In this document: one piece after another, positions 1 through 54,453 of the stretch
Position numbering within the stretch: position 1 is the stretch's first letter
Layout: each line of letters begins with the position of its first letter
IMG/VR virus record: IMGVR_UViG_3300042923_000201
Coordinates: 1-54,453 of that record
DNA length: 54,453 bases
Origin: a virus
Direction: 5' to 3' (one strand)
Position numbers and translations under genes: made by a program
The notes under the pieces: generated by a model
What the model was told of the DNA's origin: nothing
Databases searched by the model: none
What the model saw: only the letters and a program-made list of their open reading frames with translations

Positions 1-712
1 AGGTATATATAGTGTAGTATATTGTAGCCTGTTATACACAGTATATACAGTTGGTATAGAGGGTAGTTAATAGGGGGGAGGGGTATGGGTAGTACTGTAT
101 GTGTGGATAGTTACTGTATGAGTATGTGGTGTGGATACTGTCCTGTATTACTGCCTTGAATGTATCAACTGTAAACTATTTACATTAACAATCAGTCCCT
201 CTAATGGCAGTTCTTTACAGTTAATTTGCAATAATTAATTTACAATAAAGTTACAATAATGTTACAACTGTATAAATGTTAATTAATTACAATTCTTACA
301 GTTAGTTACTGTGAACCCTACCAACGGTGGAACTGGGAGATATTAGGTGCTGTCCAGTGTATTTACCATATATACATCAAATTTTACTTTTAGGGTACAA
401 TTATACAGTTCTCACAATCCCTTACAGTCCAATAAAGTACAATACAGTTACCTTACCCCCCACCACTGGATTTGACATCTACAACAAGGTAAATTCTGTC
501 CTAAAAATTTTTATACTATTTTATACTTTTGTGTAATTTATATAGTTGTATTACTGTTATACAGTTTATAGGGGTAATACAGTACTACCGTTAAACTGGT
601 TTAGCCAATTGTACAACTACATAAGGTTACATAGTAAGGTTGTAAAACTGTATTACAGTGTATATAGTACCTGTATAAATAAACAATAAAAATGAATGGA
701 GTGTATACATAT
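1..712. other. Gene-free left end
   Basis: No convincing gene is present: the one longer open frame (327-536) has no ribosome binding site and a low-complexity product. The stretch is AT-rich and carries repeated TACAGT/ACTGTA words (for example around 45-60, 96-120, 215-225, 297-312, 395-445 and 550-580), plus a G-rich block at 71-84. The position at the window end and lack of genes suggest a terminal, packaging or replication region. If the molecule is circular or circularly permuted, this joins the gene-free right end into a non-coding region of about 1.5 kb. Confidence 0.5.
71..84. repeat. G-rich 14-mer shared with right end
   Basis: TAGGGGGGAGGGGT at 71-84 is identical to 53688-53701. 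Shortened relatives (GGGGAGGGGTC, GGAGGGGTC) occur at 53718-53728 and 53752-53760. It lies in gene-free DNA at both ends of the window. Function unknown; a packaging or terminal signal or a G-quadruplex element are possibilities. Confidence 0.6.
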
Positions 713-1153
713 ATGTCAAGTACTAACGGTTTACCAACTCGTAAAAGTCGTAATTATGCAAAAGGAACATTGGATGCTGTCCAAACATTAGTTGCAGAAG
801 AAATAGCCTTCAAGCATCTTACAGGTAAGACAGAAGAACAAATAGCAGACGAACATAATGTAAGTAGGGTATCAATTTGGAGGTGGAAGTCACTACAGGC
901 ATTTAATGACCATATTAATACTGTTGTAAAGGAGTACCAAAGGAGTAACCTAGTGGACGTAAATGCCACCTTAATCGACATCCTAATCAACGGTAATGAG
1001 AAGTCAAAACTAAAAGCTATAGAACTTTATTATCGTACTCAAGGTATGTTTAAAGATAATTTGGAAGTTACTGCCTTAAATGGGGGTAATAAAAGTGATA
1101 TAACAGTGGACGACATTATGGCAGAATTGGATGATATTACGTTATTGGACTAG
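713..1153 (+). CDS. terS: Terminase small subunit
   Basis: 146 residues. The N-terminal half holds a helix-turn-helix (EEQIADEHNVSRVSIWRWKS, about residues 43-62) typical of phBC6A51-type small terminases. The C-terminal half has the GNEKSKLKAIELYYRTQG pattern these proteins use for oligomerisation. The family binds packaging DNA and loads the large terminase. ATG at 713 was chosen over ATG at 692 because GGAG (698-701) lies 11 nt upstream of it. The gene stands alone on the + strand, about 6 kb from terL, with a leftward operon between them, which is atypical because terS and terL are usually adjacent. It could instead be a generic HTH regulator. Confidence 0.75.
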   Translation: MSSTNGLPTRKSRNYAKGTLDAVQTLVAEEIAFKHLTGKTEEQIADEHNVSRVSIWRWKSLQAFNDHINTVVKEYQRSNLVDVNATLIDILINGNEKSKLKAIELYYRTQGMFKDNLEVTALNGGNKSDITVDDIMAELDDITLLD

Positions 1154-1163
1154 TGGTATTACT

Positions 1164-1361
1164 TGTACCATTTACTGGTACAGGTGTTACAATAACTGGT
1201 ACACGGGAAGAATGTAGTAATACCAGTACTTTAACCCACTTTTAAACTCACCGTGTACCATTTACTGGTACTAATATATATATAGTACTGTATTATTGTT
1301 CTTTTAAATACTGTTAATACAGTAATAAAAGATATTACAAAAACAGAAACTGGTACACGGT
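1164..1361. repeat. Palindromic repeat array, copy A
   Basis: An ordered set of dyads: TGTACCA-N5-TGGTACA (1164-1182), TGGTACACGG (1197-1206), CCGTGTACCA-N5-TGGTAC (1251-1271) and TGGTACACGG (1351-1360). Copy B at 28599-28781 repeats the same order with similar spacing and clear sequence identity, including the shared TTTTTAAATAC and ATTACAAAAACA-like stretch near the end. Copy A lies in gene-free DNA between terS and a terminator. It looks like an iteron-type binding array; the comparison with SPP1 oriL/oriR is inference. Confidence 0.75.
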
Positions 1362-1373
1362 AAAAAAGGTATA

Positions 1374-1427
1374 AAAAAGTAGTGAGATAATCAACTGGAT
1401 TAACAATTAAAAACCTCACTACTTTTT
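1374..1427. terminator. Bidirectional terminator
   Basis: A 13-bp perfect stem AAAAAGTAGTGAG (1374-1386) / CTCACTACTTTTT (1415-1427) with a 28-nt loop. T-runs fall on both strands. It separates the rightward terS transcript from the end of the leftward operon. Confidence 0.7.
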
Positions 1428-1487
1428 ATTTACAGTTATATAATTATTTTACAGTTATATAATTCTATGTAGATGTAACAACAATCA

Positions 1488-1769
1488 CTACATTAATTCA
1501 TCCAAAGAAACTGGTTCTACATAATCCTCTAAACCATTTGTAGTGAATGAAAAGTCAGTTATTATTACTTTGGACTCTCCACCAAATGTTTCCAGTAACC
1601 CATCCATTACTAAATCATGGATTGTTTGGTGTAGTTTTTCTTTATCCTCTAACAATTGTTGTGTTTCTTGAATCTCGCCTTCCTCAATAACCTCTGTATA
1701 TGTGTTTTGTACATTATACCGTATATCCATTGTAATTTTCTTTCTCTTACTGTTTTCTTCTACTCTCAT
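1488..1769 (-). CDS. Hypothetical acidic protein, last gene of leftward operon
   Basis: 93 residues, not recognised. A basic start (RVEENSKRKKITM) is followed by an acidic, Glu-rich helical segment (about residues 25-58) and a beta-type end (VIITDFSFTTNGLEDY). An AAGGGGA ribosome binding site precedes the ATG. An internal ATG (residue 14) is a possible alternative start. It is the promoter-distal gene of the leftward early operon and ends close to the bidirectional terminator. No function can be assigned. Confidence 0.65.
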   Translation of the reverse strand: MRVEENSKRKKITMDIRYNVQNTYTEVIEEGEIQETQQLLEDKEKLHQTIHDLVMDGLLETFGGESKVIITDFSFTTNGLEDYVEPVSLDELM

Positions 1770-1805
1770 TCTGTAAATCCCCTTTTACTTTTAATTTATT
1801 TTACT

Positions 1806-1970
1806 TTAACCTAAGTAGGTAAGTACTGCTAACACATTAAATACAAATAATACTAGACCCACAAAAACAGTAGAACCTTTCCCATTTACACCACCTACAA
1901 ACATTGTGACTAATCCAACTAACAAAAGAAATATGTTAATTATATACAAAAAAGCAAACACTGCCACCAT
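1806..1970 (-). CDS. Small membrane protein (54 aa)
   Basis: ATG at 1970 follows a strong GGAAGGAGG ribosome binding site. The product has two hydrophobic segments (about residues 3-26, FAFLYIINIFLLLVGL, and 34-52, STVFVGLVLFVFNVLAVL) joined by a Gly/Asn-rich turn. It is a predicted two-pass membrane miniprotein of the early operon with no recognised family. Early phage membrane miniproteins often act on the host envelope or exclusion, but nothing here proves that. Confidence 0.65.
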   Translation of the reverse strand: MVAVFAFLYIINIFLLLVGLVTMFVGGVNGKGSTVFVGLVLFVFNVLAVLTYLG

Positions 1971-1989
1971 CCTCCTTCCTCTTTTACTT

Positions 1990-2067
1990 TTAATTTAAAG
2001 ATATAAATAATAATATGCCACATAAAATCCATCCAGTACAAAAACCTATATAAAAATCATTATCCAC
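1990..2067 (-). CDS. Membrane micropeptide (25 aa)
   Basis: A GTG start at 2067 with GGGGG seven bases upstream. The product, MDNDFYIGFCTGWILCGILL plus FISLN, is a short acidic head and a single hydrophobic helix. It ends 20 nt before the next small membrane gene, in the same orientation. Support comes only from the ribosome binding site, context and hydrophobicity. Confidence 0.4.
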   Translation of the reverse strand: MDNDFYIGFCTGWILCGILLFISLN

Positions 2068-2090
2068 ACTACTACCCCCGTTTTATTTTT

Positions 2091-2163
2091 TAGGTACAGT
2101 ATCTAGCGTACTCTTCTTTTTATCCATTTAAGGTGTTTTTAAGACGTTTAGATACTGTACCTA
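2091..2163. promoter_or_regulatory. Paired operator-like inverted repeats
   Basis: TAGGTACAGTATCTA (2091-2105) and its exact reverse complement (2149-2163) are separated by 43 nt. Each 15-mer is itself a gapped palindrome, TAG-N-TAC-N-GTA-N-CTA, so the pair looks like two dyad operator sites 58 bp apart centre to centre. No T-run follows either arm, which argues against a terminator. It lies in a gene-free part (2068-2255) of the leftward operon that also contains CCCCTTAA direct repeats. Confidence 0.5.
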
Positions 2164-2255
2164 AGTATTTATATTAATCAGTTGTTTAAACACCCCTTAA
2201 GAGCCTGTTAGACCCCTTAAAACAGTATTAGAGGTGTTTATTTAAACTGTGATTG

Positions 2256-2519
2256 TTACTGTAGTACCTTTTTAAGTACTATTTTGTTAAATAACTCTCT
2301 AGCTTTCTCTATTTCTGTAAGGTATTCAGTATACCCTACAAACTCAAAATCCCCTACATGGTTTAACTTTGGTTTACAGGTTACGACATACATTTTACTG
2401 TCTTCTCTCTTACCCATCACTGTATATAATAAATATGTCCTACCTTTACCTACTGCCAACACTTTATATTCTCTGTTACCACACAATATGTATTCCCCTG
2501 TCTTAACGCTCTTACTCAT
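2256..2519 (-). CDS. Hypothetical protein (87 aa)
   Basis: 87 residues, mostly beta-type (GEYILCGNREYKVLAVGKGR at residues 8-27), ending in a helical segment (YLTEIEKARELFNKIVLKKV). A GGGAGAGGA ribosome binding site lies about 10 nt upstream of the ATG. It may be a single SH3-like barrel, like the larger neighbours, but the match is not clear. Third gene from the distal end of the leftward operon; function unknown. Confidence 0.65.
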   Translation of the reverse strand: MSKSVKTGEYILCGNREYKVLAVGKGRTYLLYTVMGKREDSKMYVVTCKPKLNHVGDFEFVGYTEYLTEIEKARELFNKIVLKKVLQ

Positions 2520-2545
2520 TTACAACATTCCTCTCCCACTTTTAA

Positions 2546-3343
2546 TTACAAATATTTTAATAACTTTTCTTCACCAAAGAACTCAACAGCTTTTTCTGCT
2601 ATTTCCCTAGAACTAAAGTATATTGTCTTAGAACGTCTAATCAAACATGAAGGTTCCACATATAACTTAGGTTCTTCCTCATGATAAGATATAGCAAGTG
2701 AATATCTGTTGCAAGAGGCATCTGTCCAATCAATAGGAGTCTCATTGTTTACAAAAGCAAAGTGTCTCAACTCTCTGTCCAACTTTATTACTTCTACTGC
2801 AAATTCTGCATCTTCCTCAGTTGGGAAACAGTTACCTAATTCAAATTTTGCTCTGTCTACACCAAAGTCACCATTTGTGTCATAAGCCACATCACCCTCC
2901 ATATCTATGTAGTAAAACTCTCCATTAAACTCAGGGGTAAAGAATGTATTTTTATTCAGTCTTTCTTTTTCTTTTTTTAACTCTTCCTCTTCTTCTTTAA
3001 TAACTTTTGATAACCTGTCACTTATTTCTTTAGTCTTAACTTCTAATTCCAGTAATGCTTTTTCTAAATATTCTTTCTCTGTTTTAGTAGTAACCTGTAA
3101 GTCCTTACTAAATCTTGTACTTATGTTATACCCATATCCAGTAGGTACTAGTCCATCACAGGTGTGTAGCTCCACTTCTCTTCCCTTTGTTTTATCCCAT
3201 TCTATACATAAATCACATGACCACGCACTTAACCCCATAAATGTACCCGTTTCTCCAACTTCAAAATCAATGCTACTTTGTTTAAAACCCCTTATTACTA
3301 CAACTCTGTCCCCAACTTCTAATTTTTCCACATCTAACCCCAT
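2546..3343 (-). CDS. SH3/KOW-like domain protein with coiled coil (265 aa)
   Basis: Residues 9-37 (VGDRVVVIRGFKQSSIDFEV followed by GETGTFMGL) match the start of the protein at 4181-4963 almost word for word, showing paralogy. The motif VGD-x-VxV...vGxxGtV is typical of SH3-like or KOW barrels. Residues about 89-130 form a Glu/Lys-rich coiled coil. The C-terminal part (about 134-260) is a separate mixed domain (FNGEFYYIDMEGDVAYDTNG) seen in phage proteins of unknown role. An AAGGGGGA ribosome binding site precedes the ATG. Encoded with two related proteins in tandem; possible nucleic-acid or protein binding is inference. Confidence 0.7.
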   Translation of the reverse strand: MGLDVEKLEVGDRVVVIRGFKQSSIDFEVGETGTFMGLSAWSCDLCIEWDKTKGREVELHTCDGLVPTGYGYNISTRFSKDLQVTTKTEKEYLEKALLELEVKTKEISDRLSKVIKEEEEELKKEKERLNKNTFFTPEFNGEFYYIDMEGDVAYDTNGDFGVDRAKFELGNCFPTEEDAEFAVEVIKLDRELRHFAFVNNETPIDWTDASCNRYSLAISYHEEEPKLYVEPSCLIRRSKTIYFSSREIAEKAVEFFGEEKLLKYL

Positions 3344-3345
3344 TA

Positions 3346-4179
3346 TTATTTTTCCCCCTTAATCTTTAACTGTCCTTTTTTGTGTCCCAATAATTCTTCA
3401 ATTTCAGCAACAGTTAAAACTATCTCAGGTGCTTTTTCCCAAACTACATCATAGTATATATCAGGTGTAAATTTATGTAAACAGCTTTTAGTAGTAGTTC
3501 TAAATACTTTTACAATATCTAAATCACTATCCCCATCCTTATCCATTAAATCCTCTCTGTAGTTAGATAATCTATTAAATGTACCTGTAGCATCACTTAT
3601 TATGTCTGTGATTACCTTTCTAAAACTTCCCTGTGCATACTCAACAATATCCCCCTGTTGTAAGTCACTTAACCCAAATTCTTTTAATTCTTCTTCCTCC
3701 AACACTGGTTCCACCTCTACTTTTGGCACAGGACTAACTATTTTACCTACAAACATTCCTTTAGTCCAAACACAACCTCTTCCTTTACCATCTATATTAA
3801 GTCTATTTTTAAAGTAATTAATAAAACCAGTTATTGTAGCCACAGTTCCTTTACACTCAGCCATTTCACTATTAATATACACATCATTAATATAATCTCC
3901 ACTATGTATATCATCCCTAATTAATAATTTATCTCCAACTTCATACTCTACTGTATCTCCGCTTAAAACTTTTCCAACAAACATATCATCTGTCCAACCA
4001 TAAGAGTTGTCCTCTTTTAATATGTAACCTCTGTATTCTTTGCGTTCAATTGTAACCACTTTACCCCTAAACTTCTCCATTTCTACTACAAACCCTTGTC
4101 CACCATATTCATTAAAATTTTCTAAATCAGTCCTTATTAAAACCTTGTCCCCAATTGCATAATCATTTGCTATAAACAT
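3346..4179 (-). CDS. Tandem SH3/KOW-like domain protein (277 aa)
   Basis: Contains at least two SH3-like units: IGDKVLIRTDLENF...GKVVTIERKEYRGYI...WTDDMFVGKV (about residues 9-71) and VGDKLLIRDDIHSGD...GTVATITGF...VWTKGMFVGKI (about 80-147). Each ends with the same W-T-x-D/G-M-F-V-G-K motif, so they arose by duplication. The C-terminus (LTVAEIEELLGHKKGQLKIK) is shared with 4181-4963 and, more weakly, with the protein at 51365-52468. An AAAGGGGGA ribosome binding site is present. Function unknown. Confidence 0.7.
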   Translation of the reverse strand: MFIANDYAIGDKVLIRTDLENFNEYGGQGFVVEMEKFRGKVVTIERKEYRGYILKEDNSYGWTDDMFVGKVLSGDTVEYEVGDKLLIRDDIHSGDYINDVYINSEMAECKGTVATITGFINYFKNRLNIDGKGRGCVWTKGMFVGKIVSPVPKVEVEPVLEEEELKEFGLSDLQQGDIVEYAQGSFRKVITDIISDATGTFNRLSNYREDLMDKDGDSDLDIVKVFRTTTKSCLHKFTPDIYYDVVWEKAPEIVLTVAEIEELLGHKKGQLKIKGEK

Positions 4180-4180
4180 A

Positions 4181-4963
4181 TTATTTTTCCCCCTTTATTT
4201 TAAGTGAATCTTTAACATACCCTAACTTTTCCTCTAACTCTCTTACAGTTAATTCAATTATTTCTACAGGTCTTTTAAATACTTCTACGTATACAGGTCT
4301 TTCAACTTGTACAACATCTAATGCTGAACCACCTGTTCCTGTACGGGTTAAATCTTCCGCATAGTAACTTAAACATCTACCGTTAGCATTGTTTAATCCT
4401 TCTGCATTGTTTTCGTCAACCATAAACAGTTCATCACCATTTCTTAATGTTAATTTGTCCCCAACTTTTACTTCACTCTTACTCATTAATGTTTCTCCCA
4501 TTCTAATTACCTCCATATTTTTTATATACATATCACTAATGTAAAAACAACAATTTTCTCTTCTATCTCCAAACTCTTTGTCCCAAAAGAATCTAACATT
4601 TGTGAAATCCCATTCCACAGTAAAATCATATGTACGTATATTCAATACTGTACCAGTGTCACCTACACCAAACTTCATACCACCTTGTTCAAATGGTATT
4701 ACCACTGTAATTCTGTCCCCAACTTCTATTAATACTTTCAGACAATCTCGATTCTCCCAATAGATGTCATAACCTGTACCCTCTTTACACACCTCACCAC
4801 AGTTCCACAAATGCTTGTGTGTAAAATCCCATTGTATTGATATGTAATCATCCTTAATTGCTTTAATTGTACCTGTTTGTCCAACTTCAAAATCAATACA
4901 ACTTTGTCTAAAATCCCTTATTACTTTTACCTTGTCTCCTACTTTAAAACCTGTACTACCCAT
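4181..4963 (-). CDS. Tandem SH3/KOW-like domain protein (260 aa)
   Basis: Two SH3-like units: VGDKVKVIRDFRQSCIDFEV with GQTGTI (about residues 8-37, plus the WDFTHKHLW strand) and VGDRITVVIPFEQGGMKFGV with GDTGTV (about 81-108, plus a WDFTNVRFFW strand). A third element begins near VGDKLTLRNGDELFMVDEN. The C-terminal LTVRELEEKLGYVKDSLKIK repeats that of its neighbour. First gene downstream of the promoter at 5036-5008, with GAGGGTG before the ATG. Tandem paralogues with reshuffled domains suggest local duplication. Confidence 0.7.
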   Translation of the reverse strand: MGSTGFKVGDKVKVIRDFRQSCIDFEVGQTGTIKAIKDDYISIQWDFTHKHLWNCGEVCKEGTGYDIYWENRDCLKVLIEVGDRITVVIPFEQGGMKFGVGDTGTVLNIRTYDFTVEWDFTNVRFFWDKEFGDRRENCCFYISDMYIKNMEVIRMGETLMSKSEVKVGDKLTLRNGDELFMVDENNAEGLNNANGRCLSYYAEDLTRTGTGGSALDVVQVERPVYVEVFKRPVEIIELTVRELEEKLGYVKDSLKIKGEK

Positions 4964-5007
4964 TGTTTCTACACCCTCTCTTTAATATGTACTTTTAACT
5001 TGTTACC

Positions 5008-5036
5008 ATCATATACCAATTTGTGTTAACTGTCAA
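5008..5036 (-). promoter_or_regulatory. Class E promoter (leftward)
   Basis: On the minus strand TTGACA (5036-5031), a 17-nt spacer and TATGAT (5013-5008), followed by an AACAAGTTAAAAGTAC leader. This is a consensus host sigma-A promoter placed to transcribe the three SH3-like genes and those downstream. Confidence 0.75.
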
Positions 5037-5053
5037 GGATTATTTTTATTATT

Positions 5054-5224
5054 TTAGCATCTGTCTAAATCAGCATTAAATTCAAATTCATCACATACAT
5101 AATCTAAATCTACATGTTCTCCAATATCCAAATAACAGGTTCCAGTATTTAATACATTAGAAGTAATTGTACAGTTACCACACCATTTACATGTCTGTTT
5201 ATATTCCAACAAATGCCACACCAT
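5054..5224 (-). CDS. Small Cys-rich protein (56 aa)
   Basis: Start placed at ATG 5224 because GGGTGG lies just upstream; an ATG at 5269 is in frame but has no ribosome binding site and would overlap the previous gene by 71 nt. The product has CKWCGNC and two further Cys (GTCYLDIG, DYVCDEF), a possible small zinc site, and an acidic end. It overlaps the end of the upstream gene by 26 nt, suggesting translational coupling. Function unknown. Confidence 0.5.
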   Translation of the reverse strand: MVWHLLEYKQTCKWCGNCTITSNVLNTGTCYLDIGEHVDLDYVCDEFEFNADLDRC

Positions 5225-5672
5225 TCCACCCAAAGTATTCTCTATTACTATTCCATGCATCTTTAACAATACCTGTGGTTTGTTTTAACTCTTCAAATAC
5301 TACACTCACTGCCTCTAACGGTGTATCCCTGTGGTGACAGAAGCTCCTTAAAATACCGTCCTCTTTAATTTCAATATGTGGGATACTTACATAAAATTTA
5401 TGTGTGCATGTTGAATATGCTAACTGTACATCTCCTAATGGTTTCATTAACTCTATCATTTCTTTTACTGTTAATACTACCAACACAACTTCTGACCCAT
5501 CTACTTGATTATTACAGTTAGGGCAAACGAAAGAACAGTACTCCACATCATCATCATCCATAATAGATACACAGTTGCCACCAAAAACTCCCTCAGTAAA
5601 CCTGTCCCATTCTGTACTCAAACTACTTTCCCCACAATCAGGACACTCAAACTTTTTATTTTCTTTACTCAT
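5199..5672 (-). CDS. Zinc-ribbon protein (157 aa)
   Basis: Residues 8-11 (CPDC) and about 50-53 (CPNC) form the two knuckles of a zinc ribbon, with acidic DDDDVEYC between. The middle contains LTVKEMIELMKPLGDVQLAY, resembling the C-terminal LTxxEIEExLG motif of the neighbours. The C-terminal half has helix and strand character with a Cys-His-His (SFCHHRDTP) cluster. ATG 5672 was chosen because AAAGGTGTGG lies 6 nt upstream; a GTG four codons earlier would overlap the sigma gene. Role unknown. Confidence 0.65.
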   Translation of the reverse strand: MSKENKKFECPDCGESSLSTEWDRFTEGVFGGNCVSIMDDDDVEYCSFVCPNCNNQVDGSEVVLVVLTVKEMIELMKPLGDVQLAYSTCTHKFYVSIPHIEIKEDGILRSFCHHRDTPLEAVSVVFEELKQTTGIVKDAWNSNREYFGWNGVAFVGI

Positions 5673-5674
5673 TT

Positions 5675-6298
5675 CTAACCACACCTTTCAATATCTTTTA
5701 ATTTATATTTTAATTTACTTAAAGCCACTTTATTTGTACGACTGATATGTGCCTGTGATGTACCTAGTTTATGGGATACCTCTACCTGTGTCAATCCCTG
5801 TATGTATAATAAGTCCACTATTTCTCTATGTCTAGGCGGTAAAGATTGTACTGCCATATGTAATACCGACTTTTCTTCCTCTAATAACAATTGTGAATCT
5901 ACTGGTGCATCCTCACTTTGTACTATCTCAACTAATGATAAATCACTGCCATCTTTTGTAGGTATTTTATTGTCTAATGATACTGTATGTATATGCCTTC
6001 TCTTTTTAGTTCTTAATACATCATTAAGACCCATGCTTAGTACAGAGTAAGCAAATGTAGTAAAATGTAAACCTCTGTTTATGTCAAAATCCTTTATTGA
6101 CTTTATGAGTAGTAGCTTACAGATAGATAACAAGTCCTCATGTTCCTCACCTATATTACAATACTTATGTGCAAACCGTTGACATATCTTTTCATTTATC
6201 TGTATTAACTTCCACAAATACTTGTCCTTATTTGTCTGTTTAAAGAGTTTCATGTACCCTTTGTTCAACCTATTGTAACTTGTCGGTATAACAATCAT
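5675..6298 (-). CDS. Sigma-70 family RNA polymerase sigma factor
   Basis: 207 residues with the layout of a small alternative sigma factor. Region 2 covers about residues 40-100 (HEDLLSICKLLLIKSIKDFD, GLHFTTFAYSVLSMGLNDVL), with the core-binding and -10 recognition helices. Region 4 covers about 150-200 (LPPRHREIVDLLYIQGLTQV, then EVSHKLGTSQAHISR), a clear helix-turn-helix. It resembles sporulation-type sigma factors of Bacillota. GAGGG precedes the ATG. Encoded in the early leftward operon, it could direct later phage transcription, for example from the eight class M promoters. That pairing is inference; the 32658 gene is the rival candidate. Confidence 0.85.
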   Translation of the reverse strand: MIVIPTSYNRLNKGYMKLFKQTNKDKYLWKLIQINEKICQRFAHKYCNIGEEHEDLLSICKLLLIKSIKDFDINRGLHFTTFAYSVLSMGLNDVLRTKKRRHIHTVSLDNKIPTKDGSDLSLVEIVQSEDAPVDSQLLLEEEKSVLHMAVQSLPPRHREIVDLLYIQGLTQVEVSHKLGTSQAHISRTNKVALSKLKYKLKDIERCG

Positions 6299-6331
6299 AT
6301 ATGTATGTCCCTCATTTCTGTTTTTTTTATC

Positions 6332-6493
6332 TTACAGTGATACATAAATTGCCCCAATAAGCGCAATGAATAATAATATAAAAGTAAGACAGGCAGAACT
6401 TGATACCCATACAAATATATATACTAGTGCAAAAAAGCTAACAAATGTGATGGTTGCCAGTAATAGTGCCTGTCTTAATCTTTTAAAATCCAT
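6332..6493 (-). CDS. Small two-pass membrane protein (53 aa)
   Basis: ATG at 6493 follows AAGGGGG at proper spacing; an upstream in-frame ATG at 6556 lacks a ribosome binding site and would overlap the preceding gene. A basic start (DFKRLRQ) is followed by two hydrophobic helices (about residues 9-30 and 33-52). No family recognised. It sits immediately before the sigma gene in the early operon. Confidence 0.6.
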   Translation of the reverse strand: MDFKRLRQALLLATITFVSFFALVYIFVWVSSSACLTFILLFIALIGAIYVSL

Positions 6494-6516
6494 ACCTAAC
6501 CCCCTTAAGTAAATTA

Positions 6517-6699
6517 CTAGGTTATCACATATACAATTATGACTGAGTGATACCAACTATTTGATGTTTCTTTTATATTATGTGTAACGCTCGTTATATT
6601 AAAATCTTGTCCATTTTTGTTTGAATCAGCAAATTCATTAATTTGTTTTTCTATATCTGTAAGTGAAGTACTTTCAAATACTTTTACATTTGAATCCAT
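6517..6699 (-). CDS. Cse60-like small protein (DUF2758-type)
   Basis: 60 residues: VKVFESTSLTDIEKQINEFA, a variable polar middle, then a strand ending HSVIIVYVIT. The strand-helix-strand layout and V-K-x-F-E ... S-x-I-I-V-Y motifs resemble the sporulation protein Cse60 / DUF2758 family, which is also common in Bacillota phages; role unclear. GGAGGG lies 8 nt upstream of the ATG. The match is from motif recall, not a search. Confidence 0.6.
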   Translation of the reverse strand: MDSNVKVFESTSLTDIEKQINEFADSNKNGQDFNITSVTHNIKETSNSWYHSVIIVYVIT

Positions 6700-6712
6700 G
6701 TTTTATACCCTC

Positions 6713-6967
6713 CTAATCAACAGTAATCACTTCAACATTTAACGATTCCACCCTGTTAGTATATTGTTCTTTTGTGACCCAACCAAATTTAAAATCGTCG
6801 GCACTAAAACCATCTTTTTCAATTAGCTTTATTAACTTGTTCCTAAATGGTTTTTCATCTATTTCACAATCAAATGGTTTAGTGCAATCCTCCAAAGTTA
6901 TTACAGCAGAATACGCTACCTTATCATCCACAGTGGCTCCATAATATATCTCTAACTGGTAAATCAT
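6713..6967 (-). CDS. Hypothetical protein, first gene of leftward operon (84 aa)
   Basis: 84 residues: two beta strands (MIYQLEIYYG, VAYSAVITLED), a helix (FRNKLIKLIEKDGF) and a final strand (NVEVITVD). A GGAGAAG ribosome binding site lies upstream. It is the first gene behind the strong promoter at 7039-7011 and so probably among the earliest products. Not recognised. Confidence 0.65.
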   Translation of the reverse strand: MIYQLEIYYGATVDDKVAYSAVITLEDCTKPFDCEIDEKPFRNKLIKLIEKDGFSADDFKFGWVTKEQYTNRVESLNVEVITVD

Positions 6968-7010
6968 TTATATCACTTCTCCTTTACTTTCTGTTTTTTA
7001 ACTTAAACCT

Positions 7011-7039
7011 ATCTTATACCAATATTACCCTTATGTCAA
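7011..7039 (-). promoter_or_regulatory. Class E promoter of the leftward operon
   Basis: Minus strand TTGACA (7039-7034), 17-nt spacer, TAAGAT (7016-7011), followed by TTTAAGTTAAAAAACAG, the leader shared by the other class E promoters. It drives the early leftward genes away from terL. Confidence 0.75.
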
Positions 7040-7134
7040 GGTATATTTTAACTTTTTATTTATTTAATGTTGTATTGTTTAATACCAGTACCATTACCTT
7101 TTGAATAACACGGTGGGGAGAGGGATTAAACACA

Positions 7135-8850
7135 ATGGGAATTACAAACTTAAATATACCTGATACTGTACAGGACAGGTTAAATGACTTAGCAACTACA
7201 GTAAGGAAGTTAGCATATGTAGCTAAAACAGAAGAACTATCTCAACAGGAGTTAACAAGTACTTTAGAATCCATTAAGAAAGTAAAACAGGAATACAGGG
7301 TATTAAGAAGTGAATATGATGTGTTGTATTTTGCGTATGAATACTTTTCAGATACATATAACATAGATAATGACAATAATCTAATACCTGATATATACAC
7401 GGTTAATAATGCACCTGACTTTCATGGGGAGTTGTGCGGTTTTCTTAATACATTAAATGACAATATTACTCAACGTATATGTTGGTCTGTACCCCGTGGA
7501 CATGCTAAAAGTGCTTACTTATCTAACATATTTCCAGTACATCAGATAATTTATAAGAAACGTCATTACATATTGGTAGTGTCAGAAACAGAGAGTATGT
7601 CTCAAAAGTTTATAGAGTGGATAAGTGGACAACTAAAGTATAACAAGAAACTACGGGAAGATTTTGGAGAGTTACTACATGCAAACAAAATGGCAAATGA
7701 TACAGATAATACCAATGCCTTTGTAACTACCACAAACATTCTTATACAGTCTGCCTCTATAGGTAAACAGTTAAGGGGTGCTAGACATGGTGCTTACCGT
7801 CCTGACTTAGTAATACTGGATGATTTAGAGTCTTCCAAAAACACTAACACAAAAGAGTTAAGAGAGAAAAACCTACATTGGTTCAACTCAGTAATAATGC
7901 CAATTGGTGACATTACCCGTACAGCATACATATACATGGGAACATTAGTACACGGTCAAGGATTGTTACCTGCTGTAATGAACAGGTCAGACTTTAGAAG
8001 TAAGTTATATAGTGCCATCCTCAGTGAACCTGTTAGACAGGATTTATGGGACGAACTAGACACTATATTAAGAGACGTAGAGAATGAAGACAGAGAAGAA
8101 GAGGCTGACAGATATTACTGGAATAACAAAGAGGCAATGGATGAAGGAGCCTTAACACTTTGGAATGACCGTTTTACATATTATGAGCTAATGAAAATTA
8201 AGGTTAATGTTGGGAGTAGAGCCTTTGGTAGTGAGTATTTAAACCGTCCTACTGATGATGAAACAGCAATATTTAAGTCCTCTTATATACAGTATTACGA
8301 TGATAAAGATTTATACTATGGTGATGGTAGACCAATGAACTTTGATATTTATAGTTTTTGGGATTTAGCTGTAGGTAAGAATGATAGAGCCGATTACAAT
8401 GCCATAATCACAGTAGGTAGAGATAGAAGAACAGGGGTATTATACGTACTGGATGCATGGATAAAGAAAGTACCAATGCACATAGCATTAGAGGAATCCT
8501 TTAAAAAGATACAGGAGTACAGACCCAAAGTATTTGGTGTAGAGACAATACAGGCTCAATATGAAATGTATAGACAGTTACAAGTAAGAGTAACTAAGGA
8601 AGGATTATACGGTACAAGAGTTAAACCAATTAATCCTAGAGGACGTAAAGAGGATAGAATAGAAACATTAGAGCCTTTAATAGAACAGGGTACAATTCGA
8701 TTTAAACAGAACCAAAGATTACTTATAGAAATGTTAATACAGTACCCCACACATGACCACGATGATGGTATTGATGCATTAGCTTCTGTTGTAGATTTAG
8801 CAGGTAAACAACGTAAGAGAAGTTATTACAATAAACCAAAAGGATATTAA
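7135..8850 (+). CDS. terL: Terminase large subunit
   Basis: 571 residues, the ATP-driven packaging motor and headful or cos nuclease. ATPase: Walker A PRGHAKS (residues 120-126), Walker B LVILDD (225-230), coupling YMGT (267-270). RNase H-like nuclease: D410 (SFWDLAVGKND), E470 (VFGVE) and D547 in DDGIDALASV. Length fits the family. ATG 7135 follows GGGGAGAGGGA. It heads the structural operon directly before the portal gene, opposite the divergent early operon. Confidence 0.95.
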   Translation: MGITNLNIPDTVQDRLNDLATTVRKLAYVAKTEELSQQELTSTLESIKKVKQEYRVLRSEYDVLYFAYEYFSDTYNIDNDNNLIPDIYTVNNAPDFHGELCGFLNTLNDNITQRICWSVPRGHAKSAYLSNIFPVHQIIYKKRHYILVVSETESMSQKFIEWISGQLKYNKKLREDFGELLHANKMANDTDNTNAFVTTTNILIQSASIGKQLRGARHGAYRPDLVILDDLESSKNTNTKELREKNLHWFNSVIMPIGDITRTAYIYMGTLVHGQGLLPAVMNRSDFRSKLYSAILSEPVRQDLWDELDTILRDVENEDREEEADRYYWNNKEAMDEGALTLWNDRFTYYELMKIKVNVGSRAFGSEYLNRPTDDETAIFKSSYIQYYDDKDLYYGDGRPMNFDIYSFWDLAVGKNDRADYNAIITVGRDRRTGVLYVLDAWIKKVPMHIALEESFKKIQEYRPKVFGVETIQAQYEMYRQLQVRVTKEGLYGTRVKPINPRGRKEDRIETLEPLIEQGTIRFKQNQRLLIEMLIQYPTHDHDDGIDALASVVDLAGKQRKRSYYNKPKGY

Positions 8851-8875
8851 AAAAGTAAACAAGGAGGAAATAACA

Positions 8876-10615
8876 ATGGCATTAGTAACAAATTTTAATA
8901 TATTAGACTTTTTCAAAAACTTAGTATCTACTCCATCTGCCAATAACTTTAATGATGGTGATAAATCATTTGCTACAGCAGACGGTGAAGTAGAAGTAAG
9001 CCTGTCACCTATACAGTATTTTCATGAAGGTTCTTACTATCCACCACAGGAACACAAAGAAAGGATAGACAGATACAAGAGAAACAAGAAAGTATTTAAG
9101 GGTGAAAACTTTGAGGTATTTAAAGACTTTAACGGTTCTAAAAAAGAAAAGGATTTACTGTACATATCAGTTAACTTAGCGGGTGTTATATGTAAGAAAA
9201 GTGCTGACTTTCTCTTTGGTGAGACCGTTCAAATTAAAGCAGGTAATGGTGATAGCTCTAAGGAACAGTTAGCATTTGACAGGATTAAAGAGGATAACGG
9301 TTTAAACATTCTTACATATGAGAGTGCTTTAAGTAATGCCTATAGAGGTGACTCTTTTATAAAAGTAAGATATGGACAAGAGTATGGTGGGGAGATACCA
9401 CAGGAGTTAGACCCCTCAAGAGTTATTATTGAACCACTTAATCCTGAACATGTGTTCCCTGAGGCATCCCTTTATAATAAAAATAAGATTGTAGCCTATC
9501 ATGTAGCTGTTCCAGTACAGGTAGAAATAGAAGGACAGGAGCTATGGCAACTGTTTATAGAGTCACACTATGCAGGACGTATTGAATATAGAGTCTACAA
9601 CATGGAACCTATAGAGACAGTTAATTACGGTGCGTACTTTGAGGTTGTATGTTGGAAGATATCAAATGAAGTTTTAGAGGGTAGAAGTATGGTGCTTACA
9701 GGAGTTTCCTTACCTTTAGTTGTACATGTTCCTAACTATGGTACAGACGATACTTGGGAAGGGTTAGACGACATATCAGAACACATGGCTATCTTTGATG
9801 AAATTAATAATAGGCTCACACAAATAGCAGACATACTGGATAAACATTCAGACCCTGCAATGGCTGTTCCTAGTGGTATATTAGGTGAAGATGAACAAGG
9901 TAATCCAATATTTAGTGTACAACAAGATAAAGTATTTGAGGTAATGGGTAAGGATGATGTTATTCCACAATACGTAACATGGGATGGACAGTTATCACAA
10001 GCCTTTACTGAGTTAGATAAGTTAATTGATATACTTCTTACTACTGCTGAAATACCTGCTGTAGCTTTAGGTAAGTCAGATGGTGGTGGTACAAGTGGTA
10101 CGTCAGGACTAGCTATTAAATGGAGAATGAATAACTTACTGGCTAAAATAAACCGTAAGAGACAGTATTATGAAAGAGGTCTTAAACAAGTATTTAATTT
10201 AGCTCAATTACTAGAGGTGGCTGTTGGTGTTGCAGATTACACTTTAACTAAACCACAATTTACATTTCAAGATGGTTTACCTAAAGATGATACACAAGAA
10301 GCTACAGTTATGAATATACGTACAGGTGGAGCTAAAACAATATCACAGAAAACAGCAATCATGCGTATGGAAAACATGACTGAGGAACAAGCAGAAACTG
10401 AAATTGAGAGGATACAGGAAGAAGCTAAAGCCAATATGGAAAACATTCCTACTGTTGATTCTTCAATATTTAACGAGGATGTAGAGGAAGAGGAAAAAGA
10501 CGATGGGGAAGATTTAACAGAGAACCAAAAGAATCCTGATACATCTAAACATGCAGAGGGCAATGATTCAACTAAAGACAAAGACCCCAAAAAGACAGGA
10601 ACTAAAAAGGAGTAG
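8876..10615 (+). CDS. Portal protein (SPP1 gp6-like)
   Basis: 579 residues. The dodecameric portal forms the DNA channel at the capsid vertex and docks the terminase. Recognisable features are the N-terminal clip/wing region (YFHEGSYYPPQEHKERIDRY, KKSADFLFGE near residues 109-118), the helical stem around SDPAMAVPSGILGEDEQG, and TTAEIPAVALGKSDGGGTSG before the long helix. The C-terminus (about 530-579) is acidic then Lys-rich and probably disordered. AAGGAGG precedes the ATG. Position after terL confirms the call. Confidence 0.92.
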   Translation: MALVTNFNILDFFKNLVSTPSANNFNDGDKSFATADGEVEVSLSPIQYFHEGSYYPPQEHKERIDRYKRNKKVFKGENFEVFKDFNGSKKEKDLLYISVNLAGVICKKSADFLFGETVQIKAGNGDSSKEQLAFDRIKEDNGLNILTYESALSNAYRGDSFIKVRYGQEYGGEIPQELDPSRVIIEPLNPEHVFPEASLYNKNKIVAYHVAVPVQVEIEGQELWQLFIESHYAGRIEYRVYNMEPIETVNYGAYFEVVCWKISNEVLEGRSMVLTGVSLPLVVHVPNYGTDDTWEGLDDISEHMAIFDEINNRLTQIADILDKHSDPAMAVPSGILGEDEQGNPIFSVQQDKVFEVMGKDDVIPQYVTWDGQLSQAFTELDKLIDILLTTAEIPAVALGKSDGGGTSGTSGLAIKWRMNNLLAKINRKRQYYERGLKQVFNLAQLLEVAVGVADYTLTKPQFTFQDGLPKDDTQEATVMNIRTGGAKTISQKTAIMRMENMTEEQAETEIERIQEEAKANMENIPTVDSSIFNEDVEEEEKDDGEDLTENQKNPDTSKHAEGNDSTKDKDPKKTGTKKE

Positions 10616-10622
10616 TGTATAA

Positions 10623-11519
10623 ATGGTAAAATACAATCCACGGTCACTACTGGAAAAGCCATCCATTAAAATGACAAAGGTATTTACTAAAAGATATAGA
10701 CAGTTGGGACAGTTGCTTAAAACACAACTGTCCTACAAAAGTAATCCACTATTTACAATCATATCTCAGTATATGATTTATAAGGCAGTAGATAACATTT
10801 TAAACGATTTACGGGATGATATAGAGCTAACAGTTAGTGAAGAAATAGAATACGCTTATTACTTAGGATATGCTTTTGGACTTATGGCTGAATATGATTC
10901 TGTAGGTATTATATATACGTATGACACAATTATAGTTGAAGTTAAAGAAATGGTTAATACAGAAGTGTTGTTTAAGATAAAGAGAGCCACAGTTAATGAC
11001 TTATTACAGGTTACCCGTAACACAGACTTCATGGTTAAGAAGTTAGTACAGGAAACAATGGGAAAACATTTAACAGCACGTAACTTATTAAAAACTGGTA
11101 GACAGGATTTAGTTGGGTTAGTGTTAAAAGATTTAAGAGGTAAAGGACTGGAAGACTCTATATCTAATAACATGATAGCTATTGTGGATAAGGCAGGAAG
11201 ACGTTGGAAAGTTAATACATATGTAGACATGGTAGTACAGACAAAGGCACATCAAGTGTATGTACAGGGAATAAAGGATTTCTCTTCTTCTCATGGGGGT
11301 AAAGGTGACTTGGCTCGTATTCCACATAATCCTCTAACTAAGGATGCCTGTTTAAAACATGAAGGTAAGATTATCAGTATGACAGGAGCTACAGCAGGAT
11401 ATGAGACATATGATTACTTACAATCTACAGGAGACATATTCCATCCTAGATGTAGACATGCCCCTATTCCTTATTGGGATGAAGACAGTATTCCTAAGGA
11501 TAAAAATAAAATAAAATAA
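10623..11519 (+). CDS. MuF-type minor capsid protein
   Basis: 298 residues, 7 nt after the portal gene. Residues about 190-290 show the minor-capsid pattern: KVNTYVDMVVQTKAHQVYVQ, then DACLKHEGKIISMTG and IFHPRCRHAPIPYWD, with the H-x-x-C-x-H ending of phage minor head protein 2 / SPP1 gp7 relatives. These proteins attach to the portal and are packaged in few copies. The N-terminal half is helical. Family call good; exact role uncertain. Confidence 0.85.
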   Translation: MVKYNPRSLLEKPSIKMTKVFTKRYRQLGQLLKTQLSYKSNPLFTIISQYMIYKAVDNILNDLRDDIELTVSEEIEYAYYLGYAFGLMAEYDSVGIIYTYDTIIVEVKEMVNTEVLFKIKRATVNDLLQVTRNTDFMVKKLVQETMGKHLTARNLLKTGRQDLVGLVLKDLRGKGLEDSISNNMIAIVDKAGRRWKVNTYVDMVVQTKAHQVYVQGIKDFSSSHGGKGDLARIPHNPLTKDACLKHEGKIISMTGATAGYETYDYLQSTGDIFHPRCRHAPIPYWDEDSIPKDKNKIK

Positions 11520-11578
11520 ATTTTACCAATTAGGTTGTAAAAATGTATACCTAACGGACTTACTCTTGAATAACAGTA

Positions 11579-11666
11579 AGTACGGGATTCTGTACAAGTC
11601 CTGTACTAATTACTTAACTATCTCTTTCCCACCTGAGGTTAACAGTCACCTTAATACGTGGCTGTT
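11579..11666 (+). promoter_or_regulatory. Two hairpins in the scaffold-gene leader
   Basis: The 220-nt gap between the MuF and scaffold genes contains AGTACGGGA (11579-11587) / TCCTGTACT (11599-11607) and AACAGTCAC (11641-11649) / GTGGCTGTT (11658-11666), each 9 bp with one G-U pair. Neither is followed by a T-run, so an mRNA processing or stability element ahead of the scaffold and capsid genes is more likely than a full terminator. An open frame through this stretch (from 11566) is judged fortuitous. Confidence 0.45.
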
Positions 11667-11739
11667 GATACTTTTTAAATTGGGAGTAATTAGTTATAAA
11701 GTAAAATACTGTAATAAATTTAAAGGTGAGGGAAAAAGA

Positions 11740-12402
11740 ATGTTAGAATCAAGACCTATAAAAATGAATTTACAAATGTTTGCAACTGATTCAAGTGATA
11801 CACCAGTAGAATCAGTACCAACAACTTCAACTCCTACAGAACCTACTACAAGTACATCTAATACACCTGTAGAGGCACCAGTAGTAGAAGAACCTGTTGT
11901 AGTAGTGGAAGAAATTAAACCAATAGAACCTGTAGTAGAGTCACTTAAGGAACCAATCGTAGAGCCTGTAGTTGAGCCTGTTTTACCAGTAGAACCTGAG
12001 AAGGTCATTGAAGTAACAGTAGAAGAACTACAGAGCAAGTTGGATTTGACAGTTGAGAAATCTACAGTTGAACTTAATAAAGCTAACACATTACTTAATT
12101 TAAAAACAGAGCAAGTGAATGAGTATGAAGGTATTTTAAATGCACTCATTGATAGTAAGATGGAAGGTATTCCTGAAAATCTAAAAGAACTAATCCCTGA
12201 AAAGTTATCCTTAGTGGAAAAAATGGCATGGATAGATAAAGCTGAGAAAACTGGAATATTTAACACTGGCAATCCTGATGGTATAGAAATAGGTAAGCCA
12301 TTTAATCCATCTACAAAGAACAACACTAACACTTCTGATATGTCTGCTTCTGCTAAAATGGCATTAGCTTATGGTACTTCAAAAGTTGGTAGAAAAAAAT
12401 AA
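11740..12402 (+). CDS. Capsid scaffold protein
   Basis: 220 residues. The MNLQMFA motif at residues 9-15 is the classic start of Gram-positive phage scaffold and capsid genes. A long Pro/Val/Glu/Thr-rich region (about 20-90) is followed by a coiled coil (VEELQSKLDLTVEKSTVELN, about 94-145) and a conserved end (SASAKMALAYGTSKVGRKK). Scaffolds nucleate capsid assembly and are then lost or cleaved. Start chosen at 11740 because GGTGAGGG precedes it; the frame is open further upstream without signals. Directly before the major capsid gene. No separate protease gene is visible. Confidence 0.85.
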   Translation: MLESRPIKMNLQMFATDSSDTPVESVPTTSTPTEPTTSTSNTPVEAPVVEEPVVVVEEIKPIEPVVESLKEPIVEPVVEPVLPVEPEKVIEVTVEELQSKLDLTVEKSTVELNKANTLLNLKTEQVNEYEGILNALIDSKMEGIPENLKELIPEKLSLVEKMAWIDKAEKTGIFNTGNPDGIEIGKPFNPSTKNNTNTSDMSASAKMALAYGTSKVGRKK

Positions 12403-12433
12403 ATAAAAACACAATTACAAGGAGGAAACAATA

Positions 12434-13321
12434 ATGGCTATAACTTTAGTAGAAAGTGCTAAACTGTCTCAAGATATGCTTCAACGTGGTGTTATTGAGA
12501 CTATGGTAAGAACATCAGCAGTATTGGAAGTATTACCATTTATGGAAATCGTAGGAAACGCATATAATTATAATCAAGTAGCAGAATTACCTACAGTAGC
12601 GTTTAGAAATGTAAATGAAGGTTACGTGGAAAGTGGTTCTGTATTTGAACAAAAGACAGCAACTTTAAAAATGCTTGGTGGAGACGTTGATGTTGACAAA
12701 TTCATCGCACAAACAAGAGGTAATCTTAATGACCAAAGAGCAATCCAAACAGAACTAAAAGCAAAGGCAGTAGCAGAGACTTTCACTAAGACTTTCTTTT
12801 ACGGTGATATTTCTGTAGACACTAAGTCTTTTGACGGTTTGGCTCAGTTCATTGGTGGAGTACAAGACATTCCGGTAATTGATAATACTACAGGTGCTTT
12901 AACATTGGCTGACTTAAACAAACTTATTGATGCTGTTCCATTTGGTGCTGATGCCCTATTTATGAGTAGAAGTACTAGACGTATCGTAATGAACATTCTT
13001 CAAGCTTCTCAACATTATATTGAAACTGGTGTAGATGCATTTGGTAAACCAGTACAAATGTATGCAGGGATTCCTTTTAGAGTTTGTGAAGATGCTGTAA
13101 TGCCCGCACAAGGTATCGCAGGTGCTGACGGTTCTGAGATATTTGCAGTTAAGTTCGGTGCTATGTCTGATGTAAGTGGTATCCAAAACGGTGGAGTAAC
13201 AGTTACTGATATTGGTGAACTTGAAACTATGCCAGTATATAGAACTCGTATCGAATGGTACTGTGGTCTTACAGTATTTAATCCTAATTCTGTTGCACGA
13301 CTTAAAGGAATTAAGAAATAG
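12434..13321 (+). CDS. Major capsid protein (HK97 fold)
   Basis: 295 residues, preceded by AAGGAGG. Features of HK97-type capsids of this group: N-terminal MAITLVESAKLSQDMLQRGV, the E-loop region (PTVAFRNVNEGYVESGSVFE), P-domain spine helix (QRAIQTELKAKAVAETFTKT), A-domain (TLADLNKLIDAVPFGADALF, MSRSTRRIVMNIL) and the C-terminal MPVYRTRIEWYCGLTVFNP. It builds the icosahedral head and is likely the most abundant late product; a terminator follows directly. Confidence 0.92.
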   Translation: MAITLVESAKLSQDMLQRGVIETMVRTSAVLEVLPFMEIVGNAYNYNQVAELPTVAFRNVNEGYVESGSVFEQKTATLKMLGGDVDVDKFIAQTRGNLNDQRAIQTELKAKAVAETFTKTFFYGDISVDTKSFDGLAQFIGGVQDIPVIDNTTGALTLADLNKLIDAVPFGADALFMSRSTRRIVMNILQASQHYIETGVDAFGKPVQMYAGIPFRVCEDAVMPAQGIAGADGSEIFAVKFGAMSDVSGIQNGGVTVTDIGELETMPVYRTRIEWYCGLTVFNPNSVARLKGIKK

Positions 13322-13335
13322 TATTACTACATAAG

Positions 13336-13377
13336 AGAGGGTAGACGGGTTTTAACACCCTTTACCTTCTTTTTTTA
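13336..13377 (+). terminator. Terminator after major capsid gene
   Basis: Nested stem AGAGGGTA (13336-13343) / TACCTTCT (13363-13370) with inner GGGT/ACCC and a T-run to 13377. Probably a partial terminator that lowers downstream connector expression relative to capsid. Confidence 0.7.
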
Positions 13378-13401
13378 TATACAAAATAGGAGGTTAACAT
13401 A

Positions 13402-13656
13402 ATGGCTGTAAAAGTTATATATAGTGATATCGACAATAAGATAAATGCATATCTAGGTGGAGAACTCTTCTTAGATGGAGTAAAGATATTTGAAGATGAT
13501 AAAGAAGGTATTGAATTTGCTAACAGATATTACAAGAGATATGAAGTAATAGAAAAAGTTGATGAAGTAAAACCATATAGTGAAGTAATAGAAATAAAGA
13601 TAGATGAAGCAAAACCAAAAATAACTAAGAAGTCTACTACTAAAAAGAAAGGGTAA
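13402..13656 (+). CDS. Hypothetical head-region protein (84 aa)
   Basis: 84 residues with an AGGAGG ribosome binding site. The N-terminal half is mixed beta/alpha (VKVIYSDIDNKINAYLGGEL), the C-terminal half is charged and ends in a Lys-rich tail (KKSTTKKKG). Position between capsid and first connector fits a head accessory or decoration protein, but no family is recognised. Confidence 0.6.
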   Translation: MAVKVIYSDIDNKINAYLGGELFLDGVKIFEDDKEGIEFANRYYKRYEVIEKVDEVKPYSEVIEIKIDEAKPKITKKSTTKKKG

Positions 13657-13667
13657 GGTGATGTACA

Positions 13668-14111
13668 ATGGCAACTACTGAGACATTCGAGGCTGTTTCA
13701 ACATTTATAGAAGACAACATCTTCCACAGTTCTGTTTGGGATGAAGCAGATTCAACTTCTCGTGCTAAGGCAGTCAATAACTGTATAGATACATTACTAA
13801 TTATATTGAATGACTATTTTACAGTAGAAGCTGACATCCCTGTTAATATACTTTCCAATCAAGTTGTATGGTTTATGAGAGTAGACGATACATTCCTTAG
13901 AGCTGAAATGGGAGCTACATACATTCAAATGGCAGGTGTAATGGTATCTATAAAGGATAAGGATATTTCAATTGCTCCATATGTACTAAATGCTTTAAAC
14001 ATTACTCCTGATGCTTTAACTGGTGGTATCTCAAAACGTAAAGTAGGTAGGTACATAGGAAGATATGTCGGTACTATTGAGTCTATCTACAGGAACTTTG
14101 GGAGGTCTTAA
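13668..14111 (+). CDS. Head-tail adaptor (gp15-like)
   Basis: 147 residues, mainly helical (RAKAVNNCIDTLLIILNDYF, YVLNALNITPDALTGG) with a basic C-terminal KRKVGRYIGRYVG. Size, fold character and position (first of four connector genes after the capsid) match SPP1 gp15 / HK97 gp6-type adaptors that bind beneath the portal. Identified by synteny and general pattern rather than a diagnostic motif. Confidence 0.7.
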   Translation: MATTETFEAVSTFIEDNIFHSSVWDEADSTSRAKAVNNCIDTLLIILNDYFTVEADIPVNILSNQVVWFMRVDDTFLRAEMGATYIQMAGVMVSIKDKDISIAPYVLNALNITPDALTGGISKRKVGRYIGRYVGTIESIYRNFGRS

Positions 14112-14113
14112 AC

Positions 14114-14458
14114 ATGTTGAACTTCATTCCAATGAATAACAAGGCATCTATATTTAAACAAAGTTCCTTAGACAACTGGGGTAAACCTTCTTTAGTGGCA
14201 GACAAAACAGTAAAATGTGCCATTACATACAACACAGATTTAGCTCAAATATCAGGAGAAGATGGGGTTTCAACTACTATGTCAGCATCTATAGTTATGA
14301 AAGGTTTAGTGGACATAAGGAACGGTGATTACATATCTTTTACAACAGCATTAGGTGTGGGAGATAAGTATAGAGTTGTGGATGTATACTTCTTTGAAGA
14401 CTGGGCAGGAAAAATAATTGCCACTAGGGTTGTTGTTGGTAGTGGTAAAAGGTCATAA
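14114..14458 (+). CDS. Head closure protein (gp16-like)
   Basis: 114 residues, beta-rich: VADKTVKCAITYNTDLAQIS, MSASIVMKGLVDIRNGDYIS, GDKYRVVDVYFFEDWAGKII. The pattern and place match SPP1 gp16 / head-tail stopper proteins that close the DNA channel. Starts 2 nt after the previous gene; GGGAGG is the ribosome binding site. Confidence 0.75.
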   Translation: MLNFIPMNNKASIFKQSSLDNWGKPSLVADKTVKCAITYNTDLAQISGEDGVSTTMSASIVMKGLVDIRNGDYISFTTALGVGDKYRVVDVYFFEDWAGKIIATRVVVGSGKRS

Positions 14459-14479
14459 GGTTAGTAGGAGTGTTGCAAC

Positions 14480-14938
14480 ATGTCTAAAGGTTTTAAAATA
14501 GATATAAAGGGGTTAACTTCTTTTAGCAAAATGAATGACGTTGTTTGGGAGGCAATTACTGATTGTATGGATGATATACAGGAGGATGCTCTTAAAGTAT
14601 CTAAAAGTATTGCTCCAAAAGATTCAGGAGATTTGGAAAAAAGTATTTCTTCCCGTAAATATCGTAAAAAGGGGAAAATAGCTTGGTTCAGTTTAAAGGC
14701 TACCGCAGAAAACAAAGGTTTTGATTATGCAGAATGGACACATGATAAGACGTACAACTTAGGTAAAAAATCAAGAGCTAAACGTCCACAAAGAAGTAGG
14801 TTTTCTAATCACGGTTTTAGAGTAGGTAAGGGTTATATGAGTCAAGTACCTGATGCTTTAGAAGGTGACTGGACAAAGTTTATGCAGGATACAGTAACCC
14901 TGAGAATTAGAGTAGAAACACGTAAAAACAAAAAGTAG
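14480..14938 (+). CDS. HK97 gp10-like head-tail joining protein
   Basis: 152 residues. DDIQEDALKVSKSIAPKDSG followed by DLEKSISSRKYRKKG is the signature of the HK97 gp10 family (A-P-x-D-T/S-G-x-L-x-x-S-I). The centre has F-D-Y-A-E-W-T-H and a basic KKSRAKRPQRSRF segment, and the C-terminus has strands. These proteins act during head-tail joining. TAGGAG precedes the ATG. Confidence 0.85.
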   Translation: MSKGFKIDIKGLTSFSKMNDVVWEAITDCMDDIQEDALKVSKSIAPKDSGDLEKSISSRKYRKKGKIAWFSLKATAENKGFDYAEWTHDKTYNLGKKSRAKRPQRSRFSNHGFRVGKGYMSQVPDALEGDWTKFMQDTVTLRIRVETRKNKK

Positions 14939-14948
14939 GTGGGAACAT

Positions 14949-15308
14949 TTGAGACTTATGGAGTTAACAGAATTTCTTACGGGTATTACAGGGTTGGACA
15001 CATATCCATTGGAATTTCCCTACAATAGTGAACAGGAAGATGTGTTAGTAGTTGATATTATTAATGGTACCTATGATGGTAGTGATACTTCAATGTACAT
15101 TCAACTAATGGCTAGAAGTGTGCATCCATCTGTGGCAGAAGAAATGTGTTATGACGTTATACAGTTATTACATAATCAGACAGATTTGTATTTTAGTGGA
15201 CAACAAATAATTTTAATTACAGCCAACAATCCTAATCCATTTTTTACTGGACAGGATAAAAATAATAAGTATTTATTCACAATAGATTTCACAATATTGT
15301 TAGGATAA
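14949..15308 (+). CDS. Tail terminator / minor capsid-type protein
   Basis: 119 residues from a TTG start at 14949 preceded by GGTGGG. LDTYPLEFPYNSEQEDVLVV, MARSVHPSVAEEMCYDVIQL and ITANNPNPFFTGQDKNNKYL are typical of the small tail-completion proteins placed before the tube gene. It likely caps the tail tube at the head-proximal end. Family recognised by pattern and synteny. Confidence 0.75.
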   Translation: MRLMELTEFLTGITGLDTYPLEFPYNSEQEDVLVVDIINGTYDGSDTSMYIQLMARSVHPSVAEEMCYDVIQLLHNQTDLYFSGQQIILITANNPNPFFTGQDKNNKYLFTIDFTILLG

Positions 15309-15327
15309 AAAATAGGAGGAATAAATA

Positions 15328-15756
15328 ATGTCAAAAGTAGCAGGTGTTGACGTATTACTAAAAGTAAAAATTGGTGAGACTTACACAGCAATTGGTGGAC
15401 AAAAATCAGCATCACTAAGTAGAAGTGCTGAAACAATCGACACTACAGACAAAAATAGCGCAGGTTGGGCAGAGAGTATGGCAGGAGTAAAAACTTGGAG
15501 TATTGACTGTGATGCTTTCATAGTTTTAGGTGACACTTCATTAGAAGCTCTACATACAGCATTTGATGCTAGAACACCTTTGGATGTAACAATTAGAGTA
15601 GGGGCAACAGATAATGTGGGAGGATATACATATACTGGAAGTGCTGTTATTACTGACTTTCCTGAGGAATACCCACAGGATGATGCAGTATCAATGTCTT
15701 TAAGTTTACAAGGTGCTTCACCATTAGTTAGAACAACAGGAGTAGTAACACCTTAG
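15328..15756 (+). CDS. Major tail (tube) protein
   Basis: 142 residues, TP901-1 type: MSKVAGVDVLLKVKIGETYT, then GGQKSASLSRSAETIDTTDK, GVKTWSIDCDAFIVLGD and TGSAVITDFPEEYPQDDAVS. These motifs mark the tube monomer that polymerises into the tail tube. GGAGGA before the ATG. A hairpin follows the gene. Confidence 0.92.
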   Translation: MSKVAGVDVLLKVKIGETYTAIGGQKSASLSRSAETIDTTDKNSAGWAESMAGVKTWSIDCDAFIVLGDTSLEALHTAFDARTPLDVTIRVGATDNVGGYTYTGSAVITDFPEEYPQDDAVSMSLSLQGASPLVRTTGVVTP

Positions 15757-15773
15757 TATTTTACTAACAGGTT

Positions 15774-15807
15774 TTGGTAGTATGTGCCTAATTTAAACAA
15801 CTACCAA
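15774..15807 (+). terminator. Hairpin after tube gene
   Basis: TTGGTAGT (15774-15781) / ACTACCAA (15800-15807), 8 bp perfect with an 18-nt loop and no T-run. Likely an attenuator or 3'-end stabiliser that keeps tube expression high relative to the chaperone genes. Confidence 0.5.
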
Positions 15808-15839
15808 CAAATTATAATAATACTCAGGGGGAAAATATA

Positions 15840-16118
15840 TTGGCAAAATTAGTACCAATCATGTTAGACAAAGAAAGAAACTTAAAATTTAATTTAAACT
15901 CACTAATCACCATAGAAGAATTAACAGGTATAAAAGTATCTGAAATGGGTGAGAACAGTGATTTTGGAATGGTTACGTTGAGAGCTATGGTTTATGCAGG
16001 AATACGACATGAGGACAAAGAAATCACTTTGGAAGAAGTTGGAGACTGTATTGACTTTGATAATATGGAAGATGTGGCACAAGCAATAGGTGAAGCAATG
16101 TCAACGGTAAAGTCCTAA
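15840..16118 (+). CDS. Tail assembly chaperone, short form (gpG-like)
   Basis: 92 residues from TTG 15840 behind CAGGGGG. The sequence (DKERNLKFNLNSLITIEELT, then GMVTLRAMVYAGIRHEDKEI) is the standard pattern of siphovirus tail chaperones located between tube and tape-measure genes. They coat the tape measure and recruit tube protein. The -1 reading frame is open from 16094 and runs into the downstream gene, so a fused longer form is expected. Confidence 0.85.
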   Translation: MAKLVPIMLDKERNLKFNLNSLITIEELTGIKVSEMGENSDFGMVTLRAMVYAGIRHEDKEITLEEVGDCIDFDNMEDVAQAIGEAMSTVKS

Positions 16119-16129
16119 GCGGTTTAACT

Positions 16130-16450
16130 TTGGATGAAATAAAAATGTATGGTTTGTCATACTGTAGACTTGAGTATGAGAACATGTTAAATATGGATTT
16201 ATACGTACTTTCTGTTTTAATTAAAGCAGAGATTGATAGAGAGACACATGAGACAGACTTACATATGCAGAAGTTAGCTTGGCAAACAGCTATGTTAATG
16301 AACGCTACAGGTAATTACAAAAACCAAATTAAACCAAATAAATTATATGAACCATTATCAGAAGTAAATAAATCAGAAAAAAAGAATAAACCTTTACAGG
16401 ATGTAGACATACATACTAAACGGGAGGAACTATTAAATTCTTTTAAATAA
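16130..16450 (+). CDS. Tail assembly chaperone T domain, probably made by -1 frameshift
   Basis: 106 residues from a nominal TTG at 16130, but no ribosome binding site lies before it and the frame is open upstream to 16094, overlapping the end of the G gene in the -1 frame. Fusion near 16107-16115 (GGTAAAG) would give ...STVK-VLSGLTLDEIKMYGL..., a natural-looking joint. Helical N-terminus (YCRLEYENMLNMDLYVLSVL) and Lys-rich C-terminus suit the T domain that binds tape measure or tube protein. The slip site is not a textbook X-XXY-YYZ heptamer, so the exact event is inference. Confidence 0.7.
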   Translation: MDEIKMYGLSYCRLEYENMLNMDLYVLSVLIKAEIDRETHETDLHMQKLAWQTAMLMNATGNYKNQIKPNKLYEPLSEVNKSEKKNKPLQDVDIHTKREELLNSFK

Positions 16451-16474
16451 AGAGTAATGTAGTATTTAAACAAT

Positions 16475-16507
16475 AGGGAGGTTCTTAACAGGACTTCCCT
16501 TTTTATA
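16475..16507 (+). terminator. Terminator before tape-measure gene
   Basis: AGGGAGGT (16475-16482) / ACTTCCCT (16493-16500) with a 10-nt loop and a short T-run; one G-U pair. Probably partial, as the tail genes beyond must still be read. Confidence 0.6.
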
Positions 16508-16531
16508 CAGTAAAAGGAGTGAGGGATAAAT

Positions 16532-18622
16532 ATGTCAGATACAGTAAATATAAAAGTTAGTGCTGATGTAGCACAGGCATTAAACTCTTTAAAAGCTATA
16601 AACAGTAACATGGATGAAATAGGTAAAACAACAAAGAAAACTACTGGTATACTCACAAAGGTCAGAAATGCAATTACAATAGCTTTTGCATTAGATAAGA
16701 TAGTTGGTTTTGGAGCAAAGATACTGGAAACCACAGCTAAATTACAGGCTATGGATGCCCAATTTGACCAAGTATTTAAGGGGCAAGAAGGTGTAGAAGC
16801 TCTTAAAGGTATAGGTAAACAGTCTCAAGAACTAAGTATTCATGCTGACAGACTTAAAGAATCATGGTCTTCTGTTAACTCGCAATTAAAGGGAGCGGGA
16901 ATGGAGGGTACTAAGGCATTAGAAGCAACAGCAAAAGCCACCACATTAGCCGCCGATGCATCTGCTTTCTACGACATAACTTTAGAAGAGTCTACTGCAA
17001 TGCTACAGTCATTTATGAAAGGTAACTTTGAGGCAGGGGATGCCATAGGTGTATTTACAAGTGCCAAACAGATGGATGGTAAAGCTATGGATGCTTATGG
17101 TTTGAAGTGGCAAGATTTAAGTGAAGAGCAAAGACAGTGGTTACTGTTAGACACTGTTGGTAAGACGTATGAATTAAATGGTGCTATGGGTCAAGCCAGT
17201 AGAGAAGCAGATAATTGGGCGAATATTACTGGTAACCTTAAAGCTACTTGGGAACGGTTTATTTCTGATGGTATAGGAAAAGTAGCAATAGACTTAGCAA
17301 AAGATGCTGTAATAAAACTTACCGAAGCAATAGAGAAACTAGGTGAAGCTCCTGCAAACATAAAGAAGGCATTTGATGAGTTTAAAGAAATGTTGTATGA
17401 CCATAGAGAAGCCTTAGCATTAACTGGGGTAGCAATAACAACTTTCGGTGCCTTAATAATTGCTTTAAATTGGTCTGCTATAACAGGTGCCTTTGGTCTT
17501 GGTATTTTGGCATTGGCAATAGGTGGATTAACAATAGCGGAAGGTATATGTGCAACTGCAACTTTTTTACTGGAAGGTGCTATTGCAATATTAACAGCTC
17601 CATTTGCTCCACTTATAGCAATCATTGGTTTAGTAATAGGTGCTATTGTTTACTTAATATTCCACTGGGAAGAAGCTAAAGACGGTGCCAAAATTGTATG
17701 TGACGGTATTAAAGAAGCGTGGGATGATTTGTTTGCAGGTCAAATTGAATTTTGGACAAACTTAAGCACAAAGGTAAATGAGGGTTGTGAGGCAATACAG
17801 ACTACAGTAGATGGTTGGAAAGAGGGTATTGCAGAAGGATTTAGTAATGCTTGGGAAACAGTCACTACAGGCACAACAGAGTTTTGGACAGGGTTGTCAG
17901 ATAAAATAAATGACGGTTGTGAAAAAGCGCAAACCAAAATAAACGAGTGGGGTACCAATGTCGCAACAGCTTTTAAAACAAATTGGGACTCATTATTAAC
18001 TAGTAATGTAAACATGTGGACAAATTTTGGTACAGGTGTAGTAGACGGATGTAATAAAGCTCAAGGCAAAATTAATAAATTTACAGGTGATATAGCTAAA
18101 AACATGGACAGTGCTTGGACTGACATCAAAACTAAAACAGCCACTAAGTTTGGTGAGATTGGTACAAAAATCAGTGAAAAGATGGAACAAGCCAAAACAG
18201 CTGTAAAAGAAGCAATAGAAAAGATAAAAAGTTTCTTTAAGTTTGACTGGAAGTTGCCTAGTTTAAAATTACCTAAGATAACAGTTAAAGGAAGTTTTAG
18301 TTTGAAACCTCCATCTACTCCTAGTTTTGGAATTTCATGGCATAAGAATGGTGGAGTATTTGACGAAGCATCTGTAATCGGTGTTGGTGAAGCAGGAACA
18401 GAAGCTGTTGTGCCTCTTACAAATAAACATGCCATGTCACTTATTGGTGCTTCTGTAGCAAAGTTTATGCCTGATGGAAAAGAAAAAAGTTCCTCAGGGG
18501 TTGTAAATAACTTTAACGTTCAAGCTACTGTAAGAGAAGAGGCTGACATATCTAAGATAGCACAAATGTTATATAAGTTAGAAGTCAGAGAAAACAGAAG
18601 ATTAGGGAGGACTGGTATATAA
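16532..18622 (+). CDS. Tape measure protein
   Basis: 696 residues. It sets tail length and is threaded through the tail tube. N-terminal coiled region, then the phage tail tape-measure module (NSQLKGAGMEGTKALEATAK, TWERFISDGIGKVAI), a hydrophobic membrane-active stretch (about residues 297-380), three roughly 45-residue repeats (FWTNLSTKVNEGCEAIQ, FWTGLSDKINDGCEKAQ, MWTNFGTGVVDGCNKAQ; about 407-530) and the family's GVGEAGTEAVVPLTN near residue 615. Length implies a tail of roughly 100 nm by the usual 1.5 angstrom per residue rule. The Cys in each repeat is unusual. Confidence 0.93.
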   Translation: MSDTVNIKVSADVAQALNSLKAINSNMDEIGKTTKKTTGILTKVRNAITIAFALDKIVGFGAKILETTAKLQAMDAQFDQVFKGQEGVEALKGIGKQSQELSIHADRLKESWSSVNSQLKGAGMEGTKALEATAKATTLAADASAFYDITLEESTAMLQSFMKGNFEAGDAIGVFTSAKQMDGKAMDAYGLKWQDLSEEQRQWLLLDTVGKTYELNGAMGQASREADNWANITGNLKATWERFISDGIGKVAIDLAKDAVIKLTEAIEKLGEAPANIKKAFDEFKEMLYDHREALALTGVAITTFGALIIALNWSAITGAFGLGILALAIGGLTIAEGICATATFLLEGAIAILTAPFAPLIAIIGLVIGAIVYLIFHWEEAKDGAKIVCDGIKEAWDDLFAGQIEFWTNLSTKVNEGCEAIQTTVDGWKEGIAEGFSNAWETVTTGTTEFWTGLSDKINDGCEKAQTKINEWGTNVATAFKTNWDSLLTSNVNMWTNFGTGVVDGCNKAQGKINKFTGDIAKNMDSAWTDIKTKTATKFGEIGTKISEKMEQAKTAVKEAIEKIKSFFKFDWKLPSLKLPKITVKGSFSLKPPSTPSFGISWHKNGGVFDEASVIGVGEAGTEAVVPLTNKHAMSLIGASVAKFMPDGKEKSSSGVVNNFNVQATVREEADISKIAQMLYKLEVRENRRLGRTGI

Positions 18623-19389
18623 TGTCTTACACTATTATGTACAACAATGTCGCTATGCCTAGTTTCTTAAAAGTAAAGACGGTAGAAATACCTGTCTTTG
18701 CTAGTATCTCCAATAACATATTACAAAAGACAGGTGGTATTGGTGGTATTTTAGGGGCAACTAAGCTTGGTAGTAAAGCATTTAAAATAAAAGTAATGAT
18801 TGTACCGAATTTACTTACAGACACAAATGCATCAATGGCACGGGATTTAGCTGTTTGGTTAATGGGAGATAGTTGGAAGTTAACTGAATTATACTTTAGT
18901 GACGACCCATTTATTAAGTATGATGCCATAGTAAACAACTCAATGTCTATTACAGATTTGATTTATGCGGGAGAAGGTGACATAGAGTTTATTGTACCGT
19001 CAGGAGTTGGTAGAGGTACTATATATGGAAAGTTAGCTACAGTTAATCTAGGCGCACGTACAGCCTCGTTAGTATATAACGGTACAGCACCATCTTACGC
19101 TCTTATTACATATGTACCATCACAAGCAATAGTAGAGGGAAACAACTGGACTTTTACTAATGTAACTACAGGTGAAAGAATCAAAATAAAGAATTTTTCA
19201 AGCGGTTCCACTAACATATTGGATAGTGCTAAAAGGAAAGTAACTTCTACAGGGACTACCACCATTAAGGATATAGTACTGTCCCAAACAGAATGGATAA
19301 AGTTTCCTAAACAAGGTACTTACTCACTATCTTGGAATTACGGTACGACATCATCTATGGAAATAAAATGTACAGAGTACTACTTATAA
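18622..19389 (+). CDS. Distal tail protein (Dit)
   Basis: 255 residues. N-terminal half (SYTIMYNNVAMPSFLKVKTV, KIKVMIVPNLLTDTNASMAR, AVWLMGDSWKLTELYFSDDP) is the Dit N-terminal ring domain; C-terminal half is a galectin-like beta sandwich ending EIKCTEYYL. Forms the hexameric hub between tube and Tal. Its ATG overlaps the tape-measure stop (TAATG), a typical coupling. Confidence 0.88.
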   Translation: MSYTIMYNNVAMPSFLKVKTVEIPVFASISNNILQKTGGIGGILGATKLGSKAFKIKVMIVPNLLTDTNASMARDLAVWLMGDSWKLTELYFSDDPFIKYDAIVNNSMSITDLIYAGEGDIEFIVPSGVGRGTIYGKLATVNLGARTASLVYNGTAPSYALITYVPSQAIVEGNNWTFTNVTTGERIKIKNFSSGSTNILDSAKRKVTSTGTTTIKDIVLSQTEWIKFPKQGTYSLSWNYGTTSSMEIKCTEYYL

Positions 19390-19419
19390 AAATAAACACA
19401 AAGAGGGAGATAGTGACTA

Positions 19420-22400
19420 TTGGACTTTATAGTATATAACAGACAGGAACTACCTTTAATGGTATTAACAAATGAAGGGTACGAACAAGCTACAATAATT
19501 GACACAAGCTTTAAAGAAAGTAAAAATGCTTTACCTACATTAGAACTAACAATAGTGGTAAATGCTGAAACAACTATATATGTAAAAGAAGAAAATCTTA
19601 TCTCTTTTTATGATAAACTATCCCTTAAATGGCATTTCTTTGTAATAAAGGAAATTGTTTCGGTAGATGTTGCTATTGAAAAGACAATCAGTGTTTACTG
19701 TGAGTCATATGCATTAGAGTTAATTGATGGTATATGTAAAATAGAGTTTAAAGATACTACAGCAACACTATCACAAAACGTAGCTTCATTAGTGGCGCCT
19801 ACTCGGTTTGATGTTAACCCATCACTACCTGTATATAATAACCCTGATATTGTATTTACTGAGGAAACTTTAAACAAGACTGTATTAGAAGTATTACAGA
19901 TGTTTGCAAACTCTTATGGTCTTACAATAGATATCGAATTTAATTATGATGGAAGTGTAATAACTAGTAGATATGTAACCCTAATTCAAAGTGTTGGAGT
20001 GGATACAGGTTTTGTTTTTGAGTATGATTACAATGTTGACTCTATAGAAAGAACGGTTGATTCTTCAAATGTAAAGACAGCAATCTATCCAATAGGCGGA
20101 GTACCACCAACTCCTGAGGGTTGGAATGAAGAAACACAGGGGGAATGGGTATCTGCTCCTGTTAATATAGTTAGTGTTCATGGAGAAGACACTATAGTTG
20201 ACGAAGTTGCTACTGCATTATGGGGATTTTCTGACCCTAGCGGTGTTATGATTCCTAGATATGTATTCTATAAAAATGACGATATATTAGACCCTGAGGT
20301 ACTTAAACAAGATGCTACTAGAGTTCTACAGACAATAAATGCTCCTGTATTTAATTATAAAATTACTTTAAATGATTTGTATGCCTTAAGTGGATATACA
20401 GATTCTAACAATAAAGTAAATCTAGGAGATACAGTAACAGTTGTTGACAGAGCCTTTTTAATAAACTATGTAGTAACTACAACAGTTGTTTCTCGTACTG
20501 TGGACTTACTTAACCCTTCATCAACAGTATTAGAATTAGGTAGTTTGATAAAGACCATAGCTTCTGTTACATCTTCTACATCTAATTTGGGTAGCTCTAC
20601 AGGTGCCTTAACAAATGTAATGGATAATATAGCTGTAGTCAGTAACGCTGTAGGAATTATAGATGAATTATTGGCAGGTAATCTAACAGCCATAAACATA
20701 TCAGCAGGGACTATACAGGCTAACAGTGCCATCATAGCAGACGGTGCCATAGGTACTGCCCACATAGGTACAGGTGTTATTACAGATGCTAAAATAGACA
20801 GAGCTTCTGTAAATAAATTAGTTGTTACAGATGCAGACATAGTAGATGCAAGTATACATGGTGCTAAAATAAAAAATGCCACAATAGACACTGCCCAAAT
20901 GAAACTAGCATCAATCACTAAAGCTCTTATTGGAGTGGGTGCTGTAGGTACTTTACAAGTAGAAGACGGTTCCATTACGGATGCCAAAATAGTTGAGTTA
21001 AGTGCTAACAGAATTACATCAGGACAATTATCAACTGACAGACTTATTATACGTGACCCATCAGACCCTACTAAAAGTTTAATATTTGAGATAAACAACA
21101 TATCAGGTGCTTTACAGGCTGTACAAGGGGATACTCTAAATGGTGAGATATTAACACCACGTACTATTACAGCAGATAAGATTGTGGCAAATGAGATTAC
21201 AGCAAATGAGATTGCTTCACATACTATAACAGCTAATGAAATATTGGCAAATACAATTACAGCGAATGAGATTGAGAGTGCTACTATTACATCTACTGAA
21301 ATAAAAGCTGACACTATTACTGTAAATAATCTAAAGAGTGATGTAGGAGCAAACTTGGATATTTCTTCTAATGTCTCTATTACTTCTCGTGTAACAAACA
21401 CTACATATGAAGCAGGGATAAATGCAATTACACCTCATGCAGTTACTTTAAGTAATTATTCTCAACCTGTACCAACAAATGCCCTAGGGGTTACCACTTC
21501 AATAGTCACTTTAATAACCAATGTGGACTGTTTTAAGGGTACTACTCGTATGGCAGGTACTATTGGTACCCTAGTATTTAAAGACTCTACAGGAGCCACT
21601 GTAGTCACTGGAATAACGCTATCAAAAACTAATCCTACATCTTTGGCATCAGGTTCAGTAACAGTAAGTATTTCATCATCTAATACTTTACCTACAGACA
21701 CTGGAACAGTATTAATACCAGTAACAGTTGAGAGTAATACATATAACGTGTACATAAGTTGGAGTAAGGCTAAAGTAGGTGCAACAGGTTCACAGGGTAT
21801 ACAAGGTGAGGCAGGAGAGGATGGTAATTCACTTTACACTTGGGTTAAATATGCTACTACTCCTACAACTGGTATGAGTGATACCCCTGACGGAAAGACG
21901 TACATTGGTTTTGCCTATAATAAAACAACTCCTACAGAAAGTTTAGTGTACGGAGATTACACTTGGAGTTTAATTAAAGGTACTGATGGTGCTACTGGTA
22001 CTACAGGTACTGACGGAGTTACATATTATACTTGGATTAAGTACGCTGACACAATCACAGGAACTGGTATGAGTGATTCACCTACTAATAAACGGTATTT
22101 AGGTATAGCTACAAATAAAACAAGTGCTACAGAATCGTTGGTAACCACAGACTACACTTGGAGTCCTCTGTATGATAATGTTGTAGTCGGTGCTAGAAAC
22201 TATATAGTTACAACTACTTTATTAAAAGGAAAATACATTGTGGATGGAACAGGACTTCTAGGGGATGCACCCAATCATTCTACTACTGATTTTATTCCAG
22301 TAACACCTCTTACTGCTTATATGTTGTCAAGTATATTATTGTATCAGCTAAGGGTATATTTTTATGATACAAACAAAGCACTTGTAAGTGGTACGTTATA

Positions 22401-25251
22401 TGGTTCAGGACAAGGTAATCAAAAAGTAATAAATACTCCTGCAAATACATATTTTATTCGTTTTTCAGGTGATGAGGTTAATGGAAGTCCTCTTTCCCAA
22501 TGGAAGTTTGAGAAGGGTAATATAGCTACAGATTGGAGTCAAGCACCCGAAGATGTAAAAGCTTATACAGACTCTTTGGAACTTGGAGCGCGTAACCTAT
22601 TCTTAAACAGTGCTTGGAGAAAGGATGATACAGGTTGGGGAAGTGGTACTAGAGATACAACAGTTTTATTTGAAGGTATCAACAGTTTAAAAAATCCAGT
22701 GTTGACATCAGGTAGTAGAGACATTTACTCCAATCAGATTTCTATAAAAGCGGGGGAAACATACACTGTCTCATACTGGATTAAGTCAGATATTAACATA
22801 GCAAACATGGCTAATATGCAGTCATTCTTTATTGTGTCAGGTGATGGGACAACTGTTTATCCTACTCAATCTTATGGTGATTTGGTTTCAGGAGTATGGA
22901 AGAAAATTACTCACACATATTTAATTCCAACAGGTAAAACTTTATTAATATATGCATGGAGAAACAATGTAAACAGTTTAGGAACTATTTGGATATCTAA
23001 ACCTAAGTTGGAAAAAGGTACAAAAGCTACAGACTGGACAGAAGCTCCTGAGGATATACAAACACAATTAGATGGTGCATTAGTAAGAATAGATACAGCA
23101 GAATCAAAAATTACACCTACTGCTATAGTTGACACTGTACGTACATCATCTTCATACATATCAGACTTAAGTGCAAAAGCAACAACATCAGCTTTAACAA
23201 CAACTAATACAAATGTAGCAACAGCACAAGGAACAGCCGATATTGCTTTGATACAAGGATTGATTACTTCTAACTCAACTTTTTCTAAATGGACTGGAAC
23301 CTATCCTGTTGGATTTAGTATTTATTCTACTGGTCTAACAAAAGAAACTGTTTTAACTAGGAGTGGAGGTAATGCTTGTAGAGGGATTGTTACTAACTCT
23401 GCTACTCAACACGGGTTAGCTATGGGTAGTTCTGCTTTTATCTCCAATGTATCCAATTCAAAATACCTTTACTTAGAGTTAGATTTCATGTTGGTTAGTG
23501 GAGTTATTGCGGGGTCAGGGGTACTTTTAGATTGGACAGGGATGAATCCATATAGAAATACTATTAAATTAGTGGATTATGTTCCATCACCTACTTTAGG
23601 TAAATGGCATACCATTAGATTAATAATAAAAAGACCAACTGATACATTAACTGGTTGGACAGGTATGGCAGGTTATTTAATGGCAAATTATAGTGCTATT
23701 GGGGCAGGTGTAAAAGACATTGTATTTGATAGGTTGGCTATTAGAGAAGCAACAGACTCAGAGATAAAAACTTTTGAAGATATCCCTGCTCTTACTACTC
23801 GGGTTTCATCAGCAGAAACAACTATAACCCAACAAGCAACAGCCATTACATCTAAAGTTAGTACTACAGATTTTAACGGTAATAACATTGTTTCCATTAT
23901 AAACCAAACAGCTACAACAGCCGATATAATAGCCAGTAAGATAAATTTGGTTGGTGCTGTTACAGTATTAAGTGATATTGTAGGAAACTTGGGAACAATT
24001 ACAGCAGGGATGTTTAGAGGTGCATCAGTAGGTATGACTTCTGATGTATCCAAATTTGCATTTTGGGCAGGGGAAACAAACGGTGTATATGGTGACTCAA
24101 CTACTGATGCTAAGTTTAAGGTAAGTCATACAGGAGCCTTGACCGCCTCTAATGCAAACTTAACAGGTACTTTTACACAGTACGACTCAAATGGTGTAAA
24201 ATCTCTTGAGTTAAAAAGTAATGGACTAATTGTATATGACTGGCAAAGAGTAGGAGATTTAGTAGGTGGAGTTTGTTCTGTTACTAACCCAAACAACTTT
24301 AATAGGGGTGGTGTAAGTTTTTATGGTGATACAGGTAACCCAATGTTTTTAAGCTACAAAACAGCAACAGGACACAGCTCATATATGATATTGGACGACA
24401 CCAAAACAGAGGGTAGTCAACACGCTATGATTAGTTGTGCACAAGACTTAGCTATGATTAATAGTAACTCTGTATTATTCCACGCTTTAGACCCCTTTGT
24501 AGTTGAAGGTAATATGTGGGCGAATGATAATGGAATGTGGCTTACTGTAAAGAAAAAGTTATATATTGGGGATTCACCAAATAATGACGGAATGGGCGGT
24601 ACTTCTTATGTACGAATGGACAGCACGTTAGCTGAGATTTGGTCAAAGGTTACTGTATACAATGATATAGAGTCTACACATAAAATAAAAGGTGCATCTC
24701 TTGACATAGTATCAACAGGTGCTGTGGGAGTAGAGATACGAAGTACAAACGGTGGTACTCCTTTTATTGACTTATCAAATACAGCGGGACAGGATTATCA
24801 AGCAAGAATTTATGTTGGAACGTCCTCAGGTAATTTAGAATTGGATAATTTTATGGTAGGCATAAGTAACCACTTATATGTAGGTGCCAACTGTAGTGCA
24901 GGTTCTTTCACAGATAGAACACCTGCATACATTGGTGATGCACTATCAGAAATTGCTAATATTAGCGATGATGGGAACGGTGGGATAGACCACACCACTT
25001 TACCTGACTTTGCACAAAAAACAATAGAAGTAGACAAAACACTATATTTAAAAGATTTTCCTGAAACTATTTTAGTACCTCTTACAAAAGAAGAGGAAAT
25101 GTATGTTGTATTAGAGCAATCAGAAGAGGAAGAGGGTAGAGACTTAGGTGCTATGATTTCCATATTAACTGTTGGTATTCAGCAACTTACAGACATAGTT
25201 AATAAGCAGGAATTACGTATAAAGGAACTAGAAAGTAGACTAGGATTATAA
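19420..25251 (+). CDS. Tal / tail fibre protein, giant multidomain
   Basis: 1943 residues from a TTG start behind GAGGGAG. Residues about 1-380 are the Tal baseplate domain of prophage minor structural proteins (WHFFVIKEIVSVDVAIEKTI, GGVPPTPEGWNEETQGEW). Residues about 420-640 contain repeated short units with ITANEI. Collagen-like GxxG segments occur near 787 and 855, each next to a duplicated SLYTWVKYA.../TYYTWIKYA... unit. Two GARN-type carbohydrate-binding modules start near 924 and 1055. The C-terminus has SEIANISDDGNGGIDHTTLP and a final coiled coil. It likely binds the receptor and may aid wall penetration; no catalytic peptidase motif was identified. Confidence 0.88.
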   Translation: MDFIVYNRQELPLMVLTNEGYEQATIIDTSFKESKNALPTLELTIVVNAETTIYVKEENLISFYDKLSLKWHFFVIKEIVSVDVAIEKTISVYCESYALELIDGICKIEFKDTTATLSQNVASLVAPTRFDVNPSLPVYNNPDIVFTEETLNKTVLEVLQMFANSYGLTIDIEFNYDGSVITSRYVTLIQSVGVDTGFVFEYDYNVDSIERTVDSSNVKTAIYPIGGVPPTPEGWNEETQGEWVSAPVNIVSVHGEDTIVDEVATALWGFSDPSGVMIPRYVFYKNDDILDPEVLKQDATRVLQTINAPVFNYKITLNDLYALSGYTDSNNKVNLGDTVTVVDRAFLINYVVTTTVVSRTVDLLNPSSTVLELGSLIKTIASVTSSTSNLGSSTGALTNVMDNIAVVSNAVGIIDELLAGNLTAINISAGTIQANSAIIADGAIGTAHIGTGVITDAKIDRASVNKLVVTDADIVDASIHGAKIKNATIDTAQMKLASITKALIGVGAVGTLQVEDGSITDAKIVELSANRITSGQLSTDRLIIRDPSDPTKSLIFEINNISGALQAVQGDTLNGEILTPRTITADKIVANEITANEIASHTITANEILANTITANEIESATITSTEIKADTITVNNLKSDVGANLDISSNVSITSRVTNTTYEAGINAITPHAVTLSNYSQPVPTNALGVTTSIVTLITNVDCFKGTTRMAGTIGTLVFKDSTGATVVTGITLSKTNPTSLASGSVTVSISSSNTLPTDTGTVLIPVTVESNTYNVYISWSKAKVGATGSQGIQGEAGEDGNSLYTWVKYATTPTTGMSDTPDGKTYIGFAYNKTTPTESLVYGDYTWSLIKGTDGATGTTGTDGVTYYTWIKYADTITGTGMSDSPTNKRYLGIATNKTSATESLVTTDYTWSPLYDNVVVGARNYIVTTTLLKGKYIVDGTGLLGDAPNHSTTDFIPVTPLTAYMLSSILLYQLRVYFYDTNKALVSGTLYGSGQGNQKVINTPANTYFIRFSGDEVNGSPLSQWKFEKGNIATDWSQAPEDVKAYTDSLELGARNLFLNSAWRKDDTGWGSGTRDTTVLFEGINSLKNPVLTSGSRDIYSNQISIKAGETYTVSYWIKSDINIANMANMQSFFIVSGDGTTVYPTQSYGDLVSGVWKKITHTYLIPTGKTLLIYAWRNNVNSLGTIWISKPKLEKGTKATDWTEAPEDIQTQLDGALVRIDTAESKITPTAIVDTVRTSSSYISDLSAKATTSALTTTNTNVATAQGTADIALIQGLITSNSTFSKWTGTYPVGFSIYSTGLTKETVLTRSGGNACRGIVTNSATQHGLAMGSSAFISNVSNSKYLYLELDFMLVSGVIAGSGVLLDWTGMNPYRNTIKLVDYVPSPTLGKWHTIRLIIKRPTDTLTGWTGMAGYLMANYSAIGAGVKDIVFDRLAIREATDSEIKTFEDIPALTTRVSSAETTITQQATAITSKVSTTDFNGNNIVSIINQTATTADIIASKINLVGAVTVLSDIVGNLGTITAGMFRGASVGMTSDVSKFAFWAGETNGVYGDSTTDAKFKVSHTGALTASNANLTGTFTQYDSNGVKSLELKSNGLIVYDWQRVGDLVGGVCSVTNPNNFNRGGVSFYGDTGNPMFLSYKTATGHSSYMILDDTKTEGSQHAMISCAQDLAMINSNSVLFHALDPFVVEGNMWANDNGMWLTVKKKLYIGDSPNNDGMGGTSYVRMDSTLAEIWSKVTVYNDIESTHKIKGASLDIVSTGAVGVEIRSTNGGTPFIDLSNTAGQDYQARIYVGTSSGNLELDNFMVGISNHLYVGANCSAGSFTDRTPAYIGDALSEIANISDDGNGGIDHTTLPDFAQKTIEVDKTLYLKDFPETILVPLTKEEEMYVVLEQSEEEEGRDLGAMISILTVGIQQLTDIVNKQELRIKELESRLGL

Positions 25252-25257
25252 AATAAA

Positions 25258-25285
25258 AGGGTGGGATTATATATTGTCCCACTCT
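25258..25285 (+). terminator. Hairpin between fibre and endolysin genes
   Basis: AGGGTGGGA (25258-25266) / TCCCACTCT (25277-25285), 9 bp with one G-U pair and a 10-nt loop; no T-run. Likely an attenuator or processing hairpin upstream of the lysis genes. Confidence 0.5.
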
Positions 25286-25309
25286 TAAATAAAAGGGAGA
25301 TAATATAAT

Positions 25310-26212
25310 ATGAAATTAGTAGTAAATGCAGGACATGGAATGTATACAAACGGAAAAGAAACAGTTGATGGTATGAAGGAGTTTGAATTTAATTCTGTAG
25401 TAGCCTTATACATGAGAGAGTTATTGCTTACATATAAGGATGTAGAAGTAAAGTTTACACATGACCCAACAGGTAAAACAGATATACCTTTAATTACTAG
25501 AACAAATGTAGCCAATAATTGGGGTGCTGATTTATGGGTAAGTATACATGCTAATGCATATGGAACTACTTGGAATGAAGCACACGGAGTAGAGACATGG
25601 GTATATACGTCTGCATCACAGTCTTCTATAGATTTAGCTACCAAAGTACAGGCAGGGTTAGTTAACACAACAGGATTGACCAATAGGGGTGTTAAAAAGG
25701 GCAATCTACATGAAGTAAGAGAAACACATATGACAGCAATCTTAATTGAACATGCTTTTATGACAAATAGAGTAGAAGCTGAATTACTTAAGAATGATGA
25801 ATTTAGAAGAAAGTGTGCTACATCTAATGTAAACCAAATTGCATCCTACTTTGGATTAGTTAAAAAAGACGGTACTTCTACACCTTCTCCAACAGTATCT
25901 ATTCAGCCTAGTGTTGCACCTACTAAAAGTAATAGTTCTAGTGTACTAATAGTAGATGGTTATATGGGTGTACAAACTATTAAAGCACTACAGAAATACT
26001 TTGGAACTCCTATAGATGGTATAATCTCTAAACCTTCCCTATTAGTAAAAGCTATTCAGAAAAAAGTAGGAGCTAAAGTAGATGGTATTCTAGGAGTAAA
26101 AACAATCAGTGCTTTACAAAGGTATTTAGGTACTCCTGTAGATGGTAAAATTTCTTCTCCTTCTTTAATGGTAAAAGAGTTACAACGTAGATTAAATAAA
26201 GGTAAAATATAG
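25310..26212 (+). CDS. Endolysin, N-acetylmuramoyl-L-alanine amidase
   Basis: 300 residues. Amidase_3 domain at about 1-182 cuts the bond between muramic acid and the stem peptide. Zinc ligands are visible: H9 in NAGHG, a Glu around residue 24 (MKEFEFN), H79 in SIHANA and the catalytic Glu of IEHAFMTN. After a Ser/Thr/Pro linker (about 186-212) come two copies of a wall-binding unit, VDGYMGVQTIKALQKYFGTP (217-236) and VDGILGVKTISALQRYLGTP (about 260-279), like peptidoglycan-binding repeats. No signal peptide, so release needs the holin next door. Confidence 0.93.
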   Translation: MKLVVNAGHGMYTNGKETVDGMKEFEFNSVVALYMRELLLTYKDVEVKFTHDPTGKTDIPLITRTNVANNWGADLWVSIHANAYGTTWNEAHGVETWVYTSASQSSIDLATKVQAGLVNTTGLTNRGVKKGNLHEVRETHMTAILIEHAFMTNRVEAELLKNDEFRRKCATSNVNQIASYFGLVKKDGTSTPSPTVSIQPSVAPTKSNSSSVLIVDGYMGVQTIKALQKYFGTPIDGIISKPSLLVKAIQKKVGAKVDGILGVKTISALQRYLGTPVDGKISSPSLMVKELQRRLNKGKI

Positions 26213-26253
26213 TAAATACAGTGTTGTAAAAAGTTGTAATACTTATACTGTTA

Positions 26254-26295
26254 ACTGACTGGAAGAATGTTACAATTAAAACAAAACCAGTCAGT
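26254..26295 (+). promoter_or_regulatory. Hairpin overlapping holin leader
   Basis: ACTGACTGG (26254-26262) and CCAGTCAGT (26287-26295) form a perfect 9-bp stem with a 24-nt loop. The 3' arm ends directly before AAGGGGG, the holin ribosome binding site. It may tune holin translation or stabilise the lysis mRNA. Confidence 0.5.
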
Positions 26296-26312
26296 AAGGG
26301 GGTGTGGTAACA

Positions 26313-26624
26313 TTGACAGTAGAAAACTTTTTAACTCCTGCAATAGTAACATTACTTGGGTCTGTTGCTACTGGGATTCTTACATATAGAGCTACGGTTA
26401 ACAAGAACAATACAGAGTTGACATCTAATCAAGCAGAATATGTAGACAAGCAAATACAGTATTTACTGGAATCATATAAGGGTGAATTAACAGCTCTTAA
26501 AGAAGAAGTACATAATTTGACAATAAAGAATCAAGAACTAATCGTAGAGATATGTACACTTAAATTAAAAATTATGGAAATGGAGGGTGTTACAGTTGAA
26601 GGAGAAGCTTGCAAACTTAATTGA
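26313..26624 (+). CDS. Holin-like protein with coiled coil
   Basis: 103 residues from TTG 26313, 10 nt after AAGGGGG; a GTG at 26304 is too close to the same site. One transmembrane helix near the N-terminus (LTPAIVTLLGSVATGILTYR) is followed by a long coiled coil (NQAEYVDKQIQYLLESYKGE, LTIKNQELIVEICTLKLKIM). The topology and position after the endolysin fit a holin or holin partner. The gene overlaps the next one. Confidence 0.7.
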   Translation: MTVENFLTPAIVTLLGSVATGILTYRATVNKNNTELTSNQAEYVDKQIQYLLESYKGELTALKEEVHNLTIKNQELIVEICTLKLKIMEMEGVTVEGEACKLN

Positions 26625-26769
26625 AGTTAGGAAGTTAATTGCTTTAGGAACATTTGTATTATTTGCAGTATTATCATTTAATGGAGTGTTGGAGGCAGGG
26701 GCAGTGCAAACACTTATCATAACTGTCATTAGTTATTACTTTGGTAAGACCAGTAATACAGTTAAATAA
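26596..26769 (+). CDS. Holin-like membrane protein (57 aa)
   Basis: 57 residues from TTG 26596, 8 nt after TGGAGGG. Two hydrophobic segments (KLIALGTFVLFAVLSFNGVL, AVQTLIITVISYYFG) and a polar tail. Typical of small phage holins such as the phi LC3/BhlA-like type. It overlaps the preceding gene by 29 nt, so the two may be produced together as holin and modulator. Confidence 0.7.
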   Translation: MKEKLANLIEVRKLIALGTFVLFAVLSFNGVLEAGAVQTLIITVISYYFGKTSNTVK

Positions 26770-26783
26770 ATATAACCACAAAT

Positions 26784-26827
26784 AAAAACCACTGTAGAGT
26801 TAAAATGTCTACAGTGGTTTTTTTAGA
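26784..26827. terminator. Strong bidirectional terminator between lysis and tRNA operons
   Basis: AAAAACCACTGTAGA (26784-26798) / TCTACAGTGGTTTTT (26808-26822), 15 bp perfect, 9-nt loop, T-run on both strands. It ends the rightward late operon and the leftward tRNA operon, which converge here. Confidence 0.9.
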
Positions 26828-26992
26828 TAATGAAGTATACTATTTTTCTTATTTTTATTTTTGTTATCCAGTAGTGATTAAGTGGACTAGCATAACAATA
26901 ATTTTTCCACACCCTAAAGTTTAAACTGATAGGATTCAACAGTATATTGGTACAAGCTACCGCCTAGAACAGTAACTTATTGTACCTAATTT

Positions 26993-27062
26993 TCACCAAA
27001 ACAGGAATTGAACCTGTACTATCCCATAAAAAGGATTGCCTTAACCATTTGGCTATTCGGTG
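26993..27062 (-). tRNA. tRNA-Lys (UUU), probable
   Basis: Acceptor CACCGAA/TTTGGTG (one G-U), D-arm GCC...GGC, T-arm ACAGG-TTCAATT-CCTGT. The anticodon loop TTTTTAT reads UUU. The anticodon stem AATCC/GGGAT has one A-A mismatch. No encoded CCA. Last gene of the leftward RNA operon. Confidence 0.7.
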
Positions 27063-27070
27063 TTAATAAT

Positions 27071-27144
27071 TGGAGCATCCTACAGGAATCGAACCCATAT
27101 AAACTGATTACAAAACAGTTATTCTACCGTTAAATTAAGGATGC
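27071..27144 (-). tRNA. tRNA-Thr (UGU)
   Basis: Acceptor GCATCCT/AGGATGC perfect, D-loop with GG, T-loop GGGTTCGATTCC, discriminator T and encoded CCA. Anticodon loop TTTGTAA reads UGU (Thr, ACA codons, frequent in this genome). The anticodon stem has a T-T closing pair. Confidence 0.8.
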
Positions 27145-27151
27145 AAAATGA

Positions 27152-27220
27152 GGGCAAGAGTGGAGTCGAACCACATCTTCCGTAAGATAAACGACAGCAA
27201 TACCATTATACTATCTCGCC
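27152..27220 (-). tRNA. tRNA, isotype uncertain (loop reads AUC)
   Basis: Acceptor GGCGAGA/TCTTGCC (one G-U), D-region TATAATGGTATTGC, T-arm GTGG-TTCGACT-CCAC. The best anticodon arm GTCGT-TTATCTT-ACGGA would give AUC with U at position 37, which is unusual for Asp. Real tRNA-like gene by T-arm and acceptor; isotype not trusted. Confidence 0.55.
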
Positions 27221-27232
27221 ACACATTAAATT

Positions 27233-27434
27233 GTCCCTGTGTTTAACCCTTACTTCACAGGCACTACCTCGACAGCTCCATTTAAGTATGCTGTTTAGTA
27301 ATGGTACAATAAAGGGTGGTTAACTCACAGCACTTTATTGTACGTATATAGTTTTTATAGGAAATCACCCTAAAGGAACTGTTGTACTTTATTAATCTCA
27401 TTAGCAATACAGTAGTCAACTGTACTTAAAAATT
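27233..27434 (-). ncRNA. Structured spacer RNA inside tRNA operon
   Basis: About 200 nt with no tRNA signature but several strong inverted repeats: CCTGTG/CACAGG (27236-27241/27256-27261), ACAGC/GCTGT (about 27272-27294), GTACAATAAAG/CTTTATTGTAC (27304-27314/27333-27343, 11 bp perfect), and AGGGTGGTT/AATCACCCT, which overlaps the previous loop and could form an alternative fold. No open frame with a ribosome binding site. Could be a processed non-coding RNA or a decayed tRNA pair. Confidence 0.45.
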
Positions 27435-27436
27435 GT

Positions 27437-27519
27437 GTAAAGGGAGGGGAATCGAACCCCCATACATAATCCAGTTAAAATTGTACGTACAAAATGCTTT
27501 ACCATTAAGCTACCCTCAA
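27437..27519 (-). tRNA. tRNA-like gene with atypical anticodon region
   Basis: Clear D-arm GCTT-AATGGTA-AAGC and T-arm GGGGG-TTCGATT-CCCCT, acceptor TTGAGGG/CCCTTTA with one mismatch. The 33 nt between D-arm and T-arm suggest a long variable arm (Leu/Ser/Tyr class), but the central palindrome TTGTACGTACAA does not fold into a standard 7-nt anticodon loop. No encoded CCA. Confidence 0.55.
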
Positions 27520-27540
27520 CATATGTAATTATTTAATAGG

Positions 27541-27618
27541 CTCTAGTAACAGGATTTGAACCTGTATACAAGGGTATATACATTACCTTGCGATTTACCT
27601 AACTTAATCTATACTAGA
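27541..27618 (-). tRNA. tRNA-like gene, possibly Tyr (GUA), with enlarged anticodon loop
   Basis: Acceptor TCTAGTA/TACTAGA perfect, D-arm GATT...AATC with GG in the loop, T-arm ACAGG-TTCAAAT-CCTGT. The anticodon stem CAAGG/CCTTG is perfect but encloses 12 nt (TAATGTATATAC) instead of 7; TGTA within would place GUA after U33. No encoded CCA. One base separates it from the next gene. Confidence 0.6.
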
Positions 27619-27619
27619 A

Positions 27620-27714
27620 TGGAGCAGAGAACAGGATTGAATACCTGTAACTGGCAAGGAAGGGTCACCTATTGCCTATATTGGGTTTTAGACTTTAATT
27701 TTGTCTACCTCTGC
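27620..27714 (-). tRNA. tRNA-like gene, degenerate core, with CCA
   Basis: Acceptor GCAGAGG/TCTCTGC with discriminator T and encoded CCA, and T-stem ACAGG/CCTGT with an 8-nt loop (TATTCAAT). A D-arm AGAC/GTCT lacks the usual GG. The middle has GGCAA/TTGCC enclosing 14 nt and no clear anticodon arm. It may be a decaying type II tRNA or a tRNA-like RNA. Confidence 0.4.
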
Positions 27715-27732
27715 ATGTTATTTGTTTTAAAT

Positions 27733-27829
27733 TGGAAGAAGGTGTGGGATTTGAACCCACGGGTACAGTGTTTAACTCCACCATTAGTTTTCAAGACTAG
27801 TGCAATAAGCCAACCTCTGCCAACCTTCC
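27733..27829 (-). tRNA. tRNA-Ser (UGA)
   Basis: 97 nt with acceptor GGAAGGT/ACCTTCT, discriminator T, encoded CCA, D-loop with GG, anticodon loop CTTGAAA (UGA), a long variable arm (GGTGGAGTTAAACACTGTAC) and T-arm GTGGG-TTCAAAT-CCCAC. A standard type II serine tRNA reading UCA. Confidence 0.88.
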
Positions 27830-27836
27830 ATAATAT

Positions 27837-27920
27837 AATAAACTGTATGTGGTGGAAGTTATTGTTCCACAATATGAACTTATAGGAGCAGTTTTATTTA
27901 AACTACACATACAGTTTATT
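27837..27920 (-). ncRNA. Three-way-junction RNA upstream of tRNA-Ser
   Basis: A 15-bp perfect closing stem AATAAACTGTATGTG (27837-27851) / CACATACAGTTTATT (27906-27920, plus-strand reading). It encloses two more helices: GTGGAA/TTCCAC (27852-27857/27865-27870) and AGTTT/AAACT (27890-27894/27900-27904). This is a cloverleaf-like fold of 84 nt without tRNA consensus, lying in the leader of the leftward tRNA transcript, 7 nt before tRNA-Ser. Confidence 0.55.
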
Positions 27921-27947
27921 AAAAGGTGTAATAGTATAACACCTAAC

Positions 27948-28060
27948 TTCCTATTACTAGCAATTATACACAGGTACTCATACTAAGTTTCAGCGGTGTT
28001 GGCATCAACCTGTTAAACTTATATCCAACACTCAGTGGTTTAGAGGTACTCCATTAGGAA
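27948..28060 (-). ncRNA. Promoter-proximal structured RNA of the tRNA operon
   Basis: TTCCTA (27948-27953) / TAGGAA (28055-28060) closes about 110 nt that contain GTGTTGG/CCAACAC (27996-28002/28025-28031) and further possible pairings. Just downstream of it, AGGTGT/ACACCT forms another short hairpin. It begins about 25 nt after the predicted start of the leftward transcript. No open frame. No known RNA family was recognised. Confidence 0.4.
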
Positions 28061-28090
28061 ATAATACATCTCCCTGTTTCCCTCTCTATC

Positions 28091-28122
28091 TATAATGTAT
28101 TACTGGAAGTGTCTTTGTGACA
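28091..28122 (-). promoter_or_regulatory. Class M promoter (leftward, tRNA operon)
   Basis: On the minus strand TGTCACAAA (28122-28114), exactly 14 nt, then TACATTATA (28099-28091). The only leftward member of the eight-copy class M set. Transcription would start near 28084 and run through the structured RNAs and tRNAs to the terminator at 26822-26784. Confidence 0.75.
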
Positions 28123-28173
28123 TTTATTTTTTAATTCTTTAAATCTTTTTTAGTATGTACGTAAAAGTAATTA

Positions 28174-28260
28174 TTATGCATACCACTGTAAACATCCAAC
28201 TACCATTATAGCTACAAAGGTTACAACTAGAGCTATTAAAACAATATCAATTTTTTTCAC
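28174..28260 (-). CDS. Membrane micropeptide (28 aa)
   Basis: GTG start at 28260 with AAGGAG ten bases upstream, and a consensus promoter (28338-28310) just before. Product: MKKIDIVLIALVVTFVAIMV followed by VGCLQWYA. A Lys start, one hydrophobic helix and VVGC, which resembles a lipobox only loosely. Promoter, ribosome binding site and frame agree, so a real microprotein is likely. Confidence 0.5.
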   Translation of the reverse strand: MKKIDIVLIALVVTFVAIMVVGCLQWYA

Positions 28261-28309
28261 TTAACATCCGCTCCTTACTTTTATTTTTTATTTCTTTTAC
28301 TATAAATAC

Positions 28310-28338
28310 ATTGTACCACAGGTAGAAATTATTGTCAA
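28310..28338 (-). promoter_or_regulatory. Sigma-A promoter for micropeptide
   Basis: Minus strand TTGACA (28338-28333), 17-nt spacer, TACAAT (28315-28310). Lies 50 nt upstream of the 28-residue gene and upstream of the leftward class M promoter. Confidence 0.7.
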
Positions 28339-28368
28339 CAGTTATTTTATGTTATTTTTAAAATTAAT

Positions 28369-28400
28369 TGTCACAAACTAACATTTATTAATACATTATA
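28369..28400 (+). promoter_or_regulatory. Class M promoter (rightward, small RNA)
   Basis: TGTCACAAA (28369-28377), 14 nt, TACATTATA (28392-28400). An imperfect palindrome AGAAG-GTAATATTAC-TTCT follows at about 28404-28422, in the early transcribed region. The next gene-like element is a terminator at 28499-28530. Confidence 0.7.
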
Positions 28401-28406
28401 TGTAAG

Positions 28407-28530
28407 AAGGTAATATTACTTCTATAACAATTTACTAACTTACTTACTTTACACAAAACCTTAATACATACATTTTTAGTTCACATCCTCCTTTAAGTAG
28501 ACACTGGTTTTATTACTGGTGTCTTTTTTT
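28407..28530 (+). ncRNA. Candidate small RNA with anti-Shine-Dalgarno stretch
   Basis: The segment between a class M promoter and a terminator is about 120 nt, with no start codon in useful context. It contains CACATCCTCCTTTAA (28482-28496), complementary to a ribosome binding site followed by ATG. It may be a regulatory RNA or a short leader remnant. Existence of the transcript is inferred from promoter plus terminator only. Confidence 0.4.
28499..28530 (+). terminator. Terminator upstream of replication promoter
   Basis: AGACACTGG (28499-28507) / CTGGTGTCT (28516-28524), 9 bp with two G-U pairs, 8-nt loop and a T-run to 28530. Confidence 0.8.
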
Positions 28531-28563
28531 TAACCCTAATTTTAACTTATTTTTACCCAACAC

Positions 28564-28592
28564 TTGACAATTATGTACACATAATATATAGT
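28564..28592 (+). promoter_or_regulatory. Sigma-A promoter before array copy B
   Basis: TTGACA (28564-28569), 17-nt spacer, TATAGT (28587-28592). Placed to transcribe through array copy B into the replication genes. Confidence 0.65.
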
Positions 28593-28598
28593 TATGCC

Positions 28599-28781
28599 TG
28601 TACCAAAAACTGGTACAAGTTGTTACAGAAACTGGTACACGAGGAATGTAGACGTACCAGTGCTTACAGGCTACCGTGTACCAGAAACTGGTACTAATCT
28701 ATATATATACTATACTCAATATCTTTTTAAATACAGTAATACAGTATTAAATACTTACAAAAACAAAAACTGGTACACGGT
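28599..28781. repeat. Palindromic repeat array, copy B
   Basis: TGTACCA-N5-TGGTACA (28599-28617), TGGTACACG (28633-28641), CCGTGTACCA (28674-28683) with TGGTAC following, and TGGTACACGG (28771-28780). Order and spacing match copy A (1164-1361). Here it lies directly upstream of the replication-organiser gene and between a sigma-A promoter and a class M promoter. An open frame across it (28594-28803) is a by-product of the repeats. Confidence 0.8.
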
Positions 28782-28812
28782 GTCACAAATGACTAAAAAA
28801 TAATACATTGTG
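28781..28812 (+). promoter_or_regulatory. Class M promoter (replication operon)
   Basis: TGTCACAAA (28781-28789), 14 nt, TACATTGTG (28804-28812). The -35-like element abuts the last TGGTACACGG of array copy B, so an array-binding protein could compete with polymerase. Drives 28833 onward. Confidence 0.7.
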
Positions 28813-28832
28813 AATGAGGGAGTGATTATGAT

Positions 28833-29525
28833 ATGTACAACGGTTTTGAATTTGATGGCAGTAATAATAAAGTGGTAGTGGATGTAGAATACTTAAAAGG
28901 CGACTTACTTAAAACAATATCACCTACACAGTTAAAATTGTTATTGGCAATTGTGGCTAATATGGACAGTAATGGAAACTCTTACCCGTCTATGCGTACA
29001 CTACAAGAAATTACTGGAATGTCACTAACTACAGTAAACAAGAATGTTAAAGAGTTACTGGATGTAGAGGTTAATGGTTCACCTGTTATTTATCGTAGGT
29101 TTGAGGGTACAGGGTTAAAGAGGTTTTCTATCTACTCTTTTGTTGAAGATATTACACCTGTAACTGTAGAGGGTGTAGAAGAAAAAGAAAAGGAAAAAGT
29201 ATTCACTGGAAAGATGGCAATAGATTTATTCTGTACAACATTTTTAGAAGAGTTTGGTTACAAATATAAAGTCAGTGGTGCCAAAGACGGAGCTAACATA
29301 AGACGGTTGTTAAATACATATGATGAAGAACAAGTAAGAGCTATAATTTCTATAACAGTTTTAGACTATAAAAAAAGATGGAGTACACCTTCCTACCCTG
29401 TTCCAACAATTGGGGCAATGTGTAGTTGGATTGCTGTTAAGGCATTGGAAATACATAACAACAAAACTAAAAATACAAACAAATGGGATAATATAGAAAA
29501 CGATGAAGACAGTTTAGATTTGTAA
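28833..29525 (+). CDS. Replication organiser / DnaD-like winged-helix protein
   Basis: 230 residues. A winged-helix domain at about 25-105 (SPTQLKLLLAIVANMDSNGN, SMRTLQEITGMSLTTVNKNV) is like phage replication initiators. The C-terminal domain (about 120-210: KMAIDLFCTTFLEEFGYKYK, DEEQVRAIISITVLDYKKRW) resembles DnaD/gpO-type domains. The acidic tail is typical. First gene of the replication cluster, followed by loader, helicase and primase. A plausible ligand for arrays A and B. GAGGGAG upstream; start somewhat uncertain. Confidence 0.75.
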   Translation: MYNGFEFDGSNNKVVVDVEYLKGDLLKTISPTQLKLLLAIVANMDSNGNSYPSMRTLQEITGMSLTTVNKNVKELLDVEVNGSPVIYRRFEGTGLKRFSIYSFVEDITPVTVEGVEEKEKEKVFTGKMAIDLFCTTFLEEFGYKYKVSGAKDGANIRRLLNTYDEEQVRAIISITVLDYKKRWSTPSYPVPTIGAMCSWIAVKALEIHNNKTKNTNKWDNIENDEDSLDL

Positions 29526-29540
29526 ATTAGTAAATAAACC

Positions 29541-29570
29541 TTGACTTGGTAATATTAACTATGGTATAGT
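29541..29570 (+). promoter_or_regulatory. Sigma-A promoter before helicase loader
   Basis: TTGACT (29541-29546), 18-nt spacer, TATAGT (29565-29570), 47 nt before the loader start. Lacks the ACAAGTTAAA leader of the best class E members. Confidence 0.6.
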
Positions 29571-29616
29571 ATTCCATGTAGAGGACAACAGTTACCAAAG
29601 GGGGACGGACATACAA

Positions 29617-30375
29617 TTGAATATTGGTGTTGAAGTAAAGGACTGTAAATTCAACAAAACATGTAAGAGATACGATGGGGAAGAATGTAATAATGCTTGC
29701 TACTCATATGTGTTCTTACATGGTGTAACAGGAAGTGGTGGTTTTTGGGGTAGTCGTAATGTACCTAAAATGTATTCAAACTATTTTATACATAACCTAC
29801 CAATTGATGCAGAGAATCCACGGGTATACATAGCAGTACAGAATTATTGTTCTAACATATTGGACAGAGTCCAAAGCAGTAACAGGGGTATCTACTTTAC
29901 TGGGGGTACTGGAACAGGTAAGACAACATGCTCAGTCACAATTCTTAATGAGTATTTATTGGCAAGATGTATACAGCACCTAAAAGGGGAAAAGAGAATA
30001 GAAGTAAATCCTGTATTGTTTTTGAAACTGTCAGAATTACAGAACATTTATAACTCACAGTTTAGAGGAACACCACAAGCTCAAAATGATAGTGCCACAC
30101 ATTACTATTCCCTTAAGGAAAAAATGAAGGAAGTAGATTTATTAGTTGTGGATGATATTGCATTAAGAGGTCTTCCTGAGGGTTTTATGAATGAGTTGTA
30201 CGAGATAGTGGACTACAGAGCCACTGAGGAAACAACTACCCTGTTTACATCCAACGTAACCTATGATGAATTACCTGAGTTTGTAGGAGACAGAATTGCT
30301 TCACGTATACAAGGTATGTGCGGTAATCAGGTAGTTTTAAAAGGTAAGGATTTTCGTCAGGGGGGTTTATTCTAA
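29617..30375 (+). CDS. DnaC/DnaI-like helicase loader
   Basis: 252 residues from TTG behind GGGGGA. AAA+ ATPase: Walker A GGTGTGKTT near residue 95, Walker B LLVVDDIAL near 175, sensor LFTSNVTYDELPEF near 209-222, and Arg-finger region DRIASRIQGMCG. The N-terminal Cys cluster (CKFNKTCKRYDGEECNNAC, about residues 9-27) looks like a zinc-binding site that contacts helicase or DnaD-like partner. Loads the helicase encoded next; stop/start overlap TAATG. Confidence 0.9.
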   Translation: MNIGVEVKDCKFNKTCKRYDGEECNNACYSYVFLHGVTGSGGFWGSRNVPKMYSNYFIHNLPIDAENPRVYIAVQNYCSNILDRVQSSNRGIYFTGGTGTGKTTCSVTILNEYLLARCIQHLKGEKRIEVNPVLFLKLSELQNIYNSQFRGTPQAQNDSATHYYSLKEKMKEVDLLVVDDIALRGLPEGFMNELYEIVDYRATEETTTLFTSNVTYDELPEFVGDRIASRIQGMCGNQVVLKGKDFRQGGLF

Positions 30376-31640
30376 TGTTAGAAAACAAACTATTAAGTAA
30401 GGTATTAATATGTAAAGAAATATTACCTTTATTTAAAGGTAATGTAGTTGCAGATGATTTTTATACTCAAGGAGATACATATAACTATATTAAAGAATAT
30501 TACAAAGAGTACGGGGAAGTTCCTCCAATGGAGACAGTTGTTAGTGATTGTGATTCTTTTGAGTATGTAGGGGAAGTTCCTGATAAATTTGAGTACCTAA
30601 TTAATTCCATTAAAGATGCCACATCCAAACGGGTAGCCTATGAGTTGTTACAGAATGAAGCAGGGAATAAGTTCTCTACTTTAAGTGGTGTAGCTTTTTC
30701 AGACTGGTTATTACAGGAGGCGACTAGATTAAATAGATTGTCCCATGTAAATTCCACCACTGGAACTAACTTTGCGGTAAATGGTAAAGACCGTAAAGCA
30801 GAATACTTGGAACGTAAAGAGAAAAAGAGTGGTTCCTTCATACAGACACCTTATCCATCCCTTAACACTTGGTTAGGTGGGGGAATGGAGTTAGGGGATT
30901 ACACTTTACTTAATGCCTACACCAACAGAGGTAAGAGTTGGATAGCAGGGGATTTTGGTGTAATGGCTTGGAGAAAAGGATTTGGTGTACTACATTATTC
31001 ACCTGAGTTAAGTAAGTCTCAACAGATGGACAGACTGGATACTTTAAATGGACACTTTGACAACATGGAGCTAAAGACAGGTAATTTAAAGCATGAGGAA
31101 AAGTATTTGACTTACTTGGATACTTTTGATGAAAGTAATGAAGTTCCATACATAATAAAAACAATGGATGATTTAAGTAATGGATTGTCATTAGAGGTCA
31201 TTGAAGCGGACATACAGGCTAACAGTGACATTAAGCTAGTCATTATAGATGGTTTTAATTTAATGTCTCATACGGGTTCCTCAGGGTCTTCTAAGAGGGA
31301 CAAGATGTCTTCTACTTCTAGGGAAATACGACAGTTGTTTGGTAAATACGGTATATCAGTATTAGTTGTACATCACACTCCTACATCAGCAGAAAAGGAA
31401 AACAAAGAGACAGATGAAGCAGGTACTAGAATAGTTAAGCCACCTGAGATACACCAATATAGTGAGACAGTGGCAGTAATACAGGATGCTTGTACAGTAT
31501 TAACATTTGACCAAAGGGACGGTATCGGAGCATTAAAGTTAGCTAAGGCACGTACCCCATTTGTAGACCAACAAATAGAGTTACATTGTGATTTTAATTT
31601 AGGTATTATTAGAGAGGTAAGTCCAGTAGATTACTTCTAG
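30375..31640 (+). CDS. Replicative DNA helicase (DnaB-like)
   Basis: 421 residues. N-terminal helical domain (LLSKVLICKEILPLFKGNVV) then RecA-type motor from about residue 160: TPYPSLNTWLGGGMELGDYT, Walker A variant AYTNRGKSW, YSPELSKSQQMDRLD, Walker B LVIIDGFNLM, and VLVVHHTPTS. Gly-light P-loop TNRGKS is common in phage DnaB relatives. Unwinds the fork and recruits primase, whose gene follows. Confidence 0.9.
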   Translation: MLENKLLSKVLICKEILPLFKGNVVADDFYTQGDTYNYIKEYYKEYGEVPPMETVVSDCDSFEYVGEVPDKFEYLINSIKDATSKRVAYELLQNEAGNKFSTLSGVAFSDWLLQEATRLNRLSHVNSTTGTNFAVNGKDRKAEYLERKEKKSGSFIQTPYPSLNTWLGGGMELGDYTLLNAYTNRGKSWIAGDFGVMAWRKGFGVLHYSPELSKSQQMDRLDTLNGHFDNMELKTGNLKHEEKYLTYLDTFDESNEVPYIIKTMDDLSNGLSLEVIEADIQANSDIKLVIIDGFNLMSHTGSSGSSKRDKMSSTSREIRQLFGKYGISVLVVHHTPTSAEKENKETDEAGTRIVKPPEIHQYSETVAVIQDACTVLTFDQRDGIGALKLAKARTPFVDQQIELHCDFNLGIIREVSPVDYF

Positions 31641-31652
31641 GGGAGAGATACA

Positions 31653-32606
31653 ATGGGAGTAAGGGTAAAGGGACAGGAATTAGATGTAGACATATTAGAG
31701 GAAATAGAAAGTTTTGACTGGGTAAGAGGGGAAATAAAAACAAACAAGTTTCAAGCCTGTTCCCCTTTTAGAGTAGACTTACACCCCTCATTTGCCATTA
31801 ATTTAGAGGACGGTACTTGGAAAGATTCAGGTAGTACAGATGATTACTTAATAAAAGGTAATTTGACAAAATTGTTAGCAATCTTAAGAGGTGAAACATA
31901 TGAGACAGTGGAAGATTACTTACTACAGAAATACAGTCTCATACTGTCTGATACATCAGCACTAGAATTAAGTATAAATTTAGATGGAGAAAATGTAACA
32001 CCTACATATTTTACTAAGGAAACTTTAAAACATTTATACCCTAACAATTATGATTACTTATTAGGTAGAGGTATTTCCAAAGATGTACAGGATTTATTTG
32101 GAATAGGATACTTAGTAAACAGTTTGGCAGTAGCCTTACCTTGGTCAGATTTAAAAGGGAATATATGTAATGTTAAATACAGGAGAACAGATACTAAGAG
32201 ATTCTTTTATGAGAAGGGTGGTACTCCTATTTCTAAGTTAGTATTTGGAGCCTACTTAAGTAAACTAGAGAAAGCCACAGTTATTTATTTATGTGAGAGT
32301 GAGACAGATGCTTTATACCTTTGGACGTATGGTTACTGTGGGGTAGCTGTAGGTGGTTCTAACCTCACTGATATACAGAAAGACATTATATTAGGTGTGG
32401 GTGCAACATACATAGTTATTTGTACAGACAATGATGGAGTGGGTAATAACTTTGCTAACTCATTAATAAAAGAGTTTACTCCACATTTAGGAGTGTACAG
32501 GCACAAGTTTCCAGTAGGAGTAAATGACATTAATGATTTGAGTTCACAACAAATGTTAGACATTAAAAAAAGGTTAATAAAACCTACTATAAGTTTTTTA
32601 AAATAA
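31653..32606 (+). CDS. DNA primase with Toprim domain
   Basis: 317 residues. Toprim core at about 205-280: VIYLCESETDALYLWTYGY (Glu metal ligand) and IVICTDNDGVGNNF (D-x-D). The N-terminal zinc-finger position (KFQACSPFRVDLHPSFAINL) keeps a single Cys and the LHPSFAI strand, so the CHC2 zinc site appears lost. The region between (YLLGRGISKDVQDLFGIGYL) matches DnaG-like cores. Last of the primosome set. GGGGAGAG before ATG. Confidence 0.87.
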   Translation: MGVRVKGQELDVDILEEIESFDWVRGEIKTNKFQACSPFRVDLHPSFAINLEDGTWKDSGSTDDYLIKGNLTKLLAILRGETYETVEDYLLQKYSLILSDTSALELSINLDGENVTPTYFTKETLKHLYPNNYDYLLGRGISKDVQDLFGIGYLVNSLAVALPWSDLKGNICNVKYRRTDTKRFFYEKGGTPISKLVFGAYLSKLEKATVIYLCESETDALYLWTYGYCGVAVGGSNLTDIQKDIILGVGATYIVICTDNDGVGNNFANSLIKEFTPHLGVYRHKFPVGVNDINDLSSQQMLDIKKRLIKPTISFLK

Positions 32607-32607
32607 A

Positions 32608-32639
32608 TGTCACAAAGTATTGCAGACACATACATTATA
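32608..32639 (+). promoter_or_regulatory. Class M promoter (sigma-like gene)
   Basis: TGTCACAAA (32608-32616), 14 nt, TACATTATA (32631-32639). It sits at the start of the maximal open frame, showing that the first 17 codons of that frame are not used. GGGGG and ATG 32658 follow. Confidence 0.75.
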
Positions 32640-32657
32640 ATTGAGACGGGGGATTAC

Positions 32658-33260
32658 ATGTACATTAGAAACAATGGTGTAATAAACGACTTAGCCATGA
32701 AAGCCAAAGATGGAGATACACAGGCTTTTAATGACTTATACACAACACTGTTACCACATTTTAACGACATAGTGAATAACTATTTTATACGTAATAAATT
32801 AACTACATTTCATTTGGATAAAGACGACTATTTATCTACAGTTGGACAATCTTTATGGGAGAGTTTAAAAGATTATGATTCTTCAAAAGGAAACATTTAT
32901 TCACGGTTAATTGTATTTTCTTCTTACAGGATGTCAGCACTTACTACCTTATTACTGGCAGATAAAAGGCATGACAAAGAGTCCTCCACAGTAAGCTTGG
33001 ATGATGTACTGGATTATACAGACATTGAATGTGTGGACTCGAACGACTTCTTACTACATAGTGCAATTGCACATTTTATTGACAAGCATAAAGATGGAGA
33101 GTTGATTAACATTTTTATAACCACTGGAAACATACGGGATAGAACAGAAGCCTTTAAGAATTACTTTGGTGGTACATATGGAGATAGAGAGAGAAAGAAA
33201 GTACAAAGAGTTAAGGATGCATTAAAGACCCACCTACTAAGACAAGGTGTTTCTATATAG
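32658..33260 (+). CDS. Divergent sigma-70-like factor
   Basis: 200 residues starting at ATG 32658 (GGGGGA upstream); the frame extends to 32607 but that part is promoter. Region 2-like segment: NDLAMKAKDGDTQAFNDLYT, DDYLSTVGQSLWESLKDYDS, NIYSRLIVFSSYRMSALTTL. The C-terminal part (NIFITTGNIRDRTEAFKNYF, KKVQRVKDALKTHLL) replaces a clear region 4, though it may hold a helix-turn-helix. Immediately behind a class M promoter, so it could be an autoregulated phage sigma factor, or act on a different promoter class. Function inferred. Confidence 0.65.
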   Translation: MYIRNNGVINDLAMKAKDGDTQAFNDLYTTLLPHFNDIVNNYFIRNKLTTFHLDKDDYLSTVGQSLWESLKDYDSSKGNIYSRLIVFSSYRMSALTTLLLADKRHDKESSTVSLDDVLDYTDIECVDSNDFLLHSAIAHFIDKHKDGELINIFITTGNIRDRTEAFKNYFGGTYGDRERKKVQRVKDALKTHLLRQGVSI

Positions 33261-33322
33261 TAGTAAATAACAGTAAAAAGCTACGGTAACACAGCAAACT
33301 AAAAAATAGGAGGAAACAAAAC

Positions 33323-34060
33323 ATGGCAGGATTAATTTCAGGACAAGGCGAAAGTATTAACTTAGGTAGTGACATTGATTTAAAAGAAGTGTATTACAGA
33401 TTTAAAGATGGTGAAAGTGCAAAAGTAAGAGTATTAGGTTTGACTGATTATGCAGAGTATAAAGCTCATGGTGACTTTAATCTAAAAGTATACACTCAAC
33501 CTTGTGTAGCTCCACTGGATAGAGATTGTCCATTATGTACAGCATCTAAATCAGGAGTAGACGGTTTTGACAAACTGTACACTAAGAAGAGATATCTTTT
33601 TGTATTCGGTGATTTGGCAACAGGTAAGCTAAAAGTTTGGGACTGTTCTAAATCACAGGCAAAAGACTTACTAACTCAAATTAATGAGTATAAAGAAGAC
33701 ATTGGAGAAGTAGCCTTTAACTTTAAAAGAACAGGGAATAAGACGGAAACATCCTATAAACTTAACCCAATCTTAAAGTTAAAAGGTAAAGATGTAGACG
33801 ACTTTCACGCATTTGACGACATGGAGATACCACCTACATTTTACGAAGATGTACTGGCACCTAAATCTGACCAACTAATGAAGGATATACTAGATGAAGC
33901 AGGGTTCCCTGTGACTACATATTACCCTGAGTTTGTTAGAACAGTAATGGATGCTAATGGTAATCCAGTACCTAAAGAGAACAATAATACAGAAGTACCA
34001 ACACCACCAACTACTACACAGGATGCAGAACCTGAGAGTGAAGAAGACTTACCGTTTTAA
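33323..34060 (+). CDS. Single-stranded DNA-binding protein
   Basis: 245 residues. Cys pair DCPLCTASKSG with CVAPLD just before (about 56-73) and GDLATGKLKVWDCSKSQAKD are typical of phage gp32-like SSBs with a zinc knuckle in the OB fold. The C-terminal tail is acidic and ends EEDLPF, the standard SSB tip for partner proteins. Strong AGGAGG site. Coats fork DNA for the adjacent replisome. Confidence 0.87.
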   Translation: MAGLISGQGESINLGSDIDLKEVYYRFKDGESAKVRVLGLTDYAEYKAHGDFNLKVYTQPCVAPLDRDCPLCTASKSGVDGFDKLYTKKRYLFVFGDLATGKLKVWDCSKSQAKDLLTQINEYKEDIGEVAFNFKRTGNKTETSYKLNPILKLKGKDVDDFHAFDDMEIPPTFYEDVLAPKSDQLMKDILDEAGFPVTTYYPEFVRTVMDANGNPVPKENNNTEVPTPPTTTQDAEPESEEDLPF

Positions 34061-34073
34061 TAGTATTAAACTA

Positions 34074-34101
34074 GGACAGCCATAACAGGTTGTTCTTTTT
34101 T
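34074..34101 (+). terminator. Terminator after SSB
   Basis: GGACAGCC (34074-34081) / GGTTGTTC (34088-34095), 8 bp with G-U pairs, 6-nt loop, T-run following. Confidence 0.75.
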
Positions 34102-34114
34102 TATTTGTAATAAA

Positions 34115-34146
34115 TGTCACAAATACCCAAAAAGTAATACATTATA
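34115..34146 (+). promoter_or_regulatory. Class M promoter (nuclease operon)
   Basis: TGTCACAAA (34115-34123), 14 nt, TACATTATA (34138-34146), 30 nt before the Cas4-like nuclease start. Confidence 0.75.
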
Positions 34147-34175
34147 AGTGAGGTATATAGTAATAGGAGGTTTAA

Positions 34176-35090
34176 ATGCTAGAGAAAAAAAGCATGACAC
34201 AAAAGGTAGATTTGACACAAGAGTTTGGAGATTTAGGAAGAAGTAGTGAGTTAGAGCAAGCACTATTTAACCAGTTTAACCTCTTTCATGAGAATGAATT
34301 AGAACCAGTTAAGGAACTAGAGTTGATACTGTTAAACCAAAAGAACGTAGAGTATAATCATATTGATGTAAAAATGGTCAGACCTGAGTTACCTACATTC
34401 TCACCGTCAGGAGCTTCTAAGTGTGCTAGGGAACTGTTTTATAAAGACAATGATGCAATACTACCACATGAAGTAAGGTACCCCTATCAGAGACGGTGGA
34501 CACGTAATTCCACAGCAGTACATGAAGTAATACAAAAAGACTTACTTTACATGGGAAACACAATGAAAGACCCCGCATTTAAAGTAAACATACTGGAAAA
34601 CGGATTACCTGCTTGGGAAGACAACATTAAATCATTTGTAATAGTGGAACATAATGGTGAAAAGTTTGCAGTATTAGGAATGATGGACGGTATTCTAACA
34701 TACAAGGACGGTTCTACAATTGGTTTTGAGTTCAAAACAAAGTCTAACACATTAGGACAAGTTGGTTATTACAAAATGAAAGATTCAGCACCATACCATA
34801 AGGAACAATGTGTAGCCTATTCTTTAATATTTGGTATGGACGAGTTTATTTTAATGTATGAAAGTGTAGTAAAAGACCACTGGCACAAAGGACAAGAAGC
34901 AAAAATTGACTTTAGAACATTTTATTACAAAGTAAATGACGAAGCCAAAACAGAACTACTAGACAGATTTGCTTACATAGCTAAATGTATTAGATTGGGA
35001 GAAGTACCTGACAGAGAGTTAGATAAATGTATGTTCTGTCAGTATATAGATGAATGTAAAAAAGAAGATACAGAAGGAGAGTTAAACTAA
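34176..35090 (+). CDS. Cas4/RecB-like PD-(D/E)XK exonuclease
   Basis: 304 residues. C83 (SGASKCARELFY), H116, D171 (LGMMDGIL), E185-F-K187 (GFEFKTKS), Q211 with Y215 (QCVAYSL) and a C-terminal C285-x2-C288-x5-C294 match the Cas4/AddB-type layout in which four Cys hold an iron-sulfur cluster around a RecB nuclease core. Phage versions act in recombination or end processing. AGGAGG precedes ATG 34176. Not linked to any CRISPR array. Confidence 0.87.
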   Translation: MLEKKSMTQKVDLTQEFGDLGRSSELEQALFNQFNLFHENELEPVKELELILLNQKNVEYNHIDVKMVRPELPTFSPSGASKCARELFYKDNDAILPHEVRYPYQRRWTRNSTAVHEVIQKDLLYMGNTMKDPAFKVNILENGLPAWEDNIKSFVIVEHNGEKFAVLGMMDGILTYKDGSTIGFEFKTKSNTLGQVGYYKMKDSAPYHKEQCVAYSLIFGMDEFILMYESVVKDHWHKGQEAKIDFRTFYYKVNDEAKTELLDRFAYIAKCIRLGEVPDRELDKCMFCQYIDECKKEDTEGELN

Positions 35091-35299
35091 TGGAAGTTTT
35101 AGCAGTAATTTTAGGTGTATTAATTATTATATTTGTTGCAGTAATGAGTTTTGTTGTAATACCATTTGCATTAATGACAGTATTAGGATTCATGGGGATT
35201 AAAATTAGTTTTTGGATATGTGTTTGTATTGTGTTAATATTTAACTTTATAATAGCATCACTTAAAAATATATTTAGTGGGAATACAGTTGCCAAATAG
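35090..35299 (+). CDS. Small membrane protein (69 aa)
   Basis: Two hydrophobic helices (about residues 3-33 and 37-60: VLAVILGVLIIIFVAVMSFV, ISFWICVCIVLIFNFIIASL). ATG overlaps the nuclease stop (TAATG), and the end overlaps the resolvase start. No family recognised. Confidence 0.65.
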   Translation: MEVLAVILGVLIIIFVAVMSFVVIPFALMTVLGFMGIKISFWICVCIVLIFNFIIASLKNIFSGNTVAK

Positions 35300-35810
35300 T
35301 ACACCTGACAGAATACTGGCAATGGACTTATCAATGAATTTCCCTGCATATGCCATAATCGACATTGTTAAGGGAAAGGCATTAGTTAAGGAAGTAAGAT
35401 ATACAGACAATAAAAAGAATGGCAGGTCTAAACTGTCCCATGCGGTAAGACTGGATGCTATTGCTAAGGATATCGTACAGATAGTAAAAGACTACCCTGA
35501 CATTGATTATGTAGTTAGAGAAAAGGGTTTTACTAGATATAACTCCACTCAAGTAATTTTTAGAGTAGTGGGTATCTGTGACTTAATGGTTTATAGGGAA
35601 TTAAATGTAGAGAATATAGAAGAGATACCACCTACAACAATTAAAAGGATACTGGCAGGATATGGTAAAGCCACTAAGGATGAAGTTGCAGAAGGTGTAA
35701 GAGAACATTTAGTACCTTTACAAAAGGATATGTCTTTTTATACTGATGATTGTTCTGATGCAATTGGTGTCGGCATTACTTGTATGATTTTAAATGGTTG
35801 GTTTAAATAA
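35289..35810 (+). CDS. RuvC-like Holliday junction resolvase
   Basis: 173 residues from TTG 35289 (AGTGGGA upstream); a GTG at 35277 is also possible. RNase H-fold acidic residues: D in ILAMDLSMNFPAYAI, E in VVREKGFTRYNSTQV, D-D in DDCSDAIGVGI, with the RuvC hallmark PPTTIKRILAGYGKATKDEV. Resolves branched DNA before packaging; adjacent to the Cas4-like nuclease. Confidence 0.88.
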   Translation: MPNSTPDRILAMDLSMNFPAYAIIDIVKGKALVKEVRYTDNKKNGRSKLSHAVRLDAIAKDIVQIVKDYPDIDYVVREKGFTRYNSTQVIFRVVGICDLMVYRELNVENIEEIPPTTIKRILAGYGKATKDEVAEGVREHLVPLQKDMSFYTDDCSDAIGVGITCMILNGWFK

Positions 35811-35816
35811 AAAACT

Positions 35817-35842
35817 GGGACAGTGTAAAAACTGTTCCTTTT
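35817..35842 (+). terminator. Terminator after resolvase
   Basis: GGGACAGT (35817-35824) / ACTGTTCC (35831-35838), 8 bp, followed by TTTTGTT. Confidence 0.7.
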
Positions 35843-35855
35843 GTTAAAATAATCC

Positions 35856-35884
35856 TTGACAATTGGTTAATTATACTATATACT
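35856..35884 (+). promoter_or_regulatory. Class E promoter
   Basis: TTGACA (35856-35861), 17 nt, TATACT (35879-35884), then AAGGACAAGTTAAAAAACA. Near-identical over about 40 bp to the promoters at 40032 and 50392. Confidence 0.85.
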
Positions 35885-35918
35885 AAGGACAAGTTAAAAA
35901 ACAAGGAGAAAAATACAT

Positions 35919-35984
35919 ATGTTTTTATTTTTAATTGTAATATTTGTTTTATGGAGTATGTTAATGGTTAGTAATAGTATATAA
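35919..35984 (+). CDS. Membrane micropeptide (21 aa)
   Basis: MFLFLIVIFVLWSMLMVSNS plus I: a single hydrophobic helix. AAGGAG lies 10 nt before the ATG, directly behind a class E promoter, so it is the first codons of a strong transcript. Could be a real micropeptide or a leader. Confidence 0.5.
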   Translation: MFLFLIVIFVLWSMLMVSNSI

Positions 35985-36018
35985 TTAGTACAAGTTAAAG
36001 GACAAGGAGTTGTGTAAA

Positions 36019-36087
36019 GTGGATACATTAACAATCGTACTACTGACATTAGTAAGTTACTACATTTGTAAAGAGTGGTTTAAATGA
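36019..36087 (+). CDS. Membrane micropeptide (22 aa)
   Basis: GTG start; ACAAGGAG lies about 11 nt upstream. Product MDTLTIVLLTLVSYYICKEW plus FK. It is preceded by a second copy of the TAGTACAAGTTAAAG leader (35986-36000) with TATAAT just before it, suggesting an additional promoter. Confidence 0.45.
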   Translation: MDTLTIVLLTLVSYYICKEWFK

Positions 36088-36106
36088 TTGAAGAAGAGGT
36101 GTACAT

Positions 36107-36193
36107 GTGGATAGTTGGGTAATACAAGCAATAGGAGTGATTATTGTATTAATTTACTGTATTTGTATGATAGTTGGATTCTTTGATGATTAA
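36107..36193 (+). CDS. Membrane micropeptide (28 aa)
   Basis: GTG start after GAGGTG. Product MDSWVIQAIGVIIVLIYCIC plus MIVGFFDD: one hydrophobic helix with acidic end. Overlaps the next gene by 8 nt. Confidence 0.45.
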   Translation: MDSWVIQAIGVIIVLIYCICMIVGFFDD

Positions 36194-36503
36194 TGAAAAA
36201 GTAATACTAGAATTAATCAACAGGAAAGAACGACAGATATTAGTACATAGCTACATTTATTACGAGAAAAACGACAACATTTGGACAGACTTTAAATATG
36301 ATGAAGTAAGTAAAGAGTTAGCTACATTAATTGAGGAACACCCAACAGTAGCAAAACAGGCTTACTGGTTTCATTACTTTAAGGAGTGGGACGGTAGCTC
36401 AGGTTATGACTTACCTATGGACGACCCTTGGGTAAGAACAGTTGGAGAAAGAGTGTACAGAATTTATTTAAAAAACAGGGGGAATAATAATGTCAATTAT
36501 TAA
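36186..36503 (+). CDS. DNA-ligase LigA-related small protein
   Basis: 105 residues from ATG 36186 (a TTG at 36174 is also in frame). RKERQILVHSYIYYEKNDNI and YFKEWDGSSGYDLPMDDPWV match a common phage family annotated as LigA-related, thought to derive from the N-terminal (Ia) region of NAD ligases. It lacks a nucleotidyltransferase domain, so it is not a ligase by itself. Ends overlapping the next gene. Confidence 0.6.
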   Translation: MINEKVILELINRKERQILVHSYIYYEKNDNIWTDFKYDEVSKELATLIEEHPTVAKQAYWFHYFKEWDGSSGYDLPMDDPWVRTVGERVYRIYLKNRGNNNVNY

Positions 36504-36924
36504 ATGTGTAGAAGCTAAATCGGCTCAGGCTGTAAAATTTTCAGGGTTTACTGATGAACTGTTTAAAGACTTAGTGGAAATTGGAGTAGAGGCGACAGTT
36601 GCAAGTGTGAGTAGATTCAGTTTTGAGGATGAAGAAGGAGATATATTATACGTAGATTTGGGTGAGTATGTTGTTGTACAGTGCGGACAGTTCTTTGTAT
36701 ATGATGAAGATACATTCTCACAGGAGTTTACAATAAGTGATATAATAACTCCTAGAGACAACACTCCTACTGGATTATTTAAAGAACTTAACACATTACT
36801 AAACAGAATTAACGATGTATGTTGTTATGGTATTGGTTGTGATGAGTGTGCATTAGGTAAAGAAGTAAATGTTAATGGTTCAAGTACATATCTATGTAGA
36901 CTAGGTGCTTATTTGGATTTATAA
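36490..36924 (+). CDS. Hypothetical protein with C-terminal Cys motif (144 aa)
   Basis: The middle (GDILYVDLGEYVVVQCGQFF with VYDEDTFSQEF) resembles the PGDYV...GEFYV-type domain common in phage proteins of unknown role. The C-terminus (LNTLLNRINDVCCYGIGCDE then CALGKE) is clearly related to that of 41820-42212, indicating paralogy, and may bind zinc. Function unknown. Confidence 0.65.
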   Translation: MSIIKCVEAKSAQAVKFSGFTDELFKDLVEIGVEATVASVSRFSFEDEEGDILYVDLGEYVVVQCGQFFVYDEDTFSQEFTISDIITPRDNTPTGLFKELNTLLNRINDVCCYGIGCDECALGKEVNVNGSSTYLCRLGAYLDL

Positions 36925-36946
36925 AAAGAAGGAGTGATACAGTAAT

Positions 36947-37267
36947 TTGGCAAGAGGTAAAAAAGTATTAAGCGAATTTGATGCTGAATGGATTAATTTA
37001 CTAAGTTCAGTAGGTATGAGTGCCATGCAGATTTCCAACAGGTATAAATATCCATACATAAATGTTAAAGATGTGCTAACAGGAAACTCTTACAGTAGAG
37101 TTACAGGTATATTAAACAAAACAGTAACTCAGGACGAGCTTACAGTTGTTACATGGTTGTTACAGAGAAGAATACCTTATAGACAGGTTGCCTTATTAAC
37201 AGGAATAGAAGCTAATATTGTGCGTAACATAAAAGGTTGCTTACAATTCCAAAACAAGTTATGTTAA
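36947..37267 (+). CDS. Two-helix-turn-helix DNA-binding protein (106 aa)
   Basis: TTG start behind AAGGAGTGAT. Residues about 12-45 (DAEWINLLSSVGMSA followed by QISNRYKYPYINVKDVLTG) and 62-95 (ELTVVTWLLQRRIPYRQVAL, LTGIEANIVRNIKG) each look like a helix-turn-helix, so it may contact DNA twice. A regulator is plausible; target unknown. Terminator follows. Confidence 0.65.
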   Translation: MARGKKVLSEFDAEWINLLSSVGMSAMQISNRYKYPYINVKDVLTGNSYSRVTGILNKTVTQDELTVVTWLLQRRIPYRQVALLTGIEANIVRNIKGCLQFQNKLC

Positions 37268-37287
37268 ATAAATACTGTATACATATT

Positions 37288-37314
37288 GGGGGATAGTTGT
37301 TTTATCTCCCTTTT
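37288..37314 (+). terminator. Terminator before nrdD
   Basis: GGGGGATA (37288-37295) / TATCTCCC (37303-37310), 8 bp with one G-U, then TTTT. Confidence 0.7.
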
Positions 37315-37355
37315 ACTAGACATAAAGATAAACACACTAAACAGGGGGAATAGAT

Positions 37356-39518
37356 TTGGTAATAGATGTAAAAGTAGTAAAGAAGGATGGTAGACTGGAA
37401 GACTTTGACTTTAACAAAATAATTGATGCAGTCCAAAAATCTGCTGATAGAGTAGGAGAAGATTTTACAATAAAAAACATTAGAGACATTGAAGTCTTTG
37501 TTGTAGAAAAAGTGGAGTACTGTACAAATGTAACTGTGGAGTCTTTACATGAAATAGTAATAGAAAGTTTACAAAAAGTTAACCATAAAATAGCAGACTC
37601 CTACTCTTCTTACAGGGAATACAAAAAGAAATACAACAAGACATTTGAGAATATATTGGTAGAAAGTAAATCAATTGTATTTACGGGAAATAAAGATAAT
37701 GCCAATAAAGACAGTCAACTAAATAGTACTAAAAAGGAATTGGTGTCAGGTTCATTATCTAAACAGATTTACTTGGATTATGAGTTACCTTCCGTTATTG
37801 CACAGGCTCATAAAGATGGAGACATCTACATACACGATACAAGTGATAGATTGTTTGGGAGTATTAATTGTTGTTTGTTTGATATGGGAGCAGTATTAAA
37901 TGGTGGTTTTAATCTAAATGGTGTAAAGTATACAGAACCTACATCAGCAGAAAGTGCATTGCGTGTGTTAAGTGATGTTATATTACAGGCTTCTTCTCAA
38001 CAGTATGGCGGTTTTACTGTTCCTGAGATTGATACTGTATTGGCTCCATATGTAAACAAGGCAATTAAGAACTCATTCGCATACTACCGTAAAAACATTC
38101 CTAGTATTGACGGGGGTACAGCACGTAACTTAGCTCTTAAATATGTAGAGAGAGCATTAGAACAAGGGTTTCAAGCCACAGAGACTAGATTAAACACAAT
38201 TAATAATAGTAATGGTCAAACAGCATTTATTACATTATCTTTTGGGTTGGATACATCTATATCAGGTAGACTAGTTTCAAAAGTATTATTGGAAAACAGA
38301 AAGAATGGTATTGGTGCCAATCACTTAACACCTGTATTTCCTAAATTAGTTTTCTTACATAGAAACGGGATAAATGGAGAACAAGGTGACCCGAACTATG
38401 ACATATATTTACAGGCACTAGACTGTTCCTTAACCCGTATGTACCCTGATTACTTATCTCTTAATGAAGGTTACTTGGGTGAGATATTTGATAAACATGA
38501 AGTAGCTATTTCACCAATGGGATGTAGGGCATTTCTTTCACCTTGGTATAAAGACGGTGGACAGCACCCTTCCTCACCCACTGACCCAATAGTATATACA
38601 GGTAGAGCGAACTGTGGTGCCATTACTATCAATACTGTAAGATGTGCCATAGAGGCTAAAGGGGATGTAACTAAGTTTTTCCAACTATTTGATAAGAATT
38701 TAAACTTGGCTTTAACAGTACATGACATTACATATCAACAATTAAGTAAGATAAAGGCATCCTCCAATCCACTGTTTTTCTGTGAGGGTGGTTGCCACAT
38801 TAAACTAGACCCAAATGAGACGATAGAAAGAGCCATACGTACATTTACTTGGGGAATAGGTTATATAGGCTTAACAGAGGCATCATATTTAATGACAGGT
38901 AAAGCTACACATGAGGATAATAGTTTTGCCATTAAAGTATTGGAACATTTGAACAAACAACTAGATAAAGCTAAGGAAGAAATGGGATTACTATTTGCAG
39001 TATATGCCACCCCTGCTGAATCCCTATGTTATACATTTAGAGACAAGGATTATGAGAAGTATGGAGAAATTAAAGGGGTTACAGATAAACCTTATTACAT
39101 GAACTCCTTCCATGTGGATGTACAGGCTCCTGTAAATGCCATACAAAAACAGGATATAGAAGACCCATTATTCCATTTAAGTAAAGGTGGACGTATAACA
39201 TTTAATGAGTTCCCTAACAAGTTTAACTTTCAAGGTGTTAAAGAAGTTGTAGATTATGCTATGACTAAAGGTAAATACTTTGGAGTTAACATTGAGTTAG
39301 ATATGTGTAATGACTGTGATGAAGAAGGAGAGTTCGAGGATTACATTTGTCCTAACTGTGGTTCCTCCAACATTACAATGATTGACAGGGTTTGTGGGTA
39401 TTTGTCTTATCGTAAATTAGATGGAGATACCCGTTATAATAAGGGTAAGTTTCAGGAAGTAGAAGACAGAGTAGACCACTTTGGTATAGTAGTTGACATG
39501 GAGGGAAAAGAACTATGA
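37356..39518 (+). CDS. nrdD: Anaerobic ribonucleoside-triphosphate reductase
   Basis: 720 residues from TTG behind AGGGGGA. ATP-cone at the N-terminus (KDGRLEDFDFNKIIDAVQKS). Catalytic barrel with DGDIYIHD, NCCLFDMGAVLNGG and the class III signatures. C-terminal zinc site C-x2-C ... CPNC (about 650-665) and glycyl-radical motif RVCGYLS with the radical at G681. Reduces NTPs to dNTPs without oxygen. Followed by its activase with ATGA overlap. Implies replication in an anaerobic or microaerobic host. Confidence 0.95.
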   Translation: MVIDVKVVKKDGRLEDFDFNKIIDAVQKSADRVGEDFTIKNIRDIEVFVVEKVEYCTNVTVESLHEIVIESLQKVNHKIADSYSSYREYKKKYNKTFENILVESKSIVFTGNKDNANKDSQLNSTKKELVSGSLSKQIYLDYELPSVIAQAHKDGDIYIHDTSDRLFGSINCCLFDMGAVLNGGFNLNGVKYTEPTSAESALRVLSDVILQASSQQYGGFTVPEIDTVLAPYVNKAIKNSFAYYRKNIPSIDGGTARNLALKYVERALEQGFQATETRLNTINNSNGQTAFITLSFGLDTSISGRLVSKVLLENRKNGIGANHLTPVFPKLVFLHRNGINGEQGDPNYDIYLQALDCSLTRMYPDYLSLNEGYLGEIFDKHEVAISPMGCRAFLSPWYKDGGQHPSSPTDPIVYTGRANCGAITINTVRCAIEAKGDVTKFFQLFDKNLNLALTVHDITYQQLSKIKASSNPLFFCEGGCHIKLDPNETIERAIRTFTWGIGYIGLTEASYLMTGKATHEDNSFAIKVLEHLNKQLDKAKEEMGLLFAVYATPAESLCYTFRDKDYEKYGEIKGVTDKPYYMNSFHVDVQAPVNAIQKQDIEDPLFHLSKGGRITFNEFPNKFNFQGVKEVVDYAMTKGKYFGVNIELDMCNDCDEEGEFEDYICPNCGSSNITMIDRVCGYLSYRKLDGDTRYNKGKFQEVEDRVDHFGIVVDMEGKEL

Positions 39519-40003
39519 GGTATGCATCCGTATTAGACATGGATTTAAACAACGGGGAAGGTGTGAGAGTGTCCTTATGGGTTAGTGGCTGTCCTCATGA
39601 ATGTGTAGGCTGTCACAATGAGGATTTATGGGATAAAGATACAGGGATTACATTCTCCACTTGGACGTTAAGTAACCTTATTGAATTGTTGGACAGAGAC
39701 ATAAGTAAAAACCTGTCTATATTAGGTGGAGAACCGTTGGCTCCTTACAATGTGGAAGATGTTACAGAGATATGTAGAATTATAAAGTTTTACCATCCCA
39801 ATAAAAACATATGGTTATGGACAGGATATAACTGGGATGAAGTTAAAGAGTTACCTATAATGAAGTACTTGGATGTAGTTGTGGATGGAAAGTTTGAAAT
39901 AGAGTTGGCTGACCCTACATTATTATTTAAAGGTAGTTCCAATCAAAGGGTAATAGATGTGAAAACAGGGGAAGAGATAAAAGAATTGGAAGAAAAAGTG
40001 TAA
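39515..40003 (+). CDS. nrdG: NrdD-activating radical SAM protein
   Basis: 162 residues. CPHECVGCHNEDLWD holds the C-x3-C-x2-C iron-sulfur motif; GGEPL (about residue 70) binds SAM. It generates the glycyl radical on NrdD. The start overlaps the nrdD stop, so the two are coupled. The 3' end runs into the terminator at 39991. Confidence 0.93.
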   Translation: MRYASVLDMDLNNGEGVRVSLWVSGCPHECVGCHNEDLWDKDTGITFSTWTLSNLIELLDRDISKNLSILGGEPLAPYNVEDVTEICRIIKFYHPNKNIWLWTGYNWDEVKELPIMKYLDVVVDGKFEIELADPTLLFKGSSNQRVIDVKTGEEIKELEEKV

Positions 40004-40021
40004 AAGCTTTTTCTTTTTTTT
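39991..40021 (+). terminator. Terminator at nrdG end
   Basis: AGAAAAAG (39991-39998) / CTTTTTCT (40007-40014), 8 bp perfect, long T-run. It overlaps the last codons of nrdG. Confidence 0.8.
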
Positions 40022-40031
40022 AATTTAGGTA

Positions 40032-40060
40032 TTGACAATTGGTTAATCATGGTATATACT
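40032..40060 (+). promoter_or_regulatory. Class E promoter (lipoprotein gene)
   Basis: TTGACA (40032-40037), 17 nt, TATACT (40055-40060), then AAGTACAAGTTAAAGGAACA. Confidence 0.85.
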
Positions 40061-40113
40061 AAGTACAAGTTAAAGGAACAACAGATACATAATAAAAGGA
40101 GGAAGAAATACAT

Positions 40114-40506
40114 ATGTTAAAGAAAAGTATTTTAGTAGTATTAATCGGTATTTTGTTATTAGGGGTTTCAGGATGTAGGGAGTCAGAAAAAGCATCATAC
40201 AACTTATCAAAAGAGGCAGACAGTTTCAATGTTGTAAGACAGCTCACAGTTATTAATTCTCGTAGTGATGTTATTCAGTTTCAAATGACTGGTAAAATGT
40301 CTATCGAATTTGATGCAGAAGACAATCAGTTGGAAGTTATGGTAGAAGATGCAGACGGTAAATACTATAAAGAGATAGTAGGACTCAATGAATGGTCTAT
40401 GTATGTTTTAGAAGATAAGAGTGGAGCAGATGTTAGTAACTACAAATATACACTAATTTACAATGAGAACATGTTGGTTCCTGTTGAGGTAAAGACAGTT
40501 GATTAA
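40114..40506 (+). CDS. Beta-sandwich lipoprotein
   Basis: 130 residues. Signal peptide with lipobox LGVSGC (Cys about residue 21), so predicted to be lipid-anchored outside the membrane. Mature part (ASYNLSKEADSFNVVRQLTV, GLNEWSMYVLEDKSGADVSN) matches a widespread phage lipoprotein family with a beta-sandwich fold. An exposed phage lipoprotein made under a strong early promoter suggests superinfection exclusion; unproven. AGGAGG upstream. Confidence 0.8.
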   Translation: MLKKSILVVLIGILLLGVSGCRESEKASYNLSKEADSFNVVRQLTVINSRSDVIQFQMTGKMSIEFDAEDNQLEVMVEDADGKYYKEIVGLNEWSMYVLEDKSGADVSNYKYTLIYNENMLVPVEVKTVD

Positions 40507-40825
40507 AAGTAAAAGTAAATTTGAGTATTGTGATTTCTCAGGTGGAAATGATTTTGAATTTGTAGCTCATGCAAAAAAGTTTACAAAACAAGAAGTAGTG
40601 GATATTTGTATGGAAGAATGGGATTATAGATTTGACAATATGGCATACAGGAAACCTACTGTGGATGATGTAAAAGAAGAAACAGTAAGATGGTATGTAA
40701 AAATACCTGAGAATTGTGGATATGATGGAGATGGTGGTTGTTATTCCTATTGTGATACTGGTGAAAGAGGTAGTTTTCCAGTGTGGGTAATAATGTTTGA
40801 AGATTTAAAAATTGTCACAAAGTAG
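40499..40825 (+). CDS. Hypothetical protein (108 aa)
   Basis: TTG start overlapping the lipoprotein stop, with GAGGT 9 nt upstream. Contains KFTKQEVVDICMEEWDYRFD, a Gly/Cys/Asp-rich turn (ENCGYDGDGGCYSYCDTGER) and a WVIMFE strand. Three Cys in the turn could bind metal. Not recognised; the end overlaps the class M promoter at 40813. Confidence 0.6.
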   Translation: MIKSKSKFEYCDFSGGNDFEFVAHAKKFTKQEVVDICMEEWDYRFDNMAYRKPTVDDVKEETVRWYVKIPENCGYDGDGGCYSYCDTGERGSFPVWVIMFEDLKIVTK

Positions 40826-40844
40826 CACAAGTTAATACATTATA
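40813..40844 (+). promoter_or_regulatory. Class M promoter (dUTPase operon)
   Basis: TGTCACAAA (40813-40821), 14 nt, TACATTATA (40836-40844). The -35-like part lies in the last codons of the preceding gene. Confidence 0.75.
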
Positions 40845-40885
40845 TACATACATATATATAAACATATAAAACAGGGGGAATAAAA

Positions 40886-41476
40886 ATGGTAGTAAAAGGT
40901 AAAGAAATAAAAACAACAACAATGGTAGAAAAGGCATTAAGTAAGGATAGAGTAAGAGGGTTTGAACCAGTGAAGGATGCTCCTGAGGGAACAGTATTAC
41001 CTCTTCAAGCAACTAGAACATCAGCAGGGTTAGATTTTGTAGCTACAGAAACATTTGGTATACATCCACAGGAAGTAGTATCTTTCTTAACAAATGTAAA
41101 AGCTTACATGCAAGAAGACGAAGTATTAATGATTTACATACGTAGTGGAATGGGTATTAAGAATAACCTAATGATTGCCAACACTCAAAGTGTTATCGAC
41201 AGTGACTTCCATAATAATCCTGATAATGACGGTAATATTAGGATAGCAATCAGAAACATAGCTCCTACTTTTGAGTTAATAAAAGTGGTACAAGTAGTAG
41301 ACATAAAGGGTGAGTTATGGGATGTTCCAGTAATAAAAGATTTAAGCCAGTCAAACCTAGTTATTATTCAAAAAGGGGACAGGGTTGCACAAGGAGTGTT
41401 TAACAAATTCTTACAGTCAGATACAGGTAGAAGTGATACAGTAAGAGTAGGTGGAGTAGGAAGTACAGACAAATGA
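40886..41476 (+). CDS. dut: dUTPase
   Basis: 196 residues. Trimeric dUTPase motifs in order: motif 1 TSAGLDFVA, motif 2 IRSGMGIKNNLMIANT, motif 3-like SVIDSDF(..)GNIRIAI, motif 4 QKGDRVAQGVF and C-terminal motif 5 RVGGVGSTDK. Hydrolyses dUTP to dUMP, feeding the ThyX-like step and keeping uracil out of DNA. Slightly long N-terminus (about 30 extra residues). GGGGGA upstream. Confidence 0.92.
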   Translation: MVVKGKEIKTTTMVEKALSKDRVRGFEPVKDAPEGTVLPLQATRTSAGLDFVATETFGIHPQEVVSFLTNVKAYMQEDEVLMIYIRSGMGIKNNLMIANTQSVIDSDFHNNPDNDGNIRIAIRNIAPTFELIKVVQVVDIKGELWDVPVIKDLSQSNLVIIQKGDRVAQGVFNKFLQSDTGRSDTVRVGGVGSTDK

Positions 41477-41649
41477 GTATGATGGCACTATGTAGTAACT
41501 GTGTCCATGTTAATGTGTGTAGTTTTAAACAAGAGTTCTATGAATTTACAGAAGCTAAAATCAAATTATTAGCAGAATCAAATGAAAAGTTTGACTTATT
41601 GGCATCATGTAAAGAGTACCTTAGAGTTAACGTGAGTAGGGGGTTATAG
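41473..41649 (+). CDS. Small Cys protein (58 aa)
   Basis: ATG overlaps the dUTPase stop (ATGA). MSMMALCSNCVHVNVCSFKQ followed by EFYEFTEAKIKLL and FDLLASCKEYL: a C-x2-C-x5-C knuckle and a fourth Cys after a helix, a likely zinc finger. Phage proteins of this type are common with no known function. Confidence 0.65.
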   Translation: MSMMALCSNCVHVNVCSFKQEFYEFTEAKIKLLAESNEKFDLLASCKEYLRVNVSRGL

Positions 41650-41650
41650 T

Positions 41651-41818
41651 GTGGGTAGCAGTCGTAGTAAATACCAAGACACACTAGATTTAATTGATGA
41701 ACGTATAATAGAATTAAAAGAGTTGGGTGTAGATACTACATTTGTAGGGGTTATAAATCCTGATGATATATTGAAACCTAACTATAAAGAAATCTATACT
41801 AAAAACAGGGGGTTATAA
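41651..41818 (+). CDS. Hypothetical small protein (55 aa)
   Basis: GTG start 1 nt after the previous stop, with AGGGGG upstream. Product has a helix (YQDTLDLIDERIIELKELGV) and a polar end. No family recognised. Tight spacing with genes on both sides supports it. Confidence 0.6.
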   Translation: MGSSRSKYQDTLDLIDERIIELKELGVDTTFVGVINPDDILKPNYKEIYTKNRGL

Positions 41819-41819
41819 A

Positions 41820-42212
41820 ATGGGAAATAAGAGTAGTTTTGTAGAAGTAACATTTAATGAAGCATTATTGGTGTGGAGAGAAAAAACAGTTATTAAGTGT
41901 GAGGTATTTGGTGGTAGACAGTTCGTATATAGCAATTTTGATGCCTTAAAGGATGATAAAGGTATGACTATTTCTTCTTATGAAATTTTAGATGGTACAT
42001 GGTATATGGAAGTAGAGGAAGAAGCACACCCATTGGATGAATTGGGAGAAGAGTTAAACAAGCTTCTACACACATTTAACGATATTGATTGTGTGGCTAG
42101 TAAATGTAGTGATTGTGTGCTTAAGGAAAAAGTTTCAATTCCTTGTGTAGAAGACGGTAACCCTAATGTTTGTAATATTTTAGTAGGCTTAAGAGAAACA
42201 TTTATGAAATAA
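41820..42212 (+). CDS. Hypothetical protein with C-terminal Cys motif (130 aa)
   Basis: N-terminal beta-type segment (FVEVTFNEALLVWREKTVIK) and C-terminal LNKLLHTFNDIDCVASKCSD then CVLKEK, paralogous to the C-terminus of 36490-36924. The Cys set (C-x4-C-x2-C plus later Cys) probably binds metal. Unknown function. Confidence 0.65.
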   Translation: MGNKSSFVEVTFNEALLVWREKTVIKCEVFGGRQFVYSNFDALKDDKGMTISSYEILDGTWYMEVEEEAHPLDELGEELNKLLHTFNDIDCVASKCSDCVLKEKVSIPCVEDGNPNVCNILVGLRETFMK

Positions 42213-42228
42213 ACAGTGGAGGTAAATA

Positions 42229-42438
42229 ATGGAACAACAGGAAACAGATATTTACATATTAGGTAGATTTAACAGGCAAGGTGTATTTATAGAATACATA
42301 AGAAAAGGTAAGAACAACGCAATATCGGGGTACAGTTCCCTATCCTCAGCAAAAAGAGGACGGTCACAATGTAAGCCATATATTAAAGGAAAAATAAAAA
42401 TTATAAAAATGTCACCACAGGAGGTTTTAGATTGCTAA
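42229..42438 (+). CDS. Hypothetical basic protein (69 aa)
   Basis: Basic small protein: IYILGRFNRQGVFIEYIRKG then SLSSAKRGRSQCKPY. GTGGAGG upstream of ATG. It overlaps the ThyX-like gene by 7 nt. No family recognised; basic charge would allow nucleic-acid contact. Confidence 0.6.
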   Translation: MEQQETDIYILGRFNRQGVFIEYIRKGKNNAISGYSSLSSAKRGRSQCKPYIKGKIKIIKMSPQEVLDC

Positions 42439-42995
42439 TATCAACAGTAACAAAATTGGGTGACTGGATAGGTGTTAAAATTGCCTGTCTAAACACCATA
42501 GGTAAAACAAAGACAACTAAGGAACCGTCAGAACTATGGAAGAAAAACTTACTTCTATCTGAACATTCCCCAATACGTAGATTAAAGTACATTTGGACTT
42601 GGACAGACTTACCTTATTGGGTATCAGTACATATAACACGACATAAATTTGGTATAGACCATTGGGTCAGTACTCAAAGAGAAGACCGTACAGGTGAGGA
42701 CAGGGACTCCAAAAGACAGGATGAACCTGTAATACATACAGTAGAAGGAAATGCACAAGCTTTAATAAATGTATCACGTAAAAGACTGTGTTTTCAAGCA
42801 TCCACACCTACTAGAGAAGCTTGGGAAAAAGCTAAAGTAGAAGTAGGTAAAGTGGATAATGTAATGGCAAGTGTTATGGTTAAGGAATGTGTGTACAGAG
42901 GCTTCTGTCCTGAACTTACATCCTGTGGGTACGCTGATTCCCATGCATACATATTAGAATTACAAGAGTACAGGTCAGGAATAAATGGTTATTAA
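42432..42995 (+). CDS. thyX: ThyX-like flavin-dependent thymidylate synthase
   Basis: 187 residues from TTG behind CAGGAGG. HITRHKFGIDHWVSTQRED carries the ThyX signature R-H-x-x7-S with Lys at the second variable place; flanking SEHSPIRRLKYIW and LCFQASTPTREAWE fit the family. Shorter than typical bacterial ThyX (about 210-250). Would methylate dUMP made by the dUTPase. Some phage members of this subgroup may lack full activity, so treat enzyme function as likely, not certain. Confidence 0.7.
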   Translation: MLISTVTKLGDWIGVKIACLNTIGKTKTTKEPSELWKKNLLLSEHSPIRRLKYIWTWTDLPYWVSVHITRHKFGIDHWVSTQREDRTGEDRDSKRQDEPVIHTVEGNAQALINVSRKRLCFQASTPTREAWEKAKVEVGKVDNVMASVMVKECVYRGFCPELTSCGYADSHAYILELQEYRSGINGY

Positions 42996-43017
42996 ATAAA
43001 TTTGAAAGGTTGTTATA

Positions 43018-43323
43018 ATGGCTAAAACATTATATGAGGACAACTGTTTCAAAGTATTAAAAAGTAAAGACTATGTGGTTGTACGTAAGGACTTTCCTTA
43101 TGACTTCCACAGTCACTTTGCTAGATATTCAGGAGCTAGAGAGGTAATAAAACTGTTTAATAAAAAGTTAATACCTGTCAATCCCTACTTTGTTACAGCA
43201 CTTAGACGTATTTCTACGGAGGAAGAATGGGAAGGGTTTAAGGAACAGAAACATAAGGATACATACATAAACAGTTCCAAAGGTGTTAGAAGGAAGAAAA
43301 ACGGTAGAAAAGGGAGAAGTTAG
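43018..43323 (+). CDS. Hypothetical basic protein (101 aa)
   Basis: LYEDNCFKVLKSKDYVVVRK and DFHSHFARYSGAREVIKLFN followed by a Lys/Arg-rich tail (SKGVRRKKNGRKGRS). Resembles a recurrent uncharacterised phage protein. AAAGGT weakly upstream. Function unknown; the tail suggests nucleic-acid binding. Confidence 0.6.
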   Translation: MAKTLYEDNCFKVLKSKDYVVVRKDFPYDFHSHFARYSGAREVIKLFNKKLIPVNPYFVTALRRISTEEEWEGFKEQKHKDTYINSSKGVRRKKNGRKGRS

Positions 43324-43325
43324 TT

Positions 43326-43571
43326 ATGGAGTTTAGTAGTATTATGTTTAGCATCACGTCAGCTTTATTTGTAGTAATGTTCATTACAATCTTTATAATA
43401 AATACAGAGATACGAAAGTTGTTTAAAATAACAGACTATTTGTTGGACATGTTACAGGATTTAGATATTAACATTGAGACATATGAACAAGTAAAACAGC
43501 AACAAGAGATAGACAGGAAAAAAGACAACAGAGACAGAATAATGAAAACAGTTGGAAAATGGACAAAATAA
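43326..43571 (+). CDS. Membrane-anchored coiled-coil protein (81 aa)
   Basis: One N-terminal transmembrane helix (IMFSITSALFVVMFITIFII) and a charged helical tail (YEQVKQQQEIDRKKDNRDRI). Starts 2 nt after the previous gene. Role unknown. Confidence 0.6.
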   Translation: MEFSSIMFSITSALFVVMFITIFIINTEIRKLFKITDYLLDMLQDLDINIETYEQVKQQQEIDRKKDNRDRIMKTVGKWTK

Positions 43572-43573
43572 AT

Positions 43574-43605
43574 TGTCACAAATAGGTAAAGATTAATACA
43601 TTAAT
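43574..43605 (+). promoter_or_regulatory. Class M promoter
   Basis: TGTCACAAA (43574-43582), 14 nt, TACATTAAT (43597-43605), 31 nt before the 43637 gene. Confidence 0.75.
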
Positions 43606-43636
43606 TATGTAAACATATAAAACAGGGGGAATACAA

Positions 43637-43885
43637 ATGGCAAAAAGTGTAAGTAAGTTAAGTGGTCAAGTAAGTAAGAACAAAACAAAGGTAGAACAAG
43701 CTCTGTCAATATTTTCTACTTTAATTAAAGACATTACCAAGGCTCAAGAAGAAATGACATCTGTTGTAGTTGAATGTGAGAACTCAATTAAGGGGCATAA
43801 GGAAACACAGTTAGTGGCTCAACAGCACATACAAGAATATGACGTGTTACTAAAAAATGTTAAATCTATATTGGGGGAAAAGTAG
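43637..43885 (+). CDS. Coiled-coil protein (82 aa)
   Basis: Almost wholly helical: SKLSGQVSKNKTKVEQALSI, KDITKAQEEMTSVVVECENS. AGGGGGA upstream, first gene behind a class M promoter. No family recognised. Confidence 0.65.
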   Translation: MAKSVSKLSGQVSKNKTKVEQALSIFSTLIKDITKAQEEMTSVVVECENSIKGHKETQLVAQQHIQEYDVLLKNVKSILGEK

Positions 43886-43886
43886 A

Positions 43887-44615
43887 ATGAGTAAGAAAGT
43901 AAAGAGCAAGTTTAAGGTTGGAGATTATGTTAAAGGACAGTTATCTAACGGTGGAGAGTATGCAGTTACTAACGGTGATATGTTAAAAGCTGTTGTACAA
44001 AGTGTGAGTTTTAGTGGTGGCTATGAGACAGTAATAGTTCAAGTGTTGGAGCATGTATACCAAAAATGGGTAGGGGATATATTCTATGTTGATGCTGAGT
44101 ACTTTGACAAAATAAACATTTTTAGTGTTGGAGACATTATTTGCGGTACTCCTGAGTCTAGTAAATTTTATGGTTACACATCAGAGTATATGTCAAAAGC
44201 TATTGTATTAGAAGTGCTTGAAGGTATGAGTATTAAAATAAAAGTATTAGAACATACTAAATACCCTGATGAAGTTGGACAAACATATACAGTAACTTCA
44301 CGGTACTTTGCCCCATATATAAAGAAAGAAAAGGTAAAATCTCAGGCAGGGATAATAGATGCCAGTAGTATAGTTGGAGCATCAATAACACGTGCTACTA
44401 TGCTACCTATGTCTTTCACTATACCTAGTGACAATGGTTTTCATGTAAAAGTAATAAATGAGTTAAGTGTACAATTTATCTTCATTGGTGACAAGCATAT
44501 ATTAGCTGTAGATACAGAGGGTAACATTGGTAAAGCCTCCAAACATCCTAGTGATATATATAATGAAGAAACGGGTAAGGCAATAGCATACTTTAGATTA
44601 ATGGGGGGTAAATAA
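43887..44615 (+). CDS. SH3/KOW-like domain protein (242 aa)
   Basis: Start set at ATG 43887 (TTGGGGGA 8 nt upstream); the frame is open 10 codons further. Two SH3-like units: FKVGDYVKGQLSNGGEYAVT... (about 10-70) and FSVGDIICGTPESSKFYGYT... (about 73-125), each ending in an x-x-Y-F-D/A-P/K motif. The C-terminal part (about 140-240) differs. Distant relative of the leftward-operon SH3 proteins by the VGD-x-x start. Function unknown. Confidence 0.65.
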   Translation: MSKKVKSKFKVGDYVKGQLSNGGEYAVTNGDMLKAVVQSVSFSGGYETVIVQVLEHVYQKWVGDIFYVDAEYFDKINIFSVGDIICGTPESSKFYGYTSEYMSKAIVLEVLEGMSIKIKVLEHTKYPDEVGQTYTVTSRYFAPYIKKEKVKSQAGIIDASSIVGASITRATMLPMSFTIPSDNGFHVKVINELSVQFIFIGDKHILAVDTEGNIGKASKHPSDIYNEETGKAIAYFRLMGGK

Positions 44616-44616
44616 T

Positions 44617-45123
44617 ATGTTTGAAGGTTTAAGTGATGCAGATTTTATTAAAAAGTTGATGGAGTTAAGTGGCGACGGTGTACATGAGTGTGACAACTGT
44701 GGTGCTTGTGGTAAAGATATAGAAGAAGTAGAAGACTCCAAAGACTTTGTTTATATGATAGAAAAGTTGTTTTTAGACGATAAAAATGATGTTGCAGGAC
44801 AGGAACCAGTGTTAGAAGTTTTTACATCCATTAGAAGTATTACAGCCTTTGGGGATAAATTGGGTGCCGACATGAATGAGGACATTGCTACAGGTGGTAT
44901 TATTACAACGGGTGTGCATGCCACAGAAGATATAGTAGATATGTTGGGTGACTTAGGTAAACAAGGTAAGGAAATTGCTAGAGCTATTCCTGAGGGAGTT
45001 ACAGCTTGTATGCCAATATTACACGTAATCTCAGATTTGTATACATTTGATGAAGGTGAAGAAATAGAAATTTATAAAAGCGTACTTCTCTTAATACAGG
45101 AAGTTCCAGTAGCATCAGTATAA
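44617..45123 (+). CDS. Hypothetical Cys-motif protein (168 aa)
   Basis: FEGLSDADFIKKLMELSGDG then CDNCGACGKDIEE (C-x2-C-x2-C, about 25-31), followed by an acidic helix-rich body with Gly-rich GDKLGADMNEDIATGGIITT. Last gene before a strong terminator. Not recognised. Confidence 0.65.
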   Translation: MFEGLSDADFIKKLMELSGDGVHECDNCGACGKDIEEVEDSKDFVYMIEKLFLDDKNDVAGQEPVLEVFTSIRSITAFGDKLGADMNEDIATGGIITTGVHATEDIVDMLGDLGKQGKEIARAIPEGVTACMPILHVISDLYTFDEGEEIEIYKSVLLLIQEVPVASV

Positions 45124-45178
45124 AAAGTAAGGGAGGGAGAGGGTAACAGTATTAAAACTGTTGCTCTTTACTTTTTAT
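45122..45178 (+). terminator. Terminator before DNA polymerase gene
   Basis: AAAAAGTAA (45122-45130) / TTACTTTTT (45168-45176) outside an inner AGAG...AACAG/CTGTT...CTCT stem. Strong compound hairpin with T-run. Confidence 0.75.
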
Positions 45179-45204
45179 AAAGGTTAAGGAAGGGGTTAAA
45201 ACAA

Positions 45205-47535
45205 TTGGAGTTAAATATACAGCTAGATATGGGATTAAAAGACAAAAATAAAGACCAAAAAGAGTTAGAGAAATCAGAAAGAGTACGGATAGCTAAAGAT
45301 AAAAAAGAAAAAGCAACATACATACCCACATGGGAAGAAGTTTGGTACACAGGATATAATGGTAAGAAAGCAATATTTCAAACTAAAATAGGTACATTAG
45401 ATAAAGAAAGATTAATGACAGTAAAAAATGCAATTGATAGTGGAGAAATAGGTATGCACTGTGAATCCATTAAGAAGTTTAGTAAATCACATGCTCTTAA
45501 TTTATACAAAATGTTAATGGAATACCGTAAAGTAGATATTATTAAAGAAATGGTTTTACACAAACCTGACAATTACCACCTAATAAACCATAAAGGAGAT
45601 TTTGAGTATTTTTTACATTTGTTACATAAAGAAAAAATAGTAGGACTGGATACAGAGACAACAGGATTGGACTATGATAAAGATGAAATAGTAGGCATAT
45701 CTTTTACACTTCCTAAGGCTGATTACCACTGTTATATTCCAATAAGGCATGATATTGTGGGTATTATACAGTTATCCCCGTCATACGTATTTAATGCTCT
45801 TAAACCGTTCCTATTGGATAATAAACTAGGTAAGGTTCTACATAATGCTAAGTTTGATTTCCATATGTTTTGGAGAGAAGGAATATATGTAGACGGTTTA
45901 GTAATGGATACTCTAATTGCAATGAAGATATTAAATGAGAATGAGTTAAAGTATGCACTTAAGAATATATCCACTAAGTATGGTAAATTCTTTGGGTTTG
46001 AAGACAGGTCACTTACATATGAGGAATTGTTCGGTAAGGGTGGTTTTGAGAAAACTCCTTTAGACATTGGTACAGTATACGCATGTAAAGACACACATCT
46101 TTGTTATGAACTTTATCTTTGGATTGATGAACAGTTTAAAAAGTTACCAAAATTAGGACATATTTATTATGATATTGAACTACCTAACACCATAACAGCT
46201 TTTGACATGGAGAAGAACGGGTTTTTAATTGATACAGTTTTTGCTACAGAATATACAGAGCAATTAAGGGAACAAGTAAAAGAAATGGAAGTAAAAATTG
46301 TTAAAGAGTTTGGGGATATAAACATTAACTCCAATCAACAGTTAGCTCACGTTATCTATGATGTATGGGAGTTAGAAGACATTAGCGGTAAAAAGTCTGT
46401 TAAGGCTGACGTATTAAAAGTATTGGCAGAAGAAAATGAGATACTACAATCATTATTAGACTACAGGGGACTGGCAAAATTACTGTCTACATACTTTGAA
46501 GCAATCCCACAGAAAATATGGAAACGGGATGGGAGACTACATGGACAGTTTAATCAAAGTGGTACAAAAACAGGTAGATATTCCTCTAACAATCCTAACT
46601 TACAGAACATACCCCCAGAAGCACGTCCAATGGTTGTTGCTCCTGTAGGTAAAGTAATTATAGGTAAGGATTTATCTCAAATAGAACCTAGATGTCTAGC
46701 CTACCTGTCAGAAGATGTACATTTTCAAGAACCATATTTAACAGGTAAGGACTTATATTCCACATTGGCATCCTCTACATTTAAGATACCATTGGAGTAC
46801 TGTTTGGACGGTGCTTATGACCCTACAGGAACCTTTAAACCACGTAAGAGAATGAAGACTGGACTGTTAGCAGTAATGTATGGTACTTCTACATACACTT
46901 TATCTAAACAGTTAGGTATTACCCTACAAGAAGCAGACGACTTTATTAACACATTTTTGGAGACATACCCACAGACAAGAGATTACATACAAGGTATAAA
47001 GGATTTTATAGATAAGAATGAATATGTAGAGACAGCAGAAGGTAGGAAGAGACGGTTCCCACATCATAGAGAAGTAGCAATAAAGTATAAGGATGTATGT
47101 AAGAAAATTGTAGCTATATTAGGACATGTACCCTCTAACATTTGGGAAAGTAAACTACCGCGTAATATAAAGAGAGAGTACTGGAATGTTGCTAAAAACT
47201 ATGGTAGAGTGGCACGTCAAGGTGTAAATGCTAAAATACAAGGTAGTTCGGCAGATTATATTAAACAGGTTATGTACAGGGTTAACAACTATTTAAAAAG
47301 TCTAGGGGAAGAGTACAAAATGATTGCCACAATACATGATGAAATACTTATGGAGGTTCCCGATACAATTACTAAGGAACAGATAAGCGAACTAGACCAT
47401 ATTATGACATCTATAGAATGGTTTGATTTCCCTGTTAAGACTGATACAGTAGTAATGTATGCATGGGGACAGGAAATTAATGTTAAAGACTGGTTAGAAA
47501 ATAGAGAAGAGTATAACATAAAAAGATGTATGTAG
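45205..47535 (+). CDS. DNA polymerase I family (family A) with 3'-5' exonuclease
   Basis: 776 residues from TTG behind GGAAGGGG. Proofreading domain: D149/E151 (VGLDTETTGLD), D218 (HNAKFDFH), Y292-x3-D296. Polymerase: FNQSGTKTGRYSSNNPNLQN, motif A D489-L-S-Q-I-E494, motif B R547-x3-K551-x7-Y559-G, motif C IHDEILMEV. The site equivalent to E. coli F762 is Leu (L555), a variant noted in phage family A enzymes. No 5'-3' exonuclease domain. Main replicative polymerase of the phage. Confidence 0.95.
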   Translation: MELNIQLDMGLKDKNKDQKELEKSERVRIAKDKKEKATYIPTWEEVWYTGYNGKKAIFQTKIGTLDKERLMTVKNAIDSGEIGMHCESIKKFSKSHALNLYKMLMEYRKVDIIKEMVLHKPDNYHLINHKGDFEYFLHLLHKEKIVGLDTETTGLDYDKDEIVGISFTLPKADYHCYIPIRHDIVGIIQLSPSYVFNALKPFLLDNKLGKVLHNAKFDFHMFWREGIYVDGLVMDTLIAMKILNENELKYALKNISTKYGKFFGFEDRSLTYEELFGKGGFEKTPLDIGTVYACKDTHLCYELYLWIDEQFKKLPKLGHIYYDIELPNTITAFDMEKNGFLIDTVFATEYTEQLREQVKEMEVKIVKEFGDININSNQQLAHVIYDVWELEDISGKKSVKADVLKVLAEENEILQSLLDYRGLAKLLSTYFEAIPQKIWKRDGRLHGQFNQSGTKTGRYSSNNPNLQNIPPEARPMVVAPVGKVIIGKDLSQIEPRCLAYLSEDVHFQEPYLTGKDLYSTLASSTFKIPLEYCLDGAYDPTGTFKPRKRMKTGLLAVMYGTSTYTLSKQLGITLQEADDFINTFLETYPQTRDYIQGIKDFIDKNEYVETAEGRKRRFPHHREVAIKYKDVCKKIVAILGHVPSNIWESKLPRNIKREYWNVAKNYGRVARQGVNAKIQGSSADYIKQVMYRVNNYLKSLGEEYKMIATIHDEILMEVPDTITKEQISELDHIMTSIEWFDFPVKTDTVVMYAWGQEINVKDWLENREEYNIKRCM

Positions 47536-47543
47536 AAAATTAC

Positions 47544-47581
47544 TTGACTTGTACCCGTATTTATGGTAAGATATGGGTACA
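47544..47581 (+). promoter_or_regulatory. Promoter with embedded palindromic operator
   Basis: TTGACT (47544-47549), 17 nt, TAAGAT (47567-47572). TGTACCCGTAT (47550-47560) and ATATGGGTACA (47571-47581) form an inverted repeat (10 of 11) that covers the spacer and the -10 to start region, as a repressor site would. Confidence 0.6.
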
Positions 47582-47614
47582 GTTAATTTAAAAAACAAAG
47601 GAGAAGTGATATAA

Positions 47615-48130
47615 ATGAGTGAAAGTAAAATTGTAACACTGGAATTAGGGGATATTGTAACAATTAATTGGAATATAGTTGGTATAAATTACTACACAGT
47701 AGTTAAAAGTAATAACCCTTTTGAGCCAACTACATACTATTTAGAAAATCATGATGGAGTATTCTTGGCTTTTAACGCATCCTTCTGTAAGTCACTGGAA
47801 GAATTAACACGCACAATTATATCAGTAAGAGACGTAGAAAAAAGGTTAACATTTGAAGTTGCGCGACCAATCACAAATGTAGGTGAGACAGTAGTAACAG
47901 ATGAAGAAGAATTACAGTTGGGTGACACAGTTTTATGTGAATTTACATTTTCAGGTAAGTTTGAATTTACAGTTATAAAAGATGAAAATTATTCACCTTG
48001 TGGAATATACAGGTTAAAAAGTGCTGATGGAATGGGTGCTTTTGCTTCATATAACTGTAAGACATTGGATGAGCTAGACAAAATAATGAGAGAATATAAA
48101 GACTGGACGTACACAGTAATACATAAATAA
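47615..48130 (+). CDS. Tandem SH3-like protein (171 aa)
   Basis: Two copies of one unit: LELGDIVTINWNIVGINYYT with VVKSNNPFEPTTYYLENHDG (about 7-62) and LQLGDTVLCEFTFSGKFEFT with VIKDENYSPCGIYRLKSADG (about 101-152), each followed by F-A-x-x-x-x-C-K-S/T-L-x-E-L. Clear internal duplication. AAAGGAG upstream. Function unknown; behind a promoter with an operator-like palindrome. Confidence 0.65.
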   Translation: MSESKIVTLELGDIVTINWNIVGINYYTVVKSNNPFEPTTYYLENHDGVFLAFNASFCKSLEELTRTIISVRDVEKRLTFEVARPITNVGETVVTDEEELQLGDTVLCEFTFSGKFEFTVIKDENYSPCGIYRLKSADGMGAFASYNCKTLDELDKIMREYKDWTYTVIHK

Positions 48131-48136
48131 AAAATA

Positions 48137-48168
48137 TGTCACAAATGCCCAAAAAGTAATACATTATA
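48137..48168 (+). promoter_or_regulatory. Class M promoter
   Basis: TGTCACAAA (48137-48145), 14 nt, TACATTATA (48160-48168), upstream of the 48217 gene and the kinase cluster. Confidence 0.75.
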
Positions 48169-48216
48169 AGTAAGTAAACAATAAGTAAGACATTAAATAG
48201 AAAAGGGGTTATTACC

Positions 48217-48765
48217 ATAAAGGTTAATATAAAAGGTAAAATAGACAACGGGTTTCACTTACATGAGTTAATAGAAGAAATACTGGAAGGTATGGGAGAA
48301 AAGTTAGAGCTTACAGATGAAATGTTCTCCAAAATACAGTTAGAAGATGTGTCATTTAAAGTTATTTTTACAGATATTTATGGAGTAGAGACTTACATAT
48401 CAGTTCCTAGAGACGTACAGGGAGAGACAGTACATGAGTTATTTGAAGTAAATGTTGAGTTGGATGAAGACGGTAATATATTTGATTTTGAGGACAATGA
48501 AGAGGAAAGTAAAGTTGATGGTTTTACATTGGCTCAAGCAGTAGGACTGGAATACAACTATGAGGGCATTGAGTCTTTCTTTAAAGATGAAGAGTTAGTG
48601 GAAGTGGACAGGTATGGTATTGAGGGAGACGTATTAGCTGTTAAGTATTCAAAAGTTGTTGATGAAGCCTCAGAAGTACTTAGACATTTTAAAGGTGATT
48701 TATTAGTTGCAGAATATGAGTATGTCCCTAAAGAAAATTCAACAGAAGAGAAAGAAGAGGTGTAG
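48217..48765 (+). CDS. Acidic hypothetical protein, possible ATA start (182 aa)
   Basis: The first canonical ATG (48292) has no good ribosome binding site, but the same frame is open to ATA 48217, which lies 8 nt after AAGGGG. The extra residues KVNIKGKIDNGFHLHELIEE continue the fold sensibly. The body is acidic with a C-terminal domain (VLAVKYSKVVDEASEVLRHF, LLVAEYEYVPKEN). If the ATA start is wrong, use 48292. No family recognised. Confidence 0.5.
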   Translation: MKVNIKGKIDNGFHLHELIEEILEGMGEKLELTDEMFSKIQLEDVSFKVIFTDIYGVETYISVPRDVQGETVHELFEVNVELDEDGNIFDFEDNEEESKVDGFTLAQAVGLEYNYEGIESFFKDEELVEVDRYGIEGDVLAVKYSKVVDEASEVLRHFKGDLLVAEYEYVPKENSTEEKEEV

Positions 48766-48768
48766 TCC

Positions 48769-49068
48769 TTGGAGATAAAGATTGGATGGAAGAAATATAC
48801 AGTTGTTGAATTAGACATAGACGATTCTTTAATAGTAGGAGGGGATGCATGTTACGGTAAGATAGATTATGTAAGCAGTATTATTTACTTAAATTCTGCC
48901 AACACACCATCCCAAAGTAAATCCACATTATTACATGAAGTTATACATGGTGTAGAAGATATGTACGGTGTTGAACTAAGTGAAGAACAGGTAACAACAG
49001 TAGCAAACGGTTTATATGCCTTTATGTTGGACAATAAAGACTTAGTGAGGGACTTAATATGCGAATAG
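48769..49068 (+). CDS. Small zinc-peptidase-like protein
   Basis: 99 residues from TTG behind GAGGTG. TLLHEVIHGVEDMYGVELSE contains H-E-x-x-H and a downstream Glu (LSEEQVTTVANGLYAF), the gluzincin/ImmA-like layout reduced to its core. Could be an anti-repressor or toxin-type peptidase, or a structural relic. Overlaps the kinase gene by 10 nt. Confidence 0.7.
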   Translation: MEIKIGWKKYTVVELDIDDSLIVGGDACYGKIDYVSSIIYLNSANTPSQSKSTLLHEVIHGVEDMYGVELSEEQVTTVANGLYAFMLDNKDLVRDLICE

Positions 49069-49574
49069 CTCTAATGGGGCAGATGAGAGCAGGTAAGGAT
49101 ACTGTTTGTGAATTACTACAGGAAGAACAACACTTCTTTAAATTAGCATTTGGTACAGAGATTAAAAACATAGTACATACATACTTCCCTGATGCTGTTA
49201 AACAAGGGAAACCCCGTCATCATTACCAATATGTAGGACAGTTATTTAGGGAGTTAGACCCGTTAGTTTGGATTAAACAGGTAGACAAATGTATTAATTC
49301 ATTGTGGGATGATGTCCCCCTTATTGTAACAGATTGTAGACAACCCAATGAGTTTGGTTATCTTAAATCAAGAGGGTTTATAATGGTTAAAGTAGTGGCT
49401 AATGAAGACATAAGAATTTCACGTATGATTAGGAATGGTGACAACGTATCTCAGGAGGATATGACGGATGAAACAGAATTACATATTAAGGACTTTGTTG
49501 CAGATTTTACCATTGTGAACAATGGTACTGTAGAAGAATTAAGGGAACAGGTATTAAAATTACTTGAAATCTAA
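49059..49574 (+). CDS. Deoxynucleoside monophosphate kinase
   Basis: 171 residues. P-loop GQMRAGKDT at residues 7-15, then LAFGTEIKNIVHTYFPD, LDPLVWIKQVDK and VTDCRQPNEFGYLKSRGF, the pattern of T4 gp1/phage dNMP kinases. Phosphorylates dNMPs to dNDPs, completing the nucleotide pathway with NrdD, dUTPase and ThyX. Confidence 0.88.
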   Translation: MRIALMGQMRAGKDTVCELLQEEQHFFKLAFGTEIKNIVHTYFPDAVKQGKPRHHYQYVGQLFRELDPLVWIKQVDKCINSLWDDVPLIVTDCRQPNEFGYLKSRGFIMVKVVANEDIRISRMIRNGDNVSQEDMTDETELHIKDFVADFTIVNNGTVEELREQVLKLLEI

Positions 49575-49884
49575 AGTGTATACAGTAGAAATACTGATAG
49601 CATTAATTCAATACAGAGGTAAAGTAAATGAAAGTAAATATTATAGTGGTGAGATAACTTCTTCCAACATGTTAATGGACTTAGACATTATATTAAACAA
49701 AATAAACTTAACAGACAAACAGGCTTTTATATTAAACAGATACTGGGGGGACGGTTACACACAAGAAGAAGTAGCCAAAGAGTTAGGTGTGTCCCAACAG
49801 ATGGTAGAGAAGCACTGTAGAGCCATTAAGAAAAAGATGGGAAAGGTGTTACAAGATATGGGTGAAATAGACAATGGGGAATAA
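49564..49884 (+). CDS. Sigma region 4-like transcription regulator (106 aa)
   Basis: TTG start overlapping the kinase end. Residues 48-98 (LTDKQAFILNRYWGDGYTQE, then EVAKELGVSQQMVEKHCRAI) form a sigma-70 region 4/ArpU-type helix-turn-helix without region 2. Similar proteins switch on late phage genes in Gram-positive phages; here the link to late genes is inference. Confidence 0.75.
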   Translation: MKSKVYTVEILIALIQYRGKVNESKYYSGEITSSNMLMDLDIILNKINLTDKQAFILNRYWGDGYTQEEVAKELGVSQQMVEKHCRAIKKKMGKVLQDMGEIDNGE

Positions 49885-50269
49885 GAGTAATAAAAGTACC
49901 AACAATGACATAGTAAAGAAGTATGACGAGATTATAGAAGAGTTAGTGACTTTTAGACCTCTAGTACCTATTAGTGATAGGAATCTCATAATTGAAGCTT
50001 TAAACAGTGAGTACATGTCTTTAACAGGTAACAACCTACCATCCTTTTTACTGTCAAGACTGGCTGACTGGATTTTATTAGAAGTACTTAATGATAGAGA
50101 CGTAGATAAAGTAACTAACAATGAGTTTGCAATATTGTCTCCACGTCAGATTAAGAGAAGAGATAAAAGAGAGTACAGTTTTGAGGCTGAAATAATTGAT
50201 TATCTAAATCTAAAATATGTAAACAGAAAAGACAGTTTGAGTAAAAAGAATACTAAAGAGTTGGAATAA
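49874..50269 (+). CDS. Hypothetical protein (131 aa)
   Basis: Helical protein: IVKKYDEIIEELVTFRPLVP, FLLSRLADWILLEVL, and a basic C-terminus (LSPRQIKRRDKREYSFEAEI). Overlaps the regulator by 11 nt. Not recognised. Confidence 0.65.
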   Translation: MGNKSNKSTNNDIVKKYDEIIEELVTFRPLVPISDRNLIIEALNSEYMSLTGNNLPSFLLSRLADWILLEVLNDRDVDKVTNNEFAILSPRQIKRRDKREYSFEAEIIDYLNLKYVNRKDSLSKKNTKELE

Positions 50270-50274
50270 AAGCA

Positions 50275-50309
50275 CAAAGCAGGGTAAATACTCCTTGCTT
50301 TTTCTTTTT
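50275..50309 (+). terminator. Terminator
   Basis: AAAGCAGG (50275-50282) pairs with CCTTGCTTT (50292-50300) with a bulge, loop of about 9 nt, T-rich tail. Confidence 0.65.
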
Positions 50310-50391
50310 ATATATGGTAAGATGTGGTGGAGCGAAAAGGAGGTGTGCTTAAAAGTATTACATAATAAATCTAAAATAGGTAAAATACCCC

Positions 50392-50420
50392 TTGACAATT
50401 GGTACAACTTGGTATATACT
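50392..50420 (+). promoter_or_regulatory. Class E promoter
   Basis: TTGACA (50392-50397), 17 nt, TATACT (50415-50420), then TAGTACAAGTTAAAAAACA. Confidence 0.85.
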
Positions 50421-50463
50421 TAGTACAAGTTAAAAAACAGATAAAGGAAGAGGGGTAATACAT

Positions 50464-50967
50464 ATGAAAAGTAAAGGTACCAGTAAAAAATACATAGGCA
50501 CCAAAGGAAAGTCTCACCTAGGTTACATGAGTAAAGGAGAGCGTAAAATACAGCAGACCCTAATAAAAATGGAGATACGATATTTTAGAGAATCAGTATT
50601 TAAAGGATGTGTAGGTGGTAAACTTCCAAACACAGTTTTACTACCATTTGATTTTAGTATTTATGTAGGGGACGAGTTACAAGCCTTAGTAGAGTATCAA
50701 GGTATACAACATTCAATACCTACATTCACAATGGAAGACTGGATTAAAACAAAAGAGAATGATGCAATAAAACGGAAGTACTGTAAAGACAACAACATAC
50801 CGCTGTTAGAAATAGATTTCAGTGATTATGATAACATAAAGAAAGTACTTACATATTTTTTACAACATAATGGTATTTTAAATAAGAACAAGAAGTACAT
50901 AGAGTTACATGGAGACTGTAAGACAGATAAAGAAAGGGAGAGTTTAAAAGTGAGGTTGGTGTTATGA
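50464..50967 (+). CDS. VSR/PD-(D/E)XK-like endonuclease
   Basis: 167 residues. GYMSKGERKIQQTLIKMEIR (helix with Glu), LLPFDFSIYVG (Asp), ALVEYQGIQH (E-x-Q) and AIKRKYCKDNNIPLLEIDF are the ordered motifs of a Vsr-type PD-(D/E)XK nuclease. Such stand-alone genes can be homing-type mobile endonucleases or phage host-DNA nucleases. AAGGAAG upstream; behind a class E promoter. Confidence 0.78.
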   Translation: MKSKGTSKKYIGTKGKSHLGYMSKGERKIQQTLIKMEIRYFRESVFKGCVGGKLPNTVLLPFDFSIYVGDELQALVEYQGIQHSIPTFTMEDWIKTKENDAIKRKYCKDNNIPLLEIDFSDYDNIKKVLTYFLQHNGILNKNKKYIELHGDCKTDKERESLKVRLVL

Positions 50968-51137
50968 CAACAGTATTTTTATCTACATGTGGTGTATTTA
51001 TATGCGGAATAACAATATTTAGATTGGAAAAATCCATTGAAAGAACAGGAGAACTACAGTATTACATAATGGAAATATTAGTATTTGCATGTATTATAGT
51101 AAATTTGTTAATATTGTCTGTAGAGTTGTTTAAATAA
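50964..51137 (+). CDS. Small two-pass membrane protein (57 aa)
   Basis: ATG overlaps the nuclease stop (ATGA). MTTVFLSTCGVFICGITIFR is the first hydrophobic segment, a charged turn (EKSIERTGE) follows, then MEILVFACIIVNLLILSVEL. No family recognised. Confidence 0.65.
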   Translation: MTTVFLSTCGVFICGITIFRLEKSIERTGELQYYIMEILVFACIIVNLLILSVELFK

Positions 51138-51152
51138 AGGGGAGGGTACAAT

Positions 51153-51338
51153 ATGACTGGTAGTGGTGGTATTAAAAAGATTAAGATACTATCAAACATT
51201 TATAACTATCTAACAAAAGGTTGGACGTATGAGGTGATTCAGGAAGGTTCATATTGGTTAAAAGTTGTGGATGATAACGGTATTGAAACGTGTATAGACA
51301 AGGATGATTTAGGTTGGGAGTTTATGATAGTAGAATAA
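51153..51338 (+). CDS. Single-unit SH3-like repeat protein (61 aa)
   Basis: One copy of the unit that occurs four times in the next gene: IKKIKILSNIYNYLTKGWTY, EVIQEGSYWLKVVDDNG, IETCIDKDDLGWEFMIV. GGGGAGGG upstream. A minimal form of the repeat as a free protein is a useful reference for its boundaries. Confidence 0.7.
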   Translation: MTGSGGIKKIKILSNIYNYLTKGWTYEVIQEGSYWLKVVDDNGIETCIDKDDLGWEFMIVE

Positions 51339-51364
51339 AATAAAAAAAACAGGAGGAATTAGAA

Positions 51365-52468
51365 ATGGGTAAAATAGTAAAAGGTAGCGTAAAAGTAATA
51401 AAAATGTTGGTAGATTCTTACAGTTATTTAGATGTACATGTGAAATATGCTGTGACGGATGAAGGAGACACTTGGATAGAGGTTAATGATAAAGATGGTG
51501 ATAGTTGTATTGTATCAAAAAGTCGTGAAGGTAAAGACTTTGAATACTGTACAGACATTACAAAAGTAGTGGAAATAGTTGGGGATTTATCAATGTATTT
51601 AACAGAAGGTAAAATGTACCCTGTTGTAGGAGAAGATGAAGACTATTATACACTTATTGATGATGAAGATGATGAGTATGAGTTAGATAAAGCTGAGGAT
51701 GATTTTACTGTTATAATAAAGGATACGTTACCAACTGTTATAAAGGTTAGAATATTAACTAATACTTATAAATGGTTATGTGAGGGCGAAGTGTATGAAG
51801 TGACAAAAGAAGGAGATTCATATTTTGAGGTTTTAGACAATGACGATGATGCTTACACTCTTTATAAAGAGGATATTGGAGATAGATTTGAACCTATTTA
51901 CAGTGTGAAGGAAGACTCTATTAAAACAATTACAGACTTCTCTATGTTTTTAACAGTTGGTGCCATATATAAAATAAACTATGAAGACAGTACCGCTTTT
52001 AAAATAACAGACGATGAAGGAGATACATACACTTTATACAAATACAATGAGGGTATAATATATGATGTATTAAGAGCAGATGTATCAGAAAAAGAAGAAA
52101 TAAAAGAGGAAGTAGTAGAAACATTTAGTGGTAAAATGGTATTGGTTAAATCAATAAAATCAGACAGTAGTTCAATTGGTGGTTCTTTTACTACATACAA
52201 CACATTCTTTAAAGAAGTTGGATTGGATTATTTAGCTAATCACTTTGTGTTTGGAGCAACACTACAAGAAGGTAAATACTTGTGTTTAATGGAAGTAAAA
52301 CATCCTGACAGAGATATTAATATGTTAGTACTTATGAGTGAAGAGGGACAAGTATTTCTTGTACACAATGGATTTGGAGAAATTTCCTTATACAGCCCAA
52401 CAAGTCTTACAAAAGAAGAAATTGAGGAAAAGTTAGAACTTCCTAAAGGAACACTGGTAATACTTTAA
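51365..52468 (+). CDS. Four-repeat SH3-like protein (367 aa)
   Basis: Four tandem ~55-residue repeats at about 8-61, 66-117, 124-177 and 184-236, each with I-K-x-I/L-x-x-x-Y/S-x-x-L-x-x-G-x-x-Y-x-V, an acidic D-D-x-G-D turn, and Y-T-L-Y-K/D ending. The C-terminal domain (about 256-367) is separate (KMVLVKSIKSDSSSIGGSFT) and ends in LTKEEIEEKLELPKGTLVIL, like the C-termini of the leftward SH3 proteins. AGGAGGA upstream. Very acidic overall; possible DNA mimic or scaffold, unproven. Confidence 0.7.
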   Translation: MGKIVKGSVKVIKMLVDSYSYLDVHVKYAVTDEGDTWIEVNDKDGDSCIVSKSREGKDFEYCTDITKVVEIVGDLSMYLTEGKMYPVVGEDEDYYTLIDDEDDEYELDKAEDDFTVIIKDTLPTVIKVRILTNTYKWLCEGEVYEVTKEGDSYFEVLDNDDDAYTLYKEDIGDRFEPIYSVKEDSIKTITDFSMFLTVGAIYKINYEDSTAFKITDDEGDTYTLYKYNEGIIYDVLRADVSEKEEIKEEVVETFSGKMVLVKSIKSDSSSIGGSFTTYNTFFKEVGLDYLANHFVFGATLQEGKYLCLMEVKHPDRDINMLVLMSEEGQVFLVHNGFGEISLYSPTSLTKEEIEEKLELPKGTLVIL

Positions 52469-52654
52469 ATGTCAGTAGTATTAGAGTATAATAAGGATTT
52501 ACTGTGGGAAAGTGATTGGAACGGGTATGAAGTGGGGTACCCGTCCTCTAATGTAGTTGGGTTATACAGATTAGCTAACAGTAGTGTATATTTTTACATA
52601 GATGTAATTAACAACAAAATTTTAGAAGCATGGGAAGGGGAAGAAGAGGAATAA
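52469..52654 (+). CDS. Hypothetical protein (61 aa)
   Basis: Starts directly after the previous stop. Short beta-type protein (WNGYEVGYPSSNVVGLYRLA, NSSVYFYIDVINN) with an acidic end that overlaps the next gene. Not recognised. Confidence 0.6.
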   Translation: MSVVLEYNKDLLWESDWNGYEVGYPSSNVVGLYRLANSSVYFYIDVINNKILEAWEGEEEE

Positions 52655-52998
52655 TGAGTAAATTTGAACTAACAATAGGGGACAAATATCTAATCACCAC
52701 AGACCCATATAATTACATATTACAAGAGAAGAAAATAAACACAACTAAGGACAGTAAGAACTTTGGTGAAGAGTATATGGTTCCTTTGGGATTCTACAGG
52801 GACATTAATCAAGTTGTGAGTAAGTTACTGGACTTAAAGATTAAAGGGACTGAACTAAAGGATGCAGAAAGTTTAGGTTCTTGGTATGAGGAAGTTAATA
52901 ATTACATATATGAGACGATACAGTCAATACAGCTTCAATTAGATATGTTGGATTTTAAAAACAGTGGGGAAGGGGTAGACACAAATGGAGATAAGTGA
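52654..52998 (+). CDS. DUF5405-like phage protein (114 aa)
   Basis: Start ATG 52654 (AAGAGGA upstream) rather than the earlier in-frame ATG at 52630. SKFELTIGDKYLITTDPYNY, then ILQEKK..DSKNFGEEYMVPLGFY and a C-terminal helix match a common phage family (DUF5405-like). Function unknown. Confidence 0.6.
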   Translation: MSKFELTIGDKYLITTDPYNYILQEKKINTTKDSKNFGEEYMVPLGFYRDINQVVSKLLDLKIKGTELKDAESLGSWYEEVNNYIYETIQSIQLQLDMLDFKNSGEGVDTNGDK

Positions 52999-53383
52999 AC
53001 AAATTGTAAAAGTATTGGATGTTGTTGGGGACAAAATAGGGGTAGCTGTTGACTGGACATCTACATCAATCCAAAGTAATATTATGCCTTATATACAGGA
53101 GTTGACTGATAAAATTGTTAGCTATGAAATTTGGACATCTGTAGTTTGGATTGTGGTGTTTATAATGTTATTATCAGTAGTCTCAGCAGGAGCAAAAAAA
53201 GCTCTTCACAGTGAGGATGAAGCGGATAATTTTGTAGGTTGGTTACTATTCATACCAATTGGGGTCTTCTTAGTCTGTATAATAATTCAAACATTGGATA
53301 TTGTTACAGCACTTACTTTACCTGAGAAAACTGTATTGGATTTTATGACTAGGATGTACAATAATACAATAAATGGAATGTAA
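52985..53383 (+). CDS. Membrane protein (132 aa)
   Basis: Two transmembrane helices (about 46-68, SYEIWTSVVWIVVFIMLLSV, and 85-108, VGWLLFIPIGVFLVCIIIQT) separated by an acidic loop. Overlaps the previous gene by 14 nt. Similar small membrane proteins occur near the ends of early regions in Gram-positive phages. Role unknown. Confidence 0.65.
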   Translation: MEISEQIVKVLDVVGDKIGVAVDWTSTSIQSNIMPYIQELTDKIVSYEIWTSVVWIVVFIMLLSVVSAGAKKALHSEDEADNFVGWLLFIPIGVFLVCIIIQTLDIVTALTLPEKTVLDFMTRMYNNTINGM

Positions 53384-53410
53384 TTAATAATTTTTAATGG
53401 AGGTATATTG

Positions 53411-53611
53411 ATGCTTTTTACAAGAACTACTAGACATTGTAATATTAATAATGATAGAACCTGTGAAAAATGTACTTGTAATACATGTGCCATAGAAAGT
53501 ATTTGTAAACTAAGTTTCAATAATTGTACTCTATGTAGTTTTTATGATAATTACCACACTTATTCATGTAAAGACTATGTAAGTAATGAGGGTAACTCTT
53601 ATAGGAACTAA
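53411..53611 (+). CDS. Cys-rich protein (66 aa)
   Basis: ATG 53411 was chosen over the adjacent TTG because GGAGG is 7 nt upstream. Nine Cys in 66 residues (HCNINNDRTCEKCTCNTCAI, NNCTLCSFYDN) form likely zinc knuckles. Last gene of the rightward region, followed by a terminator. Confidence 0.65.
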   Translation: MLFTRTTRHCNINNDRTCEKCTCNTCAIESICKLSFNNCTLCSFYDNYHTYSCKDYVSNEGNSYRN

Positions 53612-53633
53612 CAATAAAATAATTTTTTAATGG

Positions 53634-53660
53634 GGGACAGGTAAAACTGTCTCTTTTTTT
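53634..53660 (+). terminator. Final terminator
   Basis: GGGACAG (53634-53640) / CTGTCTC (53647-53653) with 6-nt loop and a T-run to 53660. Ends the rightward gene region. Confidence 0.8.
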
Positions 53661-54145
53661 ATATGTATGGAAGGTGTACATTTTTTATAGGGGGGAGGGG
53701 TCATTCAAATTTTAAACGGGGAGGGGTCAAAGAGGTATTGGGTTTTGGCAAGGAGGGGTCTACGTGCTATGAGGTTATATATGTGTATATAAGGGAGGGG
53801 GTACTATATAATTACAGGAGAACAGTGTACTAAATAAGGTGTTTAAATTTAAAACAGGTACTAACACTTAGGTGGTAAAATAAAGTGTCTTATTTGGACT
53901 GTTTTATTGGAGACATTTACTTAAAAATAAGTAAAAAAAAGAACAACAATTTAGTTACAACTGTTGTTTAAGAAAAGTAGAATATTTGGATAATTGTTTT
54001 AACTGTTTTCTTTAAAGACTTTCTACACATTATTTCTACATTTATTTACGCTTTTTACACACACCCTACACGCACCCACGCTCACACGCATACATACACG
54101 CGCGAATTTAGTTACTTCCCTCCTTGCTTCTTCTTTTTGGAACCC
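53661..54145. other. Gene-free right end, origin-proximal part
   Basis: No supported gene. Holds three G-rich GGGGAGGGGTC-type blocks (53690-53760), an inverted repeat AACAACA/TGTTGTT around 53943-53969, and a strand-biased C/A-rich tract with repeated CACGC words (about 54055-54106) next to an AT-rich stretch. Together with the DnaA-box array this resembles an origin or terminal region. Confidence 0.5.
53688..53760. repeat. G-rich direct repeats at right end
   Basis: TAGGGGGGAGGGGT (53688-53701), GGGGAGGGGTC (53718-53728) and GGAGGGGTC (53752-53760), about 30 bp apart. The first equals the left-end block at 71-84. Confidence 0.6.
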
Positions 54146-54308
54146 TGTGGATAACTCTGTGGATAATGTGGATAACCTTATCAACACCTGTGGATAACAT
54201 TGTGGATAAAGTTATCAACAGAAGTTATCAACATGTGGACAAGTTATCAACACTGTGGATAAAGTTATTAACAAAGTTATTAACACCTGTGGATTAAACT
54301 GTGGACAA
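54146..54308. promoter_or_regulatory. DnaA-box array, putative replication origin
   Basis: Fifteen DnaA-box-like 9-mers in 163 bp. Six perfect TGTGGATAA: 54146, 54158, 54167, 54189, 54201, 54254. Four TTATCAACA: 54178, 54212, 54225, 54244. Two TTATTAACA: 54265, 54277. Two TGTGGACAA: 54234, 54300. One TGTGGATTA: 54288. Start-to-start spacing is 9-13 bp, mean 11, so sites recur about once per helical turn. TTATCCACA is the established DnaA consensus. Role as origin or DnaA sink is inference. Confidence 0.85.
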
Positions 54309-54453
54309 GTTAAAACTCGTTTGGGATAAAATTACATATTGTAAATTGTGGTATATTTAAAATAATCCTGTAACCACTGGTATTACTAATTATAAAGTGA
54401 ATTTAAGAGTAAATAAGAATTAGGTACTAATAGTCGCTAATACCATAAAAGTG
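54309..54453. other. Gene-free right terminus
   Basis: AT-rich, no gene, no hairpin with a T-run and no direct repeat of the first bases of the window. Nothing further can be supported. Confidence 0.4.

Follow-up and report, generated by a model that had tools for sequence, protein, structure and literature searches.

A dense, phased array of DnaA boxes in the noncoding region upstream of a phage small-terminase gene, and its possible role as a docking site for host DnaA

The analysed window is a complete IMG/VR record (IMGVR_UViG_3300042923_000201) of 54,453 bp with a GC content of 34%, which is classed as linear. An array of DnaA-box-type sites lies at 54146–54308, in noncoding DNA between the terminator closing the replication operon and the gene for the small terminase subunit (terS). 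The rightward operon ends at 53611 and is followed by an intrinsic-terminator-like hairpin on the plus strand (53632–53655; one found, 0.3 expected). Behind the hairpin come, in this order, plus-strand G-run repeats (53688–53810: GGGGGGAGGGGTC, CGGGGAGGGGTC and degenerate copies), a C/A-rich tract (about 54051–54105), a pyrimidine tract (about 54112–54138), the array and, 145 bp beyond it, the end of the contig. The C/A-rich flank reported in a preliminary description of this DNA was found on the left side of the array. Its GC content is 52% compared with 34% for the genome, and the local GC of the two tracts together (54051–54138, plus strand) is 46–52%. The start of the contig is likewise noncoding. 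It carries a GGGGGGAGGGG run on the plus strand at 73–87, which would be placed between the array and terS if the contig ends adjoin, and then terS itself, the first gene past the noncoding region (692–1153, plus strand; phrog_2538, E = 3e-9), whose start is at least 837 bp from the array. The motif GGGGAGGGG occurs at 53692, 53718 and 75 and is confined to the two noncoding end stretches, so the contig ends may lie next to each other in the genome, with some gap between them. No overlap or end repeat was found between the two ends of the window, and no excess of promoters was found around the array (7 found, 5.6 expected).

Other features of the window were recorded as well. The purine-rich G-run repeats upstream of terS (53688–53810 and the GGGGGGAGGGG run at 73–87) are shared with positions 1–160 of the related contig L036. 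The leftward operon between terS and the gene for the large terminase subunit (terL; 7135–8850, plus strand) contains a phage RNA polymerase sigma-factor-like gene (5675–6298, minus strand), and five tRNA genes (Lys, Thr, Asp, Arg, Ser) are located on the minus strand at 26993–27829 within an otherwise plus-strand region. The presence of the anaerobic ribonucleotide reductase NrdD (37356–39518; phrog_487, E = 7e-239) suggests an anaerobic host; phages phi18-2, KLEB27-1, Lietuvens and Unity have aerobic reductases instead.

The array consists of 15 DnaA-box-type 9-mers within 163 bp, six of them perfect. Nine boxes are on the minus strand (TTATCCACA six times, TTGTCCACA twice and TAATCCACA once) and six on the plus strand (TTATCAACA four times and TTATTAACA twice). 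The start-to-start spacings are 12, 9, 11, 11, 12, 11, 13, 9, 10, 10, 11, 12, 11 and 12 bp, which gives a pitch of 9–13 bp with a mean of 11.0 bp. The recount thus agreed exactly with the earlier claim of six perfect boxes and nine close relatives in both orientations, phased at about 11 bp. The highest-affinity DnaA box named in the literature is TTATCCACA (PMC8287927), of which the array has the six copies. As in a bacterial-type oriC, boxes with at most two mismatches to this sequence are clustered (15 in 163 bp) and, as in a datA-like titration site, the cluster of high-affinity boxes is in noncoding DNA outside oriC. When the 54,453-bp window was simulated 300 times with a first-order Markov model, the number of loose boxes per 163 bp reached a maximum of 4, compared with 15 observed, and the strict motif TTATC[CA]ACA reached a maximum of 2, compared with 10 observed. 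The gaps between the boxes are evener than if the same boxes had been packed at random (P = 0.0025). The phase coherence is 0.84 at 11.0 bp and 0.41 at 10.5 bp, which indicates that the proposed spacing of one box per helical turn holds locally, with a slow rotation along the array. The array showed no significant hairpin folding (z = −1.55).

In the array, the box type is fully predicted by the strand (9/9 versus 6/6; Fisher p = 2e-4, post hoc). We rejected this split as a general rule. Across contigs it first appeared at 50:15, but many of those contigs had been chosen by a pattern demanding the split, and in the unbiased set TTATCAACA was on the same strand in 5/5 cases, not on the opposite one. 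The split is therefore given as a post hoc feature of the window's array only.

The phage was described earlier as having its own replication genes, and these were found. The HTH_36 winged-helix protein (28833–29525, plus strand; E = 8e-9, RepL-like E = 0.004) may, judging from its domain and position, initiate or organise replication at an origin belonging to the phage. It is followed on the same strand by an AAA+ helicase-loader-like protein (29617–30375) with IstB/DnaC/DnaA-ATPase similarity and 30% identity to the DnaC-like loader of Paenibacillus phage Tripp, a DnaB-like helicase (30375–31640; DnaB_C, E = 1e-13) and a Toprim DNA primase (31653–32606); PolA is also present. Directly upstream of the initiator-like gene, ACTGGTAC repeats with two full GTACCAnnnnnTGGTAC palindromes (28599–28793, plus strand) form a candidate origin or operator. 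A second noncoding cluster of ACTGGTAC repeats lies directly downstream of terS (1164–1361), with four full GTACCAnnnnnTGGTAC palindromes in all, and a single phage regulator probably uses the two clusters as its operator or iteron. That an array of DnaA boxes accompanies such a set of genes had been called surprising; the surprise is moderated, since T7-like and T5-like phages also have DnaA-box clusters. No partition family was found among the roughly 25 larger ORFs scanned. GC skew was rejected as evidence for or against an origin, because it follows gene direction, the coding-strand skew being positive for genes of both strands. By the published rule, a DnaA unwinding module has at least three DnaA-trios (3′-NAN-5′) within 0–16 bp of a box (PMC8287927). 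Candidate trios from the minus-strand AAAAAGAAGAAG beside the first boxes have the wrong polarity under this rule and were discarded.

The large terminase subunit was used as the query for relatives. The closest are IMG/VR contigs L036–L044 (49–68%); further relatives are Heliobacterium and Heliophilum contigs and Bacillus haikouensis (54–56%), Paenibacillus larvae phages such as Tripp (46%), and the Bacillus phages phi18-2 and KLEB27-1 and the Sporosarcina phage Lietuvens (39–41%). A helicase-based search yielded no relatives, and whole-region blastn against known phages gave no match. The preliminary description had proposed looking for the same array in related phages; it was absent from every relative in which the equivalent region was compared. 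None of the 11 relatives compared upstream of terS has a box cluster there, none of the whole IMG/VR relative records contains a two-box match, and no box cluster is present in the examined parts of Tripp, Unity, phi18-2, KLEB27-1 and Lietuvens. The array was thus either gained recently in the phage of the window or lost in the others. The closest relative, L036, has G-run repeats upstream of its terS and no DnaA boxes; palindrome-like repeats (GATTTGAAATC, GGATTTAAAATCC and AATTTTAAATCC) replace them in the same noncoding region (L036:280–400). The genomes of Tripp, phi18-2 and Lietuvens carry terL at the left and terS at the right end, so by homology the physical end of the window's phage could be just beyond terS. 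The G-run was considered as the exact terminus and rejected: in phi18-2 it is about 35 bp from the right end, in the window it is on the other side of terS, and its position is not conserved.

Similar arrays recur in viral contigs. Three exact boxes in close range were found in 34, at least 120 and 21 IMG/VR contigs in three pattern scans, and at least six boxes in about 160 bp were found in 54 viral contigs (29 dereplicated groups). The window's array is the densest of those found. Neither the first 34 records nor 50 array-rich ones encode DnaA domain IV. In a set selected without spacing bias, 182 pairs of adjacent boxes had a distance of 11 or 12 bp, and there was a further peak at 21–22 bp (63) and a weaker third at 32–33 bp, which indicates helical phasing. 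The pattern GGGGnGGGG is 6.6-fold commoner in noncoding DNA near the arrays than in the rest of these contigs (29 versus 11 matches; p = 1e-8, an optimistic value since the contigs are partly related). Of 69 complete contigs, 15 have their array no more than 300 bp from a contig end, compared with 5.9 expected, an excess to which assembly breaks at repeats could contribute. The ORFs flanking the arrays include helicase/primase (3), TerL phrog_38 (3) and phrog_2 (2), whereas, among the families listed for distant ORFs of the same contigs, TerL is missing and a replicative helicase or primase occurs at most once; with such small numbers, this enrichment is suggestive. In the marine-type contigs L003, L005 and L008 the arrays are close to CobS/CobT-like genes (phrog_249, phrog_17276), and in L003 and L008 also to terS.

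In the case of known phages, a synthetic tandem-box query matched 583 records. Box clusters lie within the first 170 bp of the T7-like phages A7 and phiEap-1. In nasanit and P483 they adjoin the terminase, in the T5-like phage BF23 they fall inside its annotated terminal repeat, and in the Arthrobacter phages Tiff81 and Seahorse the record end is about 100 bp away. Perfect TTATCCACA repeats, often spaced at 21–22 bp, were also seen at record ends or beside the terminase in five T7-like loci (L075, L076, L077, L081 and L214; Berlinvirus, Eapunavirus, Molineuxvirinae). Matches in Staphylococcus phages are short and mostly in coding sequence and were taken as chance. Several microviruses of about 4.5–5.7 kb (OQ686952, KT264787, PQ006258, PQ007401, PQ006781 and MG945739) match the array query, some of them near a replication initiator gene. 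We found no paper in the open-access literature that presents phased DnaA-box arrays as an element of phages.

The preliminary description had named assembly contamination from a host origin as a concern, and the array does resemble oriC-type box clusters and lies 145 bp from a contig end. This worry is largely answered. Phage-type motifs are present on both sides, namely the GGGGAGGGG copies and, in the right flank, ACTGGTATTAC and GGTACT; the latter two also occur in noncoding DNA elsewhere in the phage, which indicates that the array is embedded in phage DNA. The window contains no dnaA or dnaN and no DnaA domain IV (Bac_DnaA_C). A comparable three-box cluster, defined as two TGTGGATAA and one TTATCAACA within about 90 bp with origins included, was found in only one genome among 83 from the Heliobacterium class and one among 399 from the Bacillus haikouensis class, so that 480 of the 482 genomes lack it in these two likely host classes, which the scan covered. 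Contamination is therefore very unlikely. The preliminary description had also proposed an origin dependent on DnaA, with a phage-plasmid lifestyle. At such an origin, of the phage-plasmid or an auxiliary type, host DnaA would open the adjacent DNA and the phage loader would place the phage helicase there. The dense boxes at an oriC-like 11-bp pitch, the weak DnaA-ATPase similarity of the DnaC/IstB-like loader, and the arrays beside a helicase or primase gene in unrelated phages (L004/L018, L006, L009/L034, L023, L027 and L031) are consistent with this proposal. Against it, neither edge of the array has a DnaA-trio module (longest run of 1 on the left and 2 on the right, with scoring confined to the edges because the boxes overlap in the interior), and trios are no more frequent at the edges of other phage arrays than at control positions. 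The AT content adjoining the array is not above the genome background, the neighbours are phage genes rather than the dnaA/dnaN of an oriC, and about 25 kb separates the array from the replication genes, where the initiator-like gene has a repeat cluster of its own next to it. The array is missing in relatives that have these replication genes in common with the phage. Moreover, T7-like phages with DnaA boxes are not known to use DnaA for their replication. A DnaA-fired origin is thus the less likely reading, possible and not favoured.

The strongest rival is a role at the genome terminus or in DNA entry, in which DnaA bound at the end would mark the concatemer junction for terminase or pause entry, as has been proposed for the injection stop signal of T5, in which DnaA boxes are described (PMC13250531). 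What speaks for it is position: the array belongs to the noncoding DNA that precedes terS, the genome ends of Tripp, phi18-2 and Lietuvens fall between terS and terL, arrays adjoin terS or terL in L003, L007, the L008 group, L010, L020 and L021, and phiEap-1, A7, BF23, Tiff81 and Seahorse have terminal clusters. The G-run enrichment near arrays and the excess of arrays at contig ends point the same way. In these respects the earlier suggestion of a packaging function gains positional support, and we regard a terminus or entry role as unlikely on balance, to be taken seriously all the same. Against such a role, the window has no end repeat and is a record classed as linear, contigs could break at arrays for assembly reasons, many arrays do not adjoin terminase genes, and by homology the end may be on the other side of terS, about 1.3–1.5 kb away. 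In addition, the boxes of the T5 and T7 relatives are fewer and otherwise spaced. Alternatively, DnaA might act at the array as a transcription factor on the terS region or its neighbours, so that the phage would sense the host cell cycle. DnaA doubles as a transcription factor, and phages of Alphaproteobacteria offer a precedent in their CtrA sites, which are clustered in terminal repeats and gap regions; the DnaA sites in the same phage set are not clustered (PMC9437464). Near the array there is no promoter excess, the start of terS is distant, and fifteen sites are far above the usual operator. This makes a sensor function rather improbable.

Of the functions suggested in the preliminary description, the decoy that titrates DnaA fits best, and we tentatively prefer to read the array as a phage-owned docking site that would capture host DnaA as a sink. 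Judging from the sequence, host DnaA very probably binds the array, and capture may, again tentatively, be its main effect. The reading draws on box density and pitch far beyond chance, with six boxes of the highest-affinity type, and on a noncoding location behind a terminator-like hairpin with no promoter excess. It also draws on the lack of DnaA domain IV in the phage and of a trio module at the array edges, on the phage's own initiator-like gene, loader, helicase and primase with their separate repeats, and on the recurrent gain of such arrays across viral contigs, with TTATCCACA clusters in T7-like phages too. According to the proposed mechanism, host DnaA would bind cooperatively, as is suggested by neighbouring sites one turn apart, and would cover 54146–54308. 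As phage copies accumulate during infection, the 15 sites per genome would soak up DnaA. E. coli has about 200 DnaA molecules per oriC, and plasmid-borne DnaA boxes titrate DnaA in vivo (PMC5835720). With this E. coli value and 15 sites, about 13 phage genomes would match the DnaA available per host origin. An oriC starved of DnaA would start no new host rounds, and nucleotides and replication proteins would be freed for the phage. The position in the terminal terS region may add a second use, either an entry pause or terminus marking; capture and a terminus or entry role are not mutually exclusive. Several points count against capture. The TTATCAACA, TTATTAACA, TTGTCCACA and TAATCCACA boxes may be weak sites for the DnaA of the actual host. 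A pure sink leaves the terminal or terminase-adjacent preference and the G-runs unexplained, the relatives manage without an array, and T7-like phages, which destroy the host chromosome, would hardly need a DnaA sink.

Taken as a whole, the array is a DnaA-box cluster, which is a known kind of element, of unusual density, and it seems to be part of a wider, poorly described class of phage elements. That unrelated phages keep the same one-turn pitch suggests that selection acts on cooperative binding and not simply on box number. It is conceivable, if doubtful, that phased host-DnaA-box arrays are a convergent element of unrelated phages that favours terminal or packaging regions beside G-runs, where a DnaA filament would couple entry, terminus handling or host-replication shut-off to the host initiator. 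If phages repeatedly build such landing strips for DnaA, a central replication switch would be reached by DNA alone, with no inhibitor protein, and this would offer a simple way of blocking host initiation or labelling phage ends. It could also account for the long-unexplained DnaA boxes of the T5 injection stop signal.

The array was compared with known systems. The other IMG/VR arrays (L015, L022, L027, L004/L018, L016, L007, L023 and others) are alike in their pitch of 10–13 bp, mostly intergenic location and lack of DnaA domain IV; they differ in belonging to other lineages and in having 6–11 boxes in about 160 bp, compared with 15 in 163 bp, and their neighbours vary (helicase/primase, terminase, methyltransferase, endolysin). 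The terminal TGTGGATAAC repeats of the T7-like phages phiEap-1 (L076), A7 (L075), ZK1 (L077) and nasanit (L081) are likewise perfect boxes beside genome ends or packaging genes, but they are in a single orientation, often spaced at 21–22 bp, and number four to six. The injection stop signal of T5 is described as containing DnaA boxes (PMC13250531). Such a signal would combine DnaA boxes with repeats and palindromes in the genome-terminal repeat; in the window boxes and G-run repeats are present, the array shows no significant folding, and its placement in a terminal repeat is conjectural. The terminal repeat of the T5-like phage BF23 (L213) similarly has DnaA boxes in a noncoding terminal region with 12-bp spacings. 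It contains four close boxes between divergent pre-early promoters, whereas the window has 15 boxes and no known two-step entry system. The titrating clusters of bacteria (E. coli datA and the B. subtilis DnaA-box clusters) are also noncoding high-affinity boxes outside oriC that could hold many DnaA molecules; datA in addition catalyses DnaA-ATP hydrolysis (PMC5835720). In contrast to these few dispersed boxes, the window's array is phage-borne, with 15 boxes in 163 bp at helical pitch. With bacterial oriC it shares the close, roughly one-turn box spacing in both orientations, and it differs in having no DnaA-trios within 16 bp of its edges and no dnaA or dnaN nearby. Both box quality and box density are higher in the window's array than in the genomes of possible hosts.
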